Source: Pseudomonadota bacterium
GTDB taxonomy: Bacteria; Pseudomonadota; Alphaproteobacteria; Rhodospirillales; Magnetospirillaceae
Reading direction: 5' to 3'
Assembly (NCBI GenBank): GCA_021781575.1
Contig: JAJXWP010000026.1
Coordinates: 1-64,000 of the forward strand
Length of the DNA: 64,000 bases
Positions within the stretch are counted from its first letter, which is position 1; each line of letters begins with the position of its first letter. A model generated the notes under the pieces. That model was not told the origin of the DNA. It worked only from the letters and a program-made list of their open reading frames with translations, and ran no database searches. The position numbers were made by a program, and so were the translations under genes. Shown here piece by piece: positions 1 through 64,000 of the stretch.

Positions 1-138
1 TGGCTCGCGGATTCAAGCTGATGGCATGATGTGGCGGTCCCGTACCGACCACGGACGGAAGCGTGATACCGGCGACGAGATTGTCACTCGGGGGACTTGA
101 CACCCAACCGCCCATTACGGAAGGGGCGAAAACCACGG
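1..138. other. Gene-free left edge
   Basis: This stretch lies downstream of the livF stop codon on the minus strand. I see no convincing coding frame, no hairpin followed by a T-tract, and no recognisable repeat. It is probably the trailing intergenic region of the liv operon. Confidence 0.5.
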
Positions 139-849
139 CTAGAGCCCCAGATAGGCGGTGCGGATGTCGGGGTGCTGGGCGACATCGCGAGCCGGCCCTT
201 CGATGAAGATGCGGCCCTCGGCCAGGACGTAGGCGTAGTCGGAAAGCGCCAGCGACAGATGGACGTTCTGCTCGACCAGCAAGATGGTGGTTCCACCGTC
301 CTTCAGTTGCTTCAATGTGGAAAACAGCTGCTGGGCCAGCAGCGGCGACAGGCCGAGGGACAACTCGTCGATCATCAGCACCGCCGGCTCGGCCATCAAC
401 CCGCGTCCGACCGCCAGCATCTGCTGCTCGCCGCCGGAAAAGGTGCTGGCCTTCTGGGCGCTGCGCTCCTTCAGGCGGGGGAACAGCGTGAACACCCGCT
501 CCAGATTGCGCGCCATATGCCGCCGGCCCCGGGGCGCATAGGCCCCCATCTCCAGGTTTTCCATGACCGTCATGTCGGGGAACAGTTGGCGCCCCTCGGG
601 CACCAGGACCAGACCGCGCCGCGTGCGGCCGTGCGCCGGAAGGCGGGTGATGTCCTCACCTCCTAGAAGAACGCGGCCGGCGCGAGGCCTGATGATGCCG
701 CTGATCGCCCTCAGCGTGGTGGTCTTGCCCGCGCCGTTGGCACCGACGATGGTGGTCACCGTCCCCTCGGCGACGCGGAGCGAGACGCCCCACAGCACCT
801 GGACCTCGCCGTAGCCGGCCTCCAACTGGTGGATTTCGAGGATGGCCAT
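139..849 (-). CDS. livF: Branched-chain amino acid ABC transporter ATPase, LivF type
   Basis: Cytoplasmic ATPase subunit that pairs with LivG to power uptake of branched-chain amino acids, amides or related substrates. The 236-aa length is normal for LivF. The Walker A motif GANGAGKTT is at residues 36-44, the ABC signature FSGGEQQ at 137-143, and Walker B at about 157-162 with catalytic Glu. The residue after the DE pair is Leu (DEL) rather than the usual Pro. The C-terminal part keeps the switch-His-region sequence LLVEQN. It is the last gene of a five-gene minus-strand operon, one base after livG. The family is certain; the substrate cannot be read from the sequence. Confidence 0.93.
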   Translation of the reverse strand: MAILEIHQLEAGYGEVQVLWGVSLRVAEGTVTTIVGANGAGKTTTLRAISGIIRPRAGRVLLGGEDITRLPAHGRTRRGLVLVPEGRQLFPDMTVMENLEMGAYAPRGRRHMARNLERVFTLFPRLKERSAQKASTFSGGEQQMLAVGRGLMAEPAVLMIDELSLGLSPLLAQQLFSTLKQLKDGGTTILLVEQNVHLSLALSDYAYVLAEGRIFIEGPARDVAQHPDIRTAYLGL

Positions 850-850
850 G

Positions 851-1603
851 TCAGCGATCCTCCATCAGCTTGCGGGCGATATCGGGGTCGCCCAGATAGG
901 CTTCGACCACCGCCGGGTCGTCGACCACGTCGCGGGGTGTTCCCTCCGCCAGCTTGGCTCCGAAGTTCAATACCATGACACGGTCGGACAGGCTCATGAT
1001 GGCCTGCATCAGATGCTCGATCATCAGGATCGCCACGCCCCGCCCGCGGATCGCCTTGAACACCTCGATCATCCGGCCGACCTCGGTAGGGTTGAGGCCC
1101 GCCAGCACCTCGTCGAGCAACAGCAGCCGAGGCCGCGCGCAAAGGGCACGGGCCACCTCGAGGCGCTTCTTGTGGGCAATGGTCAGATGCTGCGCCAGGG
1201 TGTCGGCCCGATCCGCCATGCCGACGAAATCGAGGATTTCGCGGGCGCTTTCCCGCGCCTTGGCAAGCGGCATGTCGTCGCGGCCGAAGCAGGCGCCGAC
1301 GACGCAGTTGTCGAGCACCGTCATGTCATTTAACGGACGCACGATCTGGTGGGTCCGGGCAAGCCCCTGGCGCACCACCCGATAGGGCGGCCAGCCGGTG
1401 ATGTCGGTGCCGCCGAACACCACGCGGCCGGCATTCGGCACCAGCACCCCGTTGATCAGGTTGAAGATGGTCGACTTGCCGGCGCCGTTCGGGCCGATCA
1501 ATCCCAGGATCTCACCTTCGGCCACGGAGAATTCCACATCCTTGACCGCCGTCAGGCCACCGAACTGGCGGGACAGGCCGGACACTTCCAGCAGCGCCGT
1601 CAT
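851..1603 (-). CDS. livG: Branched-chain amino acid ABC transporter ATPase, LivG type
   Basis: Second ATPase subunit of the importer, 250 aa as usual for LivG. Walker A GPNGAGKST lies at residues 37-45 and Walker B LLLLDE at about 160-165, followed by the LivG-type AGLNPTE. The signature region reads LTIAH instead of LSGGQ, a degenerate form often seen in LivG because the two ATPases use composite sites. The ATG overlaps the livM stop in an ATGA arrangement (1600-1603), so translation of the two is probably coupled. Confidence 0.93.
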   Translation of the reverse strand: MTALLEVSGLSRQFGGLTAVKDVEFSVAEGEILGLIGPNGAGKSTIFNLINGVLVPNAGRVVFGGTDITGWPPYRVVRQGLARTHQIVRPLNDMTVLDNCVVGACFGRDDMPLAKARESAREILDFVGMADRADTLAQHLTIAHKKRLEVARALCARPRLLLLDEVLAGLNPTEVGRMIEVFKAIRGRGVAILMIEHLMQAIMSLSDRVMVLNFGAKLAEGTPRDVVDDPAVVEAYLGDPDIARKLMEDR

Positions 1604-2559
1604 TGCAGTTTCCCCCGCATCCAGGGCCAGCGCTGGGTCAGCCAGCCCATCAAGCCGCCGGGCACGAACAGCACGATCAGCAGCAGCAGCAGCCCGGCCA
1701 CCACCAGATGGAAATCGGAGAACATTGGCGAGGTCAGCAGGTAGCCACGGAACTGCTCGTAGAGGAAGGCCCCCAGGGCGGCCCCCACCACGCTGCCCTG
1801 CCCGCCCAGCATGAGCATGACGATGGCCTCGGTGGAAAGCGTCAGATCGAATGCCTGATCAGGCTGGATCACGCCGTTCTTGAAAAAGAACAGCGCACCG
1901 GCCGCCGCCGGCAGGAATCCCGAGATGCTATAGATCGCCGCCTTGTAGGTGGCCGGGCGGACGCCCAGAACGGCGGCGGCGTCCTCGTCCTCGCGGATGG
2001 CGAACAGGCCCAGGCCGAATTTCGAGTTGCGGATGCGCCAACTCAAGAACAGCGAGGCCGCCATCACCGCCACCACCAGGAAATAGACGATCCATAACGC
2101 CTGGCGGGCGCCACCCAGGGACTGATAGCTGGCCAGAGACAGATAGATGCCGGTGGAGCCGCCCCATACGTCGAGATTGGACACCAGGGCCTGCACCGCC
2201 TCGTTGATGCCGATGGTGGCAAGGGCAAAATAGGCGCCGCGCAAGCGCAGGATTCCCAGGCCGAATAACAAGGCTACGGCACTGACGGCGACACCGGCCG
2301 CCGGAACCGCGGCCAGCAGGGGCCAGCCCTTCACGGCGCTCAGCCAGACGCCGAAATAACCGCCGAGCCCGAAGAAGACGATGTTGCCGAAATTGACATA
2401 GCCGGTATAGCCGATCATCAGATTGAGGTTGGACGCCAGGATGATGGCGATGGCGGCCAGAAACAGGCTTTCGCGCAAGCCCACGTCGCCGCCGATGGCG
2501 GGCAACAAGGCGAACACCGCCGTCGTCGCCACGATAAGCCAGAACATCGCATGCCTCAT
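1600..2559 (-). CDS. livM: Branched-chain amino acid ABC transporter permease, LivM type
   Basis: Inner-membrane permease with about eight to ten hydrophobic segments. It contains the LivM landmark GYTGYVNFGN near the N-terminus and a GGQGSVVGA-type loop in the C-terminal part. An upstream in-frame start would give 347 aa, but the first 28 residues are hydrophilic and overlap livH deeply. The ATG at 2559 overlaps the livH stop as ATGA and gives a normal 319-aa LivM beginning MRHAMFWLIV, so I chose it. It forms the membrane channel with LivH. Confidence 0.9.
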   Translation of the reverse strand: MRHAMFWLIVATTAVFALLPAIGGDVGLRESLFLAAIAIILASNLNLMIGYTGYVNFGNIVFFGLGGYFGVWLSAVKGWPLLAAVPAAGVAVSAVALLFGLGILRLRGAYFALATIGINEAVQALVSNLDVWGGSTGIYLSLASYQSLGGARQALWIVYFLVVAVMAASLFLSWRIRNSKFGLGLFAIREDEDAAAVLGVRPATYKAAIYSISGFLPAAAGALFFFKNGVIQPDQAFDLTLSTEAIVMLMLGGQGSVVGAALGAFLYEQFRGYLLTSPMFSDFHLVVAGLLLLLIVLFVPGGLMGWLTQRWPWMRGKLQ

Positions 2560-3419
2560 CGGGCGGTCCTCCGGCCGAACAGACCCTGCGGGAAGGCGAT
2601 GAGGATCACGACGAAGAGAGCGAATTCGATCACCGGCGTCCAACTGACCGCGATGAACGGCGTTACGCCGCCTTCGATCAGGCCGAGCAGGACGCCGCCG
2701 AGGAGCGCGCCCGCAGGATTGCCCAGCCCGCCAAGCACGGTGACGACGAAGCTTTTCAGCTGGTAGTCGTCGCCCGACAGCACGGTAAAGGGGAACAAGG
2801 TGGCGATCAGGCCGCCGGCGACCGCCGCCAGACCGATGCCCAGGCCGAACGCGATGGCCAGCACCTGATGGGACGGGATGCCCATCAATTCCGCCGCCTG
2901 GCGGTTGCTGGCCACGGCGCGGATGGCCTTGCCCAGGCGGGTGTGGCGCATGAACAGGTAAAGCGCGGCGGCGATCAGCACCGCCACCACCGCCGCCAGG
3001 ATGTGGGCGCCGGTGAAGGTGAAGCCGTGCCAGGTGATCCCCGGCACGGCGAAGGCGACATTATAGGGACTGGTGCTCCAGACCGCCGTGCCGATGCCGA
3101 TGACCACCATGTTGACGGCAAAGGTCGCCAACAGGCTCATCAACGGCGGACGGTTGATGACCCGATGGACGGCGATCCAGTAGACGACCACGCCAAGGAC
3201 GAACCCTCCCGCCGCGACGGGGAACAAGGCGGCATAGGGGGGCAGGCCGAGATGCCCGAACAACAGGTAAAGCCCGAACATGCCCAGCGCGACCATCGCG
3301 CCGTGGGTGAGGTTGATGATGTCCATGACGCCCCAGATGAGGGTCAGGCCGATGGCGGCGAGGCCGTAGACGGCGCCCACCAGGACGCCGTCTACCATCG
3401 ACGCAAGAACGCCGAACAT
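2556..3419 (-). CDS. livH: Branched-chain amino acid ABC transporter permease, LivH type
   Basis: Inner-membrane permease of 287 aa, the usual LivH size. The N-terminus has the typical LivH features GLAAIGLTLIWGVMDIINLTHG-like membrane segment and loop, and the C-terminal part has the conserved VLGGLGNPAGALLGG loop. It sits between the binding-protein gene (6 bases upstream) and livM (4-base overlap), which fits the standard K-H-M-G-F order of these operons. Confidence 0.92.
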   Translation of the reverse strand: MFGVLASMVDGVLVGAVYGLAAIGLTLIWGVMDIINLTHGAMVALGMFGLYLLFGHLGLPPYAALFPVAAGGFVLGVVVYWIAVHRVINRPPLMSLLATFAVNMVVIGIGTAVWSTSPYNVAFAVPGITWHGFTFTGAHILAAVVAVLIAAALYLFMRHTRLGKAIRAVASNRQAAELMGIPSHQVLAIAFGLGIGLAAVAGGLIATLFPFTVLSGDDYQLKSFVVTVLGGLGNPAGALLGGVLLGLIEGGVTPFIAVSWTPVIEFALFVVILIAFPQGLFGRRTAR

Positions 3420-3425
3420 GCAGGC

Positions 3426-4649
3426 TCAGTGCAGCGGGTAAAGAAGCGGCGCCGTCTGGGCCGCAGCCGGCCAGACCACTTCCTTGGTCAACTGACCGCC
3501 CTTCTTCTGCCACTGCGCCAGCACCATCTCGTGACCGATCTGCAGGCCATGGTGCTGCGCGTCGGTGGCGAACTTGACACGGCCGTAGAAGATCGACACG
3601 TCGGTCGCATCCAGCGCCTGGATGACCTTGGCCGAATCGATGGAGCCGGCCTTTTCGATGGCATGCTGCAGGATCAGCCCGGCCGCATAGCCACCGGCGG
3701 CGTGATAGCTGGCCTCGTTGCCGAACTTGTCCTTGAACGCCTTGCCGAAGGCGGCGCCGTCGGGGCCGAAATCCGGCTTATAGGCGGCCGATGGCTCCCA
3801 CTGGGAGGGCACCGCCACGCCGACCGCGGCGTCGCCAAGGCTGGCGAATTGCGGGCTGTCGGGAGCGACCAGCAGGCAGATGAACTTCATCGGCGCCTTC
3901 TGATCATACATCTGCCGGGCCAGGGTGGCGCCGTCGGCATAATGGCCGCCGCCAACCATCGCGTCGGCCTTGGCCGAAATCATCTTGTTGATGATCGGGC
4001 CGAAATCAGTGGTGCCGGGCGCGTAAGCCTCGTCAAGCACCACGGGTTCGCCGAGACGCTTGGCCTCCTCCTTCGCCGCGCCAGCCACCGCCTTGGAGAA
4101 GCCGTCGTCGGAATAGGCCACCGCGACCTTGGCCTTGGGGTCCTTCTGCTTGATCACGGCCATCGCCGACGACAGGTAATGGGTGGCCGGCGTATACATC
4201 TGGAACAGGCCGTGATTGCCCAGCTCGTAGGTCTTGTCTTCGGCTGCTCCGGTGGTCAGCATCACCTTGCCGTATTGCTCGGAAATGATGGCGGCCGTCG
4301 CCGTAAGATTTGAAGAGTATGGACTGAACAGGAAGTCAGCATTATCTTGAAGTATCAGACGACTATACAGCTGCTGAACACGTTCAGACTTTGATTGATC
4401 GTCATATGTGACGAATTTTATCTTGTACTTGGCATTACCGACCTTCAATCCACCGGCGGCATTGACCTGATCGCGCCACAGTTCGAAGCCATGCAGCTGA
4501 GCCAGGGAATCGACGTTGAGCGGGCCAGTTTCGGAGACGGTGAAACCGATGGTCACCGTATCGCTGGCGGCCGCCATCGATGTCGTTCCGCTGGTGAGAA
4601 TTGCTGATGCCAGGATTGCGGCAGCGAAGACCTTCCTCGAGGTGCGCAT
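3426..4649 (-). CDS. livK: Periplasmic substrate-binding protein of the liv-type importer
   Basis: Type I periplasmic binding protein of 407 aa that would deliver substrate to LivHM. The N-terminus is a cleavable signal peptide (MRTSRKVFAAAILAS..., probable cleavage after SMAAA). The mature part starts VTIGFTVSETGPLN, the classic first strand and loop of the Peripla_BP_6 family. A strong ribosome site (GAGGGGGT, 7 bases before the ATG) supports the start and high expression. DNA at about 4300-4440 is clearly poorer in GC than the rest of the gene. Substrate could be amino acids, amides or aromatic acids. Confidence 0.9.
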   Translation of the reverse strand: MRTSRKVFAAAILASAILTSGTTSMAAASDTVTIGFTVSETGPLNVDSLAQLHGFELWRDQVNAAGGLKVGNAKYKIKFVTYDDQSKSERVQQLYSRLILQDNADFLFSPYSSNLTATAAIISEQYGKVMLTTGAAEDKTYELGNHGLFQMYTPATHYLSSAMAVIKQKDPKAKVAVAYSDDGFSKAVAGAAKEEAKRLGEPVVLDEAYAPGTTDFGPIINKMISAKADAMVGGGHYADGATLARQMYDQKAPMKFICLLVAPDSPQFASLGDAAVGVAVPSQWEPSAAYKPDFGPDGAAFGKAFKDKFGNEASYHAAGGYAAGLILQHAIEKAGSIDSAKVIQALDATDVSIFYGRVKFATDAQHHGLQIGHEMVLAQWQKKGGQLTKEVVWPAAAQTAPLLYPLH

Positions 4650-4766
4650 TTTCTTACCCCCTCTCGTGGGAAATTCTTAAATGGGGAGATTTCGCATGCT
4701 TCGGCAACAGGGTAACCCTGTTATGAGCCGCTGGCAATCCGATGGAAATCTGTCGCGGAAATCGGC

Positions 4767-5558
4767 CTACCGCGTGAAATCCCGTCGATCGGTGGTCTGG
4801 ATGTGCTCGACCAGCCAATCACAGAGAAAACCGCGAACCACCATTTGCAGATCGGCCCGCCCGGACCGCACGTCGAAAATCAGCTGTTCCAGTTCCGCCA
4901 GCAGGTCGCGGTGATGGGCCACATGTTCGCTGGCTTCGGCGCCTTTCGACAGGCGCGCCTCTTCCTCGTGGAAATGGTGCCAAACCGTACGTCGCAAGCG
5001 CTCCAGCAGCGCGTCGGTCTCGGCCTGGTCGCACCACGAGGGCAGACGCGCCAGTTCGTTCAGCGTGTCGACAAGGGCCCGGTGGTGACGATCGATCCAT
5101 TTGACACCCAGTTCCAGATCGGCGCTCCAGGCGATCAGCGCGTCCTGCCCATCCGCGTGCGAAGTCAGGGCCGGCAGATCGCCGTCGATTTCCTCCACCG
5201 CGGGATCCGGCAGGAAACGCCGCACCGCCTTGAACATCTGGAACCAGTGGATGCCGGTGCCGGCGGCAAAATCGGTGAGAACCCTGTCGATCTTGCCGAT
5301 CATGTCGGTGTAGTCGGCCAGGCGTTGCGGCTGGTCGCCCCCGTGTTCCCGCGAATATTTCAGCTCTTCGTCGAAATGCAACGTGGCTGCCCCGCGGAAT
5401 TCGGCAAGCCGCCGGGCCAGCAGGGAGGTCTCGGCGCCAAGCCGCCACAGATGAGCGATCTCGTCGGCCCGCTCGGCCAGCGCCGCGCGACTTTCGGCGA
5501 TGGCAGCCCCCTTCTTGACGGGTGTTTCGTCCGCTGGCTCTACCGGCCGGATAGTCAC
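4767..5558 (-). CDS. Bacteriohemerythrin-like protein with extra N-terminal domain
   Basis: A 263-aa soluble protein whose C-terminal half is a complete hemerythrin domain. The diiron ligand set is visible: D156/H159 in the first helix, H195 and E199 in HFHEE, H212 and H216 in HVAHH, and H252 with D257 in WLVEHIQTTD. Such domains bind O2, NO or iron. The N-terminal half (residues 20-115) is helical and contains an HxxxE pair at 61-65, so it may be a decayed second hemerythrin-like bundle. The start is GTG with an AGGG site 6 bases upstream. It is a single gene between livK and the RND operon. Confidence 0.85.
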   Translation of the reverse strand: MTIRPVEPADETPVKKGAAIAESRAALAERADEIAHLWRLGAETSLLARRLAEFRGAATLHFDEELKYSREHGGDQPQRLADYTDMIGKIDRVLTDFAAGTGIHWFQMFKAVRRFLPDPAVEEIDGDLPALTSHADGQDALIAWSADLELGVKWIDRHHRALVDTLNELARLPSWCDQAETDALLERLRRTVWHHFHEEEARLSKGAEASEHVAHHRDLLAELEQLIFDVRSGRADLQMVVRGFLCDWLVEHIQTTDRRDFTR

Positions 5559-5689
5559 AGTGAACCCTGACTCTGCGAGGCAGCCCCCCGACCATCAAGG
5601 CCGGACGGCATCAACGGGACCGAAGCATCTCACAACCTCCGGACAGGGGCTATAACCACGCAAGAATTAAACGGTAAGACCACAAGTCG

Positions 5690-8600
5690 TTATTCCACCA
5701 CGTTTTCCGGGCGCCGCGCCGGCTGCGACGGAGCCATGCCGGGGGCATGGCGGGGTTTGTGGCGGTTGAGCCAGGCCACCAGGCGACGCACCACGATGTA
5801 GAATGCCGGCGTGAAGACGAGACCGAATCCAGTCACCCCCAGCATGCCGAAGAACACTGCGGTCCCCAGCGACTGGCGCATTTCCGAGCCGGCGCCGGCG
5901 CTCCACACCAGCGGCAGCACGCCCAGCACGAAGGCGAAGGACGTCATGAGGATCGGCCGCAACCGGGTCCTGGCCGCCTGCACGGCCGCCTCGATACGAT
6001 CCAGGCCCTCGATCATCTCGCCCTGCCGAGCGAATTCGACGATCAGGATGGCGTTCTTGGCCGCCAGCCCGATCAGCACGACGAAGCCGATCTGTGCCAG
6101 AATGTTGACCGGAATGCCCCGCGCCGCGAGGCCCGTCAGCGCCGCCAGCAGGCACATCGGGACAATCAGCACCACCGCCAGCGGCAATGACCAGCTTTCG
6201 TATTGCGCCGCCAGGACCAGGAAGACGAACAGCACCGAGGCGGCGAACACATAAATGCCGTGACTGCCGGCAAGGACTTCCTGCAAGGCCAGTTCGGTCC
6301 ACTCGAAGCCGAATCCATCGGGCAGATGTTCCGTCGCCAGGCGCGACATCTGCGCCAACGCATAGCCGCTGGAGATGCCGGGCAAGGTGGCGCCCTGCAC
6401 CTCCGCCGCCGGGTAGAGATCGTAGCGGGGCACCCGGTAGGCGCCGGTGATAAAATGGAAATCAGCCACCGAGCCGAGCGGCACCATGCGCCCCCGGGCG
6501 TTGCGCGTCTTCAGGTTGGAAACCGCCCGCAGATTAGTGCGGAAGTCGCCGTCGGCCTGGGCAGTGACCCGGTAGGTGCGCCCCAGATAGTTGAAATCGT
6601 TGACATAGGCCGAACCCAGATAGACCTCGAGAGCCTCGAACACCTGGTCGGCCGGAACCCCCAGCATTTCCGACCGCACACGGTCGATGTCGGCATAGAC
6701 GCTGGGCGTGCGGGTATTGAAGGTGGTGAATACGCGGGCCAGGCCCGGCACCTGGCGGGCCGCCGCCACCATGTCATTGGTCGCCGCCTCCAGTGCATCG
6801 AGGCCGCGCCCGCGCTTGTCCTCGATCATCATCTTCCAGCCGCCGGCGGTGCCGATCCCGCGTACCGGCGGCGGGGCGATGGGGATGATCAGGGCGTCCT
6901 GGATGACCGCCAGCCGCTGGCTCAGATTGGCCAGGATGGCCGCGGCGGACTGGCCTCTTGCGGCTCGCTCTTCGAACGGCCGCAGCGGTACGAAGGCGGT
7001 GGCGGCGTTCGACGCATTGGTGAAGGTTGCGGCGTCAAGGCCGGCAAACGGCACCACATGGGCGACGCCAGGGGTGTCCAGCATGATCTGAACGGCGTGG
7101 CGCATGACGCTGTCGGTGCGGGCCAACGATGCGCCGGGCGGCAACTGCATGACGACGATCAGATAGCCCTGGTCCTGGTCGGGGATGAAGCCTTTCGGCG
7201 CGCGGGCGAACTGCAGCCCGGTGAGGGCGATCAATCCGCCGTAGATCACCAGCATGAGGACGGCGACCCTGGCCAGGCGCCGGGTCAGGCTGCCATAGCC
7301 GCCCGACAGACGGTCGAAGATGCGATTGAACAGGTGGAAAAATCCCACTACCGGCCGGAACGGCGGCCACACGGTTTCCGCCTCATGCACCTTGTGCGGC
7401 TTGAACAGCAGCGCGCAGAGGGCGGGCGACAGCGTGAGCGAGACGATCAGCGAAATCACCGTCGAAGCGGCGATGGTGACGGCGAACTGGCGGAAGAACT
7501 GCCCGGAGATCCCGGGAATGAAAGCTGCCGGAATGAACACGGCGGACAGCACCAGGGCGATGGCGATCAGCGCCCCGCCCACCTCGTCCATGGTGACATG
7601 GGCGGCGTTGCGCGGCGTCATCCCCTCGTGCCGGATATTCCGCTCGACGTTCTCCACCACGACGATGGCGTCGTCGACGACGATGCCGACGGCCAAGACC
7701 AGGCCGAACAGGGACAGGTTGTTGAGCGAATAGCCCATGGCGGCCAGGGCGCCGAACGTGCCAACCAGCGACACCGGGATGGCGACGATGGGGATGATCG
7801 AGGCTCGCCAGGTCTGCAGGAAGACGATGACGACGACGACCACGAGAAGGATGGCCTCGAAGATCGTCTTGTAGACCTCGCTCACCGACTGGGCGATGAA
7901 TTCGGTGGGATTGTAGACCACGGTATATTTGACCCCCGGCGGAAAGCTCTTCGCCAGTTCGTCCATGGTCGAAAGCACCCGCTTGGCCGTATCCAACGCG
8001 TTGGAGCCGGGAAGCTGGAAGATGCCGATCGGCACTGCCTGCCGGGTATCGAGATAGCCGTTGACGCTGTAGTCCTGGGCGCCCAGTTCGACCCGGGCGA
8101 TATCGCGTACCCGCGTGACGCGCCCCTGGGCATCGCTTTTCACCACGATGTCGCCGAACTGCGCGGGATCGGTCAGCCGGCCCAAGGTCTGGACATTGAA
8201 CTGAAAGGCGCCCGGATGGGCCACCGGCGGCTGACCCAGCACACCGGCTGCGACCTGGACGTTCTGCGCCTGCAGGGCGCGCAGCACGTCACCGGCGGTA
8301 AGGTTGCGGGCCGCCACCTTGTCGGGGTCCAACCAGACCCGCATGGCGTAGTCGCGGGCGCCGAACACGGTCACCGTTCCGACACCGTCGACGCGGCTCA
8401 ACACGTCCTTGACCTGCAGGGTCGCGAAGTTCGACAGGTACAGCTGGTCGCGTGACCCATCCGGCGAAACGAGATGGATGACCATCAGGAAATCGGGCGA
8501 GTTCTTGACCACGTTGACGCCCAGGCGCTGAACCTCGGCCGGCAATTGCGGGATGGCCAAGGAAACGCGGTTCTGCACCAGCACTTGCGCGATATCGAGA

Positions 8601-8902
8601 TTGGTCCCCTGCTTGAAGGTGACAGTCAGCCGCAGATTGCCGTCGCCGGTCGCCTGGCTGGACATGTACAGCATGTTTTCCACGCCGTTGATCTGCTGCT
8701 CCAACGGCGTCGCCACCGTATCGGCCACCACTTGCCCGGATGCGCCGGGATAGCTGGCGGTGATGACGATCGTGGGCGGGGCGATTTCGGGATACTGGGC
8801 GAGCGGCAGGGTGAAATAGGCGATGCCGCCGATCAGGGTGATGAACAGTGAAATGACCGTGGCGAAGATCGGACGGTCGATGAAGAAATGCGATAAACGC
8901 AC
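5690..8902 (-). CDS. RND efflux pump permease, HAE1 (AcrB/MexB) family
   Basis: Inner-membrane proton-driven exporter of 1070 aa, the normal HAE1 length. The N-terminus MRLSHFFIDRPIFATVIS is the classic AcrB-like opening, and the two large periplasmic loops between TM1-2 and TM7-8 are present. The TM4 motif GIVVDDAIVVVENVERN carries the paired Asp residues of the proton relay. It ends after the TM12 region with a short basic tail. The adaptor gene lies 15 bases upstream; no outer-membrane factor is in this operon, so it probably uses one encoded elsewhere. Substrates are unknown, most likely hydrophobic drugs or metabolites. Confidence 0.93.
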   Translation of the reverse strand: MRLSHFFIDRPIFATVISLFITLIGGIAYFTLPLAQYPEIAPPTIVITASYPGASGQVVADTVATPLEQQINGVENMLYMSSQATGDGNLRLTVTFKQGTNLDIAQVLVQNRVSLAIPQLPAEVQRLGVNVVKNSPDFLMVIHLVSPDGSRDQLYLSNFATLQVKDVLSRVDGVGTVTVFGARDYAMRVWLDPDKVAARNLTAGDVLRALQAQNVQVAAGVLGQPPVAHPGAFQFNVQTLGRLTDPAQFGDIVVKSDAQGRVTRVRDIARVELGAQDYSVNGYLDTRQAVPIGIFQLPGSNALDTAKRVLSTMDELAKSFPPGVKYTVVYNPTEFIAQSVSEVYKTIFEAILLVVVVVIVFLQTWRASIIPIVAIPVSLVGTFGALAAMGYSLNNLSLFGLVLAVGIVVDDAIVVVENVERNIRHEGMTPRNAAHVTMDEVGGALIAIALVLSAVFIPAAFIPGISGQFFRQFAVTIAASTVISLIVSLTLSPALCALLFKPHKVHEAETVWPPFRPVVGFFHLFNRIFDRLSGGYGSLTRRLARVAVLMLVIYGGLIALTGLQFARAPKGFIPDQDQGYLIVVMQLPPGASLARTDSVMRHAVQIMLDTPGVAHVVPFAGLDAATFTNASNAATAFVPLRPFEERAARGQSAAAILANLSQRLAVIQDALIIPIAPPPVRGIGTAGGWKMMIEDKRGRGLDALEAATNDMVAAARQVPGLARVFTTFNTRTPSVYADIDRVRSEMLGVPADQVFEALEVYLGSAYVNDFNYLGRTYRVTAQADGDFRTNLRAVSNLKTRNARGRMVPLGSVADFHFITGAYRVPRYDLYPAAEVQGATLPGISSGYALAQMSRLATEHLPDGFGFEWTELALQEVLAGSHGIYVFAASVLFVFLVLAAQYESWSLPLAVVLIVPMCLLAALTGLAARGIPVNILAQIGFVVLIGLAAKNAILIVEFARQGEMIEGLDRIEAAVQAARTRLRPILMTSFAFVLGVLPLVWSAGAGSEMRQSLGTAVFFGMLGVTGFGLVFTPAFYIVVRRLVAWLNRHKPRHAPGMAPSQPARRPENVVE

Positions 8903-8917
8903 CGCTTTGCCCCCGCC

Positions 8918-10060
8918 TCAGTTGGTCGCCATTTGTGGAGTGACCTTGCCCCCCGGCCGCGCCCGCATCAGGCCGTTTACGATGACCTTGTCGTCGGGCG
9001 CAAGGCCGCTGCGCACGACCTGCATGCCATCCATCACCGGGCCGGGAACGATCGGCTTGGCCCGCACCGTGCCGTCGTCGGCCACGGTCAGGACGATCTT
9101 GCGCGATTGATCGGTCATCACCGCCGCCTCGGGCACCAGCAGGGCTTCGTACGGCGCGCTGGCCGGAACGCGGACATAGCCGAAGCCCCCCGGAGTAATG
9201 GCGAAGTCGGGATTGTTCAAGACCGCGCGGCCGCGGATCGTTCCGGCGCCGCGGTCGATCTGGTTGTCGACGAAATCCAGGCGCCCCGGATGCTTCCATC
9301 CGGTTTCATCGTCAAGGCGCAGGTCCACCTTGAGCTTGCCGTTGCGGACCGGCGGCAGCCGCCCGGCGGCAGCGGCGCGTTGCAGCACCAGGTAATCCGC
9401 TTCGCTCATGTCGAAGGTGAAGTAGATCGGGTCGAGCGACACGATGGTGGACAGCTGCGTCCCCTGCGCCCCGTTGTTGCCGCCGCCGCTGATCAGGTTG
9501 CCGATGCTGACCTGATGGGCGCCGATCCGGCCCGAGACCGGGGCTGTGATCCGGGTAAAGGCGAGATTGAGTTCGGCGTCGCGCACCGCCGCCCGCGCTC
9601 CGTCGAGCTGAGCTTCGGCGGCGCGCTCCTGCTGGAAGCGGATATCGTAGTCGCTTTGCGCAAGGAAGTCGTTCTTGCGCAACGCCCCGCCGCGCGCCAG
9701 TTGCCGCTTGGCCAATTCGACCGAGGCTTCCGCCTGGGTGACGCTGGCCCGCGCCGCGGCCAGGGCGATCTCATAGGGCCGGGGATCGATGACGAACAGC
9801 AGATCGCCCTTGTTGACCATCTGGCCGTCGGCGAAGTGGATCTCGGTCAGATAGCCGCTGACCCTTGCCCGCAAGGCGACGTCGTCGACGGGAGCGAACT
9901 GGCCGCTGTATTCCTGCCAGTCGACCACCTGCTTCTTCACCGGCCGGCTGACCGTGACCGTCGGCGGGGCCATTTGCTGCTGGGCCTCGGCCGCAGTCAC
10001 CGAAAGTCCCAATCCGAGGATGGCTCCAAGGATCAGTGTGCAAAGCCGCCGATGAACCAT
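8918..10060 (-). CDS. RND efflux periplasmic adaptor (membrane fusion protein)
   Basis: A 380-aa adaptor that bridges the pump at 5690-8902 to an outer-membrane channel. It has a signal peptide ending in TAAEAQ, a biotinyl-lipoyl half motif (DVALRARVSGYLTEIHFADG), an alpha-hairpin, the second lipoyl half ITAPVSGRIG, and a beta-barrel region. No lipobox is visible, so it may be anchored differently from AcrA. It is the first gene of the two-gene operon. A 6-bp inverted repeat at 10102-10124 lies upstream and may be an operator. Confidence 0.9.
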   Translation of the reverse strand: MVHRRLCTLILGAILGLGLSVTAAEAQQQMAPPTVTVSRPVKKQVVDWQEYSGQFAPVDDVALRARVSGYLTEIHFADGQMVNKGDLLFVIDPRPYEIALAAARASVTQAEASVELAKRQLARGGALRKNDFLAQSDYDIRFQQERAAEAQLDGARAAVRDAELNLAFTRITAPVSGRIGAHQVSIGNLISGGGNNGAQGTQLSTIVSLDPIYFTFDMSEADYLVLQRAAAAGRLPPVRNGKLKVDLRLDDETGWKHPGRLDFVDNQIDRGAGTIRGRAVLNNPDFAITPGGFGYVRVPASAPYEALLVPEAAVMTDQSRKIVLTVADDGTVRAKPIVPGPVMDGMQVVRSGLAPDDKVIVNGLMRARPGGKVTPQMATN

Positions 10061-10101
10061 GAACTGCGCCCCAGCAAAAGTGTCCCGCCCAAAACTGAAC
10101 T

Positions 10102-10124
10102 GGTGAGTTTAGGCAGGCCTCACC
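10102..10124. promoter_or_regulatory. Inverted repeat upstream of the RND operon
   Basis: GGTGAG at 10102-10107 is mirrored by CTCACC at 10119-10124 with an 11-base spacer, about 50 bases upstream of the adaptor start. Position and symmetry fit a repressor operator, but no regulator gene is adjacent, so this is tentative. Confidence 0.3.
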
Positions 10125-10172
10125 GGCGAGTCAATCTGGGGACATCTGGGGACAAACCCTGCGCATGATGAC

Positions 10173-10201
10173 CGGGCCGCCGGGGGCCGGGGCCCGTTTT
10201 T
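10173..10201 (+). terminator. Hairpin plus T-tract, plus-strand orientation
   Basis: CGGGCC at 10173-10178 pairs with GGCCCG at 10191-10196 and is followed by TTTTT (10197-10201). This is a plausible intrinsic terminator for plus-strand transcription, yet the neighbouring genes on both sides are on the minus strand. See findings. Confidence 0.45.
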
Positions 10202-10235
10202 CTTGGCAGTCATCCGGCCGTTTCCGAGAAAACGC

Positions 10236-10808
10236 TCAAGGCTGCCGCGTCGCAACCAGATCCAAGGTTACGACCACTTCCAAGCCGACGATCTGCCCGC
10301 TGCTCCATGCTCCTTGTCCGACGCCGTAATCCGTCCGGACCAGGGGCAGCCGGCCCACCGCATGGGCATGGACGGGGTCAGGGGCGGGCTCCAGGTCGAG
10401 GGTGAAGGGCAGCACCACATCCTTCTTGAGGCCGCGGATCGTCAGCGTTCCGACGGCATCGTAAGCATTTCCGCCTTTCGCTCGGAAGCCCGTGGCAACG
10501 AACACCGCCTGCGGGAAGCGCTTCACCTCGAACCAGTCCGCCTGAGGCAAAGCCTCGTCCTTTTGCGCGTCGCCGGTAGCGGCGCTGGCCATGTCGATGA
10601 CCACCCGGGCGTGGCCAGCCGCCGGATCGGCCGGATCGAAATCGATCTCCGCCTGCCAGCGGGTGAACCGGCCGGTGAATGAACTGCCGCCCTGGCTGCC
10701 GGTGAAACCAAGGGTGCTGTGGCCCATGTCCACCGCCCATTGGGCCGCATGGGCTTGGTGGCTGGCGAGCGCAATGGCGGCGGCAAGGAGGAACGCTTTT
10801 CGTCTCAT
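10236..10808 (-). CDS. YceI-family periplasmic protein (copy 1)
   Basis: A 190-aa lipocalin-like beta-barrel protein of the YceI family, which bind polyisoprenoids or amphiphiles. The N-terminus MRRKAFLLAAAIALASHQAHAAQWAVD is a signal peptide. The mature start W-V-D-x-x-H-S-T-L-G-F-T is the family landmark. The start at 10808 overlaps the cytochrome b561 stop (ATGA) and was preferred to a longer frame without a signal peptide. It is the third gene of a YceI / b561 / YceI operon and likely works with the b-type cytochrome. Confidence 0.88.
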   Translation of the reverse strand: MRRKAFLLAAAIALASHQAHAAQWAVDMGHSTLGFTGSQGGSSFTGRFTRWQAEIDFDPADPAAGHARVVIDMASAATGDAQKDEALPQADWFEVKRFPQAVFVATGFRAKGGNAYDAVGTLTIRGLKKDVVLPFTLDLEPAPDPVHAHAVGRLPLVRTDYGVGQGAWSSGQIVGLEVVVTLDLVATRQP

Positions 10809-11386
10809 CGGGCTCTCCAAGGCAGCATGCGCCGCAGGACGTCGTCGTGCAGGACAAGGTGATGCCGCAGCGCGGCCGCGACATGCAAGACCAGCAGCGT
10901 GGCGATGCTCCAGCCGGCGATGTCGTGCGCCGTCTTCAGCACCGCGTCGATCGCGGCCTTGTTCGGCAAAGATCCGAGGCCCGGCAGCGCCGGCCAAGGT
11001 ACCACGCCGAACAGCACCGTCGGAATGTTCAGCGGCGACGCCGACACCACCGCCCACCCTTCCAATGGCAGTCCCAGCAACAGCGCGTAGAGGGCAAGAT
11101 GCATGGCCTTGGCCAATGCCGCCTCCCACCGGGGCATATCGACAGGCAAGGCCGGCGGCCGGTGGGCCAGCCGCCAGGCCAGCCTGGGAAGCGTCATCAG
11201 CAGGACGGTTATTCCCAGCGACTTGTGCCACTGAAACAGCCGGAATTGCAGTGACGTTCCCGGCGGCAGCGCGGTCATGACCAGACCGATGACGATCAGG
11301 CAGAGCACCGCCGCGGCGGTAAGCCAGTGCAGGGCTTGCGCCACCCCGTCGTATCGGGCCGGCTCGGGCATCGTCGGCTCCGTCAC
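10805..11386 (-). CDS. Cytochrome b561 family membrane protein
   Basis: A 193-aa four-helix inner-membrane dihaem b-type cytochrome like Escherichia coli CybB/YceJ. Candidate haem-ligand histidines lie in ALHWLTAA (helix 1), QWHKSLG (helix 2), AKAMHLALYALL (helix 3) and the last helix (LLVLHVAAALRHH). The GTG at 11386 overlaps the upstream YceI stop as GTGA; an ATG five codons later (11371) has a better-spaced GGAG site and could be the true start. It probably passes electrons between quinol and a periplasmic partner, possibly one of the flanking YceI proteins. Confidence 0.88.
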   Translation of the reverse strand: MTEPTMPEPARYDGVAQALHWLTAAAVLCLIVIGLVMTALPPGTSLQFRLFQWHKSLGITVLLMTLPRLAWRLAHRPPALPVDMPRWEAALAKAMHLALYALLLGLPLEGWAVVSASPLNIPTVLFGVVPWPALPGLGSLPNKAAIDAVLKTAHDIAGWSIATLLVLHVAAALRHHLVLHDDVLRRMLPWRAR

Positions 11387-11994
11387 TGCTTGCGGTCGAA
11401 CTCGGTGCTGATGGTCAACGTGACGTCGTCACCAACCGCCGGCACATAGGCGGCCATGCCGAAGTCGCTGCGCTTGACATGGCCGACGGCGTTGAAGCCC
11501 AGCACATAGGCCTTGGTGACGGGATTCACGCCGGCGCCGTTGAACGTCGCGTCGAGGACCACCGGCCTGGTCACCCCGTGCAACGTCAGCGCGCCGGTGA
11601 TGGTGCCGGTGTTTGGCCCGGTCACCACGACCTTGGTCGATTTGAAGGTCGCCGTCGGATATTTGGCCACGTCGAAAAAGGCCGCCGACTTCAGGTGCTC
11701 GTCCAGCTTGGGAACGGTGGTGTCGATGCCGTTGAGGTTGACCGAGACGTCGAGCGTCCCGTTGGCCGGCGCCTTGGGATCGAAATGCAGTTTGCCGCCG
11801 GCTTCGGAGAACAGGCCATAGGACGTGGAAAAGCCGAAATGGGAGTAGGAGAAGATGAGCCGCGTATGTGCGGGGTCCATGACGAAATCGCCCCCTTCGA
11901 CCGTGGCAAGGTTCGTCGTCGGTCCGGCCTGCTGTGCAAAGGCGGGCACAGACGAGAGCATGACAGCCGCAATGACCAGGGACGCAGTCTTCAT
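11383..11994 (-). CDS. YceI-family periplasmic protein (copy 2)
   Basis: A 203-aa YceI protein that heads the operon. It has a signal peptide (MKTASLVIAAVMLSSVPAFAQQ), and the mature part contains MDPAHTRLIFSYSHFGFS, the typical first strands of the fold. The start at 11994 has a GGAG site 7 bases upstream. The in-frame extension to 12228 is rejected because it lacks a signal peptide and family similarity. Sequence divergence from copy 1 is large, so the two are old paralogues with probably different ligands. Confidence 0.88.
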   Translation of the reverse strand: MKTASLVIAAVMLSSVPAFAQQAGPTTNLATVEGGDFVMDPAHTRLIFSYSHFGFSTSYGLFSEAGGKLHFDPKAPANGTLDVSVNLNGIDTTVPKLDEHLKSAAFFDVAKYPTATFKSTKVVVTGPNTGTITGALTLHGVTRPVVLDATFNGAGVNPVTKAYVLGFNAVGHVKRSDFGMAAYVPAVGDDVTLTISTEFDRKQ

Positions 11995-12295
11995 GGGAAA
12001 TCTCCGCAGTTGTAGCAGTCGCCCGCCGTTACGGCGGACCATTACCAGATATTGTCTGCCGCGCCGGTTCCAAGAGACAGCCTTTTCCGACCGCTGTACT
12101 GGGAATTGTCTGTTGCGCCTGCGGCAACAATCGCGGAAGCAATTCATGCACGGGAGAGTGAAGGCGACAATCATTGGGTGGCCGCCTCCCTGCGGCAGCA
12201 ACTCCGGAGCTTCGACGCCGTTGGTCATGGCGGGAACGAAATGCGGCGCAACGGCGTCGCCGAGGCTTTACGCCACGAACAAGGAGGAGCAGAGC
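11995..12295. other. Divergent intergenic region
   Basis: About 300 bases between the YceI operon (minus) and the Gly/Ser-rich gene (plus). Frames run through it but lack start signals and family features. It must hold the two divergent promoters; I cannot pick out a confident -35/-10 pair. Confidence 0.5.
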
Positions 12296-12658
12296 ATGAA
12301 GAAAATCATGACCGCAGTGGCCCTTGCCGCGTTTCTGGCTCCGGCCGCCGCCTTCGCCCAGGCCGCCCCGGGCGGAAGCATGAGCGGCGGTTCGGCGGGC
12401 ACGTCGCCGAACGGCTCGTCCACCATGAACGGTACCAGCGCCAAGCCATCCAACTGCGGCCCCGGCGACACCCGGCCGGCTTGCCAGCAGGCGGAAGTTC
12501 CGGGAACGTCCGGGCAGAGCGGCAGCTCGAACTACCAGGGCAGCAACCCTTCGACCAACAGCCCCGGCAGCGGCGGATACGGTTCGCCCAGCAACAGCGG
12601 CGCCTCCAGCCCGTCGGGAACGAACGGCATGGGTGGGTCGTCCTCGGGCGGCCGGTAA
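12296..12658 (+). CDS. Small secreted Gly/Ser/Asn-rich protein
   Basis: A 120-aa protein of unknown function. It has a clear signal peptide (MKKIMTAVALAAFLAPAAAFAQA) preceded by a strong AAGGAGGAG site 5 bases before the ATG. The mature 98 residues are low complexity, dominated by Gly, Ser, Asn, Thr and Pro, with two Cys (CGPGDTRPAC) that could form a disulfide. The longer frame from 11855 is not real. Related short Gly/Ser-rich exported proteins are common in alphaproteobacteria, usually unnamed. Confidence 0.75.
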   Translation: MKKIMTAVALAAFLAPAAAFAQAAPGGSMSGGSAGTSPNGSSTMNGTSAKPSNCGPGDTRPACQQAEVPGTSGQSGSSNYQGSNPSTNSPGSGGYGSPSNSGASSPSGTNGMGGSSSGGR

Positions 12659-12707
12659 TCCTATCGACGGCTGACTGGCCGCAAAGGTAACAGGCGCGTT
12701 TTCCATC

Positions 12708-12748
12708 CCATCCGTCCGGAAACGGCTTGGCCAGTTCCGGACGGATGG
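12708..12748. terminator. Hairpin between convergent genes
   Basis: A perfect 14-bp inverted repeat, CCATCCGTCCGGAA at 12708-12721 and its complement at 12735-12748, with a 13-base loop. It lies exactly between the convergent ends of the Gly/Ser-rich gene and the M48 peptidase gene. No T-tract follows on either side, so it may act as a weak or Rho-assisted bidirectional terminator. Confidence 0.55.
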
Positions 12749-13816
12749 TCAGCCTGATCGACCCGATGCGAGAAGAGTGCGCACACGCTCCCCGGTGGCG
12801 GGATGGCTGTGCAGCCAGCGCAAAAGGGGTTGGTCCGGCGGAGTCGAGAAGGTGGTGCCGCCGTGATGGTGCTCCAGTTTGTGGAGAGCGCTGACCAGTG
12901 CCTGCGGGTCGTCGACCAACTCCATCGCCGTCGCGTCGGCGTCGAACTCGCGGATCCGGGACAACGCCAGGTGAAGCAGCCGTCCGATGGCGGGAGCGCC
13001 GTTGAGCAGCAGCGTCAGCGGCGCGTCGGCCTCGGCCGGGCGGGGGCCTCTGCTCCGTAGCGACAGGAGACCGAGCAGCGAAGTCATCGCCGTGGCACGA
13101 TGGAGGGTCCCGGCCAATGTCATCGCCCAGGCGTCGTTGTTGCGGATATGGCCCACCTCATGGGCCAGGATGGCCCGCAGTTCGCCGGCCGACAGGCCCC
13201 GCAGCAGGCCTTCGGTCAGGGTAATGGCGGAAGCCGCGGGCCCGCCCAGGGCGTAGGCATTCATGCTGTAGGGGGCGGGGATGAGATAAAGCGCCGGCAT
13301 CCGGGGCAAACCGGCCCGCTGGCAGATGAGACGAAGCATATCGAACAGGAACGGCGTCTCGGCAGGCGTGAGCGGCCGCGCTCCGAAGCGCCGGCACATC
13401 GCAGCGGGCGTGATCGTCGCCTCGCCGTCAAGCGGCGCCGCGCCGCGCACCGCCCACCGCGCCCCCTCGTCTCCGCCCATGACCCAGCCGCAGAAGGCGA
13501 GCAGAAAGATCATCGCACCGATCACCAGACCCGATCGCCGGTGGTTGACCGCACGATGAACGCGACGCTGGAGGTGCGGAAGATCTCCGGCTTCAGCCTG
13601 AATGCGGCAACACAGATCAAGGCCCGGCCGTCCGGAGGGGATCCGCATTTCGACGGTCACCATGTCGCCGGATACCGTGACGGCGGGTGTGCCGCTGGCG
13701 GCCTGCCCACCGGGGGCCAGGGCGACCGAGACGGAACATCTTCCCTGTCGGCCGGGTGAACGACCGGTCAGATCGATATGCCATACCCGCGCACCCAAGC
13801 CGCCTAGATGAGACAA
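12749..13816 (-). CDS. M48-family zinc metalloprotease
   Basis: A 355-aa membrane-associated peptidase related to HtpX/Oma1. The zinc motif HEVGH occurs in ILAHEVGHIRNNDAW, and a candidate third ligand Glu is in REFDADATAME further on. One hydrophobic segment (SGLVIGAMIFLLAFCGWVMG) sits near residue 100, fewer than the four of HtpX. The only start giving this length is TTG at 13816 with an AGAGG site 7 bases upstream; internal starts would remove about 50 residues without harming the catalytic domain. The N-terminal 95 residues match no family I recognise. It ends against the shared hairpin. Confidence 0.8.
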   Translation of the reverse strand: MSHLGGLGARVWHIDLTGRSPGRQGRCSVSVALAPGGQAASGTPAVTVSGDMVTVEMRIPSGRPGLDLCCRIQAEAGDLPHLQRRVHRAVNHRRSGLVIGAMIFLLAFCGWVMGGDEGARWAVRGAAPLDGEATITPAAMCRRFGARPLTPAETPFLFDMLRLICQRAGLPRMPALYLIPAPYSMNAYALGGPAASAITLTEGLLRGLSAGELRAILAHEVGHIRNNDAWAMTLAGTLHRATAMTSLLGLLSLRSRGPRPAEADAPLTLLLNGAPAIGRLLHLALSRIREFDADATAMELVDDPQALVSALHKLEHHHGGTTFSTPPDQPLLRWLHSHPATGERVRTLLASGRSG

Positions 13817-13931
13817 TTCTCAACCTCTGGCTACCATCACGGAACTGTTAATGGCTAGTATACTCTTGTGGTCAGTCAATATAACGTTAATTGTGCCGGG
13901 CACGCGAAAAGCTTTACTCAATAATTGAAAT

Positions 13932-13961
13932 TTGGGCGCCGGAGTTTCCCCCGGCGCCCAA
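13932..13961 (-). terminator. Terminator of the subtilase operon
   Basis: TTGGGCGCCGG (13932-13942) pairs with CCGGCGCCCAA (13951-13961) around an 8-base loop, about 40 bases past the subtilase stop. On the minus strand it is followed by ATTTCAATTATT, a moderate U-rich tail. Confidence 0.6.
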
Positions 13962-14000
13962 GCGCCACAACATCTTCCGCCGGTGGCCTGACGCGAAAGG

Positions 14001-15821
14001 CTATATCCCGGCCAGCATCATCGCCGAGCGGAGTTCTTTAAGGCTTGCCTCGATCGGCATCGCCGGGGCGACCGGCGGCGCTTCCGCCGAAAGTGGCGCG
14101 AGTCCGATGGAGGCCGGGCCGCGCGGTGGCTCCCCGGCCTCCGCTCCGTCGCTGCCCGCCAAGCCGGCCAGCCGCATCGCTTGGCGCAACTGGTCGAGCC
14201 CCGGCATCTCGCCGGAGCCCCTTTCCATGCGCCGCGTCGGACCAAGTGGCTGCTCGAGCCCCAGGGCGCAGGGCGCGTCGACCAGGCCATTGCCGGTCCG
14301 CGCCGGGTCGCCGAAGGAGCGGGCGGTTTCCTTCAGAATCTGAAACAGGCGCTCGACCCGCGTCGCGTCACGCCTGGCGTAGCCGCTTTGGAAATCGGCG
14401 TGATGGCCGAGCACCAGTGCCGCCAACGCCGCGACATGGGAAGTGGCGATGGAAGTTCCGTCCCAGGCGGCATAGCCGTCCGGCGCCTGGCAGGACAGGA
14501 TCGCGACGCCGGGCGCGGCCACGTCCACCTCCGGCCCGCTGGAGGAAAACGCCGGCGTGAACGGCCCGTCGGCGGTGTCCGGGGCCGCGACATATGCGGC
14601 GGCCGGACTGTCTTGGGGAAAGACCCCGGCCTGCCCGACCGCGCCAACCGCCAGGACATGGGGCGAGCAAGCCGGAAATTGCACCGCGCCACCGCTGCTG
14701 CCGGCGGCGGCGATCAACGCCATGCCGTTCTGTTTCGCCGCGATGATCCGCTGCTCGACGATAACCGAACCATGGTGGCCGCCGTATCCCAGGCAGGCGA
14801 CGTCGATCCCCGTCGATCGACAATAGTCGAGGGCCGCCACCAGGTCACTGCAATGAGCCGCGAGCGGAAGCCGGCAGACATGCAATTCCGCGTCGCCCGC
14901 ATAGCCGCGCATCGCCACCACTTCCGACCGCCGGGCGGCGATAATGCCGGCGCAGGCGGTGCCATGCCCGGTCGGATCCTCGGCCCACGAGCGTTCCTTG
15001 CCGCCGGTACAATCGAAGCCCTGCCCGATCCCCTCCAACTGCTTGTGAGCCGTGGCCACGCCGCTGTCGATCAAAGCCACCTTGACGCCGGCGCCGCCAT
15101 AGGCGGTGGGCAACCGGTCGAACCGCACGACATGTCCGCCCCATCCCGTCTCCGTGAGATCGAGCCGCTTCAGCGGAACCGCGTTGACCGTGTCGGACCG
15201 AAGTCGCGGCCGGTCGATGCGCAGCCCCCAATAGCCGGCCCGCGGCGTCACCACCAGTGCCGCCACCGTCTCGGCCGGCTCGCCGTGCAACGTCAGCACC
15301 GCCTTCCCATCGGCGCCGGTGGTTGCTTGCGCCATCCCCTGCCGGCCAAGCAACTGCACGGCAGCCCGATCGACCGGCTCGTCGCCTTCGCCCATCACCA
15401 GGATGGTGGCGGTCAAATCAGCGCCCAACGCCATGCTCGCGCCCGGCCGGGGAAACGGCCAAGGGGCGCCGGCGGCAGCCAGCAATGGATGATCCGCTTC
15501 GATCAGCCAAGTGGCCTTTTCCGAGCGTTGCAATGCCTCGGCCCGTTGCGGATGCATTTCCACCACCACCACCACGCCCGCCCCTGGCCCCGGCCCGGCG
15601 GCCAGGCTGCGGATGACATCAACTCCGTCGAGGGCGCGCAGGTATTCTCTGGCGTCATCCTCGCCCAACCCGGCGCGGAGAGGCATCATCATGTATCGAC
15701 GGCGGCGGCTCTCGACGCGCTGCCGAGCACCGGCCCGCGCGGCCGCCGCTTCGCCGCTCGCCTTGGCCGCAGAGCGCGCAGGCGCCTCGCCCCCACGGGA
15801 ATCTTCCTGTTTCGCGTTCAT
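14001..15821 (-). CDS. Subtilisin-like serine protease (S8) with duplicated C-terminal motif
   Basis: A 606-aa S8-fold protein with no signal peptide. The catalytic triad is visible: D252 in ALIDSGV, H286 in TGHGTACAG, S457 in WDGTSIATSHVAAL. The oxyanion position (normally Asn in AAGN) is Ser375 in AAAGSSGG, which may lower activity or change its specificity. Residues 1-50 are charged and Ala/Arg-rich; 130-200 resemble a small beta-sandwich domain. The tail repeats the pattern LxxLRxAMxLAG[LI] at 542-554 and 594-606, the second copy ending the protein. It is the last gene of a three-gene operon, 9 bases after the 164-aa gene, and that neighbour or the Gln-rich protein is a candidate substrate. 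Confidence 0.85.
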   Translation of the reverse strand: MNAKQEDSRGGEAPARSAAKASGEAAAARAGARQRVESRRRRYMMMPLRAGLGEDDAREYLRALDGVDVIRSLAAGPGPGAGVVVVVEMHPQRAEALQRSEKATWLIEADHPLLAAAGAPWPFPRPGASMALGADLTATILVMGEGDEPVDRAAVQLLGRQGMAQATTGADGKAVLTLHGEPAETVAALVVTPRAGYWGLRIDRPRLRSDTVNAVPLKRLDLTETGWGGHVVRFDRLPTAYGGAGVKVALIDSGVATAHKQLEGIGQGFDCTGGKERSWAEDPTGHGTACAGIIAARRSEVVAMRGYAGDAELHVCRLPLAAHCSDLVAALDYCRSTGIDVACLGYGGHHGSVIVEQRIIAAKQNGMALIAAAGSSGGAVQFPACSPHVLAVGAVGQAGVFPQDSPAAAYVAAPDTADGPFTPAFSSSGPEVDVAAPGVAILSCQAPDGYAAWDGTSIATSHVAALAALVLGHHADFQSGYARRDATRVERLFQILKETARSFGDPARTGNGLVDAPCALGLEQPLGPTRRMERGSGEMPGLDQLRQAMRLAGLAGSDGAEAGEPPRGPASIGLAPLSAEAPPVAPAMPIEASLKELRSAMMLAGI

Positions 15822-15830
15822 CGCACCCTC

Positions 15831-16325
15831 TCAATGAGTCATGAAGGTGGCCGCCCCGAACTGACCGGCCGTGTCTCCGACCGTGTGGAGTGGTGGCAGT
15901 TGCGGGTCGGCATGCCGCAATGCGGTGACTTGCCGATAGACCTGCCAGATCAAGGCGAATGCCTGCCCGTAGTCGCGAGCCGCGTAGCAGCGCGCCGCCT
16001 GGGTAACGGTGGCGACGCAGGAGTCCAGGCCACCATGGCGTCCGGCATTGGCTTCCATATAGGACGACAGGGTCCGCAGGCTGTCGGCGGCCATGTCCTG
16101 GACAAACGTCACCGCCGCCTCATGGTCGATCATCGGATCCTGCGACATGGAGGCCGGGAACTGCGGCGCCTGGGCGGCAAACGGTCCGACCGGCGCCGAC
16201 GTCGCCGCCTGGACGCTGAGCAGCAGCGGCACCAGGCTGCCCAGGAGAGCGACGAGTCTTTGGGCATCCGGGGGCGACAGCGCGAACCCCGCGCCCGACG
16301 GCATCGGGGAATTGGGATATGCCAT
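15831..16325 (-). CDS. Unknown 164-aa protein with hydrophobic repeat-like motif
   Basis: No family recognised. The start at 16325 has a strong AAGGAG site 7 bases upstream; the longer frame to 16493 runs into the preceding gene and is rejected. Residues 15-39 (LSPPDAQRLVALLG-SLVPLLLSVQA) resemble the repeat in the upstream Gln-rich protein (LSPQEVGDVVRQLVPLLPQIL). The rest is mixed helical with two Cys (DSC, ARC) and a region rich in Ala and Gln. There is no signal peptide. It lies between the Gln-rich gene and the subtilase gene, so a shared process is likely. Confidence 0.7.
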   Translation of the reverse strand: MAYPNSPMPSGAGFALSPPDAQRLVALLGSLVPLLLSVQAATSAPVGPFAAQAPQFPASMSQDPMIDHEAAVTFVQDMAADSLRTLSSYMEANAGRHGGLDSCVATVTQAARCYAARDYGQAFALIWQVYRQVTALRHADPQLPPLHTVGDTAGQFGAATFMTH

Positions 16326-16349
16326 GGGATGTCTCCTTCCTGAAAGGGA

Positions 16350-16391
16350 CCGGGGAACCACCGCCGGACAGGCCTCGTGGTGGTTCCCCGG
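16350..16391 (-). terminator. Intercistronic hairpin
   Basis: A perfect 13-bp inverted repeat, CCGGGGAACCACC at 16350-16362 and its complement at 16379-16391, in the gap between the Gln-rich gene and the 164-aa gene. It lacks a T-tract in the direction of transcription, so partial termination or mRNA 3'-end protection is more likely than full termination. Confidence 0.55.
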
Positions 16392-16404
16392 CAGGACCGA
16401 ACCG

Positions 16405-17205
16405 CTACATCGTGCGCTGCTGGGTGAATGCCTGCAGGTTGCCGATGACCTGAGGAATGATGCTGACCAGCTGCCGCACCACCTCACCAACATCCTGCTG
16501 GGTCAGTTGCCGCGACTGCTGTCCCCACCCCATCTGGCCGCCGAAGGCCGCCTGTATCGGCGGCAACCCCTGCTGGCCGAAAGGCTGCTGCATCTGGGTC
16601 TGGGCGAATGGATTCTGGGCGAACGGATTCTGGGTGAGTTGGTGCTGAGGGAACGGAGACTGCCCGGAAGCCGTCTGGCCGAACTGCCCCGTCGCACCCT
16701 GGGATCCCCAACCGCCGTAAATGGCCGCCGCCTGCTGCGGCATCTGGCCCTGCAGCAGGGTGACGATCTGCGGCACCATGGGCAGGATCTGGCGGACGAC
16801 TTCGTTGACATCCTGTTGGGTCAGCATCCGCTGCGGCTGTCCATAGCCATAGCCGAACGCCGCCTGGGGCTGTTGCTGTGCTTGAGCCAGGATCTGCGGC
16901 AGCAGCGGCACCAGTTGGCGGACCACGTCACCGACCTCCTGCGGCGACAGCTGCCGTTGCTGCTGCCCCCAGGCGGTCGTGGCCGCCTGGCCCCAAAGGC
17001 CCGTCGTCGTCGGCTGGCCGAACTGCTGCCCTCCGTACTGGCCGTATTGTTGTCCAAAGGCGGCCAATCCCGGGAGCTGCCCCGAAGCCGGTTGGCCCAT
17101 ATTGCCAAGATGTTGACCACCCGCCGGGCTTTGTTGCCCAAAGGGCTGCCCCCATTGTTGCGGGAATTGTTGGGAAGCCTGCTGCTGGACGTCGTAATAG
17201 GTCAT
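16405..17205 (-). CDS. Gln-rich protein with three hydrophobic repeats
   Basis: A 266-aa protein of unknown function. About a quarter of residues are Gln, with many Gly, Pro, Ala and Phe (GQQFGQ, NPFAQ). Three copies of a 25-residue motif occur at about residues 84-108, 126-150 and 232-256, consensus [RL][Q]L[ST]xQ[ED]V[GN][ED]VVRQ[LI][LV]xx[VLI]PQ[IV], each an amphipathic helix. There is no signal peptide or membrane segment. The ATG has a GGAGAGG site directly upstream. It leads the operon with the 164-aa protein and the subtilase. Self-assembling or phase-separating behaviour would fit the composition, but that is inference. Confidence 0.72.
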   Translation of the reverse strand: MTYYDVQQQASQQFPQQWGQPFGQQSPAGGQHLGNMGQPASGQLPGLAAFGQQYGQYGGQQFGQPTTTGLWGQAATTAWGQQQRQLSPQEVGDVVRQLVPLLPQILAQAQQQPQAAFGYGYGQPQRMLTQQDVNEVVRQILPMVPQIVTLLQGQMPQQAAAIYGGWGSQGATGQFGQTASGQSPFPQHQLTQNPFAQNPFAQTQMQQPFGQQGLPPIQAAFGGQMGWGQQSRQLTQQDVGEVVRQLVSIIPQVIGNLQAFTQQRTM

Positions 17206-17643
17206 TTTCCTCTCCCTATATGTGTCGCCCCGGCTCCGGCCCGCCGAAATCAGATGCTCCGCGCCCTCTGGTCAAAGGAAATACGACACCCCCCTTCGGC
17301 GGACCCCACCACCGGGCAGGTCTTAGTGGCGCTGAAGTGGAGAGGCCCAAGGCGGCAATTCAAGACGTCCCACCTGGCGGCGTCGGTCCCTACCCCATCG
17401 GAGTGGCGGCCGAAAGGCCTGGTCTTCACCCGAAGACGGAGCCCCCGACGCAATCGGTTGATGGGCGGCGCCTGCCCCGCCGACCGACAGCGGCGTGCCG
17501 GCCAACGGATAGATGGGAAGTCCGCATGTTCCGAGGCCTCCCGCGGGGAGACCTCCCTCCAAAGGGCAATGCCGAGGACTTCGCCCGCCGCCAATATTGG
17601 TAGCACCTGTGCGGTGCCCTGCGGACCAGGTGCGGAGGCCGGA
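17206..17643. other. Divergent intergenic region of 438 bases
   Basis: It separates the Gln-rich operon (minus) from the hybrid kinase (plus). The plus frame stays open into the kinase but codes a Pro/Arg-rich sequence with no domain, so I treat it as non-coding. Both promoters must lie here. No repeat or strong promoter match was found by eye. Confidence 0.5.
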
Positions 17644-19341
17644 ATGGTGGAAGTCGTGGCCGGAGCCGCGCTCGTCGCCAGTTTGTTTCTGGGTGGCTTG
17701 TTCTGGCGCCTGGCCGCCCGCCTGCGGAGACTCGCGGGGGAGACGGCGCGATGGCGTGGCGAAGCGGAAAAGGCCAAACAGTCGGAACACATCATCGAGG
17801 AGACGCTCCACCACTGCGCAGACGTACTGCGCTCGATCGCCTCGGCCCTGCCGGTGGGCCTGGTGGCCATCGACCGCAACGCGCGGGTCGAATTGTGGAA
17901 CCATGCAGCGGAAACGATCCTCGGCTACCGAGCCGACGAGATGATCGGCCAGCCAGCTCCCACCAAGGTCTTCATGTCGGTTGCCGAGGACCCCGACAGC
18001 GGCGCCGCCGACATGTTCCTGCGAATGGTCACCGGCCAGTCGGTGAAAAGCGAAGAGGTCCGCTGCCGCCGCAAGGACGGCTCGGCCCTCGAGGCATCGT
18101 TTTCCGGCGCACCGTTGATCGATGCCGACGAGCGCATCCGTGGGGCGATCTGCGTGTTCGAGGATCTGACTCACCGCAATGCCATGGCCCGCGCCCTCTA
18201 CCAGGCGCAGAAGATGGAGGCGGTCGGACAACTCACCGGCGGCATGGCCCACGACTTTAACAACATCCTGGGTATCGCCGTCGGCAACCTGGACCTGGTG
18301 GAGGAGCAAGTCGCCGACCGGCCGGCCGTCGTCGCGCTGGTCAAGTCGGCCCTGGATGCCCTGCTGCGCGGCGCGGAATTGACCCGTGCACTGCTGGCGT
18401 TCGCCCGACGGCAGCCGTTGCGCCCGACGATCGTCGACGTCGCCGACCTGCTGGCTGCCACCATGAGGGTGCTGAGCCGGGCGTTGGGCGAACAGGTGCA
18501 AGTGGTCCTGCAGATCGCTCCCGGGCTTTGGCCGGTAGTGGCCGATGCGGCGCAGTTGGAATCGGCTGTCACGAACCTGTCGATCAACGCCCGCGACGCC
18601 ATGCCGGGCGGCGGGCGACTGAGCATCGCCGCCCACAACGTGGCGCTCGATGACCATGCGAGCTCCCAGTTGCAGGACGTGGAACCCGGCGAATATGTCG
18701 CCATCGAGGTCAGCGACACCGGCAGCGGAATGTCAAGCGAGGTTCTCGTCCGTGCCTTCGAGCCGTTTTTCACCACCAAGCCGCCCGGGCAAGGCACCGG
18801 CCTTGGCCTGTCGATGGTCTACGGCTTCGCCAAGCAATCGGGCGGCCACATAAAGCTTTACAGCGAAGTCGGCGTCGGCACGACGGTACGGCTCTATCTG
18901 CCGCGCGCCATGCCGGCCGACGGCCAGGGTCGCCTGGCGGAGACCGTGGCGGCCAAGCCCCGCGGCGGGCGCGAGACGATCCTGGTAGTCGACGACAACC
19001 CGGACGTGCGGCGGATGGCCGAACAGCAATTGACCAGCCTCGGTTACCGCGTTGTGCAGGCCGAACATGGGCCCGACGCCCTGGCGATGCTGGAACGCAC
19101 GCCGCAGGTCGATCTCCTGTTCACCGATGTGATGATGCCGCACGGCATGGACGGCTTCGCCCTGGCGGCGCAGGCTCGCCGCCGCTGGCCGCAGTTGAAG
19201 GTGCTGTTCACCTCGGGCTTTCCCGGCGCATCGGTATCGGCCGGGCGCGGACTGGATGACAGCATGGCCTTCATCGGCAAGCCCTACCGTCGGCAGGAAT
19301 TGGCGCAGGCCATACGACAGATTCTGGACAGCAAAGGATGA
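17644..19341 (+). CDS. Hybrid sensor histidine kinase with PAS and receiver domains
   Basis: A 565-aa kinase. A single N-terminal hydrophobic helix ([21 protein letters not shown]) is followed by a coiled segment, a PAS domain (about residues 60-170), an H-box with [13 protein letters not shown]-box [11 protein letters not shown]1 DTGSGM and G2 [11 protein letters not shown], then a receiver domain with phospho-acceptor Asp in LLFTDVMMP and conserved Lys in IGKPYR. I chose ATG 17644 because it begins at the membrane segment; the frame is open far upstream. The next gene starts 4 bases after its stop and is a likely partner. Confidence 0.88.
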
Positions 19342-19345
19342 GGAT

Positions 19346-20527
19346 ATGACCGACAGGCTGATGGTCATGGACGACGAAGCCGAATACGCGGCCTTCGTCG
19401 CCAAGGTCGGCGAAGGTTTGGGGTACGAAGTGCGGACGACCGGCGACCCGACGCAGTTCCGGCGCTGGCTGGCCGAATGGCGCCCGACCCATATCGTCCT
19501 CGACCTTGCCATGCCGCAGGTCGACGGCGTCGAGATGCTGCGCTATCTGGCCAGCCAGGCGTCGCGGGCCCATATCCTGATCATGAGCGGCTTCGACTCG
19601 CGGGTGGTGGATGCCGCCCGCCGGTTGGGCATCGAGCGCGGCCTCGACATCATCGGCACCCTGCAGAAGCCGATTCGAGCCAAGGAGCTGCGCGCCGCCC
19701 TCGAGGAAAGCCGCACGGCCTCGACCGAGGTCAGCCGGGAAAGCCTCGACCATGCGCTGGCCACCGGCGAGATCGTCCCGTTCTATCAGCCGAAGGTCGA
19801 TCTCCGGTCCTGGCAGCCCATCGGCTTCGAAGCGCTGGCGCGCTGGCAGCACGGCCAGCGCGGCACCATCTCGCCGGAGGAATTCGTCCCCCTGGCCGAG
19901 ACCAGCGGCCAGATCGACCGCCTGACCGAAACGGTGGCCACCCGCGCGCTCGTCCAGTCGCGCCAGTGGGAGGAAGAAGGAGTCGCGGTCGATCTGGCGA
20001 TCAACCTTTCCGCCCACAACCTGGACGACGAAGATCTGGCGGATCGCATCGAAACACTGTGCTGGGCAACGGGGGCGAAAAAGGAGCACATCACCTTCGA
20101 GGTGACCGAGACCGCGGCCATGGCCGACCCCGTGCGCGGCCTCGATATCCTGACGAGGCTACGGATCAAGGGCTTCAAATTGTCCATCGACGACTTCGGC
20201 ACCGGCTATTCGTCGCTGGTGCTGCTGCGCCGCCTTCCCTTCTCGGAACTGAAGATCGACCGTTCCTTCGTCGCCGACTGCGACCGTTCGGCCGAGTCCC
20301 GGGTGATCGTCAAGACCATGGTCGACCTGGCTCACAACCTGGGCATGTCGGTGGTCGGCGAAGGAGTCGAGACCGAGACCGTCGCCCAGATCCTGGCCGG
20401 GCTGGGCTGCGATATCGGCCAGGGTTACGCCATCGCCCGTCCGATGGAGGCCCAGCAGGTGCCGGCATGGCTGGCCCGCTGGGGAAAGGACGGGGACGCA
20501 GCCGGCTCCGCCCCTTTGTCATCCTGA
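19346..20527 (+). CDS. Response regulator with EAL phosphodiesterase output
   Basis: A 393-aa receiver-EAL protein that should hydrolyse c-di-GMP when active. Receiver residues are intact: MDDE acidic pair, phospho-acceptor Asp in VLDLAMP, Lys in LQKPIR. The EAL domain has FEALARW, NLSAHN, the ETA motif in FEVTETA, DDFGTGYSS and the GEGVET loop, so the metal and catalytic residues look complete. The AGGA site and the 4-base gap after the hybrid kinase suggest a two-gene signalling operon turning a PAS signal into lower c-di-GMP. Confidence 0.9.
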   Translation: MTDRLMVMDDEAEYAAFVAKVGEGLGYEVRTTGDPTQFRRWLAEWRPTHIVLDLAMPQVDGVEMLRYLASQASRAHILIMSGFDSRVVDAARRLGIERGLDIIGTLQKPIRAKELRAALEESRTASTEVSRESLDHALATGEIVPFYQPKVDLRSWQPIGFEALARWQHGQRGTISPEEFVPLAETSGQIDRLTETVATRALVQSRQWEEEGVAVDLAINLSAHNLDDEDLADRIETLCWATGAKKEHITFEVTETAAMADPVRGLDILTRLRIKGFKLSIDDFGTGYSSLVLLRRLPFSELKIDRSFVADCDRSAESRVIVKTMVDLAHNLGMSVVGEGVETETVAQILAGLGCDIGQGYAIARPMEAQQVPAWLARWGKDGDAAGSAPLSS

Positions 20528-20540
20528 GCGCGGATTAAAC

Positions 20541-21170
20541 TCAGGCCAGTTCCTCCGGCTTGACGTCCCAGCAGCGCAGTCGACCTTCCCCGCCCTCGCG
20601 CTCGACGATGCCGAGATGGCCGGTCTTCATCCTGAAGCTGGTTCGCTGCGCCGCCGCCGGCAGCAGGGCGCGAGGCAGAAAGCGCAGGATGCCATTGCTG
20701 CTGACCACCAACGGTCGCCTTGCTCCCGCCTCGCCCAGGCGGTCTCGGGCGAAATCCCATACCGCTTGCAGGATCTCGTCCTGTCGGCTGACCCAGCCGG
20801 CATCGGCGGGCCAGGCGTCGGAACTGTTCCACGCCTCCATGGCGGCGACGGCGGCCGGGCCTTCGGCGGCGATCTCGTCGTTGGTTCGCCCCGCCCAGCG
20901 GCCGTAATCCACTTCATCCAGCCGCTCATCGATCATCGGCGGCGGCAACCCCAGCGTCGCCGCCACGATCTCGGCAAAACGCCGTGTCCGCTTCAGCGAG
21001 GCGGCGAAGATGGCGTCGGGGATGAGGCCGGCGCGGCGCAATGCCTCGGCGGCGGCGGTCGCCTGAGCCAATCCCTTTTCGACCAGCGGCAGGTCGGTTT
21101 CACGGCCGACCCACACCACCCGATCACCCGGATCGAAGGTATTGCCGTGACGAGCGAACAGGATCTCCAT
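20541..21170 (-). CDS. Histidine phosphatase family protein
   Basis: A 209-aa phosphoglycerate-mutase-like phosphatase. The phospho-His motif is in LFARHGNTF at the N-terminus, the second Arg lies in LKRTRRFAEI, and a second His may be less obvious because the C-terminal motif is SSNGILR rather than the usual SHG. It starts 5 bases after the CMP-Kdo-synthetase-like gene, so it may dephosphorylate a sugar intermediate in the same pathway. Alternatives are a general nucleotide or sugar phosphatase. Confidence 0.8.
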   Translation of the reverse strand: MEILFARHGNTFDPGDRVVWVGRETDLPLVEKGLAQATAAAEALRRAGLIPDAIFAASLKRTRRFAEIVAATLGLPPPMIDERLDEVDYGRWAGRTNDEIAAEGPAAVAAMEAWNSSDAWPADAGWVSRQDEILQAVWDFARDRLGEAGARRPLVVSSNGILRFLPRALLPAAAQRTSFRMKTGHLGIVEREGGEGRLRCWDVKPEELA

Positions 21171-21175
21171 CGGCG

Positions 21176-21967
21176 TCAGGCCCGAACCAGCTCGCCCTCG
21201 CGGGCGATGATGGCCTCGATGAAGGGAATGTCTTCCGGGGCGTCCACCGAGCCATGCGTGCGGTTCTTGTAGTCGACCACCACCACCTTGATCGGAATGC
21301 CGTTCTCCAGTGCTCGCAATTGCTCCAGCTGTTCGGCCACCTCAAGCGGCGTCTGCGGCAGGCTGCACAGCTCATCCAGGATGTTCACGGCGTAGCCGTA
21401 GATGCCGATATGCCGGTGCACCGGCGGCACGTCGAAGTCGCGGATCCGCATGTAGGGGATGATCGTCTTCGAGAAATAGAGGGCCCGACCGAACTTGTCC
21501 ATGGTCACCATCGTGCCGCTGGTCGGACTCTTCGCCTTCAGGTCCTGGATCTCCTCGTACTGCTTCCAGCTGCAGCGGACCGCGGCGGTCACCATCCCCA
21601 CCTTGGGATTGGCGTGGAATTCGTCGACCAGGGCCTGCACCACCCAGGGCGGGGTCAACACCGCGTCGCCTTGCAGATTGACCACCGCGTCGGGACGCTT
21701 GGGTATCTGCTTCAGGGCCGCAAACACCCGATCGGTGCCTGTCGGGCAATCGGGCGAAGTGATGATTGCCTTGGCGCCAAAGGTGGCGGCATGTTCGGCC
21801 ACGCGCTCGTCGTCGGTGGTGATGTACACCTCGCTTACCCCCTTGACCGCCTTGGCGATGGAATAGACGCGGTTCAAGAGGCTTTTGCCGGCGATCTGCA
21901 CCATCGGCTTGCCGGGCAGGCGGCGGGAATTGTAGCGGGCGGGAATGACGATGGCGACGTCCATCAC
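21176..21967 (-). CDS. CMP-Kdo synthetase-like cytidylyltransferase
   Basis: A 263-aa member of the KdsB family, which activates 3-deoxy-2-ulosonic acids as CMP sugars. Landmarks present: IPARYNSRRLPGKP near the N-terminus, TDDERVAEHA, CPTGTDR, NLQGD and the HIGIYGY and LEVAEQLEQLRALENG segments. In canonical KdsB the QGD is followed by EP; here it is AVL, so the enzyme is a divergent paralogue and may use another acid sugar. GTG at 21967 is 7 bases after AGGAGG; ATG at 21964 is nearly as good. The phosphatase gene follows directly. Confidence 0.85.
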   Translation of the reverse strand: MMDVAIVIPARYNSRRLPGKPMVQIAGKSLLNRVYSIAKAVKGVSEVYITTDDERVAEHAATFGAKAIITSPDCPTGTDRVFAALKQIPKRPDAVVNLQGDAVLTPPWVVQALVDEFHANPKVGMVTAAVRCSWKQYEEIQDLKAKSPTSGTMVTMDKFGRALYFSKTIIPYMRIRDFDVPPVHRHIGIYGYAVNILDELCSLPQTPLEVAEQLEQLRALENGIPIKVVVVDYKNRTHGSVDAPEDIPFIEAIIAREGELVRA

Positions 21968-22028
21968 GGCAGAACCTCCTGTTGAACGACCTTGTCGCCG
22001 GGTTGTCGGACTCCCGCGGCGCGGCCAT

Positions 22029-22071
22029 GGATGGGCACGGATTTATTCCACTATTCCGTCCGTGTCCATCC
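22029..22071. terminator. Imperfect hairpin after the rhodanese gene
   Basis: GGATGGGCACGGA (22029-22041) and TCCGTGTCCATCC (22059-22071) pair at 12 of 13 positions, between the rhodanese stop and the KdsB-like start. There is no clear T-tract on the minus strand, so it is a possible but weak terminator. Confidence 0.35.
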
Positions 22072-22101
22072 GTGTCGGGCGTGCGGAAGGCGCGCCGGCG
22101 G

Positions 22102-22497
22102 TCACATCCCCGGTTCGATCACATGGTCGACATCGCCTCCGGACTCCACCCATTCCTTGAAGGCGCCAAGATTATAGACCTGCTCATAGCCCATTTCCTT
22201 GAGAACCTTGCCGCTCAGCGCCGACCGCCCGCCCGAGGCGCAGTAGACGATGATCGTCTTGCCCCTGGAAAAGTTGCTGTCGTGGTATGGCGATTCGGGA
22301 TCGGCGCGGAACTCCAGCATGCCGCGCGACACGTGAAGGGCGCCGGCAATCTTGCCATCCTTCTCGACTTCCGGCGCGTCGCGCACGTCGACCACCAGCA
22401 CATTGTCCTTCGACATCATCTCGCGCGCCCTCAGCGGCGGTATGCGCGGAACCATCTGGTTGGCGGCTTCCATCATTTGCTTGATGCCCAGGCTCAT
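22102..22497 (-). CDS. Rhodanese-domain sulfurtransferase
   Basis: A 131-aa single-domain rhodanese. The active-site loop CASGGRSA supplies the persulfide Cys. The VVDVRDAPEVEKDGKIAGALHVSRG-type core and the C-terminal GAFKEWVESGG are typical. An N-terminal helix (MSLGIKQMMEAANQMVPRI) precedes the domain. No signal peptide, so cytoplasmic sulfur transfer or thiol chemistry is expected. A GTAACC-aca-GGTTAC palindrome lies about 30 bases upstream of the start and may regulate it. Confidence 0.88.
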   Translation of the reverse strand: MSLGIKQMMEAANQMVPRIPPLRAREMMSKDNVLVVDVRDAPEVEKDGKIAGALHVSRGMLEFRADPESPYHDSNFSRGKTIIVYCASGGRSALSGKVLKEMGYEQVYNLGAFKEWVESGGDVDHVIEPGM

Positions 22498-22524
22498 CGA
22501 TTTGTCACCTCTCCAATAAGACCC

Positions 22525-22539
22525 GTAACCACAGGTTAC
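22525..22539. promoter_or_regulatory. Perfect palindrome upstream of rhodanese gene
   Basis: GTAACC, a 3-base spacer, and GGTTAC form a 15-bp perfect dyad 28-42 bases upstream of the rhodanese start and in the shared region with the divergent carbonic-anhydrase-like gene. This looks like a dimeric repressor site; the regulator is unknown. Confidence 0.4.
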
Positions 22540-22763
22540 TTCTCCATATTACTACCTACACCAGGGACCCTGCCGGCACAACATGGCCACGCGTCGAGGC
22601 GGCAGGCCCCATCCGCTCGCACGAGTTTGCTGTGAATGATATTCTACCTGTGATATAGTTCCGCTTTGTTGTCGGCTTGGCTCGCGCCGCGGGCTCGAGG
22701 GCACCCGACGGCAATTCCAAGCGGCGGGGACTTTGGCCTGCAAACAGCAGGAAGGAGTGACCG

Positions 22764-23297
22764 ATGACGCAGGACCAATTCGCCTCCGGCCGGCCGGGCC
22801 GCATCGGCCGTCGCCGCTTGTTCTATTTGGCGGGAAGTCTCGGACTGATCGCGGCGTTGCCGTCGCCTGTCTGGCCGGCCGAAGGAAATTACGAGGCCAT
22901 GCTGCTCTCCTGCATCGACCCGCGCATGGTCGAGCCGATCCACAACTACATGGATCAGCGCGGTCTGCGCGGACGGTACAGCCAGTTCGTTTTCGCCGGA
23001 GCCGCCATCGGCGTCGTCGCCCCGGCGTTCAAGGCGTGGGAAAGCGCCTTCTGGGACAATCTCGCTACCAGTATGCGCCTGCATCACATCAAGACCATCA
23101 TCGCCCTGGACCATCGGGACTGCGGCGCAGCGAAGATCGCCTATGGCGAGGAAAATGTCGCCAACCGGCAAGTCGAGACGGTGACGCATCGCAAAGCCCT
23201 GACCGAGTTTCGCCGGCAGGTTGGCCTGCGCCAGCCGGATTTGGCGGTCGAAACCGGGCTGATGGCGCTCGACGGTTCGGTCGAAATGTTTGCCTGA
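22764..23297 (+). CDS. Exported beta-carbonic-anhydrase-like protein
   Basis: A 177-aa protein with the zinc signature of beta-carbonic anhydrases: C50-x-D52-x-R54 in SCIDPR and H117-x-x-C120 in LDHRDC. The core is otherwise short and divergent (FAGAAIG in place of the usual RNAGN), so activity is uncertain. The N-terminus has a twin-arginine-like segment (RRRLFYLAG at 16-24) followed by a hydrophobic stretch ending near VWPAE, which suggests Tat export with a folded metal site. The ATG has AAGGAG 6 bases upstream. It is divergent from the rhodanese gene. Confidence 0.75.
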   Translation: MTQDQFASGRPGRIGRRRLFYLAGSLGLIAALPSPVWPAEGNYEAMLLSCIDPRMVEPIHNYMDQRGLRGRYSQFVFAGAAIGVVAPAFKAWESAFWDNLATSMRLHHIKTIIALDHRDCGAAKIAYGEENVANRQVETVTHRKALTEFRRQVGLRQPDLAVETGLMALDGSVEMFA

Positions 23298-23366
23298 CCG
23301 CTCCGACCGTCAACCCGCAGGGGCGGCGACGGCGGCAGGGGTTTGAAGATCTCCGGTCAGCGTCGG

Positions 23367-24416
23367 TCAAAGACCGCGCAATATCTCTGCATAGGCCGCC
23401 GCGGGTGGATATACGTCCTGCCAACTGGTGGCATCGGCCGCCGGGCGCCCCGATACCTCACGAGAATGTTCGAAATTGAAGCATCGCAGCAGCCAGAGGC
23501 GTTCGTAGGCGGCCAGCCTGGCCTGGTCGACGGGCTGCTCGGCGGCCGCGGCATAGCCGTCGAGGAAGGCGGAGAACAGGGCGGGGTGATGGGTCAGGCG
23601 GCCGTCGGCGCCGATGGCGGTCCAGTATTTCATCTTCACCAGGTCGAGCTCGCGGCAGTCGACCACCCAGTTGTCCCAGTCGATCACGTGCAGTTGACCG
23701 TTGCCGTCCACCAGGATGTTGGCTCCCGAATAATCGTTGTGGATCAGACAGGGCGCCCCGGGCTGCAGGCCGGAAAAGTCGAGGGCGCCCAGCCTGGCCG
23801 CCAGGCCGGCCGGAAGGGCCGGCCTGGCCTGCGCCAATTCACCGGCATAGGTCGCCCTCATATGGTCTTCCCACGGGCGGGGCATGTGGCGGATGGCGAA
23901 CACGTCCTGGTAGAAATGCTCGAAGCGATTGCGGTGCAGCCGGGCCAGAATGCGCCCCGCCTGGGCATAATCTTCGGTCGACGGAGCCTCCCACAGGGCG
24001 TGCCCGTCAACCCATTCGAAAATGAAGAAGGGGAATGGAAACTCTTCCATCGACCAGTCGTAATGAAGGATGGCCCGTACCGCCGTATGGGCGACGTGGG
24101 ATCCGCGCGGCGAACGCAGCACACTGTCGACGATGCCGCGCACCAGCTGGTCATCCAGCTGCTCACCGGCGTGATAGAGCAGGAGGATGGCGAAGACCTC
24201 CTTGATGATGTCTTTCTCGTAGCGGAAGTGGCGGCGGTTGAGCGCCACCCGCGCCCCCAGCCGCCGCCCCTGGTAGCGCAACTCGAGGATGCGATTGATG
24301 TTGCCGGAGCGGCTGCCCAGCAGCTCCACCCTGCCGGTGCCGCCCAGATGCCGGGCCAGGATATTGCCGGCGACGGCGAGAAACTGGGCTGGATCGAAAG
24401 CGGTTTCGTCGGACAA
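23367..24416 (-). CDS. Aminoglycoside/choline-kinase-fold phosphotransferase
   Basis: A 349-aa soluble kinase-like protein of the APH family. The catalytic loop is HNDYSGANILVD (Asp base, Asn metal ligand) and the DFG-equivalent is VIDWDNW. The N-terminal lobe has a LLGSRSGNINRILELR strand pair. The start is TTG at 24416 with an AGGAG site 7 bases upstream. In this neighbourhood of sugar genes it may phosphorylate a sugar, choline or a polyol; real aminoglycoside resistance is unlikely. It is divergent from the SDR gene. Confidence 0.8.
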   Translation of the reverse strand: MSDETAFDPAQFLAVAGNILARHLGGTGRVELLGSRSGNINRILELRYQGRRLGARVALNRRHFRYEKDIIKEVFAILLLYHAGEQLDDQLVRGIVDSVLRSPRGSHVAHTAVRAILHYDWSMEEFPFPFFIFEWVDGHALWEAPSTEDYAQAGRILARLHRNRFEHFYQDVFAIRHMPRPWEDHMRATYAGELAQARPALPAGLAARLGALDFSGLQPGAPCLIHNDYSGANILVDGNGQLHVIDWDNWVVDCRELDLVKMKYWTAIGADGRLTHHPALFSAFLDGYAAAAEQPVDQARLAAYERLWLLRCFNFEHSREVSGRPAADATSWQDVYPPAAAYAEILRGL

Positions 24417-24461
24417 GGGGGTTCTCCTACGTGCGGTGGAAGCTAGCGGCCCCTCCCGCCG

Positions 24462-24489
24462 TTGCGCAAGCGCATAATGCCGCTATAGT
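24462..24489 (+). promoter_or_regulatory. Candidate promoter of the SDR-led operon
   Basis: TTGCGC at 24462-24467 and TATAGT at 24484-24489 are separated by 16 bases, ending 29 bases before the SDR ATG. This matches a housekeeping-sigma promoter by eye. Confidence 0.4.
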
Positions 24490-24518
24490 GCCGTCACCCA
24501 AAACGGAGGTCGAACACC

Positions 24519-25265
24519 ATGCGCTTGGCCGGAAAGGTCGCCTTCATCACAGGTGCGAGCCGCGGCATCGGACGCAGCATCGCTTTGGAATTCGCCCGCC
24601 AGGGAGCCGCCATCGCGGTGGGCTATGCGCGGGAAGCCGGCAAGGCCGACGAAGTGGTCGCCGAAATCGCTGCCCAGGGCGGCAAGGCGGTGGCAGTGGC
24701 CAGCGATGTGCGGGACCGCGCCGCCATACGCCTGGCGTTCGAGACCGCCGCGGCGAAGCTGGGTGGCATCGACATCCTGGTCAACAATGCCGGCATCAAC
24801 AACCGCTGCACCTTCCAGGAGACCACCGACGAGGACTGGGACCGTATCATGACGGTCAATCTGAAGGGGCCCTTCGTCTGCAGCCAGGAAGTGTTTTCCC
24901 ATATGATAAAGCGGGGCGGCGGGCGAATCATCAATATCAGCTCGGTGGCCGGCCAGTATCACGGGCCGAAAACAGTCCACTACGCCGTCTCCAAGGCCGG
25001 GCTGAACAGCCTGACCGCGGTGGTCGCCCGCTACGGTGCCGAACACAACATCCTGGTCAATGCCGTGGCCCCGGGAATCATGCTGACCGACCAGACGGCT
25101 GACGAACTGGCGGGCCCCGACGGCGACAAGATCGTTGCCATGACGCTGCTGAAGCGCGCCGGGCACCTGTCCGACGTGGCCGCCACCTGCGTCTGGCTGG
25201 CTGCGGATGAACAATCCTATGTCACCGGCCAGGTAATCAGCGTCGCCGGCGGCGCGGTGTTGTAG
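24519..25265 (+). CDS. Short-chain dehydrogenase/reductase
   Basis: A 248-aa classical SDR similar to FabG-type oxidoreductases. The cofactor motif is TGASRGIG at 11-18, the NNAG motif follows, the catalytic Ser is in NISSVAG and the Tyr-Lys pair in YAVSKAG. The C-terminus SYVTGQVISVAGG is typical. ATG with GGAGG 9 bases upstream. It is the first gene of a plus-strand run with an aldolase, a glycosyltransferase fusion and a dehydrogenase, so a sugar or sugar-acid carbonyl is the likely substrate. Confidence 0.88.
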   Translation: MRLAGKVAFITGASRGIGRSIALEFARQGAAIAVGYAREAGKADEVVAEIAAQGGKAVAVASDVRDRAAIRLAFETAAAKLGGIDILVNNAGINNRCTFQETTDEDWDRIMTVNLKGPFVCSQEVFSHMIKRGGGRIINISSVAGQYHGPKTVHYAVSKAGLNSLTAVVARYGAEHNILVNAVAPGIMLTDQTADELAGPDGDKIVAMTLLKRAGHLSDVAATCVWLAADEQSYVTGQVISVAGGAVL

Positions 25266-25272
25266 CGCCCCC

Positions 25273-25343
25273 GTCATCCCCGGCAGAGCGAGGAATCCGG
25301 GGTGAGCCACGAGATCCGTCGCTTTGCCCAGGATGAGGATGAC
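25273..25343. repeat. Dispersed palindromic intergenic repeat
   Basis: The SDR-aldolase gap holds an element with outer arms GTCATCC (25273-25279) and GGATGAC (25337-25343) and inner arms CCCCGG / CCGGGG. Its sequence style (GTCATCCCCGG ... AATCCGGGG) matches the widely dispersed REP-like intergenic repeats of proteobacterial genomes. Confidence 0.5.
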
Positions 25344-25362
25344 AGATGGTAAAGGACCATTC

Positions 25363-26136
25363 ATGGACGTCTTTGAATTGAAGGCCCGCCTGAAGGCGGG
25401 CAAGACCGTGTTCGGCACCTGGTCGCATCTGGCCTACAGCACGGTGGTCGAGATCGTCGGCGCCTCGGGCCTCGACTTCATCGTCTTTGACCTTGAGCAC
25501 GGCCCCCATTCCTTTGCCGACATGCCGAGCCTCTATTGCGCCGCCGAGGCCAGCGGCGTGGTGCCGGTGACCCGGGTACCGGGTGTCGGCAACAGCAATA
25601 TCCTGCGGGTGCTCGACAGTGGCACCCGCGGCGTCATGGTGCCCCATGTGGACAGTGCGAAAATCGCGGCGGAATGCCTCGATTCCATGGTCTACGGCCC
25701 CAGCTCGCGCAACCGCGGCATCGCCACGCTGACCCGCTCATCCATGTTCAACTACCAGAACGAGCGGATTCACCTCGATGGCGCCGCGGGCAAGACGTTG
25801 TCGGTGCTGATGGTCGAAGATCGCCAGGGCATCGCCGAGATCGATGCCATCTGCGACCTGCCCGGCCTCGACGTGCTGTTCGTCGGCATCTACGACCTGT
25901 CGCAGAGCCTTGGTCTGAAAGGCGACCTCAAAGACCCCGCCTTCCAGAAGGTGTTCCGCGAGACGGTCAAGCGCGTGGCCGACAAGGGGGTCGCCGTCGG
26001 CGCCTATGCGCACACCGCCGAAGCCGCCGAGCCGCTGGTCGCACTTGGGGTGCGTTTCATCACCATCGGGGTGGACGGCGGCGTACTGCGCCGCGGCTAC
26101 GATGCCATCGCCGCCGGGGTGGCACGCTGGCGGTGA
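25363..26136 (+). CDS. HpcH/HpaI-family aldolase
   Basis: A 257-aa class II pyruvate aldolase, the family of 2-keto-3-deoxy-sugar-acid and 4-hydroxy-2-oxo-acid aldolases. Features: FDLEHGPHS near residue 45 (active-site His region), RVPG, GTRGVMVPHVDSA, and VEDRQGIAEIDAI with the metal-binding Glu and Asp. ATG 25363 has AAAGGA 6 bases upstream and gives a normal length. The reaction would condense or cleave pyruvate and an aldehyde, so beside a KdsB-like enzyme it may make a 3-deoxy-2-keto acid sugar. Confidence 0.88.
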   Translation: MDVFELKARLKAGKTVFGTWSHLAYSTVVEIVGASGLDFIVFDLEHGPHSFADMPSLYCAAEASGVVPVTRVPGVGNSNILRVLDSGTRGVMVPHVDSAKIAAECLDSMVYGPSSRNRGIATLTRSSMFNYQNERIHLDGAAGKTLSVLMVEDRQGIAEIDAICDLPGLDVLFVGIYDLSQSLGLKGDLKDPAFQKVFRETVKRVADKGVAVGAYAHTAEAAEPLVALGVRFITIGVDGGVLRRGYDAIAAGVARWR

Positions 26137-26147
26137 AGGAGTTGCGC

Positions 26148-27554
26148 ATGCAAAAGCCGAAGATCTCGGTCATCGTCCGCACGCGGAACGAGGAAACCTG
26201 GGTCGGCCCCTGCCTCGACATGGTGTTCCGACAGGATTACCCGGACTTCGAGGTGATCATCGTCGACAACGAAAGTACCGACCACACCCTGGAGATCGTC
26301 CGCCGCTATCCGGTCAAGCAGGTGGTGAAACTTTCCCGCTATATGCCGGGCCTGTCGTTGAACCAAGGGATCCGGGCATCCACCGGCGCACTGATCGCCT
26401 GCCTGTCGTCCCATTGCATTCCCCGCCAGACCGACTGGCTGTCCAAGCTGGCGGAGGCCTTCGACGATCCCAAGGTGGCCGGAAGCTATGGCCGGCAGCT
26501 GCCGCTGGCATTTTCCGGCGCCGTCGACAAACGCGATCTGCTGACGGTATTCGGCCTGGACCGACGGGTGCAGGTCAAGGACTACTTCTTCCACAACGCC
26601 AACAGCATGTTGCGCCGAGACCTGTGGGAAGCGACGCCGTTCGACGAGGAGGCGACCAACATCGAGGATCGCCTGTGGGGCAAGGCGATGATCGACGCCG
26701 GTTACACCCTGGTCTATGAACCGGAGGCGGCCGTCTACCATCACCATGGCATCAATCAGGGCGACAGCGACCGCGGCCGCGCCCACGGCGTCTCGTCACT
26801 GCTCGACCGGCTGGAAGCCGAGATCGTCGCTGATTTGCCGGAAAACATGCGGCCGGAGAACTGCAACGTCGTCGCCATCGCCCCGGTGCTGGGCGAACCG
26901 CGCGAACTGCAAGGCGGCGACGTTTTCGCCGAGATGCTCCGCCAGCTGACCGACTGCCGTTACCTGCGGAATGTGTACACCTTGGCCGAAAGCGACAAGG
27001 CACGGGCCACCGCCGACCGCCTGGGCGCCCGCTTCCTGGCCCGGCCCGAGGAACTGCGGTCGCGCGACCGGTCGCTGGGCGACATCCTCCGATACGCCTT
27101 GCACGCCATCGAGGCCGCCGGCGACTATCCGGACACCATCCTCTACGTCAACTATCTCTGCCCCTTCCGCCCGCCGGGGCTGCTCGACGAACTGGTCACC
27201 GAACTGCACTACAAGGGCCTCGATACGGTGTTTCCCGGCTATATCGACTACAACGACCATTGGGTCAACGCCGCCGCCGAGCGCTTCGAACGCATCAGCG
27301 AAAGCCCCAAGCCGGGGCCGGAACGGCCGCGCCTTTACCGCTCCCTCTACGGCCTGGGCTGCGCCACCCGCGCCTCGGTCGTCCGCCGCGGCAACCTGAT
27401 CGGCGACAAGGTGGGCATCGTCCCGATCGCCGAACACATCTTCACGCTGCGGCTGACCGACGAACGTCCGCAGCCGCTGGCCCCCGATGAGGCCGAGCGG
27501 GAATCGCTGCTCGGCTGGACCTCGCAAATGTTTCTCAGGGAATTCCGCCCATGA
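26148..27554 (+). CDS. GT2 glycosyltransferase fused to a NeuA-like cytidylyltransferase domain
   Basis: A 468-aa two-domain protein. Residues 1-230 are a GT2 fold: ISVIVRTRNEE, IIVDNESTDHT, and catalytic ED in NIEDRLWG; the DxD site is replaced by SSHC as in a known GT2 subgroup. Residues 240-468 resemble CMP-sialate synthetases (RATADRLGARFLARPEEL, DILRYALHAIEA, YVNYLCPFRPPGLLDE), but the N-terminal nucleotide loop of NeuA is missing or unrecognisable, so this half may bind rather than make CMP sugars. AAGGAG lies 6 bases before the ATG, 11 bases after the aldolase stop. It overlaps the next gene by 4 bases. Confidence 0.8.
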   Translation: MQKPKISVIVRTRNEETWVGPCLDMVFRQDYPDFEVIIVDNESTDHTLEIVRRYPVKQVVKLSRYMPGLSLNQGIRASTGALIACLSSHCIPRQTDWLSKLAEAFDDPKVAGSYGRQLPLAFSGAVDKRDLLTVFGLDRRVQVKDYFFHNANSMLRRDLWEATPFDEEATNIEDRLWGKAMIDAGYTLVYEPEAAVYHHHGINQGDSDRGRAHGVSSLLDRLEAEIVADLPENMRPENCNVVAIAPVLGEPRELQGGDVFAEMLRQLTDCRYLRNVYTLAESDKARATADRLGARFLARPEELRSRDRSLGDILRYALHAIEAAGDYPDTILYVNYLCPFRPPGLLDELVTELHYKGLDTVFPGYIDYNDHWVNAAAERFERISESPKPGPERPRLYRSLYGLGCATRASVVRRGNLIGDKVGIVPIAEHIFTLRLTDERPQPLAPDEAERESLLGWTSQMFLREFRP

Positions 27555-28618
27555 CCGACAGCATCGTCGTATCCGCCGAAGCATTGACCGCCTATTTCAC
27601 CGAATTGTTCGTCCGCTTCGGTGCCACGCCCGCAACCGGCAACGAAGTGGCCGTGCACCTGGTCGAGGCCAACCTCACCGGCCATGACTCGCACGGCGCC
27701 CTGCGCGCCCCGTGGTACCTCGAGAAGATTGAAGCCGGCGAACTGGATCCCAAGGCGGTTCCCGCCATCGTCACCGAAGGCCCGACCACGGCGGTGATCG
27801 ACGGCGGCTGGGGCTTCGGCCAGCCGGCTTCGCGCCTGGCGATGGAGACCGCCATCGACAAGGCCCGGCAACTGGGCGTCGGCTGCGTCGCGGTGCGCAA
27901 CGCCAACCATATGGGCCGGGTGGGCTACTATACCGCGATGGCGGCAGCGGACGGCATGGTCGGCCTGGGCTGTGTCAACCTGCACGGCGCCAGCCCCTGT
28001 GTGGCCCCGTTCGGAGGGATCGATCGGCGGCTGCCGACCAATCCGTTTTCCGTCGCCTTCCCGGCCGACCGCCAGCCCATTTTCCTCGCCGATATGACCA
28101 CCAGCGTGGTGGCCGAAGGCAAGCTCCAGGTTCGCCGCAACAAGGGTCTGCAGGCCGAAGAGCAGTGGATCATCGACCATGACGGCAATGCCACCACCGA
28201 CCCCTGGAAGTTCTATGCCGAGCCGGTCGGAGCCCTGCTGCCCATGGGCGGCGTGGTGGCCCACAAGGGCTTCGCCCTGTCCATGGCCATCGAAGGCCTG
28301 GCCGGCGGCCTGTCGGGCGCCGGCTGCTCCAATCCGACGGCCGAACGTCACGGCAATGCCTGCTGGTACACGGTCATCCGCATCGACGCCTTCACCCCGC
28401 TGGATGAATTCAAGGCCAATGTCGGCAAGCTGATCGACCATGTGAAATCGTCGCGCAAGGCGGCGGGCGTGCAGGAAATCCTTTATCCGGGCGAACCGGA
28501 GCATCTGCGCCGTCAGGAGCGCCTGCGGGACGGCTTGGCGATCGATGGCCAGACCTGGGAGTGGCTGGGCCGAAAAGCGGCGCTGGTCGGAGTTGTGCCG
28601 CCGGCGGCGAAGGATTGA
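27551..28618 (+). CDS. Malate/L-lactate dehydrogenase (LDH2) family oxidoreductase
   Basis: A 355-aa NAD(P)-dependent 2-hydroxyacid dehydrogenase of the LDH2/YlbC/DlgD fold. Landmarks: GHDSHG near residue 45 with catalytic His, GVGCVAVRNANHMGRVGYY, PTNPFSVAFP, and the C-terminal substrate loop. Family members reduce 2-keto acids such as 2,3-diketogulonate or oxidise ureidoglycolate. The ATG overlaps the glycosyltransferase stop (ATGA), so it belongs to the same operon and may act on the same keto-acid sugar. Confidence 0.88.
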   Translation: MTDSIVVSAEALTAYFTELFVRFGATPATGNEVAVHLVEANLTGHDSHGALRAPWYLEKIEAGELDPKAVPAIVTEGPTTAVIDGGWGFGQPASRLAMETAIDKARQLGVGCVAVRNANHMGRVGYYTAMAAADGMVGLGCVNLHGASPCVAPFGGIDRRLPTNPFSVAFPADRQPIFLADMTTSVVAEGKLQVRRNKGLQAEEQWIIDHDGNATTDPWKFYAEPVGALLPMGGVVAHKGFALSMAIEGLAGGLSGAGCSNPTAERHGNACWYTVIRIDAFTPLDEFKANVGKLIDHVKSSRKAAGVQEILYPGEPEHLRRQERLRDGLAIDGQTWEWLGRKAALVGVVPPAAKD

Positions 28619-28674
28619 CGGCTACGCGGCCGGGCGATCGCCCCCGGCTTGCGCCATGCCTGGCGCACATCGAG

Positions 28675-28699
28675 TGGGGCGGGCCTGTGGCCCGCCCCA
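28675..28699 (+). terminator. Terminator after the sugar operon
   Basis: TGGGGCGGGCC (28675-28685) and GGCCCGCCCCA (28689-28699) form a perfect 11-bp stem with a TGT loop, followed by ATTTGCTTATT. It lies about 60 bases after the dehydrogenase stop. Confidence 0.6.
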
Positions 28700-28747
28700 A
28701 TTTGCTTATTCGCGCGTCGCCAAGCGGCGACGGGATAGGAACCCGGC

Positions 28748-29089
28748 CTACCTTATGTTGATCGGCAAGACGATGTTGAGGCCGGGTACCGGCGCCACGA
28801 CCGGCGGTGGCGCATAGACGACCGGTGGCGGCGGAGCGGCGACGACCGCCGGCGGAGCATATCCGTAGCCGTAGCCGTAGCCGCCGCCATAGCCGCCATA
28901 GCCCCAACCCCGGTGATGCTCCCACCATTCATGCCGGCGCCATTCGCCCCAGCGCCGCTCGCGCCAATCGTCGTCGGCGCGCGCCGAGGAAACCAAGCCA
29001 CCGGTCAATACCAGCCCCAGGCAAACCGCCAGAGCCAGTCGGCAGCCTTTGCCGCTGCCCAGTCGCGTCAATATACTCATCCCATGCAT
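28748..29089 (-). CDS. Small exported Gly/Tyr/Pro-rich protein
   Basis: A 113-aa protein of unknown function. The signal peptide (GCRLALAVCLGLVLTGGLVSSARA) is followed by a Trp/Arg/His-rich stretch (DDDWRERRWGEWRRHEWWEH), then GYGGYGGGYGYGYGY and Pro/Val repeats ending VLPINIR. This composition is common in small envelope proteins of alphaproteobacteria. ATG 29089 has AGGAGG 6 bases upstream; the longer frame from 29185 runs into the next gene and is rejected. Confidence 0.7.
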   Translation of the reverse strand: MHGMSILTRLGSGKGCRLALAVCLGLVLTGGLVSSARADDDWRERRWGEWRRHEWWEHHRGWGYGGYGGGYGYGYGYAPPAVVAAPPPPVVYAPPPVVAPVPGLNIVLPINIR

Positions 29090-29145
29090 GGTGCCCCTCC
29101 TCTCGCCGGGGCGATGCCCGCCCGAGCGGGCCGATCGTTCAGTCA

Positions 29146-29649
29146 TCACGATTGATGCCGTTGCGCCGCATGCCGTTGACGCCACAGGCGCCGCTTGTGC
29201 TCACGGAACACCGTGTCGGCAACCTTTTGCTGGTCGGGCGGCATGGTCGCATACAGAGTGTCGAACGCCTCGGCCAATTTCTTGATTTGGTCGGCGCGGG
29301 CCTGGGCGATCTCGGCATAGGCGTGGAGATCCTCCACCGCCGTCATCGTCTTTTCATTTTTCCGCTTGGCCGCCACCAGTTCCGCAGTCGCCTTGGCGTT
29401 GTCCCGCATCACTTGGGCGACCTGCGCCCAATGCGCTTCCTGGCCGGCGGTGATGCCCAATTTCTTGTGCAGGTCGGCGATCTGCACGTCCACCACGTCG
29501 ACCGGCTTCTTTGCTTGCCGAGTCGCATGAGCTTGCGGTTGCGCCGCCGTGTCCGTACCGGCCGCCAGAGTAGGCGTGGCCCAGGCAATGGCTCCCAGGA
29601 AGATGGCCGCCGTCACCGGCCTCGTCAGCTTGTAATGCAGAGAAAACAT
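29146..29649 (-). CDS. Spy/CpxP-like LTXXQ periplasmic protein
   Basis: A 167-aa exported helical protein. The signal peptide ends near TPTLAAG. The mature part has KLGITAGQEAHWAQVAQVMRDN, matching the LTXXQ-type helix, followed by long charged helices with a Lys/Arg/His-rich tail. Members of this group are envelope-stress or metal-responsive chaperones. The start at 29649 was chosen because it directly precedes the signal peptide; the earlier in-frame Met lacks one. A second LTXXQ protein is at 56573-57067. Confidence 0.7.
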   Translation of the reverse strand: MFSLHYKLTRPVTAAIFLGAIAWATPTLAAGTDTAAQPQAHATRQAKKPVDVVDVQIADLHKKLGITAGQEAHWAQVAQVMRDNAKATAELVAAKRKNEKTMTAVEDLHAYAEIAQARADQIKKLAEAFDTLYATMPPDQQKVADTVFREHKRRLWRQRHAAQRHQS

Positions 29650-29818
29650 CGGATCATCCCGCTCGTCGTTAGGCCGAAGCCGGCCTTGATGGGCCGCAAG
29701 AATGCCCGCCAATTATGAAAATTTCTTGGCGAACTGCGAGGCATACGCCCGCGCCTTGGCGGAAGATATAGGCGCCGTTGGGAAATTCCAAACACATCCA
29801 TGGCCAAGGCCGGGACGA

Positions 29819-31072
29819 TCAATGCCGGGCCAGCAGATGGTCAAGGAATCGGCGAAAGGCTTCCTCCAGTGTTTGGGACAGTTCCGCCAGCCGATCCGAC
29901 TGGCCGCCCACCCCGCCCAGCGCCGTTTCCACTTCGCGCGTGCCGGCGGCCAACCGCTCCATCCGTCCCGAGATCTGCGCTGTGGCTGTCGCCGCCTGAT
30001 TGACGCTGCGGGCGATATCGCCGGTGGCCATCCCCTGCTCGGCGATTGCGGCGGCAATCGCCGAAGCGATTTGGCTGGCCCCCCCGATGGCGGCGGTGAC
30101 GCCGCGGATGTCCTCGACGGCTTCGGTCGTTTGCCCACGGATGGCGCTGATATAGCCGGCGATCTCCTCGGTGGCCGCCGCCGTACGCTTGGCCAGCAGG
30201 TTGACCTCGCCGGCGACCACGGCAAAGCCCTTGCCGGCTTCGCCGGCACGGGCGGCTTCGATGGTGGCGTTCAGCGCCAACAAATTGGTGCGGTGAGCGA
30301 CATCGCGGATGATCGTCACGATATCGCCGATCCTGTCGGTCGACGTGGCCAGAGTTTTTATCGCTTCATCGCCCTTGCGCGATTCCTCCAGCGCATTGAC
30401 GACGTACCGGTGCAAGTGTTCGGCCTGGCCGGTTACCTCGGCGATCGATGCGGCCAGTTGCTCGGCCGTGCCGGCGACACTGTCCACATGAGTGCAAGCC
30501 TGCTGGGCATCCTCCGCCACCGACCGGATACCGTCGTTGAGATTGCCCGTCACCGTCAGCAAAGTCTTGGTTGTCGCATTCACGCCGCCGGCCACTTCCG
30601 CCACATGGGGCACGACCTTCGCCACCGCCTTGTCGAATTCCGCCGCCAGGTCGCGCACCTCGCGGCGACGCCCGTCTTCGTCTTCCTGCTGGCGGTCGAG
30701 CAGCGCCTGATGCGCCTCCAGCAACGAGAGGATGCAGAACTGGATGATGTGGCAGAACCGCTTGGCTCTTTTCGGTGGGCCGGCGACACCCAGGCTGGCC
30801 ACCCGCCGCCCGCGGAAGTCGAGCGCCATGTTGCAGCCCGGCCGCATGGTTTTCGACCACCTCGCCTGCCAGCGTGACACCAGGATTTCGTCGCATTCGC
30901 CGGCCATCACCCGGCCCGCCAAGGCATGTCGATCACCGATTCTTCTCTTCAGGCTGGAGGCGACGATGACACCCCCCTCGCCCATGACCGAGACGATGGT
31001 TCCCAACTCTGCGGCGAAGCGCTCGCACAGCCCTTGGACATAGTTGAGATCCAACTGGGATTCGGCTGCCAT
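29819..31072 (-). CDS. Soluble methyl-accepting chemotaxis protein with sugar-diacid-type sensor
   Basis: A 417-aa chemoreceptor with no membrane segment. Residues 8-100 resemble the CdaR-type putative sugar diacid recognition domain: [27 protein letters not shown] and the [25 protein letters not shown] segment. The C-terminal two-thirds are an MCP signalling domain with the hairpin [37 protein letters not shown]. It would signal from the cytoplasm in response to a hydroxy- or di-acid. The promoter carries a 19-bp palindrome shared with the D-lactate-dehydrogenase-like gene. Confidence 0.88.
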
Positions 31073-31424
31073 CGGGATCCCCGCTCATCCTATCTTCCAA
31101 CCAAAGACGCGGTGATGGTAATATATTTTTACCATCACCGTAAAGCGGTAACATTAGAAAACCAATGACTGGTTTCGGCGGTAGCGTCGGTGGATCATAC
31201 CGATGTTCACGTAATACTCTTAACCTAAAAGATCACCGTATTGTCACGCCAACCAATCCCGGACTGGGGTTAACATGCGCCCGCATCTGGGGTTGTAGAA
31301 CAGTCGCATGCGCGATCAGATTAAAAATGATATTACATGACGACTGCTGGATATTTTATTAGCGATATTTACATAAAGATCATCCAACACTGCGCTGCAC
31401 TTTCCACGGAACAGAAGGGTTTCC
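31073..31424. other. AT-rich regulatory region of 352 bases
   Basis: This gap between the chemoreceptor (minus) and the pentapeptide-like gene (plus) is much poorer in GC than its flanks. It contains the 19-bp shared palindrome (31116-31134) and a second dyad AAACCA-atgac-TGGTTT at 31159-31175. No coding frame is convincing. Confidence 0.6.
31110..31140. promoter_or_regulatory. Palindromic operator upstream of the chemoreceptor
   Basis: Perfect 12-bp arms, CGGTGATGGTAA at 31110-31121 and TTACCATCACCG at 31129-31140. The core TGGTAATATATTTTTACCA (31116-31134) recurs with one change upstream of the dehydrogenase at 38569. It is centred about 53 bases before the chemoreceptor start, so it is probably a transcription-factor site overlapping the promoter. 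Confidence 0.6.
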
Positions 31425-31838
31425 ATGATTCGGATCGGCTCGCTCGAACAACTCAACAGCTACCTAAACCAGCATGCCGACTTGTCCTTCACCCGGGTGG
31501 AGAATGTGGCTCTGCCCGGCGACGGTCTGCCGAGCATGGCCGAGGGGACCTTCGTCGCCTGCGAATTCACCCGAGGAACGCTCATGCCGGAGAATCTGTC
31601 CGGCGCCTTGTTCGTCGATTGCCGAATGGCCGGCCTGCGCTTCGACCGCGCCAACCTGTTCGGCGTGCAGTTTGTCCGCTGCGACCTCTCCCACACCGTC
31701 TTTCACCAGTGCGATCTGTCGGCAGCCCAGTTCATCGACTGCAGGGTGGGTATGACGCAGTTGTGCCAATGCGATGTCGAAGCAGCCTGCCTGCCTGAGG
31801 GCGACGGCGATAGCAAATCAAGCGTAAGGGCTATATAA
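31425..31838 (+). CDS. Pentapeptide-repeat-like protein
   Basis: A 137-aa soluble protein. The central part has the A(D/N)LxX rhythm of pentapeptide repeats: ENLSGALFVDCRMAGLRFDR, ANLFGVQFVRCDLSHTVF, CDLSAAQFIDC. That predicts a short right-handed quadrilateral beta-helix. The N-terminal 30 residues form a cap-like helix. Function cannot be deduced; such proteins act as topoisomerase mimics, scaffolds or effectors. The ATG has AAGGG 6 bases upstream. It is isolated between two gene-free, AT-rich regions. Confidence 0.7.
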   Translation: MIRIGSLEQLNSYLNQHADLSFTRVENVALPGDGLPSMAEGTFVACEFTRGTLMPENLSGALFVDCRMAGLRFDRANLFGVQFVRCDLSHTVFHQCDLSAAQFIDCRVGMTQLCQCDVEAACLPEGDGDSKSSVRAI

Positions 31839-32159
31839 AAACGCCGCGACGGGTTTCCGCCGAAAAGCTGAGAGCGGCACAACCGAAGACGGAAGTAGAG
31901 CCATTATCTGTTCAGCTTGCCTCGCTTTTGCTTATGGTATACCAATTTCGCGATAGATCGCCACCTACCGCAAAAGCAAGGCAAGCAAATGGTACTTGCA
32001 TTTGTCTCGCTGCAAGAGACGCGCCGAGCCGCCTTCGCTCAACGCATAGGGGATGATATTCCCACAAAATTTGAGTAGTATGCGGGTTGCGTCGAATTCG
32101 GTCGCTGTCAAGCCAAGGGCCGGCTGAAATGCTTCCCCATCGGCAAAGGGAGTCGCGGC
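31839..32159. other. Intergenic region with long inverted repeat
   Basis: About 320 bases without a gene. It contains a 17-bp inverted repeat (31915-31931 and 31970-31986, 16 of 17 pairs) and a GGTATACC palindrome at 31936-31943 inside the loop. It must also carry the promoter of the DUF3369 protein. Confidence 0.5.
31915..31986. repeat. Inverted repeat, 17-bp arms
   Basis: GCTTGCCTCGCTTTTGC (31915-31931) and GCAAAAGCAAGGCAAGC (31970-31986) pair at 16 of 17 positions with a 38-base spacer. It could be a small MITE-like element or an RNA hairpin; no transposase is near. Confidence 0.45.
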
Positions 32160-34391
32160 ATGGGTGAGGACCTTATGGTTGGCCGCGACGAAGCGCTTGC
32201 CGTCAAAGAGGATGGCCCGCCGTCGCGACGCCCCCCGCCGGATGTCGACCCTTGGAAGTTCCTGGTCGTCGATGACGACGAAGAGGTCCACAAGGCGACC
32301 CGCTTCGCCCTGAAAAACGTCACCATCGACGACCGGCCCATCCGCCTCCTGCACGCCTATTCGGCGCGGGAAGGTGAGCAGATTCTGCGGCGGGAAGCGA
32401 ACATCGCCTGCGTATTGCTCGACGTGGTGATGGAAACGCCCGAAGCCGGCCTGGATCTGGTGGCCCGGATTCGCGGCCCCCTCGGCAACCGGCTGGTGCG
32501 GATCATCCTGCGCACCGGCCAGCCCGGGCAGGCCCCCGAACTGGACGTCGTGCAGCGTTACGATGTCAACGACTACAAGCACAAGGCGGAACTCACCAAC
32601 ATCCGCCTGCAGACGACACTGACCACCGCCTGCCGGTCGTATCAGCAACTCCAGGCCATCGAGGCTCACCGACGCGGCCTGGCGATGATCGTCGATGCGA
32701 CGCGCAACCTGATGCAGGAAACCGGGTTGCAGCGCCTGGCCAATGGCATCCTGACGCAGATTTGCTCGCTGCTTGATGTGCCGACCGAAGGCGCGGTCTG
32801 CCTGGGGCGAGGCGGCGACGGGGGAAAACCGCTTAGGGTGGTGGCCGCGGCGGGACGTTTCGAATCACTTGCCGGCCGGTCGGTGGACGAGATCTCCGAC
32901 CCTTCGATGCGGCAATTCCTGCTGGCCCGCTTCGATGAGCGGGCCGCCGGCCGATGGCTGGACCAGGCAAGCCTCCACGCGGTGCTGCCATCCGGCGACG
33001 AGGTCGTTGCCCATGTCGAACATGCCCGGCCGCTGACCGATCTGGAACTACGGCTCCTTGAAGTATTTTCGGCCAATATTACCGTCGCCCTGCGCAATGC
33101 GGACCTGTTCGAACAGGTTCACAACCTTGCCTTCCGCGACCGGCTAACCGGCCTGCCCAACCGCCTGTCGTTCGACCAGGAAATCGCCCGTCGAATAGCC
33201 GCGCTTCAGCCCTTCATGGTGGCCGTGGCCGACATGGATCACTTCCACGCTGTCAACAGCGGGCTCGGCCATTCCTTCGGCGACAAGATCCTCGTCGAAG
33301 CGAGCCGCGTGCTCGGCGCCACGGCGCGCGACATGGGCGGATATGCGGCCCGGCTCTACTCGGATGCCTTCGGCCTGATCCTGCCGGCGGCGGACACCAC
33401 CACGGGGGAGGCCCTGCTGGCCGGAATCCATACCGCCATCCATGGGCCGTTGAAGGTCGGCGGCCACAGGATCTTCTCGTCGGTATCACTGGGGGCCGCC
33501 CTGCACCCGCACGACGGCGATACCGAACAGCTTCTGTTTCGCCGCGCCGACATGGCGCTGCGCAAGGCCAAGACCGAGGGCCGCGGCGGCACCGCCTTCT
33601 ACGCCAAAGGAATGGGCGAATCGCAACGCGAGCGCCTGGCCATGGTGTCGCAACTTAGCGAGGCGTTCACAGCCGGGCTGCTGCGCCTTTATTTCCAGCC
33701 GCAGGTGCGATTGGACAATGGCCACACCATCGGCGGCGAAGCCCTGCTGCGCTGGCCGACGGGCGACGGCCGCTTCATCTCGCCGGGCAGATTCGTCGCC
33801 GCCGCCGAGGATTCTGGCCTGATCCACGATATCGGCGACTGGGTGCTGGAGGAAACGTGCCGTTGGCTTGCCCGCTGGAGTGACGACAACCGCGGCAAGC
33901 CGCGCCTGGCGTTCAACGTCTCACCGGTACAATTTCGCCACCCGGGCTTTGCCGAGCGGCTGGTCGAGACGATCAACAAGGCCGGCATCGATCCCAGCCT
34001 GCTGGAATTGGAGATCACCGAATCATCGCTGTTCCACGACAGCGAACTGATCGCCGCGCAACTTCGCGGCTTCCGCTCCATCGGGCTGCGCGTCGCCGTC
34101 GACGATTTCGGCACCGGCTATTCGTCCCTCAGTCGGCTGAAGATGCTGCCGATCGATACCCTGAAGATCGACCGCTCCTTCGTCGTCGACATGACCGAGA
34201 GCTCCGAGAACCAGAGTATCGCCGAAGCCGTCGTGAGAATCGGCCACCTCCTCGGCAAGGAGGTGATCGCCGAAGGAGTGGAAACGGCGGCCCAGGCGGC
34301 AAGCCTGCGGGCCATCGGCTGCCAGCTCGGCCAGGGCTTCCTGTTCTCGCCGGCGGTCCCGCCCGAGACATTCGCCGAGATGCTGGCTTAG
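32160..34391 (+). CDS. Response regulator with DUF3369, degenerate GGDEF and EAL domains
   Basis: A 743-aa signalling protein. A receiver domain (about 33-150; FLVVDDDEEV, phospho-acceptor in VLLDVVME) is followed by a DUF3369/GAF-like region (150-320), a GGDEF domain and an EAL domain. The GGDEF site reads YSDAF, so cyclase activity is probably lost. The EAL site GGEALLRW, NVSPVQF, ELEITES and DDFGTGYSS are intact, so it is likely a c-di-GMP phosphodiesterase. ATG with GGGAG 7 bases upstream. The next gene, a histidine kinase, is the likely cognate partner. Confidence 0.9.
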   Translation: MGEDLMVGRDEALAVKEDGPPSRRPPPDVDPWKFLVVDDDEEVHKATRFALKNVTIDDRPIRLLHAYSAREGEQILRREANIACVLLDVVMETPEAGLDLVARIRGPLGNRLVRIILRTGQPGQAPELDVVQRYDVNDYKHKAELTNIRLQTTLTTACRSYQQLQAIEAHRRGLAMIVDATRNLMQETGLQRLANGILTQICSLLDVPTEGAVCLGRGGDGGKPLRVVAAAGRFESLAGRSVDEISDPSMRQFLLARFDERAAGRWLDQASLHAVLPSGDEVVAHVEHARPLTDLELRLLEVFSANITVALRNADLFEQVHNLAFRDRLTGLPNRLSFDQEIARRIAALQPFMVAVADMDHFHAVNSGLGHSFGDKILVEASRVLGATARDMGGYAARLYSDAFGLILPAADTTTGEALLAGIHTAIHGPLKVGGHRIFSSVSLGAALHPHDGDTEQLLFRRADMALRKAKTEGRGGTAFYAKGMGESQRERLAMVSQLSEAFTAGLLRLYFQPQVRLDNGHTIGGEALLRWPTGDGRFISPGRFVAAAEDSGLIHDIGDWVLEETCRWLARWSDDNRGKPRLAFNVSPVQFRHPGFAERLVETINKAGIDPSLLELEITESSLFHDSELIAAQLRGFRSIGLRVAVDDFGTGYSSLSRLKMLPIDTLKIDRSFVVDMTESSENQSIAEAVVRIGHLLGKEVIAEGVETAAQAASLRAIGCQLGQGFLFSPAVPPETFAEMLA

Positions 34392-34454
34392 CGCTTGTTC
34401 GGAAATGCCTTCGCGGCCCTCGGGGGTGACGCGGAACCGGGATCGGAGGTGGTC

Positions 34455-35750
34455 ATGTCGCTCCAACTCTTCGGCAATGACGGACTGATCCCCCACGGCA
34501 GCTGCCTGCTGTGGTTCAGCCCGTTGTTCTGGACTCACGCGACGGCCGATGCCCTGATCGCTCTGGCCTATTATTCGATCGGCGCCGCCCTGCTGGTGAT
34601 CGCACTCAAGCGCCGCGAACTTCTGTTCCGCGGGACCAGCTTGCTGTTCGCCGCCTTCATCCTGGCTTGCGCCACCTGCCACGTCTTCGATGTGTGGACG
34701 TTATGGCATCCGGACTACGGTTCACAGGCGGTGGTGAAGATCGTCACTGCGGTGATCTCGGTGGCCACCGCCGCCATCATGTGGCCGCTGCTCCCCCATG
34801 TCGTCGCCCTTCCCAGCATCGGTCAGCTGGAAGCCACCAACGGCGCATTGAATGCCGAAATCGCCGAGCGCCGGCAGGCCCAGGCGGCCCTGGCGCTTTA
34901 TGCCAAGGAATTGGAGGCCAGCAATCTTCGTCTCGAGGGCACCCTTCAGAATCTCGACATGGCCCGCCGCCAACTGGTGCAGTCAGAGAAAATGGCATCG
35001 TTGGGCAGGCTGGTCGCCGGAATCGCCCATGAAATCAACACTCCGATCGGCAACGGTGTCACCATTTCGACCAGCCTGACCGAAGTGGTGCGGCGTTTCC
35101 GCGCCGCTTTGCAGAACGGGGTGCTGATGCGCTCGGTGCTCGACGGCTTCACCGAGGACGTGGACGAGGCGGCGCGCCTGTTGACCTCGAACCTGGCGAA
35201 CGCCGCCGAGCTGGTGCAAAGCTTCAAACAGGTCGCCGCCGACCAGGCATCATCGCAGCGCCGCCAGTTCGACCTGCGCGAAACCGTCGAGGAAGTCATC
35301 GCCACGCTGCGACCACGCTACAAGCACACCGCCCACAAGATCGAGATCCGCATCCGCCCCGGGATCCTGATGGACAGCTATCCCGGACCTTTGGGCCAGG
35401 TGGTAACCAATCTGGTCACCAATTCGCTGGTCCATGCCTTTGCCGACGGCGATCTGGGCCACATTACTCTGACCGCCAGACAGCGTGAGGACGGACGGAT
35501 CGACATTCTCTATCGCGACGACGGCAGCGGTATTCCGCCCGAATTGCGCAACCAGGTATTCGAGCCGTTCTTCACCACCCGCCAGGGCCAGGGAGGGACA
35601 GGTCTCGGGCTGCACGTCGTCTACAATATCGTCACCAATGTCCTGGGCGGCCATATCTCGCTCGCCCCCCAGCCGGACGCCGGCACGGCGTTCGCGCTGG
35701 AACTTCCCGCAACCGCTCCGACGCTGCCGCGAGCCAACGGACAGAGCTGA
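34455..35750 (+). CDS. Histidine kinase with ETR1-like ethylene/copper-binding membrane domain
   Basis: A 431-aa kinase. Residues 10-115 form three membrane helices matching the ethylene-receptor domain: D32, Y39 and I42 in DALIALAYYSI, and I69, C72 and H76 in FILACATCH, in the same spacing as ETR1 D25, Y32, I35, I62, C65 and H69. A coiled coil (125-180) leads to H-box AGIAHEINTPIG, N-box NLVTNSLVHAF, G1 DDGSGI and G2 GGTGLGLHVVY. There is no receiver domain. ATG 34455 has GGAGG 5 bases upstream; the TTG-started extension is rejected. Confidence 0.9.
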   Translation: MSLQLFGNDGLIPHGSCLLWFSPLFWTHATADALIALAYYSIGAALLVIALKRRELLFRGTSLLFAAFILACATCHVFDVWTLWHPDYGSQAVVKIVTAVISVATAAIMWPLLPHVVALPSIGQLEATNGALNAEIAERRQAQAALALYAKELEASNLRLEGTLQNLDMARRQLVQSEKMASLGRLVAGIAHEINTPIGNGVTISTSLTEVVRRFRAALQNGVLMRSVLDGFTEDVDEAARLLTSNLANAAELVQSFKQVAADQASSQRRQFDLRETVEEVIATLRPRYKHTAHKIEIRIRPGILMDSYPGPLGQVVTNLVTNSLVHAFADGDLGHITLTARQREDGRIDILYRDDGSGIPPELRNQVFEPFFTTRQGQGGTGLGLHVVYNIVTNVLGGHISLAPQPDAGTAFALELPATAPTLPRANGQS

Positions 35751-35797
35751 ACCCGGCTTTGCATCAACCGGATCGGAGCGGCCTGTGGCACCCACCG

Positions 35798-38569
35798 TCA
35801 TCGGCTGACCCGATCGAGCAGATAGACGATCGAGCGATACGGTACTCCGGCATGATCGGCCAAGCCGATCTCGCAGGTACGGTTCGACGAATAGCCCGCT
35901 TCGGCGCCGGCCGGCACCTGATCAGCCAGGCGGCGCAAGGCATGGTCGTTGAGTTCGGGCGTGGTGAAGCCCTTGTCGCCGGCAAAGCCGCAGCAGCCGA
36001 CCCCCTCGGGAACCACCACCTGCGTAGCGCAGGCTTCGGCCAGTGCCAGGATCTTGCCCTCCAGCCCCATCTTCCGCGCACCGCAATTCACATGCACAAG
36101 CACCGGCTGCGCCTGGCGTGTGACCTTCAGACGCGGCATTACCCGATCGTGCAGGAACTCCACCAGATCGACCACGGTCAGGCCGGCGGCGAGGGCGGTG
36201 CGCATCCGCCAGGCGCAGGTGCTGGCATCGGCGACGACGGGGATGCGCCCGCCATCGGATGCGTCGAGCAAAGCCCGCCGCAAGTCCTCGGCCTTGGCCT
36301 CGGCGGCATTGGCCAAGCCCTTGCTGTCGAAAGGCTGGCCGCAGCAGAGCTCGGCCAGCCCGGGGGGAAGAATGACGTTGAAGCCGGCACGGGCCAGTAC
36401 CCTCGCGACGACAGTCGGCAGGGCGTCGGTTTCCGGATCCTTGGCCGCCGGCCCCATGGTGCGGGAGACGCATGTGGGAAAATAGACCACCGGCTCGGCG
36501 GACGGAGCACAGGCCGGAAGCGGCTCCACCACGGCGGCGGTGGGCAGGTTGGGGCTGATCTTCGGCAAAGGCCCGATCAGTCTGCCTGCTGCCCGCGCCA
36601 CCGACAAGCCGGCGCGGGCCGTGGCGAGAACACCGCCGTAATGCCCGGCGGTCCAATCGGCGAGCACCTTCGCCACGGTGCCGTGACGGCGGCCGCGCAA
36701 GGCCTTGGTCAGCAGCCCTGTTTCGATCCCGACGGGGCAGGCGGTGGCGCACAGGCCACAGGCGGCACAGGTGTCAACGCCCTGATAGTCGTAAAGCCTG
36801 CGCCACTCCTCCGCGTCCTCGCCGGCAGCGCCGCGGCGGGAAATCTCGCGCCAGCCGACAATGCGCTGGCGTGGCGACAAGGTCAGTTGGTGCGATGGGC
36901 ACATCCGTTCGCAGAACCCGCACTCGATGCAGGCATCGACCAAAGGGTCGGCCGGCGGCAGCGGCTTCAGATTCTCCAGATGGGCGTGCGGATTGGCATC
37001 CAGGATGACGCCGGGATTGAGCAGGCCTTGCGGATCGAGCAGCCGCTTGATCGACCACATCAGCTCGGTGGCGGCGCGCCCCCACTCCATCTCGACGAAT
37101 GGCGCCATGTTGCGCCCGGTACCGTGCTCGGCCTTCAGCGATCCGTCGTACTTCTCCACCACCAGGCGGCAGATGTCGTCCATGAAACCGGCATAACGCT
37201 CGACCTCGGCTGCTCGCCCGAAATCCTGGGTGAAGACGAAATGCAGGTTGCCGTCCAGGGCGTGGCCGAAAATGATCGCCTCGTCGTAACCGTGTTTGGC
37301 GAACAAGGCCTGGAGATCCAGCGTAGCGGCAGCCAGATCCTCGATGCGGAAGGCGACGTCTTCGATGATCACCGTGCAGCCCACCGGACGTACGGCGCCG
37401 ACCGCCGGCAGCAACCCCTTGCGGATCTTCCACAAGGCGCCGGTGGCCGCCGGGTTCGAGGTGAAGGAGGCCGGGAACAAGGTGCCCGCCTCCGCCAGGG
37501 CAGCGTCGATTTTCCGCAAGTTCCGCGCCAGGCCCGGTTCGTCGTCGGCGCGCGTCTCGACCAGCAGGGCGGCGACGTCGCCGGCAAGGCCGACGATCTC
37601 CTCGGGCATGCCGGGCTTGCCTTCCACCGAACGAAGGGCAGCGCGATCCATCAACTCGACGGCGGCCACCGGCGTCGCCTTAAGCAGCGCCACCGTACGG
37701 CAAGCTTCACCGATATGGGGAAACAGCAGCAAGGCGCTGGCCTTGGCCGGTTGCTCGGGGACCGTGCGGAAGGTGATCTCGGCGATGAAGCCCAGCGTGC
37801 CTTCCGAGCCGATCAGCAGATGCTGGAGGATGTCGACCGGATCGGTGAAATCCACCAGCGCGTTCAGGCTGTAGCCGGTGGTATTCTTGATGGAAAACTT
37901 GTGCCGGATGCGCTTGGCCAGAGCGGGATCGGCGCGCACCCGGCCAGCCAACGCCTCGAGATCGGACAGCAGGCCGCCGTGGGAACGGCGGAACGCGGCG
38001 ACACTGCCCGGATCACCGGTATCCACCAATGTGCCGTCGGCCAGGATGAACCGCATCGACAGCAGCGTCTGGTAGCTGTTGTCCGAAGTGCCGCAGCACA
38101 TGCCCGACGCGTTGTTAGCGGCGATGCCGCCAATCTTGCACGCGTCGATGGAAGCCGGATCGGGACCGATCTTCCGCGCAAAAGCGGCGAGCCTGCGATT
38201 GGCTTCGGCGCCGATGACCCCCGGCTGCAGGCGGATTGTCCCGCCGTCCTTGTCGACGGCAATGCGGTTCCAGCCGTCGCCCAGAACCAGCAGCACCGAA
38301 TCAGTGACGGCCTGGCCGGAAAGCGAAGTTCCGGCGGCGCGAAAGGTCACCGGGGCGGCATGGCGCCGGCAACTGGCCAGCACCCTGGCGACCTCGGATT
38401 CGCTTTCCACCTTGACCACCACCTGCGGGGTCAGCCGGTAAAAACTGGCATCGGTACCGTAGGCCAGCCGGCGCAGCGGGTCGGAGATCAACCGCTCGGC
38501 CGGGATGAACCGGGCGATCTCGCGGCTTAGCGCGGTATAGTCGGGGAGAGGGCCTTGGATAAGATTCAT
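35798..38569 (-). CDS. FAD/4Fe-4S D-lactate (or D-2-hydroxyacid) dehydrogenase
   Basis: A 923-aa fusion resembling long DLD/YdiJ proteins. The N-terminal half is a PCMH-type FAD domain (FRAAGTSLSGQ, GGIAANNASGMCCG, LIGSEGTLGFIAEITF) with an FAD-oxidase C domain. Then two 4Fe-4S motifs, CIECGFCERMCPS and CAACGLCATACPVG, and two CCG-type domains (CCGQPFDSKG, GCCGFAGDKG). It would oxidise D-lactate, glycolate or D-2-hydroxyglutarate and feed electrons to quinone or cytochrome. The promoter carries the palindrome shared with the chemoreceptor. Confidence 0.9.
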   Translation of the reverse strand: MNLIQGPLPDYTALSREIARFIPAERLISDPLRRLAYGTDASFYRLTPQVVVKVESESEVARVLASCRRHAAPVTFRAAGTSLSGQAVTDSVLLVLGDGWNRIAVDKDGGTIRLQPGVIGAEANRRLAAFARKIGPDPASIDACKIGGIAANNASGMCCGTSDNSYQTLLSMRFILADGTLVDTGDPGSVAAFRRSHGGLLSDLEALAGRVRADPALAKRIRHKFSIKNTTGYSLNALVDFTDPVDILQHLLIGSEGTLGFIAEITFRTVPEQPAKASALLLFPHIGEACRTVALLKATPVAAVELMDRAALRSVEGKPGMPEEIVGLAGDVAALLVETRADDEPGLARNLRKIDAALAEAGTLFPASFTSNPAATGALWKIRKGLLPAVGAVRPVGCTVIIEDVAFRIEDLAAATLDLQALFAKHGYDEAIIFGHALDGNLHFVFTQDFGRAAEVERYAGFMDDICRLVVEKYDGSLKAEHGTGRNMAPFVEMEWGRAATELMWSIKRLLDPQGLLNPGVILDANPHAHLENLKPLPPADPLVDACIECGFCERMCPSHQLTLSPRQRIVGWREISRRGAAGEDAEEWRRLYDYQGVDTCAACGLCATACPVGIETGLLTKALRGRRHGTVAKVLADWTAGHYGGVLATARAGLSVARAAGRLIGPLPKISPNLPTAAVVEPLPACAPSAEPVVYFPTCVSRTMGPAAKDPETDALPTVVARVLARAGFNVILPPGLAELCCGQPFDSKGLANAAEAKAEDLRRALLDASDGGRIPVVADASTCAWRMRTALAAGLTVVDLVEFLHDRVMPRLKVTRQAQPVLVHVNCGARKMGLEGKILALAEACATQVVVPEGVGCCGFAGDKGFTTPELNDHALRRLADQVPAGAEAGYSSNRTCEIGLADHAGVPYRSIVYLLDRVSR

Positions 38570-38586
38570 GACTGTCTCATTTTGTT

Positions 38587-38605
38587 TGGTAATATATTCT
38601 TACCA
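38587..38605. promoter_or_regulatory. Shared 19-bp palindrome at the dehydrogenase promoter
   Basis: TGGTAATATATTCTTACCA, differing by one base from the site at 31116-31134, centred 27 bases upstream of the dehydrogenase ATG. On the minus strand a TTGACT -35-like hexamer lies upstream and the AT core overlaps the expected -10, which suggests repression or activation at the promoter. Confidence 0.6.
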
Positions 38606-38717
38606 TGGATTGACCGAGAGTCAACGCGCCGGCCGCCTTGCGTATTTCCGCCATGAAAAATTTGCGCTAACATATTAGCAAATCGCAATCAGTTTGCGGC
38701 TGTTGGGGAAACGTCGC

Positions 38718-39359
38718 ATGGCGCCGGGCAGCATCAAGGGGCTGGTGATTTTCCTGCTCGCTGTCCTGGTCGCTATGGACAGCCGGGCCGAGACCTCTGC
38801 CAGAACGCTGTTCGAACGAGGCATGCCGGGAATCCGCGCTTGCGCCGACTGCCACGGCAAGGACGGAGCAGGCGGCATCGACGGCCGATATCCCAGGATT
38901 GGTGGCCAGATCGATGCCTATCTGGCCAAGCAGCTTGAAGATTTTCGCAGCGACAGGCGTCACAGTTATGTGATGACGCCAATTGTCCAACGGCTCCATC
39001 CGCAACAGATCCGCGCCCTGGTCGCCTATGTGGCGACCCTCAACCCGGGACCGCCGCCGCCGTCGCCGGCCGGGGACGATGAGTCGCTGGGCCGGGAGAT
39101 CGCCCTGCACGGGAAGTGGTCGGCCGGCGTCGCGCCATGCGTCAAATGCCACGGTCCAGGAGGGATCGGCGTGCCTCCCAATTTCCCGGAGCTGGCCGGC
39201 CAGCGCATCGGCTATGTCGTCTGGATGTTCGAGTCCTTCCGAACCGGCTCTCGCCGAAATGACCCGTTGTGCATGATGCAGCACGTCGCGGGGCATCTGA
39301 CGCCACAGGAAGTCGCGGCTGTCGCCCGTTATTTCCAAGACCTGGGGAGACGGCAATGA
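38718..39359 (+). CDS. tsdB: Dihaem c-type cytochrome, TsdB-like
   Basis: A 213-aa periplasmic cytochrome with a signal peptide (residues 1-25) and two haem motifs, CADCH in the first half and CVKCH in the second, each followed by a Met-containing region (YVMTPIV, PLCMMQHV). The two-domain layout resembles cytochrome c4 and TsdB, the electron acceptor of thiosulfate dehydrogenase. I chose ATG 38718 over TTG 38694. Its stop overlaps the start of the TsdA-like gene (ATGA), which supports the pairing. Confidence 0.78.
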   Translation: MAPGSIKGLVIFLLAVLVAMDSRAETSARTLFERGMPGIRACADCHGKDGAGGIDGRYPRIGGQIDAYLAKQLEDFRSDRRHSYVMTPIVQRLHPQQIRALVAYVATLNPGPPPPSPAGDDESLGREIALHGKWSAGVAPCVKCHGPGGIGVPPNFPELAGQRIGYVVWMFESFRTGSRRNDPLCMMQHVAGHLTPQEVAAVARYFQDLGRRQ

Positions 39360-40204
39360 GAGCGGCCGTCGGCGCGTTCCTGGTCGCCGTCGGATGCACC
39401 ATCCCCTGCCTGGCGGAGGAGCCCGGCTTTCGACCCCCGACCGCCTATCCGCCGGGGCCGCTCGGAGAAATGGTGGCGAAGGGCGAGCAAATCTTCACCG
39501 ATACCCCCGGCGAAGCCGGACTCTATGCTCGAAGCGCGCTCAGTTGCGAGAGCTGTCATCTCGATCGCGGGCGCGACAGCCAATCCTCGCCGATGTGGGC
39601 GGCCGTCCCCATGTATCCGCAATACCTCGGCCGGAACAGACGAGTGATTACCCTTGGCCAGCGCATCCAGGATTGCTTCCGCTACAGCATGAACGGTGCC
39701 GCGCCGGATCTCGGAAGCAATGTCCTGACGGCCTTGGAGAGCTATCTCTTCTGGTTGTCGCGCGGCGCGGCGATCGGCGCGAAGACGCCTAGCCGCGGTT
39801 ATCCGCTGTTGTCGGACCCGGAGCTGGATCCGAACCCGGATCGCGGCCGGAAGGTGTTCGTCGAGAAATGTGCGCTGTGCCACGGACACGACGGCCAGGG
39901 AGTGAAACGCGCCGGCCGCTACGTCTTTCCGCCGCTTTGGGGCCCGCTGTCCTACAACTGGGGGGCCGGGATGGCGAAGGTGGAAAATGCCGGCCGCTTC
40001 ATCAAGGCCAACATGCCGTTCGGTCTCGGCGGCGGCCTGACCGACCAGGACGCGTGGGACGTCGCGGCCTTCATCGACAGCCGGCCTCGCCCCCAGGATC
40101 CTAGATTCACCGGCGACGTTGCCGAAACCATGGGCAAATACCATCGGGATGGAGACTATTACGGCCGCGTCGTCGATGGCGTACTGCTGGGTGCTTCGCC
40201 CTGA
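39356..40204 (+). CDS. tsdA: Dihaem cytochrome, thiosulfate dehydrogenase (TsdA) like
   Basis: A 282-aa exported protein with haem sites CESCH and CALCH. TsdA oxidises two thiosulfates to tetrathionate in the periplasm, or the reverse. The segment IQDCFRYSMNG matches the place where TsdA carries its unusual axial Cys ligand, and the C-terminal VAETMGKYHRDGDYYGR resembles the family tail. The signal peptide ends near PCLAEE. It is coupled to the TsdB-like gene. Other dihaem cytochrome subfamilies remain possible. Confidence 0.78.
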   Translation: MRAAVGAFLVAVGCTIPCLAEEPGFRPPTAYPPGPLGEMVAKGEQIFTDTPGEAGLYARSALSCESCHLDRGRDSQSSPMWAAVPMYPQYLGRNRRVITLGQRIQDCFRYSMNGAAPDLGSNVLTALESYLFWLSRGAAIGAKTPSRGYPLLSDPELDPNPDRGRKVFVEKCALCHGHDGQGVKRAGRYVFPPLWGPLSYNWGAGMAKVENAGRFIKANMPFGLGGGLTDQDAWDVAAFIDSRPRPQDPRFTGDVAETMGKYHRDGDYYGRVVDGVLLGASP

Positions 40205-40462
40205 TTCCACTGTCGATCGAACGGTGCGACCGCCAGGCTGAGGCACCAACGAGGTGGCGCCAGCCGGTTAATCCCAATACCGTCAACTTTAGCGTTCAAG
40301 TGGAGCGGGCATCCTGCCCGCCGGCGGGCGGGAGAGCCTGCCCCTCGGGCCTAAATTAACGGTATTGGGGCTAATCCAACGAATATCCTAACAATAACAA
40401 TTCGCTTGGAGAGCGAACAACGGCACTGCCATCCTTTTGCGATAAGGAAGCGGGAGGAAGGG
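40205..40462. repeat. Intergenic region with long dyad
   Basis: Arms TTAATCCCAATACCGTCAA (from 40268) and its near-complement ending at 40374 match at 16 of 19 positions across an about 70-base interior that is itself rich in short inverted repeats (GCGGGC-atcct-GCCCGC at 40305-40321). It looks like a composite REP-type element. Confidence 0.45.
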
Positions 40463-41650
40463 ATGCAGGGTACGGTGAAAGTGCTGCTCAGCGGGATGTT
40501 GGCCCTGGCCCTGGCGATCGGCCTCGCCCGCTTCGGCTTCACGCCCCTGTTGCCGCTGATGCAGGCGGAAACCGGCTTCGACGCCGCCACCGGCGGCTGG
40601 CTGGCGGCAGCCAACTACCTGGGATATCTGGCAGGCGCCGTCTGGGCAGGGCGCATTTCCTCGGACCACGGGCGCCATCGGGCGCTGGCCTGGGCATTGG
40701 CGGTGACCGCCGTCGGTTTGGCTCCGATGGCCCTCACCCACTGGCCGCCCGCCTGGATGGCGATCCGCTTCATCAGCGGCCTGGTCAGCGCCTGGGTCTT
40801 CGTCATGGCCTCGGCCCTGGTCGTCCCCTATCTGCACGGGCACGGCCATTCGGCCTGGGATGGATGGCATTTCGGCGGCGTCGGACTCGGCATCGCGGTC
40901 TCCGGGGTAACCGTCGCCCTGGCCGCCCCCGCCTTCGGCAGCGGCGGCGCGTGGCTGGCCTTGTCGGCCATTGGCGCAGCGATGGCGCTAGCCGCCTGGA
41001 ACGGCCTGGCGACGGTGCAGAGTGACGGCGCGGTCAAGGCGTCGTCCCGCTCGCTCCCCCTTCCCTACCCCCTGGGCTTCCTGGTCGCTGCCTATGGTTG
41101 CCACGGCTTCGGCTACGTGGTCACCGGCACGTTCCTGGTCGCCCAAGCCAGGGGCCTGGGGCTCCACGGCGTGGCCGACTGGCTGTGGGTGCTGGCCGGA
41201 GCGGCCAACCTGCCGTCACCCGCCCTGTGGTCGTGGCTGGCCGCCCGATACGGCTTCCTTCCCGCCATCCTTTCCGCCCAACTGCTGCTGGTGGCCGGCG
41301 TCGCGGCGACGGTCCTGCGGCCGGACAGCATCGGGCTGGCCTTAGGCGCCGCGCTGTTCGGCCTGACTTTCATGGGCATTACCGGTTTGGCGCTATCCAT
41401 GGGCCGCGCCGTCCTGCCCAGCGCTCCCGGCCGCGTCATCGGGCGGATGACGGTGGTTCTCAGCATCGGCCAGATGCTGGGGCCCATCGTCGCCGCCAAG
41501 CTGTCCCACGCCGGTAACTATTCCGCAGGCCTGACCTTGTCGGCCGTGGTTTCGGCCGCCGGAGCCGGCTTCCTGGTCGTAGGCTGGTTGAAGATGGGAT
41601 CGGCGGCTGGGAAGATGTCATTCTCCGTTCGTGGAAGAAAACCGGAGTGA
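40463..41650 (+). CDS. MFS transporter, YbfB/YjiJ family
   Basis: A 395-aa inner-membrane protein with about twelve hydrophobic segments and the N-terminal pattern LALAIGLARFGFTPLLPLM, which is characteristic of the YbfB/YjiJ group. The first cytoplasmic loop WAGRISSDHGRHR has the MFS motif A character. The start at 40463 has a GGGAGGAAGGG site. The substrate is unknown. It is a single gene following the repeat region; the frame from 40406 is an artefact. Confidence 0.85.
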   Translation: MQGTVKVLLSGMLALALAIGLARFGFTPLLPLMQAETGFDAATGGWLAAANYLGYLAGAVWAGRISSDHGRHRALAWALAVTAVGLAPMALTHWPPAWMAIRFISGLVSAWVFVMASALVVPYLHGHGHSAWDGWHFGGVGLGIAVSGVTVALAAPAFGSGGAWLALSAIGAAMALAAWNGLATVQSDGAVKASSRSLPLPYPLGFLVAAYGCHGFGYVVTGTFLVAQARGLGLHGVADWLWVLAGAANLPSPALWSWLAARYGFLPAILSAQLLLVAGVAATVLRPDSIGLALGAALFGLTFMGITGLALSMGRAVLPSAPGRVIGRMTVVLSIGQMLGPIVAAKLSHAGNYSAGLTLSAVVSAAGAGFLVVGWLKMGSAAGKMSFSVRGRKPE

Positions 41651-41833
41651 AGACAATCTCGTGGCCGGAGGAGCACCCGGCGACGCTCGCACCTGCCGGC
41701 ACGGCGCCGGCCATCCGGTCTCCGATTTGGGTTGCCACCCATGCCGAAGGGCGCGGGTCGCATGGTACTACCTGGGGCCTCAGCCCCCCCGTTAGCTTGT
41801 CCGTCGAACCACGACAGCCCACGGGAGGACCAA

Positions 41834-42781
41834 GTGAACAAGATCACCCTGTCCGCCATCACCTTGGTAACGATGCTGTTGACGCCCGCCTGGGCCGAGG
41901 CCGCGCCCTTGCTCAAGCCTTTCATCATGGCCAGCCGCACACCCGGCAATGCCTCGGCTGTCGCGGCCACCGCCGCCGACACGGTGCGCAAGCTCGAGGC
42001 GCAGGGATTCCAGGTGGTGGGACGCTACTCGCCCTATCCGGGGGCAGAGGTCATCGCGGTGACCGACGACCAATTGAAGACGGTTGCCGCGGCGTCATCC
42101 TTCGGCGCGTATGGCGCCGCCGAGCGCGTGGCGGTGACGGCGGTGGGCGGCGAGGTGCAGGTGTCTTACACCAACCCGCCCTATCTGGCCGCCGCCTACC
42201 GCATGAAGGGCGATGTCTCGGGTGTGGCGAGCCGCCTGGCAAGCGCCCTGGGCAACCGTGGCGCCTTTGGAGCCGAGGGAATCTCGGACGAGGATCTGCG
42301 CGAGTATCGCTACATGTTCGGCATGGAGGAGTTCACCGATCCGGATCTGCTGGCCAGCTATCGTAGCCAGGCCGAGGCCCTGGCGGCGGTGGAGAAAAAC
42401 CTGGCGGCTGGCGTGATGGGTGTCGGCAAGGTCTACCGCATCGACATCCCCGGCAAGGCGGAATCGGTATTCGGCGTATCGATGTCGGGTGCCAAGAGCG
42501 GCGGAGACCAGCAGGACGATGCCTATCTGATGAGCCAGATCGACTTCAAACCCGACCGCTCGACGGCGCATCTGCCCTACGAGATGGTGGTATCGGACGG
42601 CAAGGTCTACTCCCTGTCCGCCCGCTTCCGGATCGCCATCGACTTCCCCGATCTCTCGATGATGGGCTCGCACAGTTTCCTGACCATCATGGGGGCGCCT
42701 GACGCCATCCACACCGCCCTGGCCGCGGCTGCGGGCGGCGGCTGGAAACCGGCCAGCAACAGCACGGCCAGCAACAACTGA
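41834..42781 (+). CDS. Exported protein of unknown function
   Basis: A 315-aa periplasmic or outer-membrane-associated protein. The start is GTG at 41834, 5 bases after GGGAGG, giving the signal peptide (M)NKITLSAITLVTMLLTPAWAEAAP. The first mature domain (DTVRKLEAQGFQVVGRYSPYPGAEVIAVTDDQL) has the look of a DUF302-type alpha/beta unit; a second copy-like stretch starts near YRMKGDV. The C-terminus is disordered (SNSTASNN). I cannot name a family or substrate. Confidence 0.7.
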   Translation: MNKITLSAITLVTMLLTPAWAEAAPLLKPFIMASRTPGNASAVAATAADTVRKLEAQGFQVVGRYSPYPGAEVIAVTDDQLKTVAAASSFGAYGAAERVAVTAVGGEVQVSYTNPPYLAAAYRMKGDVSGVASRLASALGNRGAFGAEGISDEDLREYRYMFGMEEFTDPDLLASYRSQAEALAAVEKNLAAGVMGVGKVYRIDIPGKAESVFGVSMSGAKSGGDQQDDAYLMSQIDFKPDRSTAHLPYEMVVSDGKVYSLSARFRIAIDFPDLSMMGSHSFLTIMGAPDAIHTALAAAAGGGWKPASNSTASNN

Positions 42782-42806
42782 GGCGAAGAAATAAGGGAAG
42801 AAATTA

Positions 42807-42832
42807 CCAGACCGTACTTTCGTACAGTATGG
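42807..42832 (-). terminator. GAAA-tetraloop hairpin with U-rich tail on minus strand
   Basis: CCAGACCGTAC (42807-42817) and GTACAGTATGG (42822-42832) pair with one mismatch and one wobble. On the minus strand the loop is GAAA and the tail is TAATTTCTTCC, so it fits a terminator for a minus-strand transcript ending just past the 41-aa frame. Confidence 0.5.
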
Positions 42833-42878
42833 CATTGAGTATCTACAGCGGGAAAGTCCCTGCGCAGACATAACAGGA

Positions 42879-43004
42879 CTAAAGTAGGTGCTCCATTTCT
42901 TGGTAAGCCGTACTAGAAAGAGAGGAGCCTGTTGGATCGAACTTCACCGGCTGAGTCATCCTGCTGCGGCGCGTTGTTCCGATGGGCTTCCTGGAGGTGT
43001 GCAT
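42879..43004 (-). CDS. Possible 41-aa small protein
   Basis: The frame MHTSRKPIGTTRRSRMTQ...EMEHLL is preceded by GGGAGGAA directly before the ATG and followed, 47 bases past its stop, by a hairpin with a U-rich tail. It has a basic N-terminal part and an acidic end. I recognise no family, and the Shine-Dalgarno spacing is short. It could instead be part of a plus-strand regulatory RNA that ends at 43066. Coding status is uncertain. Confidence 0.35.
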   Translation of the reverse strand: MHTSRKPIGTTRRSRMTQPVKFDPTGSSLSSTAYQEMEHLL

Positions 43005-43034
43005 TTCCTCCCTTTTTCGCACACCGCAAAACTC

Positions 43035-43066
43035 GACCGCCCGGCGTGACGCCGGGCGGTCATTTT
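43035..43066. terminator. Strong bidirectional terminator
   Basis: GACCGCCCGGCGT (43035-43047) and ACGCCGGGCGGTC (43049-43061) form a very stable stem. The plus side continues ATTTTT and the minus side GAGTTTTG. It ends LysR transcription on the minus strand and any plus-strand transcript entering from 42781. Confidence 0.8.
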
Positions 43067-43105
43067 TCAATGCGGAGGGCCTTTCGGCTCCGTCCCATCC
43101 GGCCA

Positions 43106-44023
43106 TCAATCGCTGCCGAACGATGCCCGCGCATGGATTCCCCTGGCCGTGGGCATCAGTTCGAGAAATGCCTGGGCGGCCCGGCTCAAGCGCCTCTCGC
43201 GATGCTTCAGCGCGACGAAACGCCGGCCCGGCAGGGCGCAAGCCGCGGCTTTCAGAATACCCGCCCGCAATCCCGCCGCCACCACCACCGCCGACAGCAC
43301 CGTCGCCCCCGCCCCCGCTTCCACGGCGATGCGTACGGCTTCGTTGCTCGGCAACTCCAGCGCCACCGAGACGTCGGCCAGGGACAGGCCGCGGGTAGCG
43401 AGCAGCGCCTCTGTGGCGGCACGCGTTCCCGACCCGGCCTCACGCAGCACCCAGGGCAGGCGGCGCAGGTCATCGGCATCGAGCGCCTTCTCCGCCGCCC
43501 AACCATGTTGGGCGCCGACCACCAGGACCAAGCGGTCGTCGTCCACCGGCCGCTGCTCGAGCACGGCCACTTCGACATCGCCCTCGACGAACCCCAGTTC
43601 CACCTCGCCGGCCAGAATGGCGGCGGAAACCTGCGCCGTATTGCCGATCGATAAGACGACGGCGATGCCCGGATGGACGCCATGATACCGGTGCAGAAGC
43701 GGCGGCAGCCAATAGGTGGCGATGGTTTGGCTGCCCATCACCGCAAGCCGCCCCCGCGTCAGCCCGGACATCTCTTCCAACAGGCTCTCGGCGCGGCGGG
43801 CCGAGCGTAGGACATCGCGCGCCTCGACCAGAAAGGCCGCTCCTTCGGCGGTCAGCTCCACCCGCCGGCCGATGCGATGGAACAAGGCAATGCCGGTCCG
43901 ACTCTCCAGCTGGGCGACCGCCGCGCTCGCCGCCGATTGGGTCAGCCCCAGCGCCTGGGCGGCCTGGGTGAAATGAAGCCGTTCGGCGACGGCGACAAAA
44001 ATGCGCAACTGCTCGAGGGTCAT
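43106..44023 (-). CDS. LysR-family transcriptional regulator, YeiE/CbbR-like
   Basis: A 305-aa LysR regulator. The N-terminal winged helix is MTLEQLRIFVAVAERLHFTQAAQALGLTQSAAS, and the effector domain begins at RGRLAVMGSQTIATYWLPPLL. It is divergently oriented from a YeiH-type transporter gene with about 120 bases between them, a common LysR-target arrangement. In E. coli the same pair is YeiE-YeiH, linked to sulfite handling. It probably controls the transporter. Its 3' end is the strong terminator at 43035. Confidence 0.88.
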   Translation of the reverse strand: MTLEQLRIFVAVAERLHFTQAAQALGLTQSAASAAVAQLESRTGIALFHRIGRRVELTAEGAAFLVEARDVLRSARRAESLLEEMSGLTRGRLAVMGSQTIATYWLPPLLHRYHGVHPGIAVVLSIGNTAQVSAAILAGEVELGFVEGDVEVAVLEQRPVDDDRLVLVVGAQHGWAAEKALDADDLRRLPWVLREAGSGTRAATEALLATRGLSLADVSVALELPSNEAVRIAVEAGAGATVLSAVVVAAGLRAGILKAAACALPGRRFVALKHRERRLSRAAQAFLELMPTARGIHARASFGSD

Positions 44024-44142
44024 CGAGGCGATCCATTCGTAAAATTTGTTAATATCAGAAAAACAATGCGTTGGACAGATTGATCAATAAGCCGCAGATT
44101 CCCCTCCAGTTTTGTTCCCTTTTGGTCGGCGGAGTTCTGCCC

Positions 44143-45189
44143 ATGTCCCAAGTCGACAGCGTCGCTGCCGCGCGTCCCCAAGTGCCCTTTGCCACGATAC
44201 GCGGCATTCTTCCCGGGCTCGCCGTATGTGTGGGCCTGACCATTCTGGCCGTGCAGCTTCGCCGTATCCCCGGCGTCTCGGCCCTAAGCCCGGCGATCAT
44301 CGCCATCGTTCTTGGCATCGTCGCCCGCCAGGCCATCGGCCTGCCCGAGATCCTGCGGCCCGGAATGACCTTTTCGCTCCGGACCTTACTACGCACCGCG
44401 GTGGTGTTGCTCGGCCTGCAGGTGACCGTCGGGCAGATCCTGTCGCTCGGCATCGGCGCGCTGGTATCCGTTACGGCCGGCCTTGTCACCTGCTTCTTCG
44501 GCACGGTCTGGCTGGGGGCGCGACTCGGCGTCGATCCCAAGCTGGCGCGGTTGATCGGCACCGGCACGGGGGTGTGCGGGGCCTCGGCGGTGGTGGCGGC
44601 CAACAGCGTGACCCACGGCAAGGACGAAGACGTGACCTACGCCCTGGTCACGGTGACCATCCTCGGCACCATTGCCATGATGGTCGAGCCGGCGGTCGCC
44701 ATATTGCTTCATCTCGACACGGTGCATGCCGGCCTGTGGCTGGGCGCGTCGATCCACGAGGTGGCGCAGGTAGTCGGCGGCGCCACGCAGCTTGGCCCGG
44801 AAGCCACGGGTGTGGCGACGATCGCCAAGATGATCCGCGTGCTGCTGCTGGCCCCAATGGTGCTGACCATGGCCGCCATCGAACATCGCCGCCGCCTGAA
44901 GATGCACCAGACCGCGGGCGAGACGCCGCCCAAGGTGCCCGTGCCGTGGTTCGCCTTCGGCTTCCTGGCATTGGTGGGTGTTTCCAGCCTGGGTGTGGTC
45001 CCGCATGATGTGGTCAAGCAGGTTGGGGTGGCCTCCTCCTATATGCTGGCCACCGCCCTCGCCGCCATGGGCTTCGGCGTCGAAGTGCGGGCCATCAAAC
45101 GCAAAGGCCTTCGGCCGCTGATCCTCGCCGTGTCTTCTTGGCTGCTGATTGCCGGCGTGAGTTTCGGACTGGTGTCTGTCCTCGGTTGA
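44143..45189 (+). CDS. YeiH/UPF0324 family membrane transporter
   Basis: A 348-aa inner-membrane protein with about ten hydrophobic segments. Family marks include ALSPAIIAIVLGIVARQ, GTGTGVCGASAVVAAN, and SIHEVAQVVGG. The group is annotated as putative sulfate exporters. ATG 44143 has GGAG 8 bases upstream; the TTG-started form adds 24 residues without a better signal. The divergent LysR gene suggests induction by a sulfur compound, possibly sulfite, linking it with the TsdAB-like pair and rhodaneses nearby. Confidence 0.85.
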   Translation: MSQVDSVAAARPQVPFATIRGILPGLAVCVGLTILAVQLRRIPGVSALSPAIIAIVLGIVARQAIGLPEILRPGMTFSLRTLLRTAVVLLGLQVTVGQILSLGIGALVSVTAGLVTCFFGTVWLGARLGVDPKLARLIGTGTGVCGASAVVAANSVTHGKDEDVTYALVTVTILGTIAMMVEPAVAILLHLDTVHAGLWLGASIHEVAQVVGGATQLGPEATGVATIAKMIRVLLLAPMVLTMAAIEHRRRLKMHQTAGETPPKVPVPWFAFGFLALVGVSSLGVVPHDVVKQVGVASSYMLATALAAMGFGVEVRAIKRKGLRPLILAVSSWLLIAGVSFGLVSVLG

Positions 45190-45390
45190 GCGAGCACCGT
45201 CTCCGATAGAAGATGCCGTCCCGAATGGTCGCAGAAGGTCTCGCCCGCCCGGTGAGACTCCTCCCCTCGCGACCCTCGGGGCGGCAAGCAGCCGGGCCCG
45301 ACCACTCCCCCGCTCCGGCGGCATCCAGGTCCTTCCTCCGCCGCAGGCTCGCCCGGCATCCCCATAAATTAGAACCGGAGGATGCATTGT

Positions 45391-45419
45391 CCGCCCCCAG
45401 GCGGCGCGCCTGAGGGCGG
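45391..45419. terminator. Hairpin between convergent genes
   Basis: CCGCCCCCAGGC (45391-45402) pairs at 11 of 12 positions with GCCTGAGGGCGG (45408-45419), between the YeiH-like gene and the RsbU-like gene. The plus-side tail TGTTTC is weak. It is probably a shared terminator. Confidence 0.45.
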
Positions 45420-45451
45420 TGTTTCAAATGCCGCGAGAGGCCGCCCCCCGG

Positions 45452-46600
45452 TTACCCCGCCGGCCGACGGACACAAACCAGCGTCAGGTCGTCGGGAGGC
45501 TCCCCCGGCACGCGGCGCTCAAATTGGGCAAGTACGGCCGCGGCCAGACAGCCGGCCGGCGCGGCCTCGCCGATCCAGGCCAGCACGGTGTCCTGGTCGG
45601 CGACGGGAACTCCGTCCACCTGGCTCTCCAGAAGAGCGTCGCTGTAGGCGAACAGTGCGGCACCCGGCGGCAGCGACACCGCCGCCTGTTCGTAGGCGGC
45701 GTCGGCGAATGCACCGAGCGGCGGCCCGGAGACCTCGAGAAAGCGCGGCACTCCGTCGACGACGAGGATCGGCATCGGCGACAGCGCCCCGGCCAAGGCC
45801 AGCTGCCCGGCCGGTATATCGACGACGAAGGCCAGGGCGGCGGCGAATTGGCCAGGCCTCAACAGCGCCTTCAGCTCGTTGTTGAGGAACTGCAGAAGGT
45901 TGGCCGGCTGCCAATTGCGATGCGGCAGCCGGCTCATGATGGCATCCAGGCGGAACACATTGCAGGCCGCCGCCACGCCATGGCCGGCAAAATCGACGAT
46001 CAGCACGCCAAGCCTGCCGGCCGTGGACTGGAATACGCTCCAATAGTCACCCCCAAGTTCGGATGAGGTCTTGATGACGCCGCTGACGTCGAGGCCGGTC
46101 CGGCGTCGGACGGCGGCCAGAGCCTCGGTGCCGGGCTGAAGCGTCATCTGCGCCGACCTGGCCGCTGCCAACTCCTCGCGCACCCGGTCCTGGTAGGCGG
46201 TCAGACCGGCAAGCAGCCGCCGATTTTCCAGATGAACCCCGACGCGGGCCCACATTTCCTGAACGTTGAACGGCTTCGACACCACGTCGGTGCCACCGGC
46301 GGCGAAACAGGCGGCGCGTTCCTCGGCGGTGCCCAGGGCGGTGACGAAAATTACCGGCAGTTCGGTCCGCCGATAGGCGTCACGCAGCCGGCGGCACATT
46401 TCGTAGCCGTCCATCTCGGGCATCATGACGTCCAGCAGAACCAGGTCCGGCCGCCTGCGCTCGACGGCCGCCAGCCCTTCGACACCGTTGCCGGCCATTT
46501 CGACCGAATGCACTCCCAGCAACCCGAGCAATTCCTCGAGCAGCTTCCGGTTTCCTTGGTTGTCGTCGACGACCAGCACATGCATTCCGTCGAAGCTCAT
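45452..46600 (-). CDS. Receiver-PP2C (RsbU-like) phosphatase
   Basis: A 382-aa response regulator. Residues 1-125 are a receiver (VLVVDDNQGN, phospho-acceptor in VLLDVMMPEMDG, Lys in VSKPFN). After a helical linker comes a SpoIIE-type PP2C domain with GGDYWSVF, IVDFAGHGVAAA, and DDLTLVCVR containing the metal-binding Asp residues. It should dephosphorylate a STAS protein, here probably the product of 47402-47707. The ATG overlaps the stop of the upstream HATPase gene by one base (TAATG). Confidence 0.88.
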   Translation of the reverse strand: MSFDGMHVLVVDDNQGNRKLLEELLGLLGVHSVEMAGNGVEGLAAVERRRPDLVLLDVMMPEMDGYEMCRRLRDAYRRTELPVIFVTALGTAEERAACFAAGGTDVVSKPFNVQEMWARVGVHLENRRLLAGLTAYQDRVREELAAARSAQMTLQPGTEALAAVRRRTGLDVSGVIKTSSELGGDYWSVFQSTAGRLGVLIVDFAGHGVAAACNVFRLDAIMSRLPHRNWQPANLLQFLNNELKALLRPGQFAAALAFVVDIPAGQLALAGALSPMPILVVDGVPRFLEVSGPPLGAFADAAYEQAAVSLPPGAALFAYSDALLESQVDGVPVADQDTVLAWIGEAAPAGCLAAAVLAQFERRVPGEPPDDLTLVCVRRPAG

Positions 46601-47313
46601 TATTCCGCTCCGCCATCCCGGGGAAAGGCCAATACGGTGCACCGGCCACAATCCTCGACGGCGACGCGGGCTGCGGCCGAGGCGACGGCAAGGCCGTGAA
46701 GCCTGACCGGGTCCACGGCTTCGTGCCGCACCGCTTCGGGATCATAACCGGCGCCTTCGTCCCGCACCGCCACCTCCAGCCCCTCGGGAGTCGGCGCCGC
46801 CGACACCTCGAGCCGCCGGCGGATGAGTTTGGGATGGGCCAGCAGATCATCCAGGCTGCGGCAATATTCGACGAAATCGTCAGCGCCGGGACCGCAGGAT
46901 CGCAACCCGAGATTCCCGTGGATCAGGCCATTGGCAACCACTTCATGGACCGCCAACTCGAGGCCGCCGGCCCAATGGGCGGCAAACCGTTGGCACAAGG
47001 CATCGACGAAAAGCCGCGCCGCTTCGCAATGATAGGCGGTATCGGTCCTCAGGCTCAGCCCCAGTCCGCCGGCAGCGAGATGGGAGCGAAATCTTCCACC
47101 AAGGAGAAGAGTCCCACCGCGATCGACTTCCACACCGCCGGCGAAGGGGGCGGCCAAGCATCTGCGGATGGCATCGGCGTCGAAGCGCTTGGAAAGGACC
47201 AGCCCGGCCTGTCTCGGCTTGATGCCACCGGCTGCGGCCCGCCAACCGTATCGGCGGGCGAATTCACCGGCCTTGGCATCCGACCGGCCGCGCCAGACCA
47301 CGACGATATTCAT
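46600..47313 (-). CDS. RsbW-like HATPase (anti-sigma or switch kinase)
   Basis: A 237-aa protein. The C-terminal half is a HATPase_c_2 domain of the RsbW/SpoIIAB type: ELAVHEVVANGLIHGN (N-box) and VRDEGAGYDP (G1). The N-terminal 90 residues (MNIVVVWRGRSD...) form an extra domain I do not recognise. It is coupled to the RsbU-like gene and divergent from a STAS gene, so the three make a partner-switching module. A target sigma factor is not in the window; a non-sigma target is possible. Confidence 0.8.
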   Translation of the reverse strand: MNIVVVWRGRSDAKAGEFARRYGWRAAAGGIKPRQAGLVLSKRFDADAIRRCLAAPFAGGVEVDRGGTLLLGGRFRSHLAAGGLGLSLRTDTAYHCEAARLFVDALCQRFAAHWAGGLELAVHEVVANGLIHGNLGLRSCGPGADDFVEYCRSLDDLLAHPKLIRRRLEVSAAPTPEGLEVAVRDEGAGYDPEAVRHEAVDPVRLHGLAVASAAARVAVEDCGRCTVLAFPRDGGAE

Positions 47314-47401
47314 TCCTCTTGCTCCGAACCGAGTTTGGGGCAAACCTCGCGCGAGGACTGGCGCCATCCACCCGTCTCATGCGACGACCGCGGAACTGAC
47401 A

Positions 47402-47707
47402 ATGGAATACGCATTCGAGTCAAATGCCGGCAACCTGTGGATCCCGCTCAAAGGTCGCATGACCCACGCGGATTACAAAGGGTTCCGTGAAATCCTAGGA
47501 CGCATCAACGACGATCGTCCGTCGCGCGTGATTTTCGACTTGCGGCAGGTCGAATTTGTCGATTCGTCGGCATTGGGGATGCTGCTGATTGTCCGCGACG
47601 CCGCTGTCCAGCAGCAACGGGCGGTCTGTCTGAAAGGCGCGAGCGGCCAGGTGGAGAAGCTCATCCAGATCGGCAAGCTGCACAAATATTTCGAGGTCGA
47701 GTCGTAA
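47402..47707 (+). CDS. STAS-domain anti-sigma-factor antagonist
   Basis: A 101-aa single STAS domain. The phosphorylatable Ser is in VEFVDSSALGMLL, and the fold marks VIFDLRQV and KLHKYF are typical. It would be phosphorylated by the HATPase protein and dephosphorylated by the RsbU-like phosphatase. ATG 47402 was chosen by family length; the frame from 47168 overlaps the divergent kinase gene. It is transcribed away from the other two partners. Confidence 0.88.
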   Translation: MEYAFESNAGNLWIPLKGRMTHADYKGFREILGRINDDRPSRVIFDLRQVEFVDSSALGMLLIVRDAAVQQQRAVCLKGASGQVEKLIQIGKLHKYFEVES

Positions 47708-47777
47708 TCCGCCGCCTGTCGGCGAGATTCTGACAGGCGCCGTCCACCCCATCCGTCAGCGTCTCACCACAGGTCGA

Positions 47778-48476
47778 TCAGTCCGCTTTCCGCAGGATAT
47801 TGATGCGCGTCGGCTGGAGAAACAGCCGCCCGGTTCCATCAGCCGCGCCAAGCCGCTGAAAGGCCGCCCTCAGTTCGGCCTCTTTGTCGGCAAACAGGCG
47901 CTCACGCTCGAAATTCGCCGACACGACGCGGTCGCGGACCGCGTCAAGCCCGTCGAAACGCATGGGATGGAGATTCACCCTCTCCTCTTCCATGCGCAAG
48001 CCATGCCGATCGGCGGCCCTCAGGGCTTTATAGGCACTGGCACGGACCTCCGTCTCGTCATCGACCGGTCGCACCAGTTGGAAGAAGTCGCCCTCGGCCA
48101 GCGGTTCCGAGACGAACAGCCGGCCGCCGGCCACCAGCACCCGGGCTGCTTCGGACAACGCCTGGTCCATGAATGCCGCCGGCACATGGTGCAGGCTGTT
48201 GAAGAACACCACGACGTCCACGCTGAGGTCGGCGACGGGCAATGCCTGCGCCAATCCGTCGACGATCGTCACAGCTTCCGTCGCCGGGGCGCTGCGGGCC
48301 TTCGCCAATTGCCGGGGGCTGCATTCGATGCCGACCACCTGTGCCCCCTGCCCGGCCATCAGGCGCGCCAGGGCTCCATCGCCGCAGCCGACATCGAGGA
48401 CGCGCCGGCCCGCAAGGTCGATGGTTGCCAGCAGAACATCGACATTGCGCCTCGGTGATGCGGATCCCCCGGTCAC
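47778..48476 (-). CDS. SAM-dependent methyltransferase
   Basis: A 232-aa class I methyltransferase. Motif I is VLDVGCGDGALARLMAG, followed by the acidic VVGIECS strand end, and FFNSLHHVP is the motif IV region seen in UbiE-like enzymes. The GTG start overlaps the AhpD-like gene stop (GTGA). The substrate is unknown; small lipophilic or quinone-like acceptors are typical of the group. Confidence 0.85.
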   Translation of the reverse strand: MTGGSASPRRNVDVLLATIDLAGRRVLDVGCGDGALARLMAGQGAQVVGIECSPRQLAKARSAPATEAVTIVDGLAQALPVADLSVDVVVFFNSLHHVPAAFMDQALSEAARVLVAGGRLFVSEPLAEGDFFQLVRPVDDETEVRASAYKALRAADRHGLRMEEERVNLHPMRFDGLDAVRDRVVSANFERERLFADKEAELRAAFQRLGAADGTGRLFLQPTRINILRKAD

Positions 48477-48838
48477 GGCGATCCTGCGGGCGAACGGGCG
48501 GCAACGAACTGATCATACGCCTCGAGGGCCTGCGCCCCGTAGATGACCGACGGTCCGCCGCCCATATAGATCGCCATGCCGATCATCTCCATGATCTCCT
48601 CTCGCGTCGCGCCGTATTTCAAGGCGGCACGGGCATGAAAGGCGAGGCAGCCGTCGCAGCGGGTGGCGACGCCCAAGGCCAGGGCGATCAGCTCCTTGGT
48701 CTTGGGATCCAGGGCCCCACTCTTGCTGACCGCCGAGTCCATCTCGTGGAAAGCTTTCATCACCTCGGGAATGCCGCTGCGCAGCTCGGCGATCGCCCCG
48801 CTGAGATCCTTGGCCATTTTGGGCCAATCCTTAACCAT
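48473..48838 (-). CDS. Carboxymuconolactone decarboxylase / AhpD family protein
   Basis: A 121-aa all-helical protein. The redox motif CDGC in ATRCDGCLAFHARAALKYGATREEI is the AhpD-type active site (CxxC with downstream His). The C-terminus has GMAIYMGGGPSVIYG. ATG 48838 was chosen because the upstream extension (MPLPGSTTRRWRC) is not family-like. Expected role is peroxide or thiol-linked redox chemistry. It is coupled to the methyltransferase gene. Confidence 0.88.
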   Translation of the reverse strand: MVKDWPKMAKDLSGAIAELRSGIPEVMKAFHEMDSAVSKSGALDPKTKELIALALGVATRCDGCLAFHARAALKYGATREEIMEMIGMAIYMGGGPSVIYGAQALEAYDQFVAARSPAGSP

Positions 48839-48971
48839 GATATCGCATCTCCACCGTCGTGTGGTTGATCCGGGCAACGGCAAGCCGCCGCCCGGCCCGG
48901 CAGGGAAGTTCTCGCCGATAAGGCGAGAGCCGTCCCTTCATATTGTCAGGATGACGAAAACAGGAAAGTGT

Positions 48972-49544
48972 TCAAGCCCCGCGAACGACCACGCCACCGG
49001 CCCGCATCCAGCCATTGAACCCGCCACGCAGGCGATGGATCTCACCGCTATAGCCGGATTCGAGCATCTTGGCGGCCGCCGGCCCGCAGCGCATGCCGGA
49101 TTGGCAATGGAACACGAGCTTCTTGCTCGGATCGAGGGGAATTTTTCGCGGGTCGAAAGACGACAAGGGGATGAGCACGGAGCCGGGAATATGCCCGGCT
49201 TCGTGCTCGCGTCGTTCGCGGACGTCGATGATGGTGGCGGCGCCGCTCTTATGCCATTCCACAACGGCCGCCGGCTCGGCCATGCGGACTCCTCCGGGCG
49301 TCGCACGGGTTACCTGCTGCTCGGATGGAGGCCGCGGCTTCTCCGGGAAGGCGCATCCGGCAGGGATACCGACAAATCGCAGGGCCATGGCCAGCGGGCA
49401 AAATCCGGTGAAAGCCGCCTGCAGCATGTTGAGCCCGACGAAGCCGGTCAGGAAAAGCCAATAGGGCGACATCGCCCAGGCTAAACCGAGACTCGCCAAG
49501 ACAACACTGCCGGCGAAGGCGAATACGAGACGATCGACATTCAT
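48972..49544 (-). CDS. DUF2892 membrane domain fused to rhodanese
   Basis: A 190-aa protein. Residues 1-70 are a DUF2892 unit with two membrane helices ([19 protein letters not shown] and [24 protein letters not shown]). Residues 85-190 are a rhodanese domain with active loop [12 protein letters not shown]. The E. coli YgaP protein has the same two parts in reverse order. The membrane part is nearly duplicated in the next gene upstream. Probably a membrane-tethered sulfurtransferase. Confidence 0.88.
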
Positions 49545-49618
49545 GATCGAGACAACTCTTGCGGCTGGCCGAGAGAAGACATATCAGTGTTTGTGAATTT
49601 TTTCCAATCCGGTGCTGC

Positions 49619-49852
49619 TCACCGGAGCGCCGCACGGTCTTGGTGCCTGTCGGGGAAGGCACAGCCGGCTTGGAAGCCGACAAGCCGCAGTATGGTTGCC
49701 AGGGGGCAGAAGCCGGTGAACGATGCCTGCAGCATGTTCAGTCCGACAAAGCCGGTGAGGAAAAGCCAATAGGGGGAAAACAAATACGCGAGTCCGATGC
49801 TGACGAGGATGACGGTACCGGCGAACGCGAAAACGATACGATCGATATTCAT
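49619..49852 (-). CDS. DUF2892 small membrane protein
   Basis: A 77-aa protein with two membrane helices. It is strikingly similar to residues 1-69 of the rhodanese fusion downstream (both contain [18 protein letters not shown] and TGFCPLA), so the pair arose by tandem duplication, one copy having gained or lost the rhodanese part. The conserved GFCPLA Cys may matter for sulfur or metal binding. It probably forms an operon with the fusion gene. Confidence 0.82.
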   Translation of the reverse strand: MNIDRIVFAFAGTVILVSIGLAYLFSPYWLFLTGFVGLNMLQASFTGFCPLATILRLVGFQAGCAFPDRHQDRAALR

Positions 49853-49933
49853 GCTTGAAACGACCCTTGCGGCTGAGTGACAGACAACATATTAGTGGTA
49901 TTGAATGTGTTTTTCAACGGGTCCCTATGCATC

Positions 49934-50974
49934 ATGATGCCCGAAGCAAGATTGACAATCACCGCAGCCCTTTGCCTGCTCCTCGCCGGCCCTGCCGCCG
50001 CCGCCGAAAAGCCGGCGGCGGATAAGCCGCAACACGCCCCGGCAGAATTCACCATCCACACCGCCCCCGTCGAGGACAGCAAGGCGGTATTCGCCACCGT
50101 CGAAAGTATTCGGCGCACCATGGCCCGCGCCCGCATCGGCGGAACCGTCGGAGCTTTGAGCGTTACCGAAGGGGACCGCGTCACGGCGGGACAGCGCATC
50201 GGGCTGGTCGGCGACCCAAAACTGGCGCTGCAACTGCAAGCCAACGATGAACGCATGCGGTCGCAACAGGCGCAGCGCGACCAGGCGCAGGCCGATCTGA
50301 AACGGGCGGAGCAGCTGTATCGCGTCGGCAGCATCGCCAAGAGTACCTTGGAACAAGCGCAGACCGCCCTCCAGGTCGCCGAGCGCGGCGTGGCCGCCTT
50401 GCGGGCCGAACGGGCGGTGACCAGCCAGCAGATGGCCGAAGGCGCCGTCCTGGCGCCGGTCACCGGGCGGGTGCTGGAAGTGCCGGTAAGCATCGGATCC
50501 GTCGTGATGCCCGGCGAGACCATCGCCGTCGTCGCCACCGAGAATTACATCCTGCGCGCCGAATTGCCGGAGCGGCATGCCCGCTTCATCAAGGTGGGCG
50601 ACACGGTGGTCGTCGGCGAGCACGAGCCGGAAGAGCCGCTCGGGCTGCAGGGCAAGGCCCTATTCCGCCAGCCACCGCGCAACGGGACGGTGCGCAAGGT
50701 CTATCCGGAAATCACCAACGGGCGAGTCATGGCGGATATCGAGGTTAGCGGCCTCAACGACTATTTCGTCGGTGAGCGTGTCCGCGTCCTGGTGTCGACG
50801 GGAACGCGCCAGAGCATAGTGGTTCCGCAGGATTTCCTGTACCGGCGCTTCGGCCTGTGCTTCGCCAGGCTCAAGGATGGCGGCGAGGTCGTGGTCCAGC
50901 CGGGCCGCCCCGCGCCGGGCGGTATCGAGGTGTTGGCCGGTCTGCGCGACGGTGACGTGGTGGTCGCCCCATGA
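49934..50974 (+). CDS. RND efflux adaptor (membrane fusion protein), second system
   Basis: A 346-aa adaptor with a signal peptide (LTITAALCLLLAGPAAAAE). The lipoyl halves are RARIGGTVGALSVTEGDRV and GAVLAPVTGRVLEV, flanking a helical hairpin (RSQQAQRDQAQADL...). Two adjacent ATG codons (49934, 49937) are possible; the ribosome site is weak. It overlaps the pump gene by 4 bases. The sulfur-linked DUF2892 genes are divergent from it. Confidence 0.87.
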   Translation: MMPEARLTITAALCLLLAGPAAAAEKPAADKPQHAPAEFTIHTAPVEDSKAVFATVESIRRTMARARIGGTVGALSVTEGDRVTAGQRIGLVGDPKLALQLQANDERMRSQQAQRDQAQADLKRAEQLYRVGSIAKSTLEQAQTALQVAERGVAALRAERAVTSQQMAEGAVLAPVTGRVLEVPVSIGSVVMPGETIAVVATENYILRAELPERHARFIKVGDTVVVGEHEPEEPLGLQGKALFRQPPRNGTVRKVYPEITNGRVMADIEVSGLNDYFVGERVRVLVSTGTRQSIVVPQDFLYRRFGLCFARLKDGGEVVVQPGRPAPGGIEVLAGLRDGDVVVAP

Positions 50975-53900
50975 AGGCGGGCATTTCCGGCGCCATAACG
51001 CGCTATTTCATCAATTCGCCGCTGACCCCGCTGCTGCTGATGGCCGCGCTGGTGGTCGGCGCCGTCGCCTTGGCCAAGCTGCCGCGCGAAGAGGAGCCGC
51101 AAATCAGCGTGCCGATGGTGGACATCATCGTCAACGCCAATGGCCTTCCCGCCCAGGACGCGGTCGAGTTGGTAACCAGGCCGCTGGAGGACATCGTCAA
51201 GGGGATCCGTCAGGTCGAACACGTATATTCGCAGACCGAGGACGATCACGTGGTGGTGACGGCGCGCTTTCTCGTCGGCACCGACGAGGACAAGGCCATC
51301 GTCCGCGTCCACGACGAGGTCCAGGCCCATATGGCCGAAATGCCCACCGGCATCGGCGAACCGCTGATCGTCGGCCGCGGCATCGACGACGTCGCCACGG
51401 TGGTGCTGAACCTGTCGCCGAAGAAGGGCTGGCAAGACCGCTGGAACGACAACAGCCTGTTCGACGTGGCTCAGGAACTGCAGCACGAGTTGGTGAAGGT
51501 CGACAATGTCGGCCTGAGCTACATCGTCGGCGGGCGGCCGGACCAGATCCGCGTCGAGCCTGACCCCGAGCGACTGTCGCTTTACGGCGTTTCGATCAAC
51601 CAGCTGATCAACAAGGTGGCCCAGGCCAATCGGGCCTTCAGCGCGGGCGCCGTCCGCGCCAGGGATTCGTCGATCCCGGTCATTGCCGGGCAGACCCTTT
51701 CGGGCATTCCCGATATCGGCCAGCTGCTGCTGACCACCTACGACGGCCGGCCGGTCTACGTCAAAGACGTGGCAAAGACGGTGGTCGCATGGGCGCCGGC
51801 CGAACATTACACCTGGACCTTCACCAAAGACGCCGACGGCCAGCTTGAAAAGCGGCCCTCGGTCAGTCTGGCCCTGGCCAAACGCAAAGGCTCCAACGCG
51901 GTGGTGGTCGCCCATGACATTCTGAGCCGCCTGGCCCTGGTGGAGGGGCGACTGGTGCCTTCCGACGTGGCGGTAACGGTCGGCCGCAACTACGGCGAGA
52001 CAGCCTCGGACAAGGCCAATGAACTGCTGCTGCACCTGGCCATCGCCACCATCACCATCGTCGGCCTGATCACCTTCCTGTTGGGCTGGCGCGAAGGCGC
52101 GGTTGTGCTGGTTGTCATTCCGGTGACCATTCTCCTGACGCTGTTTGCCTCCTGGTTGATGGGCTACACCATTAATCGGGTGAGCCTGTTCGCTCTGATC
52201 TTCTCCATCGGCATCCTGGTCGACGATGCCATCGTCATCATCGAGAACATCGCCCGCCACTGGCGAATGCGGGACGGTCGCGAACGAGTCCAGGCCGCCA
52301 TCGATGCGGTGGCCGAGGTCGGCAACCCGACCATCGTGGCGACCTTGACCATCGTCGTCGCCCTGCTGCCAATGATGTTCGTTTCCGGGTTGATGGGGCC
52401 CTATATGAGCCCGATCCCGGCGAACGCCTCGGCGGCCATGGTGTTTTCCTTCTTCGTCGCGGTCATCCTGACACCCTGGCTGCTGGTACGCACCCACCGG
52501 GGATCGACGGCCAAATCCGACGAAGCCCACGACCACACCGGCGGGCTGGGCAAGCTCTATCTGAGAGTGGCCCGTCCGCTGCTGACCGGCCGCAGCCGGT
52601 CGAAGAAACTGCTGCTGGGCGTCACCATCGCCACCGTGCTGGCCTGTTCGCTGTTCGCCGTAAAGGCGGTGACGGTCAAGCTGCTTCCCTTCGACAACAA
52701 GTCCGAGGTGCAGGTCGTGCTGGACCTGCCGCGCGGCAGTTCGTTGGAGGAAACCGACCGGGTGCTGACCGAGGCCGCCGACAGGCTGGCCAGTTTGCCC
52801 GAGCTGGTGGACATCCAGTCCCAGGCGGGGACCGCCGCCCCCTTCAACTTCAACGGCCTGGTCCGCCATTATTACCTGCGCACGGAGCCGCAGCAGGGCG
52901 ACCTGATGGTCAACCTGACGCCGAAAGGCGACCGCCACCGGGGCAGCCACGAGATCGCGCTGGACATCCGTCGGCGGCTGAAATCGCTGTCGTTGCCGGC
53001 AGGCAGCAGCATCAAGGTGGTGGAGGTGCCGCCGGGACCCCCGGTCCTGTCGACTCTGCTGGCCGAAGTCTACGGACCCACCCCCGATGCCCGCCGCGCC
53101 GCCGCCGCCAAAGTCCGCAAGGCGTTCGAGTCGGTCGACTTCATCGTCGATGTCGATGATTCCTACGGGGTGCGCAGCAAGCGCCTGCGAGTGACCCTCG
53201 ACCGCGACGCCATGGAATTCCATGGCGTCGAGGAGCAGAACGTCTATGACGCCATCAACGCCCTGATGAACGGCGTCAGGGTCGGCTATTTCCAGCGGGG
53301 TCACGGCGAGCGGCCGGAAGAAATCGTCGTGCGCCTGCCCAACCGGGACAGCTTCCCGGGCGAATACCTTGCCTCGACGCCGGTTCCGGCGCGCAACGGC
53401 ACGGTGGAGCTGGGCGACGTGGTGAAGGTCGCCTATGAGCCGGCGTCGTTCCCCATCTTCCGCCGTGACGGGCGCTTCGCCGAAATGGTCATGGCCGACC
53501 TGGCCGGGCGCTACGAGGCGCCGATCTACGGCATGCTGGCGGTCGACAAGAAGCTGGAAAACAGCGGTATCGACATCAGGTTCCACGGCCAGCCACAGGA
53601 CGAAAGCCGCCCGACCCTGCTATGGGACGGCGAGTGGGAGATCACCTACGTCACCTTCCGCGACATGGGAGCCGCCTTCGCCGTCGCCATCCTCGGCATC
53701 TATCTGCTGGTGGTGGCACAGTTCGGGTCGTTTCGCATCCCCCTGGTGATCCTGGTGCCGGTGCCGCTGACCCTGGTCGGCATCGTGCTCGGCCACCTGC
53801 TGTTCAGGGCCCCGTTCACCGCCACTTCGATGATCGGCTTCATCGCCCTGGCCGGCATCATTGTCCGCAATTCGATCCTGCTGGTCGATTTCATCCGCCA

Positions 53901-54165
53901 CCGACGTGCCCAAGGAGTGACCCTGCGACGGGCTTTGCTCGATGCCGGAGCCATCCGCGTCAAACCCATATTCCTGACGGCGGCAGCGGCGATGATCGGT
54001 GCAGCTTTCATCCTGACCGACCCGATCTTCCAGGGGCTGGCCATCAGCCTGGTGTTCGGCCTGGCGTCATCGACCGCCCTTACCCTGCTGGTCATTCCGG
54101 CCCTCTATGTCTGGTTGCGTGACGATCATCTGGGATTCGATACCAAGGAGTCTCCCCATGAGTGA
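50971..54165 (+). CDS. RND efflux pump permease, second system
   Basis: A 1064-aa inner-membrane pump with the twelve-segment RND layout. The TM4 motif FSIGILVDDAIVIIENIARH retains the paired Asp of the proton path, and the C-terminal half has the FIALAGIIVRNSILLVDFIRH helix. The N-terminus (GAITRYFINSPLTPLLL) and the overall sequence differ from the HAE1 pump at 5690, and resemble uncharacterised AcrB-like pumps with short adaptors. Substrate unknown. Its end overlaps the DUF6125 gene by 8 bases. Confidence 0.9.
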   Translation: MKAGISGAITRYFINSPLTPLLLMAALVVGAVALAKLPREEEPQISVPMVDIIVNANGLPAQDAVELVTRPLEDIVKGIRQVEHVYSQTEDDHVVVTARFLVGTDEDKAIVRVHDEVQAHMAEMPTGIGEPLIVGRGIDDVATVVLNLSPKKGWQDRWNDNSLFDVAQELQHELVKVDNVGLSYIVGGRPDQIRVEPDPERLSLYGVSINQLINKVAQANRAFSAGAVRARDSSIPVIAGQTLSGIPDIGQLLLTTYDGRPVYVKDVAKTVVAWAPAEHYTWTFTKDADGQLEKRPSVSLALAKRKGSNAVVVAHDILSRLALVEGRLVPSDVAVTVGRNYGETASDKANELLLHLAIATITIVGLITFLLGWREGAVVLVVIPVTILLTLFASWLMGYTINRVSLFALIFSIGILVDDAIVIIENIARHWRMRDGRERVQAAIDAVAEVGNPTIVATLTIVVALLPMMFVSGLMGPYMSPIPANASAAMVFSFFVAVILTPWLLVRTHRGSTAKSDEAHDHTGGLGKLYLRVARPLLTGRSRSKKLLLGVTIATVLACSLFAVKAVTVKLLPFDNKSEVQVVLDLPRGSSLEETDRVLTEAADRLASLPELVDIQSQAGTAAPFNFNGLVRHYYLRTEPQQGDLMVNLTPKGDRHRGSHEIALDIRRRLKSLSLPAGSSIKVVEVPPGPPVLSTLLAEVYGPTPDARRAAAAKVRKAFESVDFIVDVDDSYGVRSKRLRVTLDRDAMEFHGVEEQNVYDAINALMNGVRVGYFQRGHGERPEEIVVRLPNRDSFPGEYLASTPVPARNGTVELGDVVKVAYEPASFPIFRRDGRFAEMVMADLAGRYEAPIYGMLAVDKKLENSGIDIRFHGQPQDESRPTLLWDGEWEITYVTFRDMGAAFAVAILGIYLLVVAQFGSFRIPLVILVPVPLTLVGIVLGHLLFRAPFTATSMIGFIALAGIIVRNSILLVDFIRHRRAQGVTLRRALLDAGAIRVKPIFLTAAAAMIGAAFILTDPIFQGLAISLVFGLASSTALTLLVIPALYVWLRDDHLGFDTKESPHE

Positions 54166-54901
54166 CGAAGAAAAGGCGCAAACGGCCCGGGCGGTGATCG
54201 ACGCTGTCCGCCGCATGGCGGTGCATTATGGGCTGTGGTTCGCCAACGCCGCTCAGAGGTTCGGCATCGATGAAGCGTTGGCGATGGAACAGGAGGCGGG
54301 AGACCGCGGGTTTTCCATCCTCGTCGACCGCCTTTGCGCGCTTTTCGGCATCGAACAGACGGACGGCATGCCGGCGCCGCTGGCGGCAATGGACGAGGAG
54401 CGGCGCCAGGCTTTGCTGAAAGCGGTGGCCGTCAACTGGCTGGCACTGGACGGTGTATGGTTCCAGGCGGTCGAGAAACGGGAAGGCATGGCCGCCGCCA
54501 AGGAGGTCAACGACGCCTGCTGGGCGTGGTTCTCGCCGCTTGAGGCGGCCCGTATCAAGGACCTGGCGGGGCTGCCGGAGGGCGGCGGCCTGGAGGCGCT
54601 GGCCGGCAGTTTTGCTCACCGCCTGTACGGCCCGATCAACGAGCAGGAGGTGTTTTTCGACACGGACGGCTCCCTGGTCATGCGCATGACCAACTGTCGG
54701 GTCCAGGCGGCACGCCAGCGCAAGGGCCTCGCCGACTATCCCTGCAAGTCGGGCGGCGTGGTCGAATACACCAGCTTCGCCCGCACCGTGGATCCCCGCA
54801 TCACCTGCGAATGCATCGCCTGTCCGCCCGACCCGCACCCGGCCGGCTGGTTCTGCGCCTGGCGTTTCAAAATCGACCGTGGCGACGGGAAAGCGACCTG
54901 A
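54158..54901 (+). CDS. DUF6125-like protein coupled to the RND pump
   Basis: A 247-aa soluble protein. The start has AAGGAG 7 bases upstream and lies inside the end of the pump gene, so translation is coupled. The N-terminal half (MAVHYGLWFANAAQRFGIDEAL, DGVWFQAVE) fits the DUF6125 pattern. The C-terminal half is Cys-containing (MTNCRVQ, DYPCKSGG, ITCECIACPPD, GWFCAW), a possible metal or Fe-S site. Function is unknown; its coupling suggests substrate modification or regulation of efflux. Confidence 0.75.
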   Translation: MSDEEKAQTARAVIDAVRRMAVHYGLWFANAAQRFGIDEALAMEQEAGDRGFSILVDRLCALFGIEQTDGMPAPLAAMDEERRQALLKAVAVNWLALDGVWFQAVEKREGMAAAKEVNDACWAWFSPLEAARIKDLAGLPEGGGLEALAGSFAHRLYGPINEQEVFFDTDGSLVMRMTNCRVQAARQRKGLADYPCKSGGVVEYTSFARTVDPRITCECIACPPDPHPAGWFCAWRFKIDRGDGKAT

Positions 54902-54992
54902 CGGGCGGCGATCGCCTCCAACCTTCGACTTGAGTGGCCGGCCGCGAGGCCGCATCATGGGTTGGTGGATTTGAACGACATTAGGTATCAGA

Positions 54993-56558
54993 ATGATTGC
55001 GCTGTTGCGCCGACCGGCCGTTGCCCTGGGTGTTTGTCTGGGGCTATCGGGTTTACCCCTGGGGGCGCACGCCGCCAGCGACCAGACCGAGTTGAAGGGC
55101 CGGCCGGCCGACATGGTGGTTCCCCTGCCGAGTTGGGCACCGCTGATCAAACGGGTCCTCCCGGCGGTGGTGAACGTCTCCGCCGAGATCCCCCGTGACG
55201 CGGTATCGGCCGGAGACGAGCAACCCGACGAAGACCCCGACGAACAACCGCTGTCACCGGAGTCGCCGTTCTACGACTTTCTGCGGCGCTATTTCGGCCA
55301 GCGCGCCCTGCCGCCGCGAACGCCGCTTTTGCCGCCGGTACCGCCCCGCACCAATGCGGCTGCCGGCGGCAAGATCATGTCGCTCGGCTCGGCCTTCATC
55401 ATCGACCCCTCGGGCTACATCGTCACCAACTACCACGTGGTGGCACGGGCGACGAAGATCACCGTGATCTTCCAGGACAACTCCAGGCACCTGGCCACCG
55501 TGGTCGGCACCGACCCGAAGATCGACATCGCTCTGCTCAAGGTGTCGGTCAGGCGGAAGCTGCCTTACGTCGAATGGGGAGACAGCAACAAGGTGGAGGC
55601 CGGCGACTGGGTCATGGCCGTCGGCAACCCTTTCGGGCTGGGCGGCACGGTGACCGTCGGCATCATCTCCGCCCTGGGGCGCGACCTGCAGCAAGGGCCT
55701 TTCGACGATTTCCTGCAGATCGATGCGCCGATCAATCGCGGCAACTCCGGGGGGCCGACCTTCGACAGGACCGGCCGGGTGGTCGGTATCAACACGGCAA
55801 TCTATACGCCCAATGGCGGCAGCATCGGCATCGGCTTTGCCATTCCCTCGGGCGTCGCCAAGGTCATCGTCCGCCGACTGCGTGAAACAGGCCATGCCCG
55901 TCACGGCTATCTCGGCATCAGCGTCCAGCCGATCACTCCGGAAATCGCCCAGGCGCTGCATATGGACTCGGACAAGCCGCTGGGCCTCCTGGTCAACGAC
56001 GTGGCGGCCGACAGCCCGGCGGCGGAGGCCGGCATCCAGCCCGGCGACGTGATCGAGGAAGCCGACGGCCACGCCGTGGCGGTGACGCACGACATATCCA
56101 TCCTCGTCGTGACCGCCAGGGTCGGCGACAAGCTTCGCGTGAAGCTGGAACGCGACGGCGTGAAACGCAATGTCGAAGTGACCGTCGGTCAGGCGCCGAG
56201 CTCGGATGAACCGGCAACGGCGGCGCAGCACCCCGGCAAGGTGGCGGATACGCCGGTGGTCCGGGGGATGTGGTTCGCCAATCTGACACCGGACGTCCGC
56301 CGTGGGCTCAAGCTGGCGGCGACCGTGCAGGGCGTGGTCATCGGCGGCGTCGAGGCCAACAGCGCCGCCGCGACCATCGGGCTGGTTCCCGGTGACGTGG
56401 TCATATCGATTAACCGCCGGCCGGTTACGGAACCCGCCTCGGCCACCGAGAAGCTCCGCACGGCAGCCGATGCCGGAAGTGTGCTGCTTCTGGTCAACCG
56501 GCATGGGAGCAACCAGTTCATGGTCCTTCCGGCAAAGAACGAAAGCGGTGAAAACTGA
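54993..56558 (+). CDS. HtrA/DegP-type periplasmic serine protease
   Basis: A 521-aa protease with a signal peptide (residues 1-28). The triad is H148 (TNYHVV), D178 (DIALLK) and S252 (RGNSGGP). Two PDZ domains follow at about 300-395 and 425-510. A 50-residue acidic then Pro-rich insert (DEQPDEDPDEQP ... PPRTPLLPPVPPRT) precedes the protease core at the place of the regulatory loop LA. It would degrade or refold damaged envelope proteins. It is convergent with an LTXXQ-protein gene. Confidence 0.92.
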   Translation: MIALLRRPAVALGVCLGLSGLPLGAHAASDQTELKGRPADMVVPLPSWAPLIKRVLPAVVNVSAEIPRDAVSAGDEQPDEDPDEQPLSPESPFYDFLRRYFGQRALPPRTPLLPPVPPRTNAAAGGKIMSLGSAFIIDPSGYIVTNYHVVARATKITVIFQDNSRHLATVVGTDPKIDIALLKVSVRRKLPYVEWGDSNKVEAGDWVMAVGNPFGLGGTVTVGIISALGRDLQQGPFDDFLQIDAPINRGNSGGPTFDRTGRVVGINTAIYTPNGGSIGIGFAIPSGVAKVIVRRLRETGHARHGYLGISVQPITPEIAQALHMDSDKPLGLLVNDVAADSPAAEAGIQPGDVIEEADGHAVAVTHDISILVVTARVGDKLRVKLERDGVKRNVEVTVGQAPSSDEPATAAQHPGKVADTPVVRGMWFANLTPDVRRGLKLAATVQGVVIGGVEANSAAATIGLVPGDVVISINRRPVTEPASATEKLRTAADAGSVLLLVNRHGSNQFMVLPAKNESGEN

Positions 56559-56572
56559 TCAAGATCGCCGGT

Positions 56573-57067
56573 TCATCGAGGCGGCGCCATTCGCGGCTGA
56601 AACGCCGGAGCGGCCTGGTCGAAGGCGGTACGCTGCTCGGGGGTCAGAACCGCGGCCAGGGCGCTGCGGGCGCTCAACACCTCGTTATGAAGCTGTAGCC
56701 CGACTTCGCGGTGGCTGGCGCGCATCTGCTCGCGTTCTTGAACGGTTTGTGGCGGTGACTGGAGCATCGAGCGGCGTTGGGCCTGGCGGGTTTCCCACGC
56801 ATTGGTTATGGCGCCGCAGTAGGCCTTCCATTGCGGCTCCTGCTGGGCGGTTATGCCGAGCTGGTGCTTGAGTGCCGGCAGGGCCGCCGGGTCGTAGAGC
56901 CCGGCTCCGCCGCGCATCATTCCCCGACCAGCCCCCATTCCGCCGCCCATCCCGCCCCCCGGACCACCCAGAGGCGCCATTCCGGTGCTCCCCCCTTGGG
57001 CCGATGCGGCGAGCGGCAGGGCAGCGAGCGACAGGGCGAAGATTGCGGCGAAACATGTGGCGCGCAT
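56573..57067 (-). CDS. Spy/CpxP-like LTXXQ periplasmic protein, Gly/Met-rich
   Basis: A 164-aa exported protein. The signal peptide ends at LAASAQG. A Gly/Met-rich stretch (GGPGGGMGGGMGAGRGMMRGG) that could bind copper or other soft metals precedes two LTXXQ-like helices (QLGITAQQEPQWKAYC and AVLTPEQRTAFDQ). Related proteins buffer envelope stress. It lies next to the HtrA gene in convergent orientation, in line with a shared envelope theme. Confidence 0.82.
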   Translation of the reverse strand: MRATCFAAIFALSLAALPLAASAQGGSTGMAPLGGPGGGMGGGMGAGRGMMRGGAGLYDPAALPALKHQLGITAQQEPQWKAYCGAITNAWETRQAQRRSMLQSPPQTVQEREQMRASHREVGLQLHNEVLSARSALAAVLTPEQRTAFDQAAPAFQPRMAPPR

Positions 57068-57602
57068 GGTGACCTCCTTGACTGCATCGGCGACTGCATC
57101 GGGCCCCTCGACCGCTCATAGTAGCAAATTACAATATGTCGCAGGAACCCGACGGACGATGTGGCCTCCGTCCGCCAGGTTCCGCCGGGCCGCACGACCG
57201 GCTGCCTTGCCGATTCTCTGCCAAAGATCTTAAGCCTCTTTTCCGCACCATAGGAATATTCGCCAATATCTTCTGCGTCAGCCGAAAATATTGAGAGGCC
57301 AGCGACCGAGGAATCGTATCAGCAACCCTGCACAACGCGATGGCTGGTGCAGAGAAGCGTGGGTTAAAGCATCGACGAAAGGCGCCGACCAAAGTCTTCG
57401 CCGCAAGAGATTCGTTGGCGGAAACAGAGGACCATTTCGATGGGCGCGGTGGCTGTAGGCTTGCTGTGCCATTTTTGACACACCTGTGCGAAATGGGCAG
57501 GATAAATTCTCGTTTAATTTACATTTCCATGACGGACCGGCTCCCTTGAAAGGGCAAGGAGAAAGCCCGCAAAGACGGGGATTGACGAAAGGGAGATTAG
57601 GA
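57068..57602. other. AT-richer intergenic region of 535 bases
   Basis: Upstream region shared by the LTXXQ gene (minus) and the outer-membrane protein gene (plus). No coding frame is convincing. The last 60 bases form a structured leader (57545-57602) with the segments CCCTT-ga-AAGGG, GGGCAA, GAAA and GCAAAG; see findings. Confidence 0.5.
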
Positions 57603-58511
57603 ATGATTAAAAAATTTGTCTGTTGCGCCGCTGTTGTCGCTGCCGCGGGGTTCGTCAGCAATGTCGCTTCGGCCGAAGAACTGTGGGACCCCCATCTGTT
57701 CGGCATCAACGAAGGCCTGGCTCTTGGAGCGAACCCGCCGCCCGGCGTCTACGTTATCAACAACTCTTATTGGAATACGTTCAAGCTTCCGAATAATACC
57801 GCCATTAAGCTCGATGGCTACGTCGACGTGCCGGTCGTGTTGTGGAGCACCGGACTGAAGATCCTGGGCGCCGACTATGCCGTGGGCATTTCCCAGCCGT
57901 TCGACTTCACCAGCATTGGCCCGTCAGGTGCGCAGGCCAATCATTGGGGCACCTACAACACCCTCCTGATCCCCTACATTTTGTCCTGGGCGCTCCCCTA
58001 CGACCTGCATGTGTCGACCAGCTTGGGCGTCTATGCGGACGACGCCAGTTCGTCGATGGCCGTCGGCCACACCCCGGCTGTCGGCGTCGGCGCCGGCATG
58101 GCCAACTGGACCATCGAGCCTGGCGTGGCCATCAGCTATCTGCACAATGGCTGGAACCTGACCTTGGAAACCTATTACGACACCAGCACCGAGGACAGCC
58201 ACAGCGTTTTCGCCAATGGCGGGGCCTACCAGTCGGGTGACGAGTTCGGCACCTCCTTCACGGTGATGAAGACCGTCGGCAAGTGGTCGGGTGGCCTCGG
58301 CGGCTACACCCTCAACCAGTTGAACCACGACACGGCGCAGGGCGTCACCGTGCCCGGCGCGATGGACCAGAAAATCGGCCTTGGCCCGATCGTCGGCTAC
58401 AACTTCGGCCCGCTGGAAGTGCAGGCGATGTACAACCACGACGTGGTTGACCATTACGCTCCTGGCGGCGACTTCTTCAACGTGCGCTTTATCGTCCCGA
58501 TCAAGTACTAA
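57603..58511 (+). CDS. Outer-membrane beta-barrel protein (MetA-pathway phenol-degradation type)
   Basis: A 302-aa exported protein. The signal peptide is MIKKFVCCAAVVAAAGFVSNVASAEE. The mature part has the alternating hydrophobic/aromatic strands of a beta-barrel and ends FNVRFIVPIKY, with a terminal Tyr as in outer-membrane proteins. It matches the pattern of the Phenol_MetA_deg / COG4313 group of putative transporters. Start with GGAG 7 bases upstream. A strong terminator follows at 58531. The substrate is unknown; small aromatic or hydrophobic compounds are possible. Confidence 0.8.
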   Translation: MIKKFVCCAAVVAAAGFVSNVASAEELWDPHLFGINEGLALGANPPPGVYVINNSYWNTFKLPNNTAIKLDGYVDVPVVLWSTGLKILGADYAVGISQPFDFTSIGPSGAQANHWGTYNTLLIPYILSWALPYDLHVSTSLGVYADDASSSMAVGHTPAVGVGAGMANWTIEPGVAISYLHNGWNLTLETYYDTSTEDSHSVFANGGAYQSGDEFGTSFTVMKTVGKWSGGLGGYTLNQLNHDTAQGVTVPGAMDQKIGLGPIVGYNFGPLEVQAMYNHDVVDHYAPGGDFFNVRFIVPIKY

Positions 58512-58530
58512 GCGGGATATTTCGAATACT

Positions 58531-58570
58531 GGGGGAAGCGGGCAGCCGCCCGCTTCCCCCTTTTTATTTG
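58531..58570 (+). terminator. Intrinsic terminator of the outer-membrane protein gene
   Basis: GGGGGAAGCGGGC (58531-58543) and GCCCGCTTCCCCC (58548-58560) form a perfect 13-bp stem with a 4-base loop, followed by TTTTTATTTG. Confidence 0.92.
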
Positions 58571-58599
58571 AGCCCTCCGGGGACCGCGCCAATCAGGCA

Positions 58600-58634
58600 A
58601 AAAAAACGCAGCACCTGCCGTAGCGAGTGCTGCA
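58600..58634 (-). terminator. Intrinsic terminator of the third RND operon
   Basis: GCAGCAC (58608-58614) and GTGCTGC (58627-58633) pair; on the minus strand the stem is followed by GTTTTTTTG. It lies 11 bases past the stop of the 72-aa gene, which supports that gene being the end of the operon. Confidence 0.85.
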
Positions 58635-58644
58635 TTTAGTATGC

Positions 58645-58863
58645 TTAGCCAATCCAATGCTTATCGATTTGCGCCAGCTGAATAGGGGACCGCGCAAAAT
58701 CTTTATGAGCCGACAATCGCATAGGACAAGAATCCATTGAAGTAAAATGTGCTTTAATAGGATATTCCCCCGAACTCTTCATGAATAAGTCTTCATTAAG
58801 ATAAGCAATTATCTCTGTGGCACCCCCAGCAGCCTCCATCATAGCCAATTCAGCAACAGTCAC
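58645..58863 (-). CDS. Small 72-aa protein coupled to DUF190
   Basis: A 72-aa frame that begins with GTG overlapping the DUF190 stop (GTGA) and ends just before a strong terminator. Both facts support it being real. The DNA is clearly poorer in GC than the rest of the operon. The protein (MTVAELAMMEAAGGATEII...IDKHWIG) has one Cys and no signal peptide or membrane helix. I recognise no family. It may modulate the PII-like neighbour or the efflux pump. Confidence 0.6.
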   Translation of the reverse strand: MTVAELAMMEAAGGATEIIAYLNEDLFMKSSGEYPIKAHFTSMDSCPMRLSAHKDFARSPIQLAQIDKHWIG

Positions 58864-59222
58864 ATCGAGCGGCGATCAAGATTATCTTGATCATGTTCAT
58901 CACACAATTGAACACATTCCACCGGCTCCGAGGTCACTAGGCCTATTTCTCCCATACCTTCGAGAATACGGCGAAAGGCCGTTATCTTTCTTGGGGAATC
59001 GACGATTTCGATGACGATCGGCAAATCCTCGGAGAACAGCACTTCGACCGTGTGCAATCGAGTTGATCTGCCGAATCCTTGGATTCCGCGATACACCGTG
59101 GCGCCGGCGCAATGGACCTGCCGAGCCTTGCGGATGATCATCTCATAGAGCGGCAGCTCCGTGTGCCGTTTGTCTTCGCCAATGTAAATCGTCAGGCGAA
59201 TCATTTGTCTCGCGCTGGCCAT
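58860..59222 (-). CDS. DUF190 PII-like protein
   Basis: A 120-aa protein with the ferredoxin-like PII fold. Family marks: MIRLTIYIGEDKRH at the N-terminus, YEMIIRKARQVHCAGATVYRGIQGFG, and the LPIVIEIVDSP strand. Members bind nucleotides or anions and often sit beside transporters. Here it directly follows the outer-membrane-factor gene of an RND system (3-base gap), so it may sense cell state for the pump. The His/Asp-rich tail (DEHDQDNLD) could bind metal. Confidence 0.82.
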   Translation of the reverse strand: MASARQMIRLTIYIGEDKRHTELPLYEMIIRKARQVHCAGATVYRGIQGFGRSTRLHTVEVLFSEDLPIVIEIVDSPRKITAFRRILEGMGEIGLVTSEPVECVQLCDEHDQDNLDRRSM

Positions 59223-59225
59223 TGC

Positions 59226-60749
59226 CTATTGCCCTTCTCCTTGCGGCGGCCGGATCAGACGCTCGAACATGGCCAGGACAGCCGGATGGGGAAGGCGCAC
59301 CGGCGGGACGGCCTGGTAGTGCTCCCACCCCCCGCCAAGGCTCTTGAATACGGCAACGAACTGCTCGCCCGCCCCCTGTTGCGCGGCAATCAGATCCGCC
59401 TCGAGGGCATATTGCTGCCGTTCGGCGTCGACCACGTTAAGATAATCGGTCAGCCCGCGATCGTATCGTTCCGTCGCCAGCGCAACCGCCCGTTGGCTCT
59501 CCGACAACGCCTCCTCCAGGTTCCTGACCCGGTCCTGCTGGGCGCTGAAGGCGGAAACGGCGGAGTCGACATCCCGCACGGCATTCAGGACAGTTTGCTT
59601 GTAGCTCAGCAACTGTGCGTGGGTCTGCAGGTCCGCCACATCGACCAGTGCGTCCAAGGCACCGAAGTCGAGTACCGGCCAATAGGCCGAAGGCCCCAGC
59701 GACCACAAATGGGCATAATGGCCACTCGTCATCCTGGAGGACTGCACGCCGATACCGGCACCTATTGAGATATGGGGAAACAGATCGCCGACGGCAACGC
59801 CGGTGCGCGCCGTGGCCGCCGCAAGTTGGCGCTCGGCCTCCCGGATATCCGCCCGCCGTTGCAACAGGTCAAGCGGCAGGCCGGGCTCAATCTGTTCGGG
59901 AAGTGCGGGGATTGCCGCGGGCTTGGCCAATTCCCCTAATATTTCCTCGGGATAACGCCCAAGCAGGACGGCGATCGCATACTGCCCCGCCTCCACCGCC
60001 GCGGCCAATGGAGCGACTTCAGCCCGCAACGTGCTCAGCTCCCGCTCGGCCAGCGCCAGGTCCAACTCGTTGGTCAGGCCGTGCTCGTACCGCATCTTGA
60101 CGAAATCGCGCGACTGTTCGGCCACCGTCACATCCTCACGCAACACCGCCAGCTTCGTCTGCGCCCCACGCAAATCGACATAAGCCCGCACCAGATCGGA
60201 AATGACGTTGACCAACACGGCGTTACGCGCCTCGGCCGCCGCCTCGGCATCATAGATCCCCGCTTCGATGGCACGCCGATATCGCCCGAACAGGTCCAAC
60301 TCCCACAAGGTATCGAAGCCGGCCTCCTCGCGAATGTGCTGGAGTTCGTGGGCGTTGTCGCCCGACGACAGGACCGGTGGCACGCGGCCGCGCATGCCGT
60401 TGCGGCCACTGCCGTTCGCCGCCGCGCCCGCCGCATCCACCTGGGGAAGGGCGTTGGAGACCAGCACCGCCTCCTGGGTTCGCACCTGCTGCAGGCGGGT
60501 CAACGCGATCGCGATGTCGAGATTGGCCTTGATCGCCCGATCAACCAACGAATTCAGTTGCGGGTCGCCGAGGGTGCGCCACCATTGCGTATAATCGATC
60601 GGCACCTTGGCCCTCTCTGCCGCCGGTGCCGCAGCGAAGGATGGGGGCGTCGGTAATTCGGGCCTATGGTAATCGGGGCCGACGGTGCAGGCGGTCAATC
60701 CGCCGGCCAGCAGGAGCGGCAACGCCGCAATCCGGACGATCGGCGTCAC
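59226..60749 (-). CDS. Outer-membrane efflux factor, NodT family lipoprotein
   Basis: A 507-aa outer-membrane channel protein. The lipobox LTAC with Cys21 directs lipid attachment, followed by TVGPDYHRPELP, the classic NodT/OprM opening. Two tandem OEP repeats cover the rest. It completes the tripartite complex with the adaptor and pump encoded upstream. The GTG start overlaps the adaptor stop (GTGA). It could also serve the RND pump at 5690-8902, which lacks its own channel. Confidence 0.9.
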   Translation of the reverse strand: MTPIVRIAALPLLLAGGLTACTVGPDYHRPELPTPPSFAAAPAAERAKVPIDYTQWWRTLGDPQLNSLVDRAIKANLDIAIALTRLQQVRTQEAVLVSNALPQVDAAGAAANGSGRNGMRGRVPPVLSSGDNAHELQHIREEAGFDTLWELDLFGRYRRAIEAGIYDAEAAAEARNAVLVNVISDLVRAYVDLRGAQTKLAVLREDVTVAEQSRDFVKMRYEHGLTNELDLALAERELSTLRAEVAPLAAAVEAGQYAIAVLLGRYPEEILGELAKPAAIPALPEQIEPGLPLDLLQRRADIREAERQLAAATARTGVAVGDLFPHISIGAGIGVQSSRMTSGHYAHLWSLGPSAYWPVLDFGALDALVDVADLQTHAQLLSYKQTVLNAVRDVDSAVSAFSAQQDRVRNLEEALSESQRAVALATERYDRGLTDYLNVVDAERQQYALEADLIAAQQGAGEQFVAVFKSLGGGWEHYQAVPPVRLPHPAVLAMFERLIRPPQGEGQ

Positions 60750-62068
60750 CGCGCCGGCTCCGCAATGCTGCCGGCGGCGGGCTGTTGCTGCTGGGGCACC
60801 ACCTTGACCTGTTCACCATCGACGATCTGGTTGCTGATATTGAGGACGACTTTGGCGCCGACCGATACTCCGCTCCCCAGATCCACCACGTTGCCATAGT
60901 CGCGGCGGATCGTAACCGGCACGAAATGCACGCGACCATCCGCCCCGACGATGGCGACTTCCGGGCTGCGGCTTCGAAAGACCAAAGCGGCGGCCGGCAC
61001 CTCGACCGCTCCCTCATTGGCCAGCTGGAACGCCACCTCGACATACATGCCGGGTACCAGCGCGAGGTCGGGATTGGGTATGTCGATTTCCACCCGGAAC
61101 GTTCTGGCTTGGGGACTGATGGCTTCGGAGGTCCGAGTGATCTTGCCGGTGAACTTGCGACCGGCCAGGTCGTGAGCGGTGATCACCGCAGGTATGCCAA
61201 CTTTCATCAGATCCGCCTGCACGCTTTGCGGCGCCTCGACGAAAATACGGATCGGGTTGGCTTTGGACATGCGGTACAAGGGAGTGGTCTGAGCCGAACT
61301 TCCGGCCGAGACGAGATCGCCGATGTCGATCCGGCGTTGCGTTATGGTTCCGCTATAAGGAGCGGTGACCTGCTTGAACACCTGAAACGAGTTCAGCCGT
61401 TCGACCTCGGCCTCGTCGGCATTGACCTGGGCCCGAGCGGCGGCAAGCCTGGCTTGCGCACTGGCATATTGCGCCTTCTTGTCTTCCCGCTCCTGCTCGG
61501 ATACCACCCCTTTCGGCGCATTGCGCCAGCGGGCATAGGTGGTCTCGGCGAATGCGGCTTCCGCCTCACGCATCCTCACCGTGGCGTTGGCCGAGCGCAA
61601 TTTGGCTTTGGCCGCCACCAAGGCCGCGTCGAGTTCCGGCGTCTCGATGGCCGCCAGCACCTGGCCACGCTTCACATGGTCACCGATATCGGACCACCAG
61701 ATCCGCACATAGCCATTGACCCGGGCATAAATGGTGCTGGCGTACCACGCCGCGGTTTCGCCCGGCAGCACGAGGGGCTGCCCCGCCGGCGCGGGGCCAA
61801 CGGTGGCCACCACCACCTGCGGCGGAGCTGATGAAACGGCGAGAGCCTCGGTAGCCAGGCGGTGATCGTGATGCAGGCGGATTGAATACCGCAACAGGAA
61901 GCCAGCCGCCAAGATGAACATCAGACCGATGGCAAAGCGCCGAATGCGCCGCCCCGCCCTGCCTGCGGCCCGACCATCGCTGGGTGGGGGGGCCGAGGCC
62001 TCTTTCTCCGGTGGCGGACGGGAAGCCTGCGCCACGGTTCCGCCGAGTTGGTCGTCATGTGGTTGCAA
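60746..62068 (-). CDS. RND efflux adaptor (membrane fusion protein), third system
   Basis: An adaptor of about 440 aa. A Pro-rich cytoplasmic N-terminus precedes a single membrane anchor (FAIGLMFILAAGFLLRYSI). Lipoyl halves YARVNGYVRIWWSDIGDHV and VTAPYSGTITQRRIDIGD flank a long helical hairpin, followed by a beta-barrel. The start is uncertain: TTG at 62068 has GGAGG 8 bases upstream and overlaps the pump end, GTG at 62035 is an alternative. The longer frame to 62206 overlaps the pump gene too far. Confidence 0.85.
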   Translation of the reverse strand: MQPHDDQLGGTVAQASRPPPEKEASAPPPSDGRAAGRAGRRIRRFAIGLMFILAAGFLLRYSIRLHHDHRLATEALAVSSAPPQVVVATVGPAPAGQPLVLPGETAAWYASTIYARVNGYVRIWWSDIGDHVKRGQVLAAIETPELDAALVAAKAKLRSANATVRMREAEAAFAETTYARWRNAPKGVVSEQEREDKKAQYASAQARLAAARAQVNADEAEVERLNSFQVFKQVTAPYSGTITQRRIDIGDLVSAGSSAQTTPLYRMSKANPIRIFVEAPQSVQADLMKVGIPAVITAHDLAGRKFTGKITRTSEAISPQARTFRVEIDIPNPDLALVPGMYVEVAFQLANEGAVEVPAAALVFRSRSPEVAIVGADGRVHFVPVTIRRDYGNVVDLGSGVSVGAKVVLNISNQIVDGEQVKVVPQQQQPAAGSIAEPAR

Positions 62069-64000
62069 GGGGATCCCCTCCCGGCAAGGTGGGTTGCCTA
62101 CCGGCGGCCTGCCGGCGAAGCAGCCGGTACATGGTGGGAACGAAGACCAGGGTGGCGAAGGTGGCGAACAGCAGGCCGCCGATGACGGCCCGGGCCAGAG
62201 GCGCATTCTGCTCCCCGCCCTCGCCGACCCCGAGAGCCATCGGCACCATGCCGAGGATCATCGCGCCCGCCGTCATCAATACCGGGCGCAGCCGCGTATA
62301 GCCGGCGGCCGCCGCGGCACGCCAGGGATCGTCGCCGGCCGCCATTCGCTGGTTGGCAAAGGTCACCACCAGAATGCTGTTGGCGGTGGTCAGGCCGATG
62401 CACATCAGCGTGCCCATCAGGGCCGGAACGCTGAGATGCGTGCCGGTCAGATAAAGCATCCACATGACGCCGCTCAGGGCGAACGGCACGGCCATCAGGA
62501 CGATGGCCGGATCGAGCCAGCTTTGGAAGTTAATGACCAGGAACAGATAGACCAGCACGACCGCTAGGGCCATGCCGGAAAACAGCCCGGCGTAGCTCTC
62601 GGCCATGGTTTCCACCTGCCCGCTCAAGGTTACCGTGATCGCTTTTTCCGGCGCCGGCCGATCGGCGGCAATGACCTTGCGGATCCCCTCGGCCACCGAA
62701 TTCAAGTCGCGCCCCTGGACATCGGCCTGGACGTCGAAGACCGGCCGGATATTCAGCTGAGACATCACCATCGGCGTGGTGCCGCGCGGGAATTTCGCCA
62801 AATTCATCAGCATCTGGGGCGAACTGCCGCGTCTGTTCGCGGTAACCGGCAGCGTCCACAGGTCATTGGTGTTGTCGATTTTGTAGGTCGGCATCTGGAC
62901 CACCAGCGGGTAGCTGACGCCGTTCTTCGGGTCGACCCAGAAGTTGGGCGTTGTCTGCGCGCTGCCGTTGGTCGTCACCAGCACGTTGTCCGCGGTCGTC
63001 CGCTGATCGAGTCCCAGTTGGTTGGCCAGCATTCGATCGACATCGATCCCCAGCGTGGGCGCATCTGGAACCTGGAAGACATGGGAATCGACGACGCCGC
63101 CCACCGTCTGGATATCGTGCGCGAGCTTCGCCGCCAGCCGATAGGCTTCGCCATTGTCGGGCCCCGAGACACGGATATCGATGGGAGCCGGCTGGCCGAA
63201 ATTCAACACCTGGTCGACGATATCGGCCGGTTGAAAAAAGAACTCCAGCTGGGCGAAGCGACGCGGCAGTTCGCGGCGCAGGCGCGCGACGAGTTCCGCC
63301 GTGGGCGTATGCTTTTGTTTGAGAGAGATCAGAATTTCGCCGTCCATTGGCCCAATGGTCGCCGAATCGCTGAGGGCGATGTTCATGCCGCTGTACGGCA
63401 GCCCGATGTTGTCGAGCATGGTGTCGATCTGCCCAACCCCGACGATTTGGCGGATGGACTGTTCGACCTCGGCGAAATAGGTCTGGGTCCGTTCGATGCG
63501 CGTACCGGGCGGGGCACGCACATGCAGCCGCATCTGGCCGGCATCAACTTGCGGGAAAAAATCGCGGCCCAACAGGGGAAACAGCATCAACGATAGCGCC
63601 ATCAGGCCGAGGAAGAAGCCGACGCCGATGCCGGGACGCGACAAAATCCATTCCAGCGACTCACGATAGATCTCGCGAAACCGCTCGAAACCCCTGATGA
63701 ATAGGTGATGGACGGCAAGCAGCGGATTGCCGGATCGCCGCCCCGCCGCCCCGCCCGCTGCATGGTGTGTCGCCGCACCCGATCGCATCAGATATTGAAA
63801 CAATACGGGCACCAGCGTGAACGACAGCGCCAGGCTGGCCACCAGCGACACAATCACCGACAATGAAAGCGGAGAGAACAGGTACTTCGCCGTCCCCTGG
63901 AGGAGAAAGACGGGAACGAAGACGATGCAGATGCACAAGGTAGCCAGAAAGGTGGGAAGACCGACTTCACCGGCGCCCTCGACAATCGCTGCAACGAGAG
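62055..64000 (-). CDS. RND efflux pump permease, third system (5' end outside window)
   Basis: The C-terminal 648 residues of an AcrB-like pump; translation stays in frame to the window edge (…VEGAGEVGLPTFLATLCICIVFVP), so the apparent start at 63938 is only an internal TTG. The TM4-TM5 region just after the paired-Asp motif is at the edge, and the C-terminal half with PCR-type periplasmic loops, TM7-12 and the tail PGGDPLATT is complete. It heads the operon with adaptor, outer-membrane factor, DUF190 and a 72-aa protein. Confidence 0.92.
   Translation of the reverse strand, partial: LVAAIVEGAGEVGLPTFLATLCICIVFVPVFLLQGTAKYLFSPLSLSVIVSLVASLALSFTLVPVLFQYLMRSGAATHHAAGGAAGRRSGNPLLAVHHLFIRGFERFREIYRESLEWILSRPGIGVGFFLGLMALSLMLFPLLGRDFFPQVDAGQMRLHVRAPPGTRIERTQTYFAEVEQSIRQIVGVGQIDTMLDNIGLPYSGMNIALSDSATIGPMDGEILISLKQKHTPTAELVARLRRELPRRFAQLEFFFQPADIVDQVLNFGQPAPIDIRVSGPDNGEAYRLAAKLAHDIQTVGGVVDSHVFQVPDAPTLGIDVDRMLANQLGLDQRTTADNVLVTTNGSAQTTPNFWVDPKNGVSYPLVVQMPTYKIDNTNDLWTLPVTANRRGSSPQMLMNLAKFPRGTTPMVMSQLNIRPVFDVQADVQGRDLNSVAEGIRKVIAADRPAPEKAITVTLSGQVETMAESYAGLFSGMALAVVLVYLFLVINFQSWLDPAIVLMAVPFALSGVMWMLYLTGTHLSVPALMGTLMCIGLTTANSILVVTFANQRMAAGDDPWRAAAAAGYTRLRPVLMTAGAMILGMVPMALGVGEGGEQNAPLARAVIGGLLFATFATLVFVPTMYRLLRRQAAGRQPTLPGGDPLATT

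Follow-up and report, generated by a model that had tools for sequence, protein, structure and literature searches.

A patchily spread operon, unnamed as far as could be found, that pairs a Gln-rich repeat protein with a subtilase

A locus in which a Gln-rich repeat protein and a second small protein are encoded directly ahead of a subtilisin-like protease raises the question of whether the three gene products work together and, if so, whether as a protease with its substrate or in another arrangement. In the window (the whole stretch of 64,000 nucleotides that was analyzed), the three genes lie on the minus strand and are here called g1 (17205-16405), g2 (16325-15831) and g3 (15821-14001). 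This reading of the open reading frames reproduces the gene coordinates of the first-pass annotation as well as its spacing of 9 bases between the stop of g2 and the start of g3, and the ribosome sites ahead of g1 and g2 are plausible by eye. The locus comprises the following features:

16405 to 17205, minus strand: g1, Gln-rich repeat protein of 266 aa (open reading frame and ribosome site by eye; Gln 25.6%)
16876 to 16959, minus strand: g1 repeat 1, aa 83-110 (motif scan and self-alignment)
16750 to 16833, minus strand: g1 repeat 2, aa 125-152 (motif scan and self-alignment)
16432 to 16515, minus strand: g1 repeat 3, aa 231-258 (motif scan and self-alignment)
16350 to 16391, minus strand: 13-bp hairpin in the gap between g1 and g2 (minimum free energy)
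15831 to 16325, minus strand: g2, helical protein of 164 aa (open reading frame and AAGGAG site)
16206 to 16289, minus strand: aa 13-40 of g2, with marginal likeness to the g1 motif (score reached by 17 of 2000 shuffles; no HMM signal)
15888 to 16100, minus strand: g2 region like actinobacterial "mid" proteins, aa 76-146 (hhalign)
14001 to 15821, minus strand: g3, subtilase of 606 aa (Peptidase_S8, E 2.6e-28)
15477 to 15716, minus strand: I9-like N-terminal domain of g3, about aa 36-115 (likeness to stand-alone small proteins of relatives; low-confidence model)
15174 to 15422, minus strand: Ig-like (Big_1/CarboxypepD_reg-like) domain of g3, about aa 134-216 (beta-rich model region)
14322 to 15095, minus strand: S8 domain of g3, aa 243-500 (D252, H286, S457; Ser375)
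14160 to 14198, minus strand: g3 tail motif 1, LDQLRQAMRLAGL, aa 542-554 (motif scan)
14004 to 14042, minus strand: g3 tail motif 2, LKELRSAMMLAGI, aa 594-606, the extreme C-terminus (motif scan)
13932 to 13961, minus strand: intrinsic-terminator-like site about 40 bases past g3 (one found)

The tail motifs of g3, its I9-like and Ig-like domains, the hairpin and the terminator-like site were absent from the earlier description. In the gap between g1 and g2, a stretch of 82 nt folds with a minimum free energy of -38.7 kcal/mol (z -2.18; 6 of 200 shuffles as low), and this hairpin is possibly a partial terminator or an mRNA processing site. The terminator-like match 3' of g3 is weak by itself (shuffles average 2.4), and its position fits. 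The window also holds RND-pump genes, which mark it as Gram-negative in type.

Whether the genes belong together can be read from their linkage. In 27 loci picked on the subtilase alone (those of Actinomycetota, that of the window and that of a low-GC prophage), the repeat gene lies upstream of the subtilase and in the same direction in 26, the contig ending in the 27th, which strongly supports the functional link that had first been put forward as an inference. A g2-like gene is present in 22 of the 27 loci. The subtilase and the g2-like gene are carried by the identical 18 of 120 Streptosporangiaceae genomes, and the g2-like protein occurs in 7 of 183 genomes, all 7 of them subtilase-bearing. 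A Gln-rich gene without a linked subtilase, which the first-pass annotation had named as evidence against such a link, was sought in these two sets by way of the g2-like protein, since the low complexity of the Gln-rich gene itself rules out searching with it, and no genome with this proxy lacked the subtilase. Moreover, the C-terminal motif LxxLxxEMxxAGL is found in 22 of the 27 subtilases (0.01 expected from shuffled tails) and the five subtilases without it are those of the five loci that have no g2-like gene (L006, L007, L011, L080/L169 and L083/L171), a co-occurrence that rests on two phylogenetic events. The absence of g2 was read from the open reading frames between g1 and g3, and a profile also found none in the L083 record.

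The spread of the operon is patchy (18 of 120 and 10 of 296 genomes), and the window stands alone among 289. Searches for the subtilases of relatives used a cut-off of E 1e-60, weaker relatives being left out by choice, and one genome-wide scan covered close relatives only. Within the overlapping genome sets of the window's order, class and phylum, no further subtilase match was obtained at E 1e-20 in 198 other genomes of the order and no relative with the operon (subtilase, E 1e-50) in 288 other genomes of the class; the sole match at 1e-40 among 199 other genomes of the phylum (G1104, locus L164) is borderline and comes without a repeat gene. The tree gives the window protein no firm position (end branch 1.63). 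In its prophage, the low-GC member lies between an integrase and a regulator of the AimR family, and the 33% GC, AimR and DUF3231 suggest a host among the Bacillota. In addition, copies of the operon are found on plasmids in Streptomyces, a transposase-like gene adjoins L169 (by eye), and one actinobacterial clade holds the operon in conserved synteny among apparent housekeeping and stress genes; the neighbor comparison included 19 of 20 loci (L006 left out), with clusters judged by eye and without family libraries. Of 177 matching loci from viral contigs, 80 were kept, and 79 of these counted as general S8 matches (E 1e-24 or weaker) and were left unread. Likewise, the phage and plasmid tblastn matches, mostly on the S8 domain, were set aside as general S8, two of the weaker plasmid matches being opened. 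No paper describing the operon by title or abstract was found in the literature covered, of which subscription papers and preprints mostly formed no part. As far as could be found, the operon family is unnamed in the literature and libraries covered and patchily spread.

The repeat protein g1 consists of Gln to 25.6%, and the three motif copies attributed to it were confirmed, at aa 86, 128 and 234. Its three helical repeats of 28 aa are amphipathic and diverged (14-16 of 28 residues common between copies), and the best self-match reaches a score of 106, the highest among 500 shuffles being 52. Neither g1 nor g2 matched a family at the curated cut-offs of Pfam or NCBIfam or within the E-value limits used for PADLOC and PHROGs; the statement that the two proteins fit no known family holds in these four libraries, and the other contrary evidence named, membership of a well-described family, did not turn up there. 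Across loci, the g1 proteins diverge so strongly (Gln from 6 to 37% among 21 tabulated) that the case for homology of the whole set is built on position and pattern rather than on alignment. The repeats vary greatly between genomes, and near-identical tandem copies are found in g1 of L051 and L047. Some g1 proteins feature Gly-rich hydrophobic stretches (L036, L167), and the highest hydropathy over 19 residues is 1.66 (L171), the 1.81 of L037 falling before the gene proper.

The looser copy of the g1 motif described for g2 (aa 16) proved marginal only. In an averaged-matrix scan, 17 of 2000 g2 shuffles reach the score of g2 and one unrelated open reading frame of the window scores higher, and an HMM of the three g1 repeats gives no signal in g2, with 2904 of the 3065 shuffles reported reaching at least its score. 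A motif common to g1 and g2 would be weak evidence for the functional link. The predicted model of g2, built from two sequences and with low-to-moderate confidence (mean pLDDT 62.9), features a helix (18-42), a linker and three helices (68-139). Its fold search returned no Foldseek match at E 0.001 and common helical bundles only, the likeness to a FliS chain (Z 10.4) being tied with designed bundles. The actinobacterial "mid" proteins occupy the same operon place and align with g2 at an hhalign probability of 60.6 (E 8.3e-5). Weak TPR matches in 2 of 16 g2-like proteins and SRP72 at E 0.0058 were not relied on. Weak g2 matches at L003 and L005, from the order and class of the window, were rejected as chance; they run antisense to long genes, in whole or in part, and contain one stop codon each.

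The subtilase g3 belongs to peptidase family S8 (99.6 bits against a Pfam cut-off of 21.8) and is 34-43% identical to 17 relatives. Its N-terminal domain, which we take to be I9-like from its resemblance to stand-alone small proteins of relatives and from its fold order (b-a-b-b-a-b for strands and helices in a low-confidence model), does not match Pfam I9. Of 18 members of the family, 15 have a Big_1 match (E 0.1 or better) for the Ig-like domain; the window protein has none. The structure model of g3, based on three sequences, is poor (mean pLDDT 46.6) and was left out of the fold search. A signal peptide is not apparent on inspection, in agreement with the earlier description as signal-less. 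At its end, g3 carries two copies of LxxLxxxMxxAG[LI], with Ala in place of the Glu of LxxLxxEMxxAGL. The Asp-His-Ser triad is present (D252, H286, S457), and the oxyanion Asn, which full activity requires and fold membership does not, is kept in 17 of 27 members and replaced by Ser375 in g3; this weakens the case for full activity and leaves fold membership untouched. Asp, His and Ser are all intact in 21 of the 27 subtilases, the window included, which argues that cutting usually matters and counts against the complex proposed below. His and/or Ser are lost in the other six, with the repeat gene still upstream. The Ser-less Streptomyces-type clade exhibits dN/dS values of 0.21-0.29, compared with 0.23-0.46 in intact-triad pairs; these pseudoproteases are under purifying selection. 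Thus, the "protease-substrate system" of the first-pass annotation stands in part: the linkage is upheld, and a simple protease plus substrate is not, since six members lost His/Ser and were kept behind the repeat gene.

From the sequences, we propose that g1, g2 and g3 form a dedicated cytoplasmic complex, in which the subtilase would bind the repeat protein and cutting would be dispensable in some lineages; the chances of this reading seem evenly balanced. It draws on linkage, co-occurrence, the tail motif, residue losses, purifying selection, the hairpin and the amphipathic repeats. The invariant core of the operon would be the repeat protein g1 and the subtilase g3 with its I9-like folding or inhibitor domain and its Ig-like domain, g2 being present where the subtilase has the LxxLxxEMxxAGL tail. 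Within this presumably cytoplasmic complex, g3 would recognize the helical, amphipathic repeats that g1 carries, g2 would dock on the tail of g3, and g1, probably made in excess, may serve as a scaffold or as a client. Most lineages probably have a g3 able to cut g1, or a protein borne by g1, in a limited way; for the Streptomyces-type clade and two further proteins, binding alone is proposed. Mycosins are a precedent for a subtilase mattering beyond cutting: according to PMC5082899, ESX function needs MycP, though the protease activity of MycP1 is dispensable.

Plain protease-substrate maturation, by which g3 cuts the Gln-rich linkers of g1 and frees amphipathic peptides (a peptide toxin, pheromone or surface-active agent), would account for the amphipathic repeats in several copies with linkers, the near-identical tandem copies of L051 and L047 and the triad intact in 21 of 27 subtilases; the hairpin after g1 likewise fits a precursor made in excess. 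Nevertheless, this explanation appears unlikely, as an exporter or modifying enzyme recurs in no neighbor cluster of the 19 loci (by eye), a conserved cut site was not seen, the repeats differ greatly among genomes and the pseudoprotease members retain the repeat gene. A small chance is also given to phage defense or cell death, where an infection signal would unleash g3 on g1 or free g1, whose helices would damage the membrane much as protease-activated gasdermins do, or where the operon would be a relative of IetAS, which contains a subtilase (IetS) and the partner ATPase IetA. The interval from integrase to AimR taken up by the prophage member is a usual place for cargo in prophages, and the Streptomyces plasmid copies, the transposase-like gene beside L169, the patchy spread and the Gly-rich hydrophobic stretches of some g1 proteins (L036, L167) point in the same direction. 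The Nonomuraea subtilase (L008) weakly matches PADLOC IetS (22.3 bits, E 8.9e-6); however, the window protein matches the general PADLOC "subtilase" model (E 3.9e-17), its match to IetS having an E of no better than 0.061, with PADLOC being used here without a cut-off. The gene upstream in L008 has no PADLOC match and is not an AAA ATPase by Pfam, nor is any of the four window neighbors scanned with Pfam. Besides, one actinobacterial clade keeps the operon among apparent housekeeping and stress genes, the operon holds no known sensor, and the hydropathy of g1 peaks at only 1.66 over 19 residues (L171). In bacterial gasdermins, a small effector adjoins a linked protease; no gasdermin match was found in g1 or g2 (Pfam).

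A role as a mycosin-like component of type VII secretion is highly improbable. Both mycosins and g3 are subtilases, and the mycosin model (MycP, TIGR03921) is the best NCBIfam match of g3, but its 104.4 bits lie far below the cut-off of 278.75. Unlike mycosins, g3 is without an apparent signal peptide and has an extra Ig-like domain and a repeat-protein partner; no secretion genes were noticed by eye among the neighbor clusters, and no ESX genes in these or in the annotated L006 stretch. That three unrelated genes are neighbors by chance would suit the low complexity of g1 and the orphan-like g2 in the window's order and class, but the linkage (26/27 and 18/18) refutes this in practice and leaves it almost no probability.

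The proposed complex of g1, g2 and g3 might, in a bolder and rather unlikely form, represent a new assembly: a cytoplasmic scaffold of a fast-evolving repeat protein, held and remodeled by a subtilase whose original protease activity was repeatedly abandoned, g2 acting as tail-binding adaptor and the module being spread between phyla by plasmids and prophages and perhaps serving in phage conflict or stress. If the complex is true, an operon family in probably three phyla would pair an uncharacterized repeat protein with a subtilase that repeatedly turned pseudoprotease, providing a natural experiment on subtilase roles besides cutting. Two contacts would be predicted, one between g3 and the g1 repeats and one between g2 and the LxxLxxEMxxAGL tail, and orphan genes outside the family libraries searched would be named.

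Among known systems, the Csp germination subtilases (CspB, pseudoproteases) mix active and dead members according to NCBIfam model names; g3 reaches 18.9 of 1250 bits with NF040809 and 16.7 of 675 bits with NF040808, below both cut-offs. Csp subtilases are not known to have a repeat protein partner. Their prodomain is retained and a jellyroll domain is added, as described in PMC3567191. The scores of g3 with QhpE (NF049966; 47.3 against 165 bits) and with the PatA/PatG cyanobactin protease (TIGR03895; 25.4 against 421.05 bits) are likewise below the cut-offs. VMAP ternary conflict systems (Trypco1/2 trypsin-like peptidases) also join a peptidase to a co-occurring small neighbor gene, but differ in their peptidase fold and are NTPase-centered, whereas a conserved NTPase was not noticed by eye at the g1-g3 loci. 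The same order of I9-like, Ig-like and S8 domains as in g3 was read in L164, L165 (Variovorax plasmid) and L166 (Rhizobium plasmid), with a weak Big_1 match in L166. These three have no tail motif and no Gln-rich open reading frame in the fetched stretches of 4-9 kb, and they form a separate clade with a support of 100/99.

The Gln-rich repeat protein g1 and the subtilase g3 very probably act together, and a further small protein, g2, is encoded between them:

17205-16405, minus strand: g1, Gln-rich repeat protein, 266 aa, 25.6% Gln
16325-15831, minus strand: g2, small helical protein, 164 aa
15821-14001, minus strand: g3, subtilase (S8), 606 aa

The three genes are co-directional. As a 13-bp hairpin sits in the gap between g1 and g2 and a terminator-like site lies 3' of g3, they resemble a single operon, with a possible step-down of expression past g1. 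The first-pass annotation had described this three-gene locus with three motif copies in g1 and 9 bases between g2 and g3, and the ORF coordinates, spacing and repeats were confirmed. The Pfam-scanned neighbours are ordinary, namely a downstream M48 peptidase, a divergent PAS-histidine kinase, an EAL-domain protein and a cytochrome b561. The M48 peptidase gene (12749-13816, minus strand) is encoded on the same strand about 180 bases past g3, beyond the terminator-like site. A literature search by title or abstract yielded no description of the g1-g2-g3 operon. Peptidases with a dedicated partner protein are already known as a kind, and we could not find a description of these components or of their combination.

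The upstream regions of 27 subtilases, picked by the subtilase and not by its neighbours, were inspected, i.e., those of the window, L008 (Nonomuraea sp. G32), L006, L007 and L011 (Streptomyces-type), L036-L052, L167-L170 and L171 (low-GC prophage), a set including near-duplicates, e.g., L040, L041, L042 and L170. For 26 of them, the upstream region encodes a repeat protein in the same direction, separated from the subtilase by at most g2-like and I9-like genes, and in the 27th locus (L049) the contig ends before a repeat gene could appear. In the four Streptomyces-type loci L006, L007, L011 and L080, a stretch reading MSRNVFLVGWWFAA in one frame, or a close form of it, is located directly upstream of the repeat gene; it might represent a leader, belong to a mobile element or have a regulatory function.

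With g3 as query, a scan of the named genome collection, covering close relatives only, gave a single relative, that of Nonomuraea sp. G32, at 39% over residues 2-554. A profile of four proteins, that of the window included, further detected the subtilase in 18 of the 120 genomes from the family of Nonomuraea (Streptosporangiaceae, per database label) at E 1e-60, and a profile of 18 proteins detected it in 10 of 296 genomes at class level, six of the ten overlapping with the former 18. No relative was found in the 288 other genomes of the window's own class. Two Streptomyces plasmids carry the subtilase, one of them holding a second copy, and the viral-contig scan revealed a single full relative, in a prophage record of 33% GC. 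There, the operon (L171 8478-10791) is carried as cargo of the prophage, flanked by an integrase and an AimR-family regulator. The AimR and DUF3231 genes of this record point to Bacillota, and RND-pump genes mark the window as Gram-negative type; thus, the operon would span three phyla. In the syntenic actinobacterial clade (L037-L048, L076), the operon occupies one ancestral place, near genes that by eye, from their sequences, look like those of a universal stress protein, an Hsp20-like and a DUF1876-like protein and an ATP-dependent DNA ligase.

The S8 domain is the sole Pfam match in g3. Its N-terminal domain shows, in a low-confidence model, a strand-helix order which we take to be that of the I9 propeptide, and is followed by an Ig-like domain (Big_1 matched in 15 of 18 members). 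This N-terminal domain resembles stand-alone small proteins whose genes directly precede that of the subtilase in at least six loci (L008, L049, L050, L051, L167, L171); four of the six were aligned with it, and the L049 and L050 proteins group with subtilases by BLAST. CspB, reported to keep its prodomain and to carry an additional jellyroll domain (PMC3567191), offers a precedent for such an architecture. A related subtilase on a Rhizobium plasmid has no repeat gene; downstream of it come an 81-aa protein (L166 5142-5384), possibly I9-like, and tyrosinase, DUF2182 and DJ-1 genes.

Asp, His and Ser are intact in 21 of the 27 subtilases, 17 of which feature an oxyanion Asn and four, including that of the window, a Ser; because of Ser375, the window g3 may be a weak protease. 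In the remaining six, catalytic residues are missing: Ser is replaced by Thr or Ala in L006, L007, L011 and L080 and His by Arg in L045, and L052 has lost both His and Ser. As the former four form one clade (support 100/100), such residues were lost at least twice and probably three times. The Ser-less subtilases of this clade are maintained genes; dN/dS was 0.21-0.29 in five of its pairs versus 0.23-0.46 in five intact-triad pairs, the pairs not being independent. With regard to the protease-substrate system proposed earlier, a partnership of g1 and g3 that outlasts the catalytic Ser makes binding, holding or remodelling of g1 more likely as the invariant function than its destruction, while limited cutting may have been added in most lineages. 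Direct binding of g1 by g3 is rather likely. Mycosins, reported as subtilases with dispensable activity (PMC5082899), offer a precedent. Concerning the biological role, a part in conflict is suggested by the location in a prophage, by the plasmid copies and by the Nonomuraea protein weakly matching IetS, whereas the stable position beside stress-like genes in one actinobacterial clade speaks for a stress or housekeeping role. Upstream of the Nonomuraea operon, a 429-aa gene (L008 5163-6449) has the look of an AAA/STAND-type ATPase by eye, with no Pfam or PADLOC match; it would be relevant if the system were IetAS-like.

A g2-like gene is present in 22 of the 27 loci, including the window. In the four Streptomyces-type loci and the prophage, the interval from g1 to g3 showed none, and a profile search of the prophage record was empty as well. 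The actinomycetotal small proteins at this place align well with each other, and their profile is matched by residues 76-146 of the window g2 (probability 60.6, E 8.3e-5). This profile picked out the very 18 of 120 genomes in which the subtilase had been found and gave no hit in the other 102; since it had been built from 16 of these 18, the real test consists of the 102 empty genomes and two others (G676, G683). Over 183 class genomes it matched seven, all subtilase-bearing, four of them (G676, G802, G821, G848) outside the profile set. Past the S8 domain, 22 of the 27 subtilases feature one or two copies of the motif LxxLxxEMxxAGL or of a near variant (0.01 expected from shuffled tails); the window g3 has it twice, one copy forming its last residues. 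It is absent in the three outgroup subtilases (L164-L166). The five tail-motif-free proteins, four Streptomyces-type and that of the prophage, are identical to the five without g2, which fits a putative binding of g2 to the g3 tail, resting on two lineages.

In g1, a 28-residue segment occurs three times (aa 83-110, 125-152 and 231-258) with 14-16 of 28 residues common to the copies, all of which are amphipathic; the self-match score was 106 versus a maximum of 52 in 500 shuffles. The looser motif copy formerly noted at the g2 start proved marginal, with 17 of 2000 shuffles as good in one test and no support in a second. Neither g1 nor g2 matches a family at the curated cut-off in Pfam and NCBIfam, or at the limits used in PADLOC and PHROGs. 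Upstream repeat proteins contain 6-37% Gln (21 tabulated; L050 8%, L167 6%), so that Gln-richness is common and not universal. They often start with MTF or MTY, the start codon being chosen by the author in several cases. By eye, one to five helical segments were recognized, often with the pattern [hydrophobic]-x-P-x-[D/E] ahead of a hydrophobic helix, e.g., LSPQEVGDVVRQL (window), MVPADVVNTIVDL (L047), VQPQDVWSEAGKI (L171) and ILPQEHVLSPVTFW (L038); this pattern was not clear by eye in the Streptomyces-type, L045, L052, L167 and L168 proteins. The resemblance across loci is one of pattern, short of proven homology. The repeat protein can evolve faster than g3 in some pairs, as L006 and L007 share 43% identity in g1 versus 74% in g3; in closer pairs, both identities are similar. 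Besides, the repeat gene of L051 contains near-identical tandem segments QVDPAGLLPLLEKLFSLFQQQGPSG, which resemble an amphipathic peptide array.
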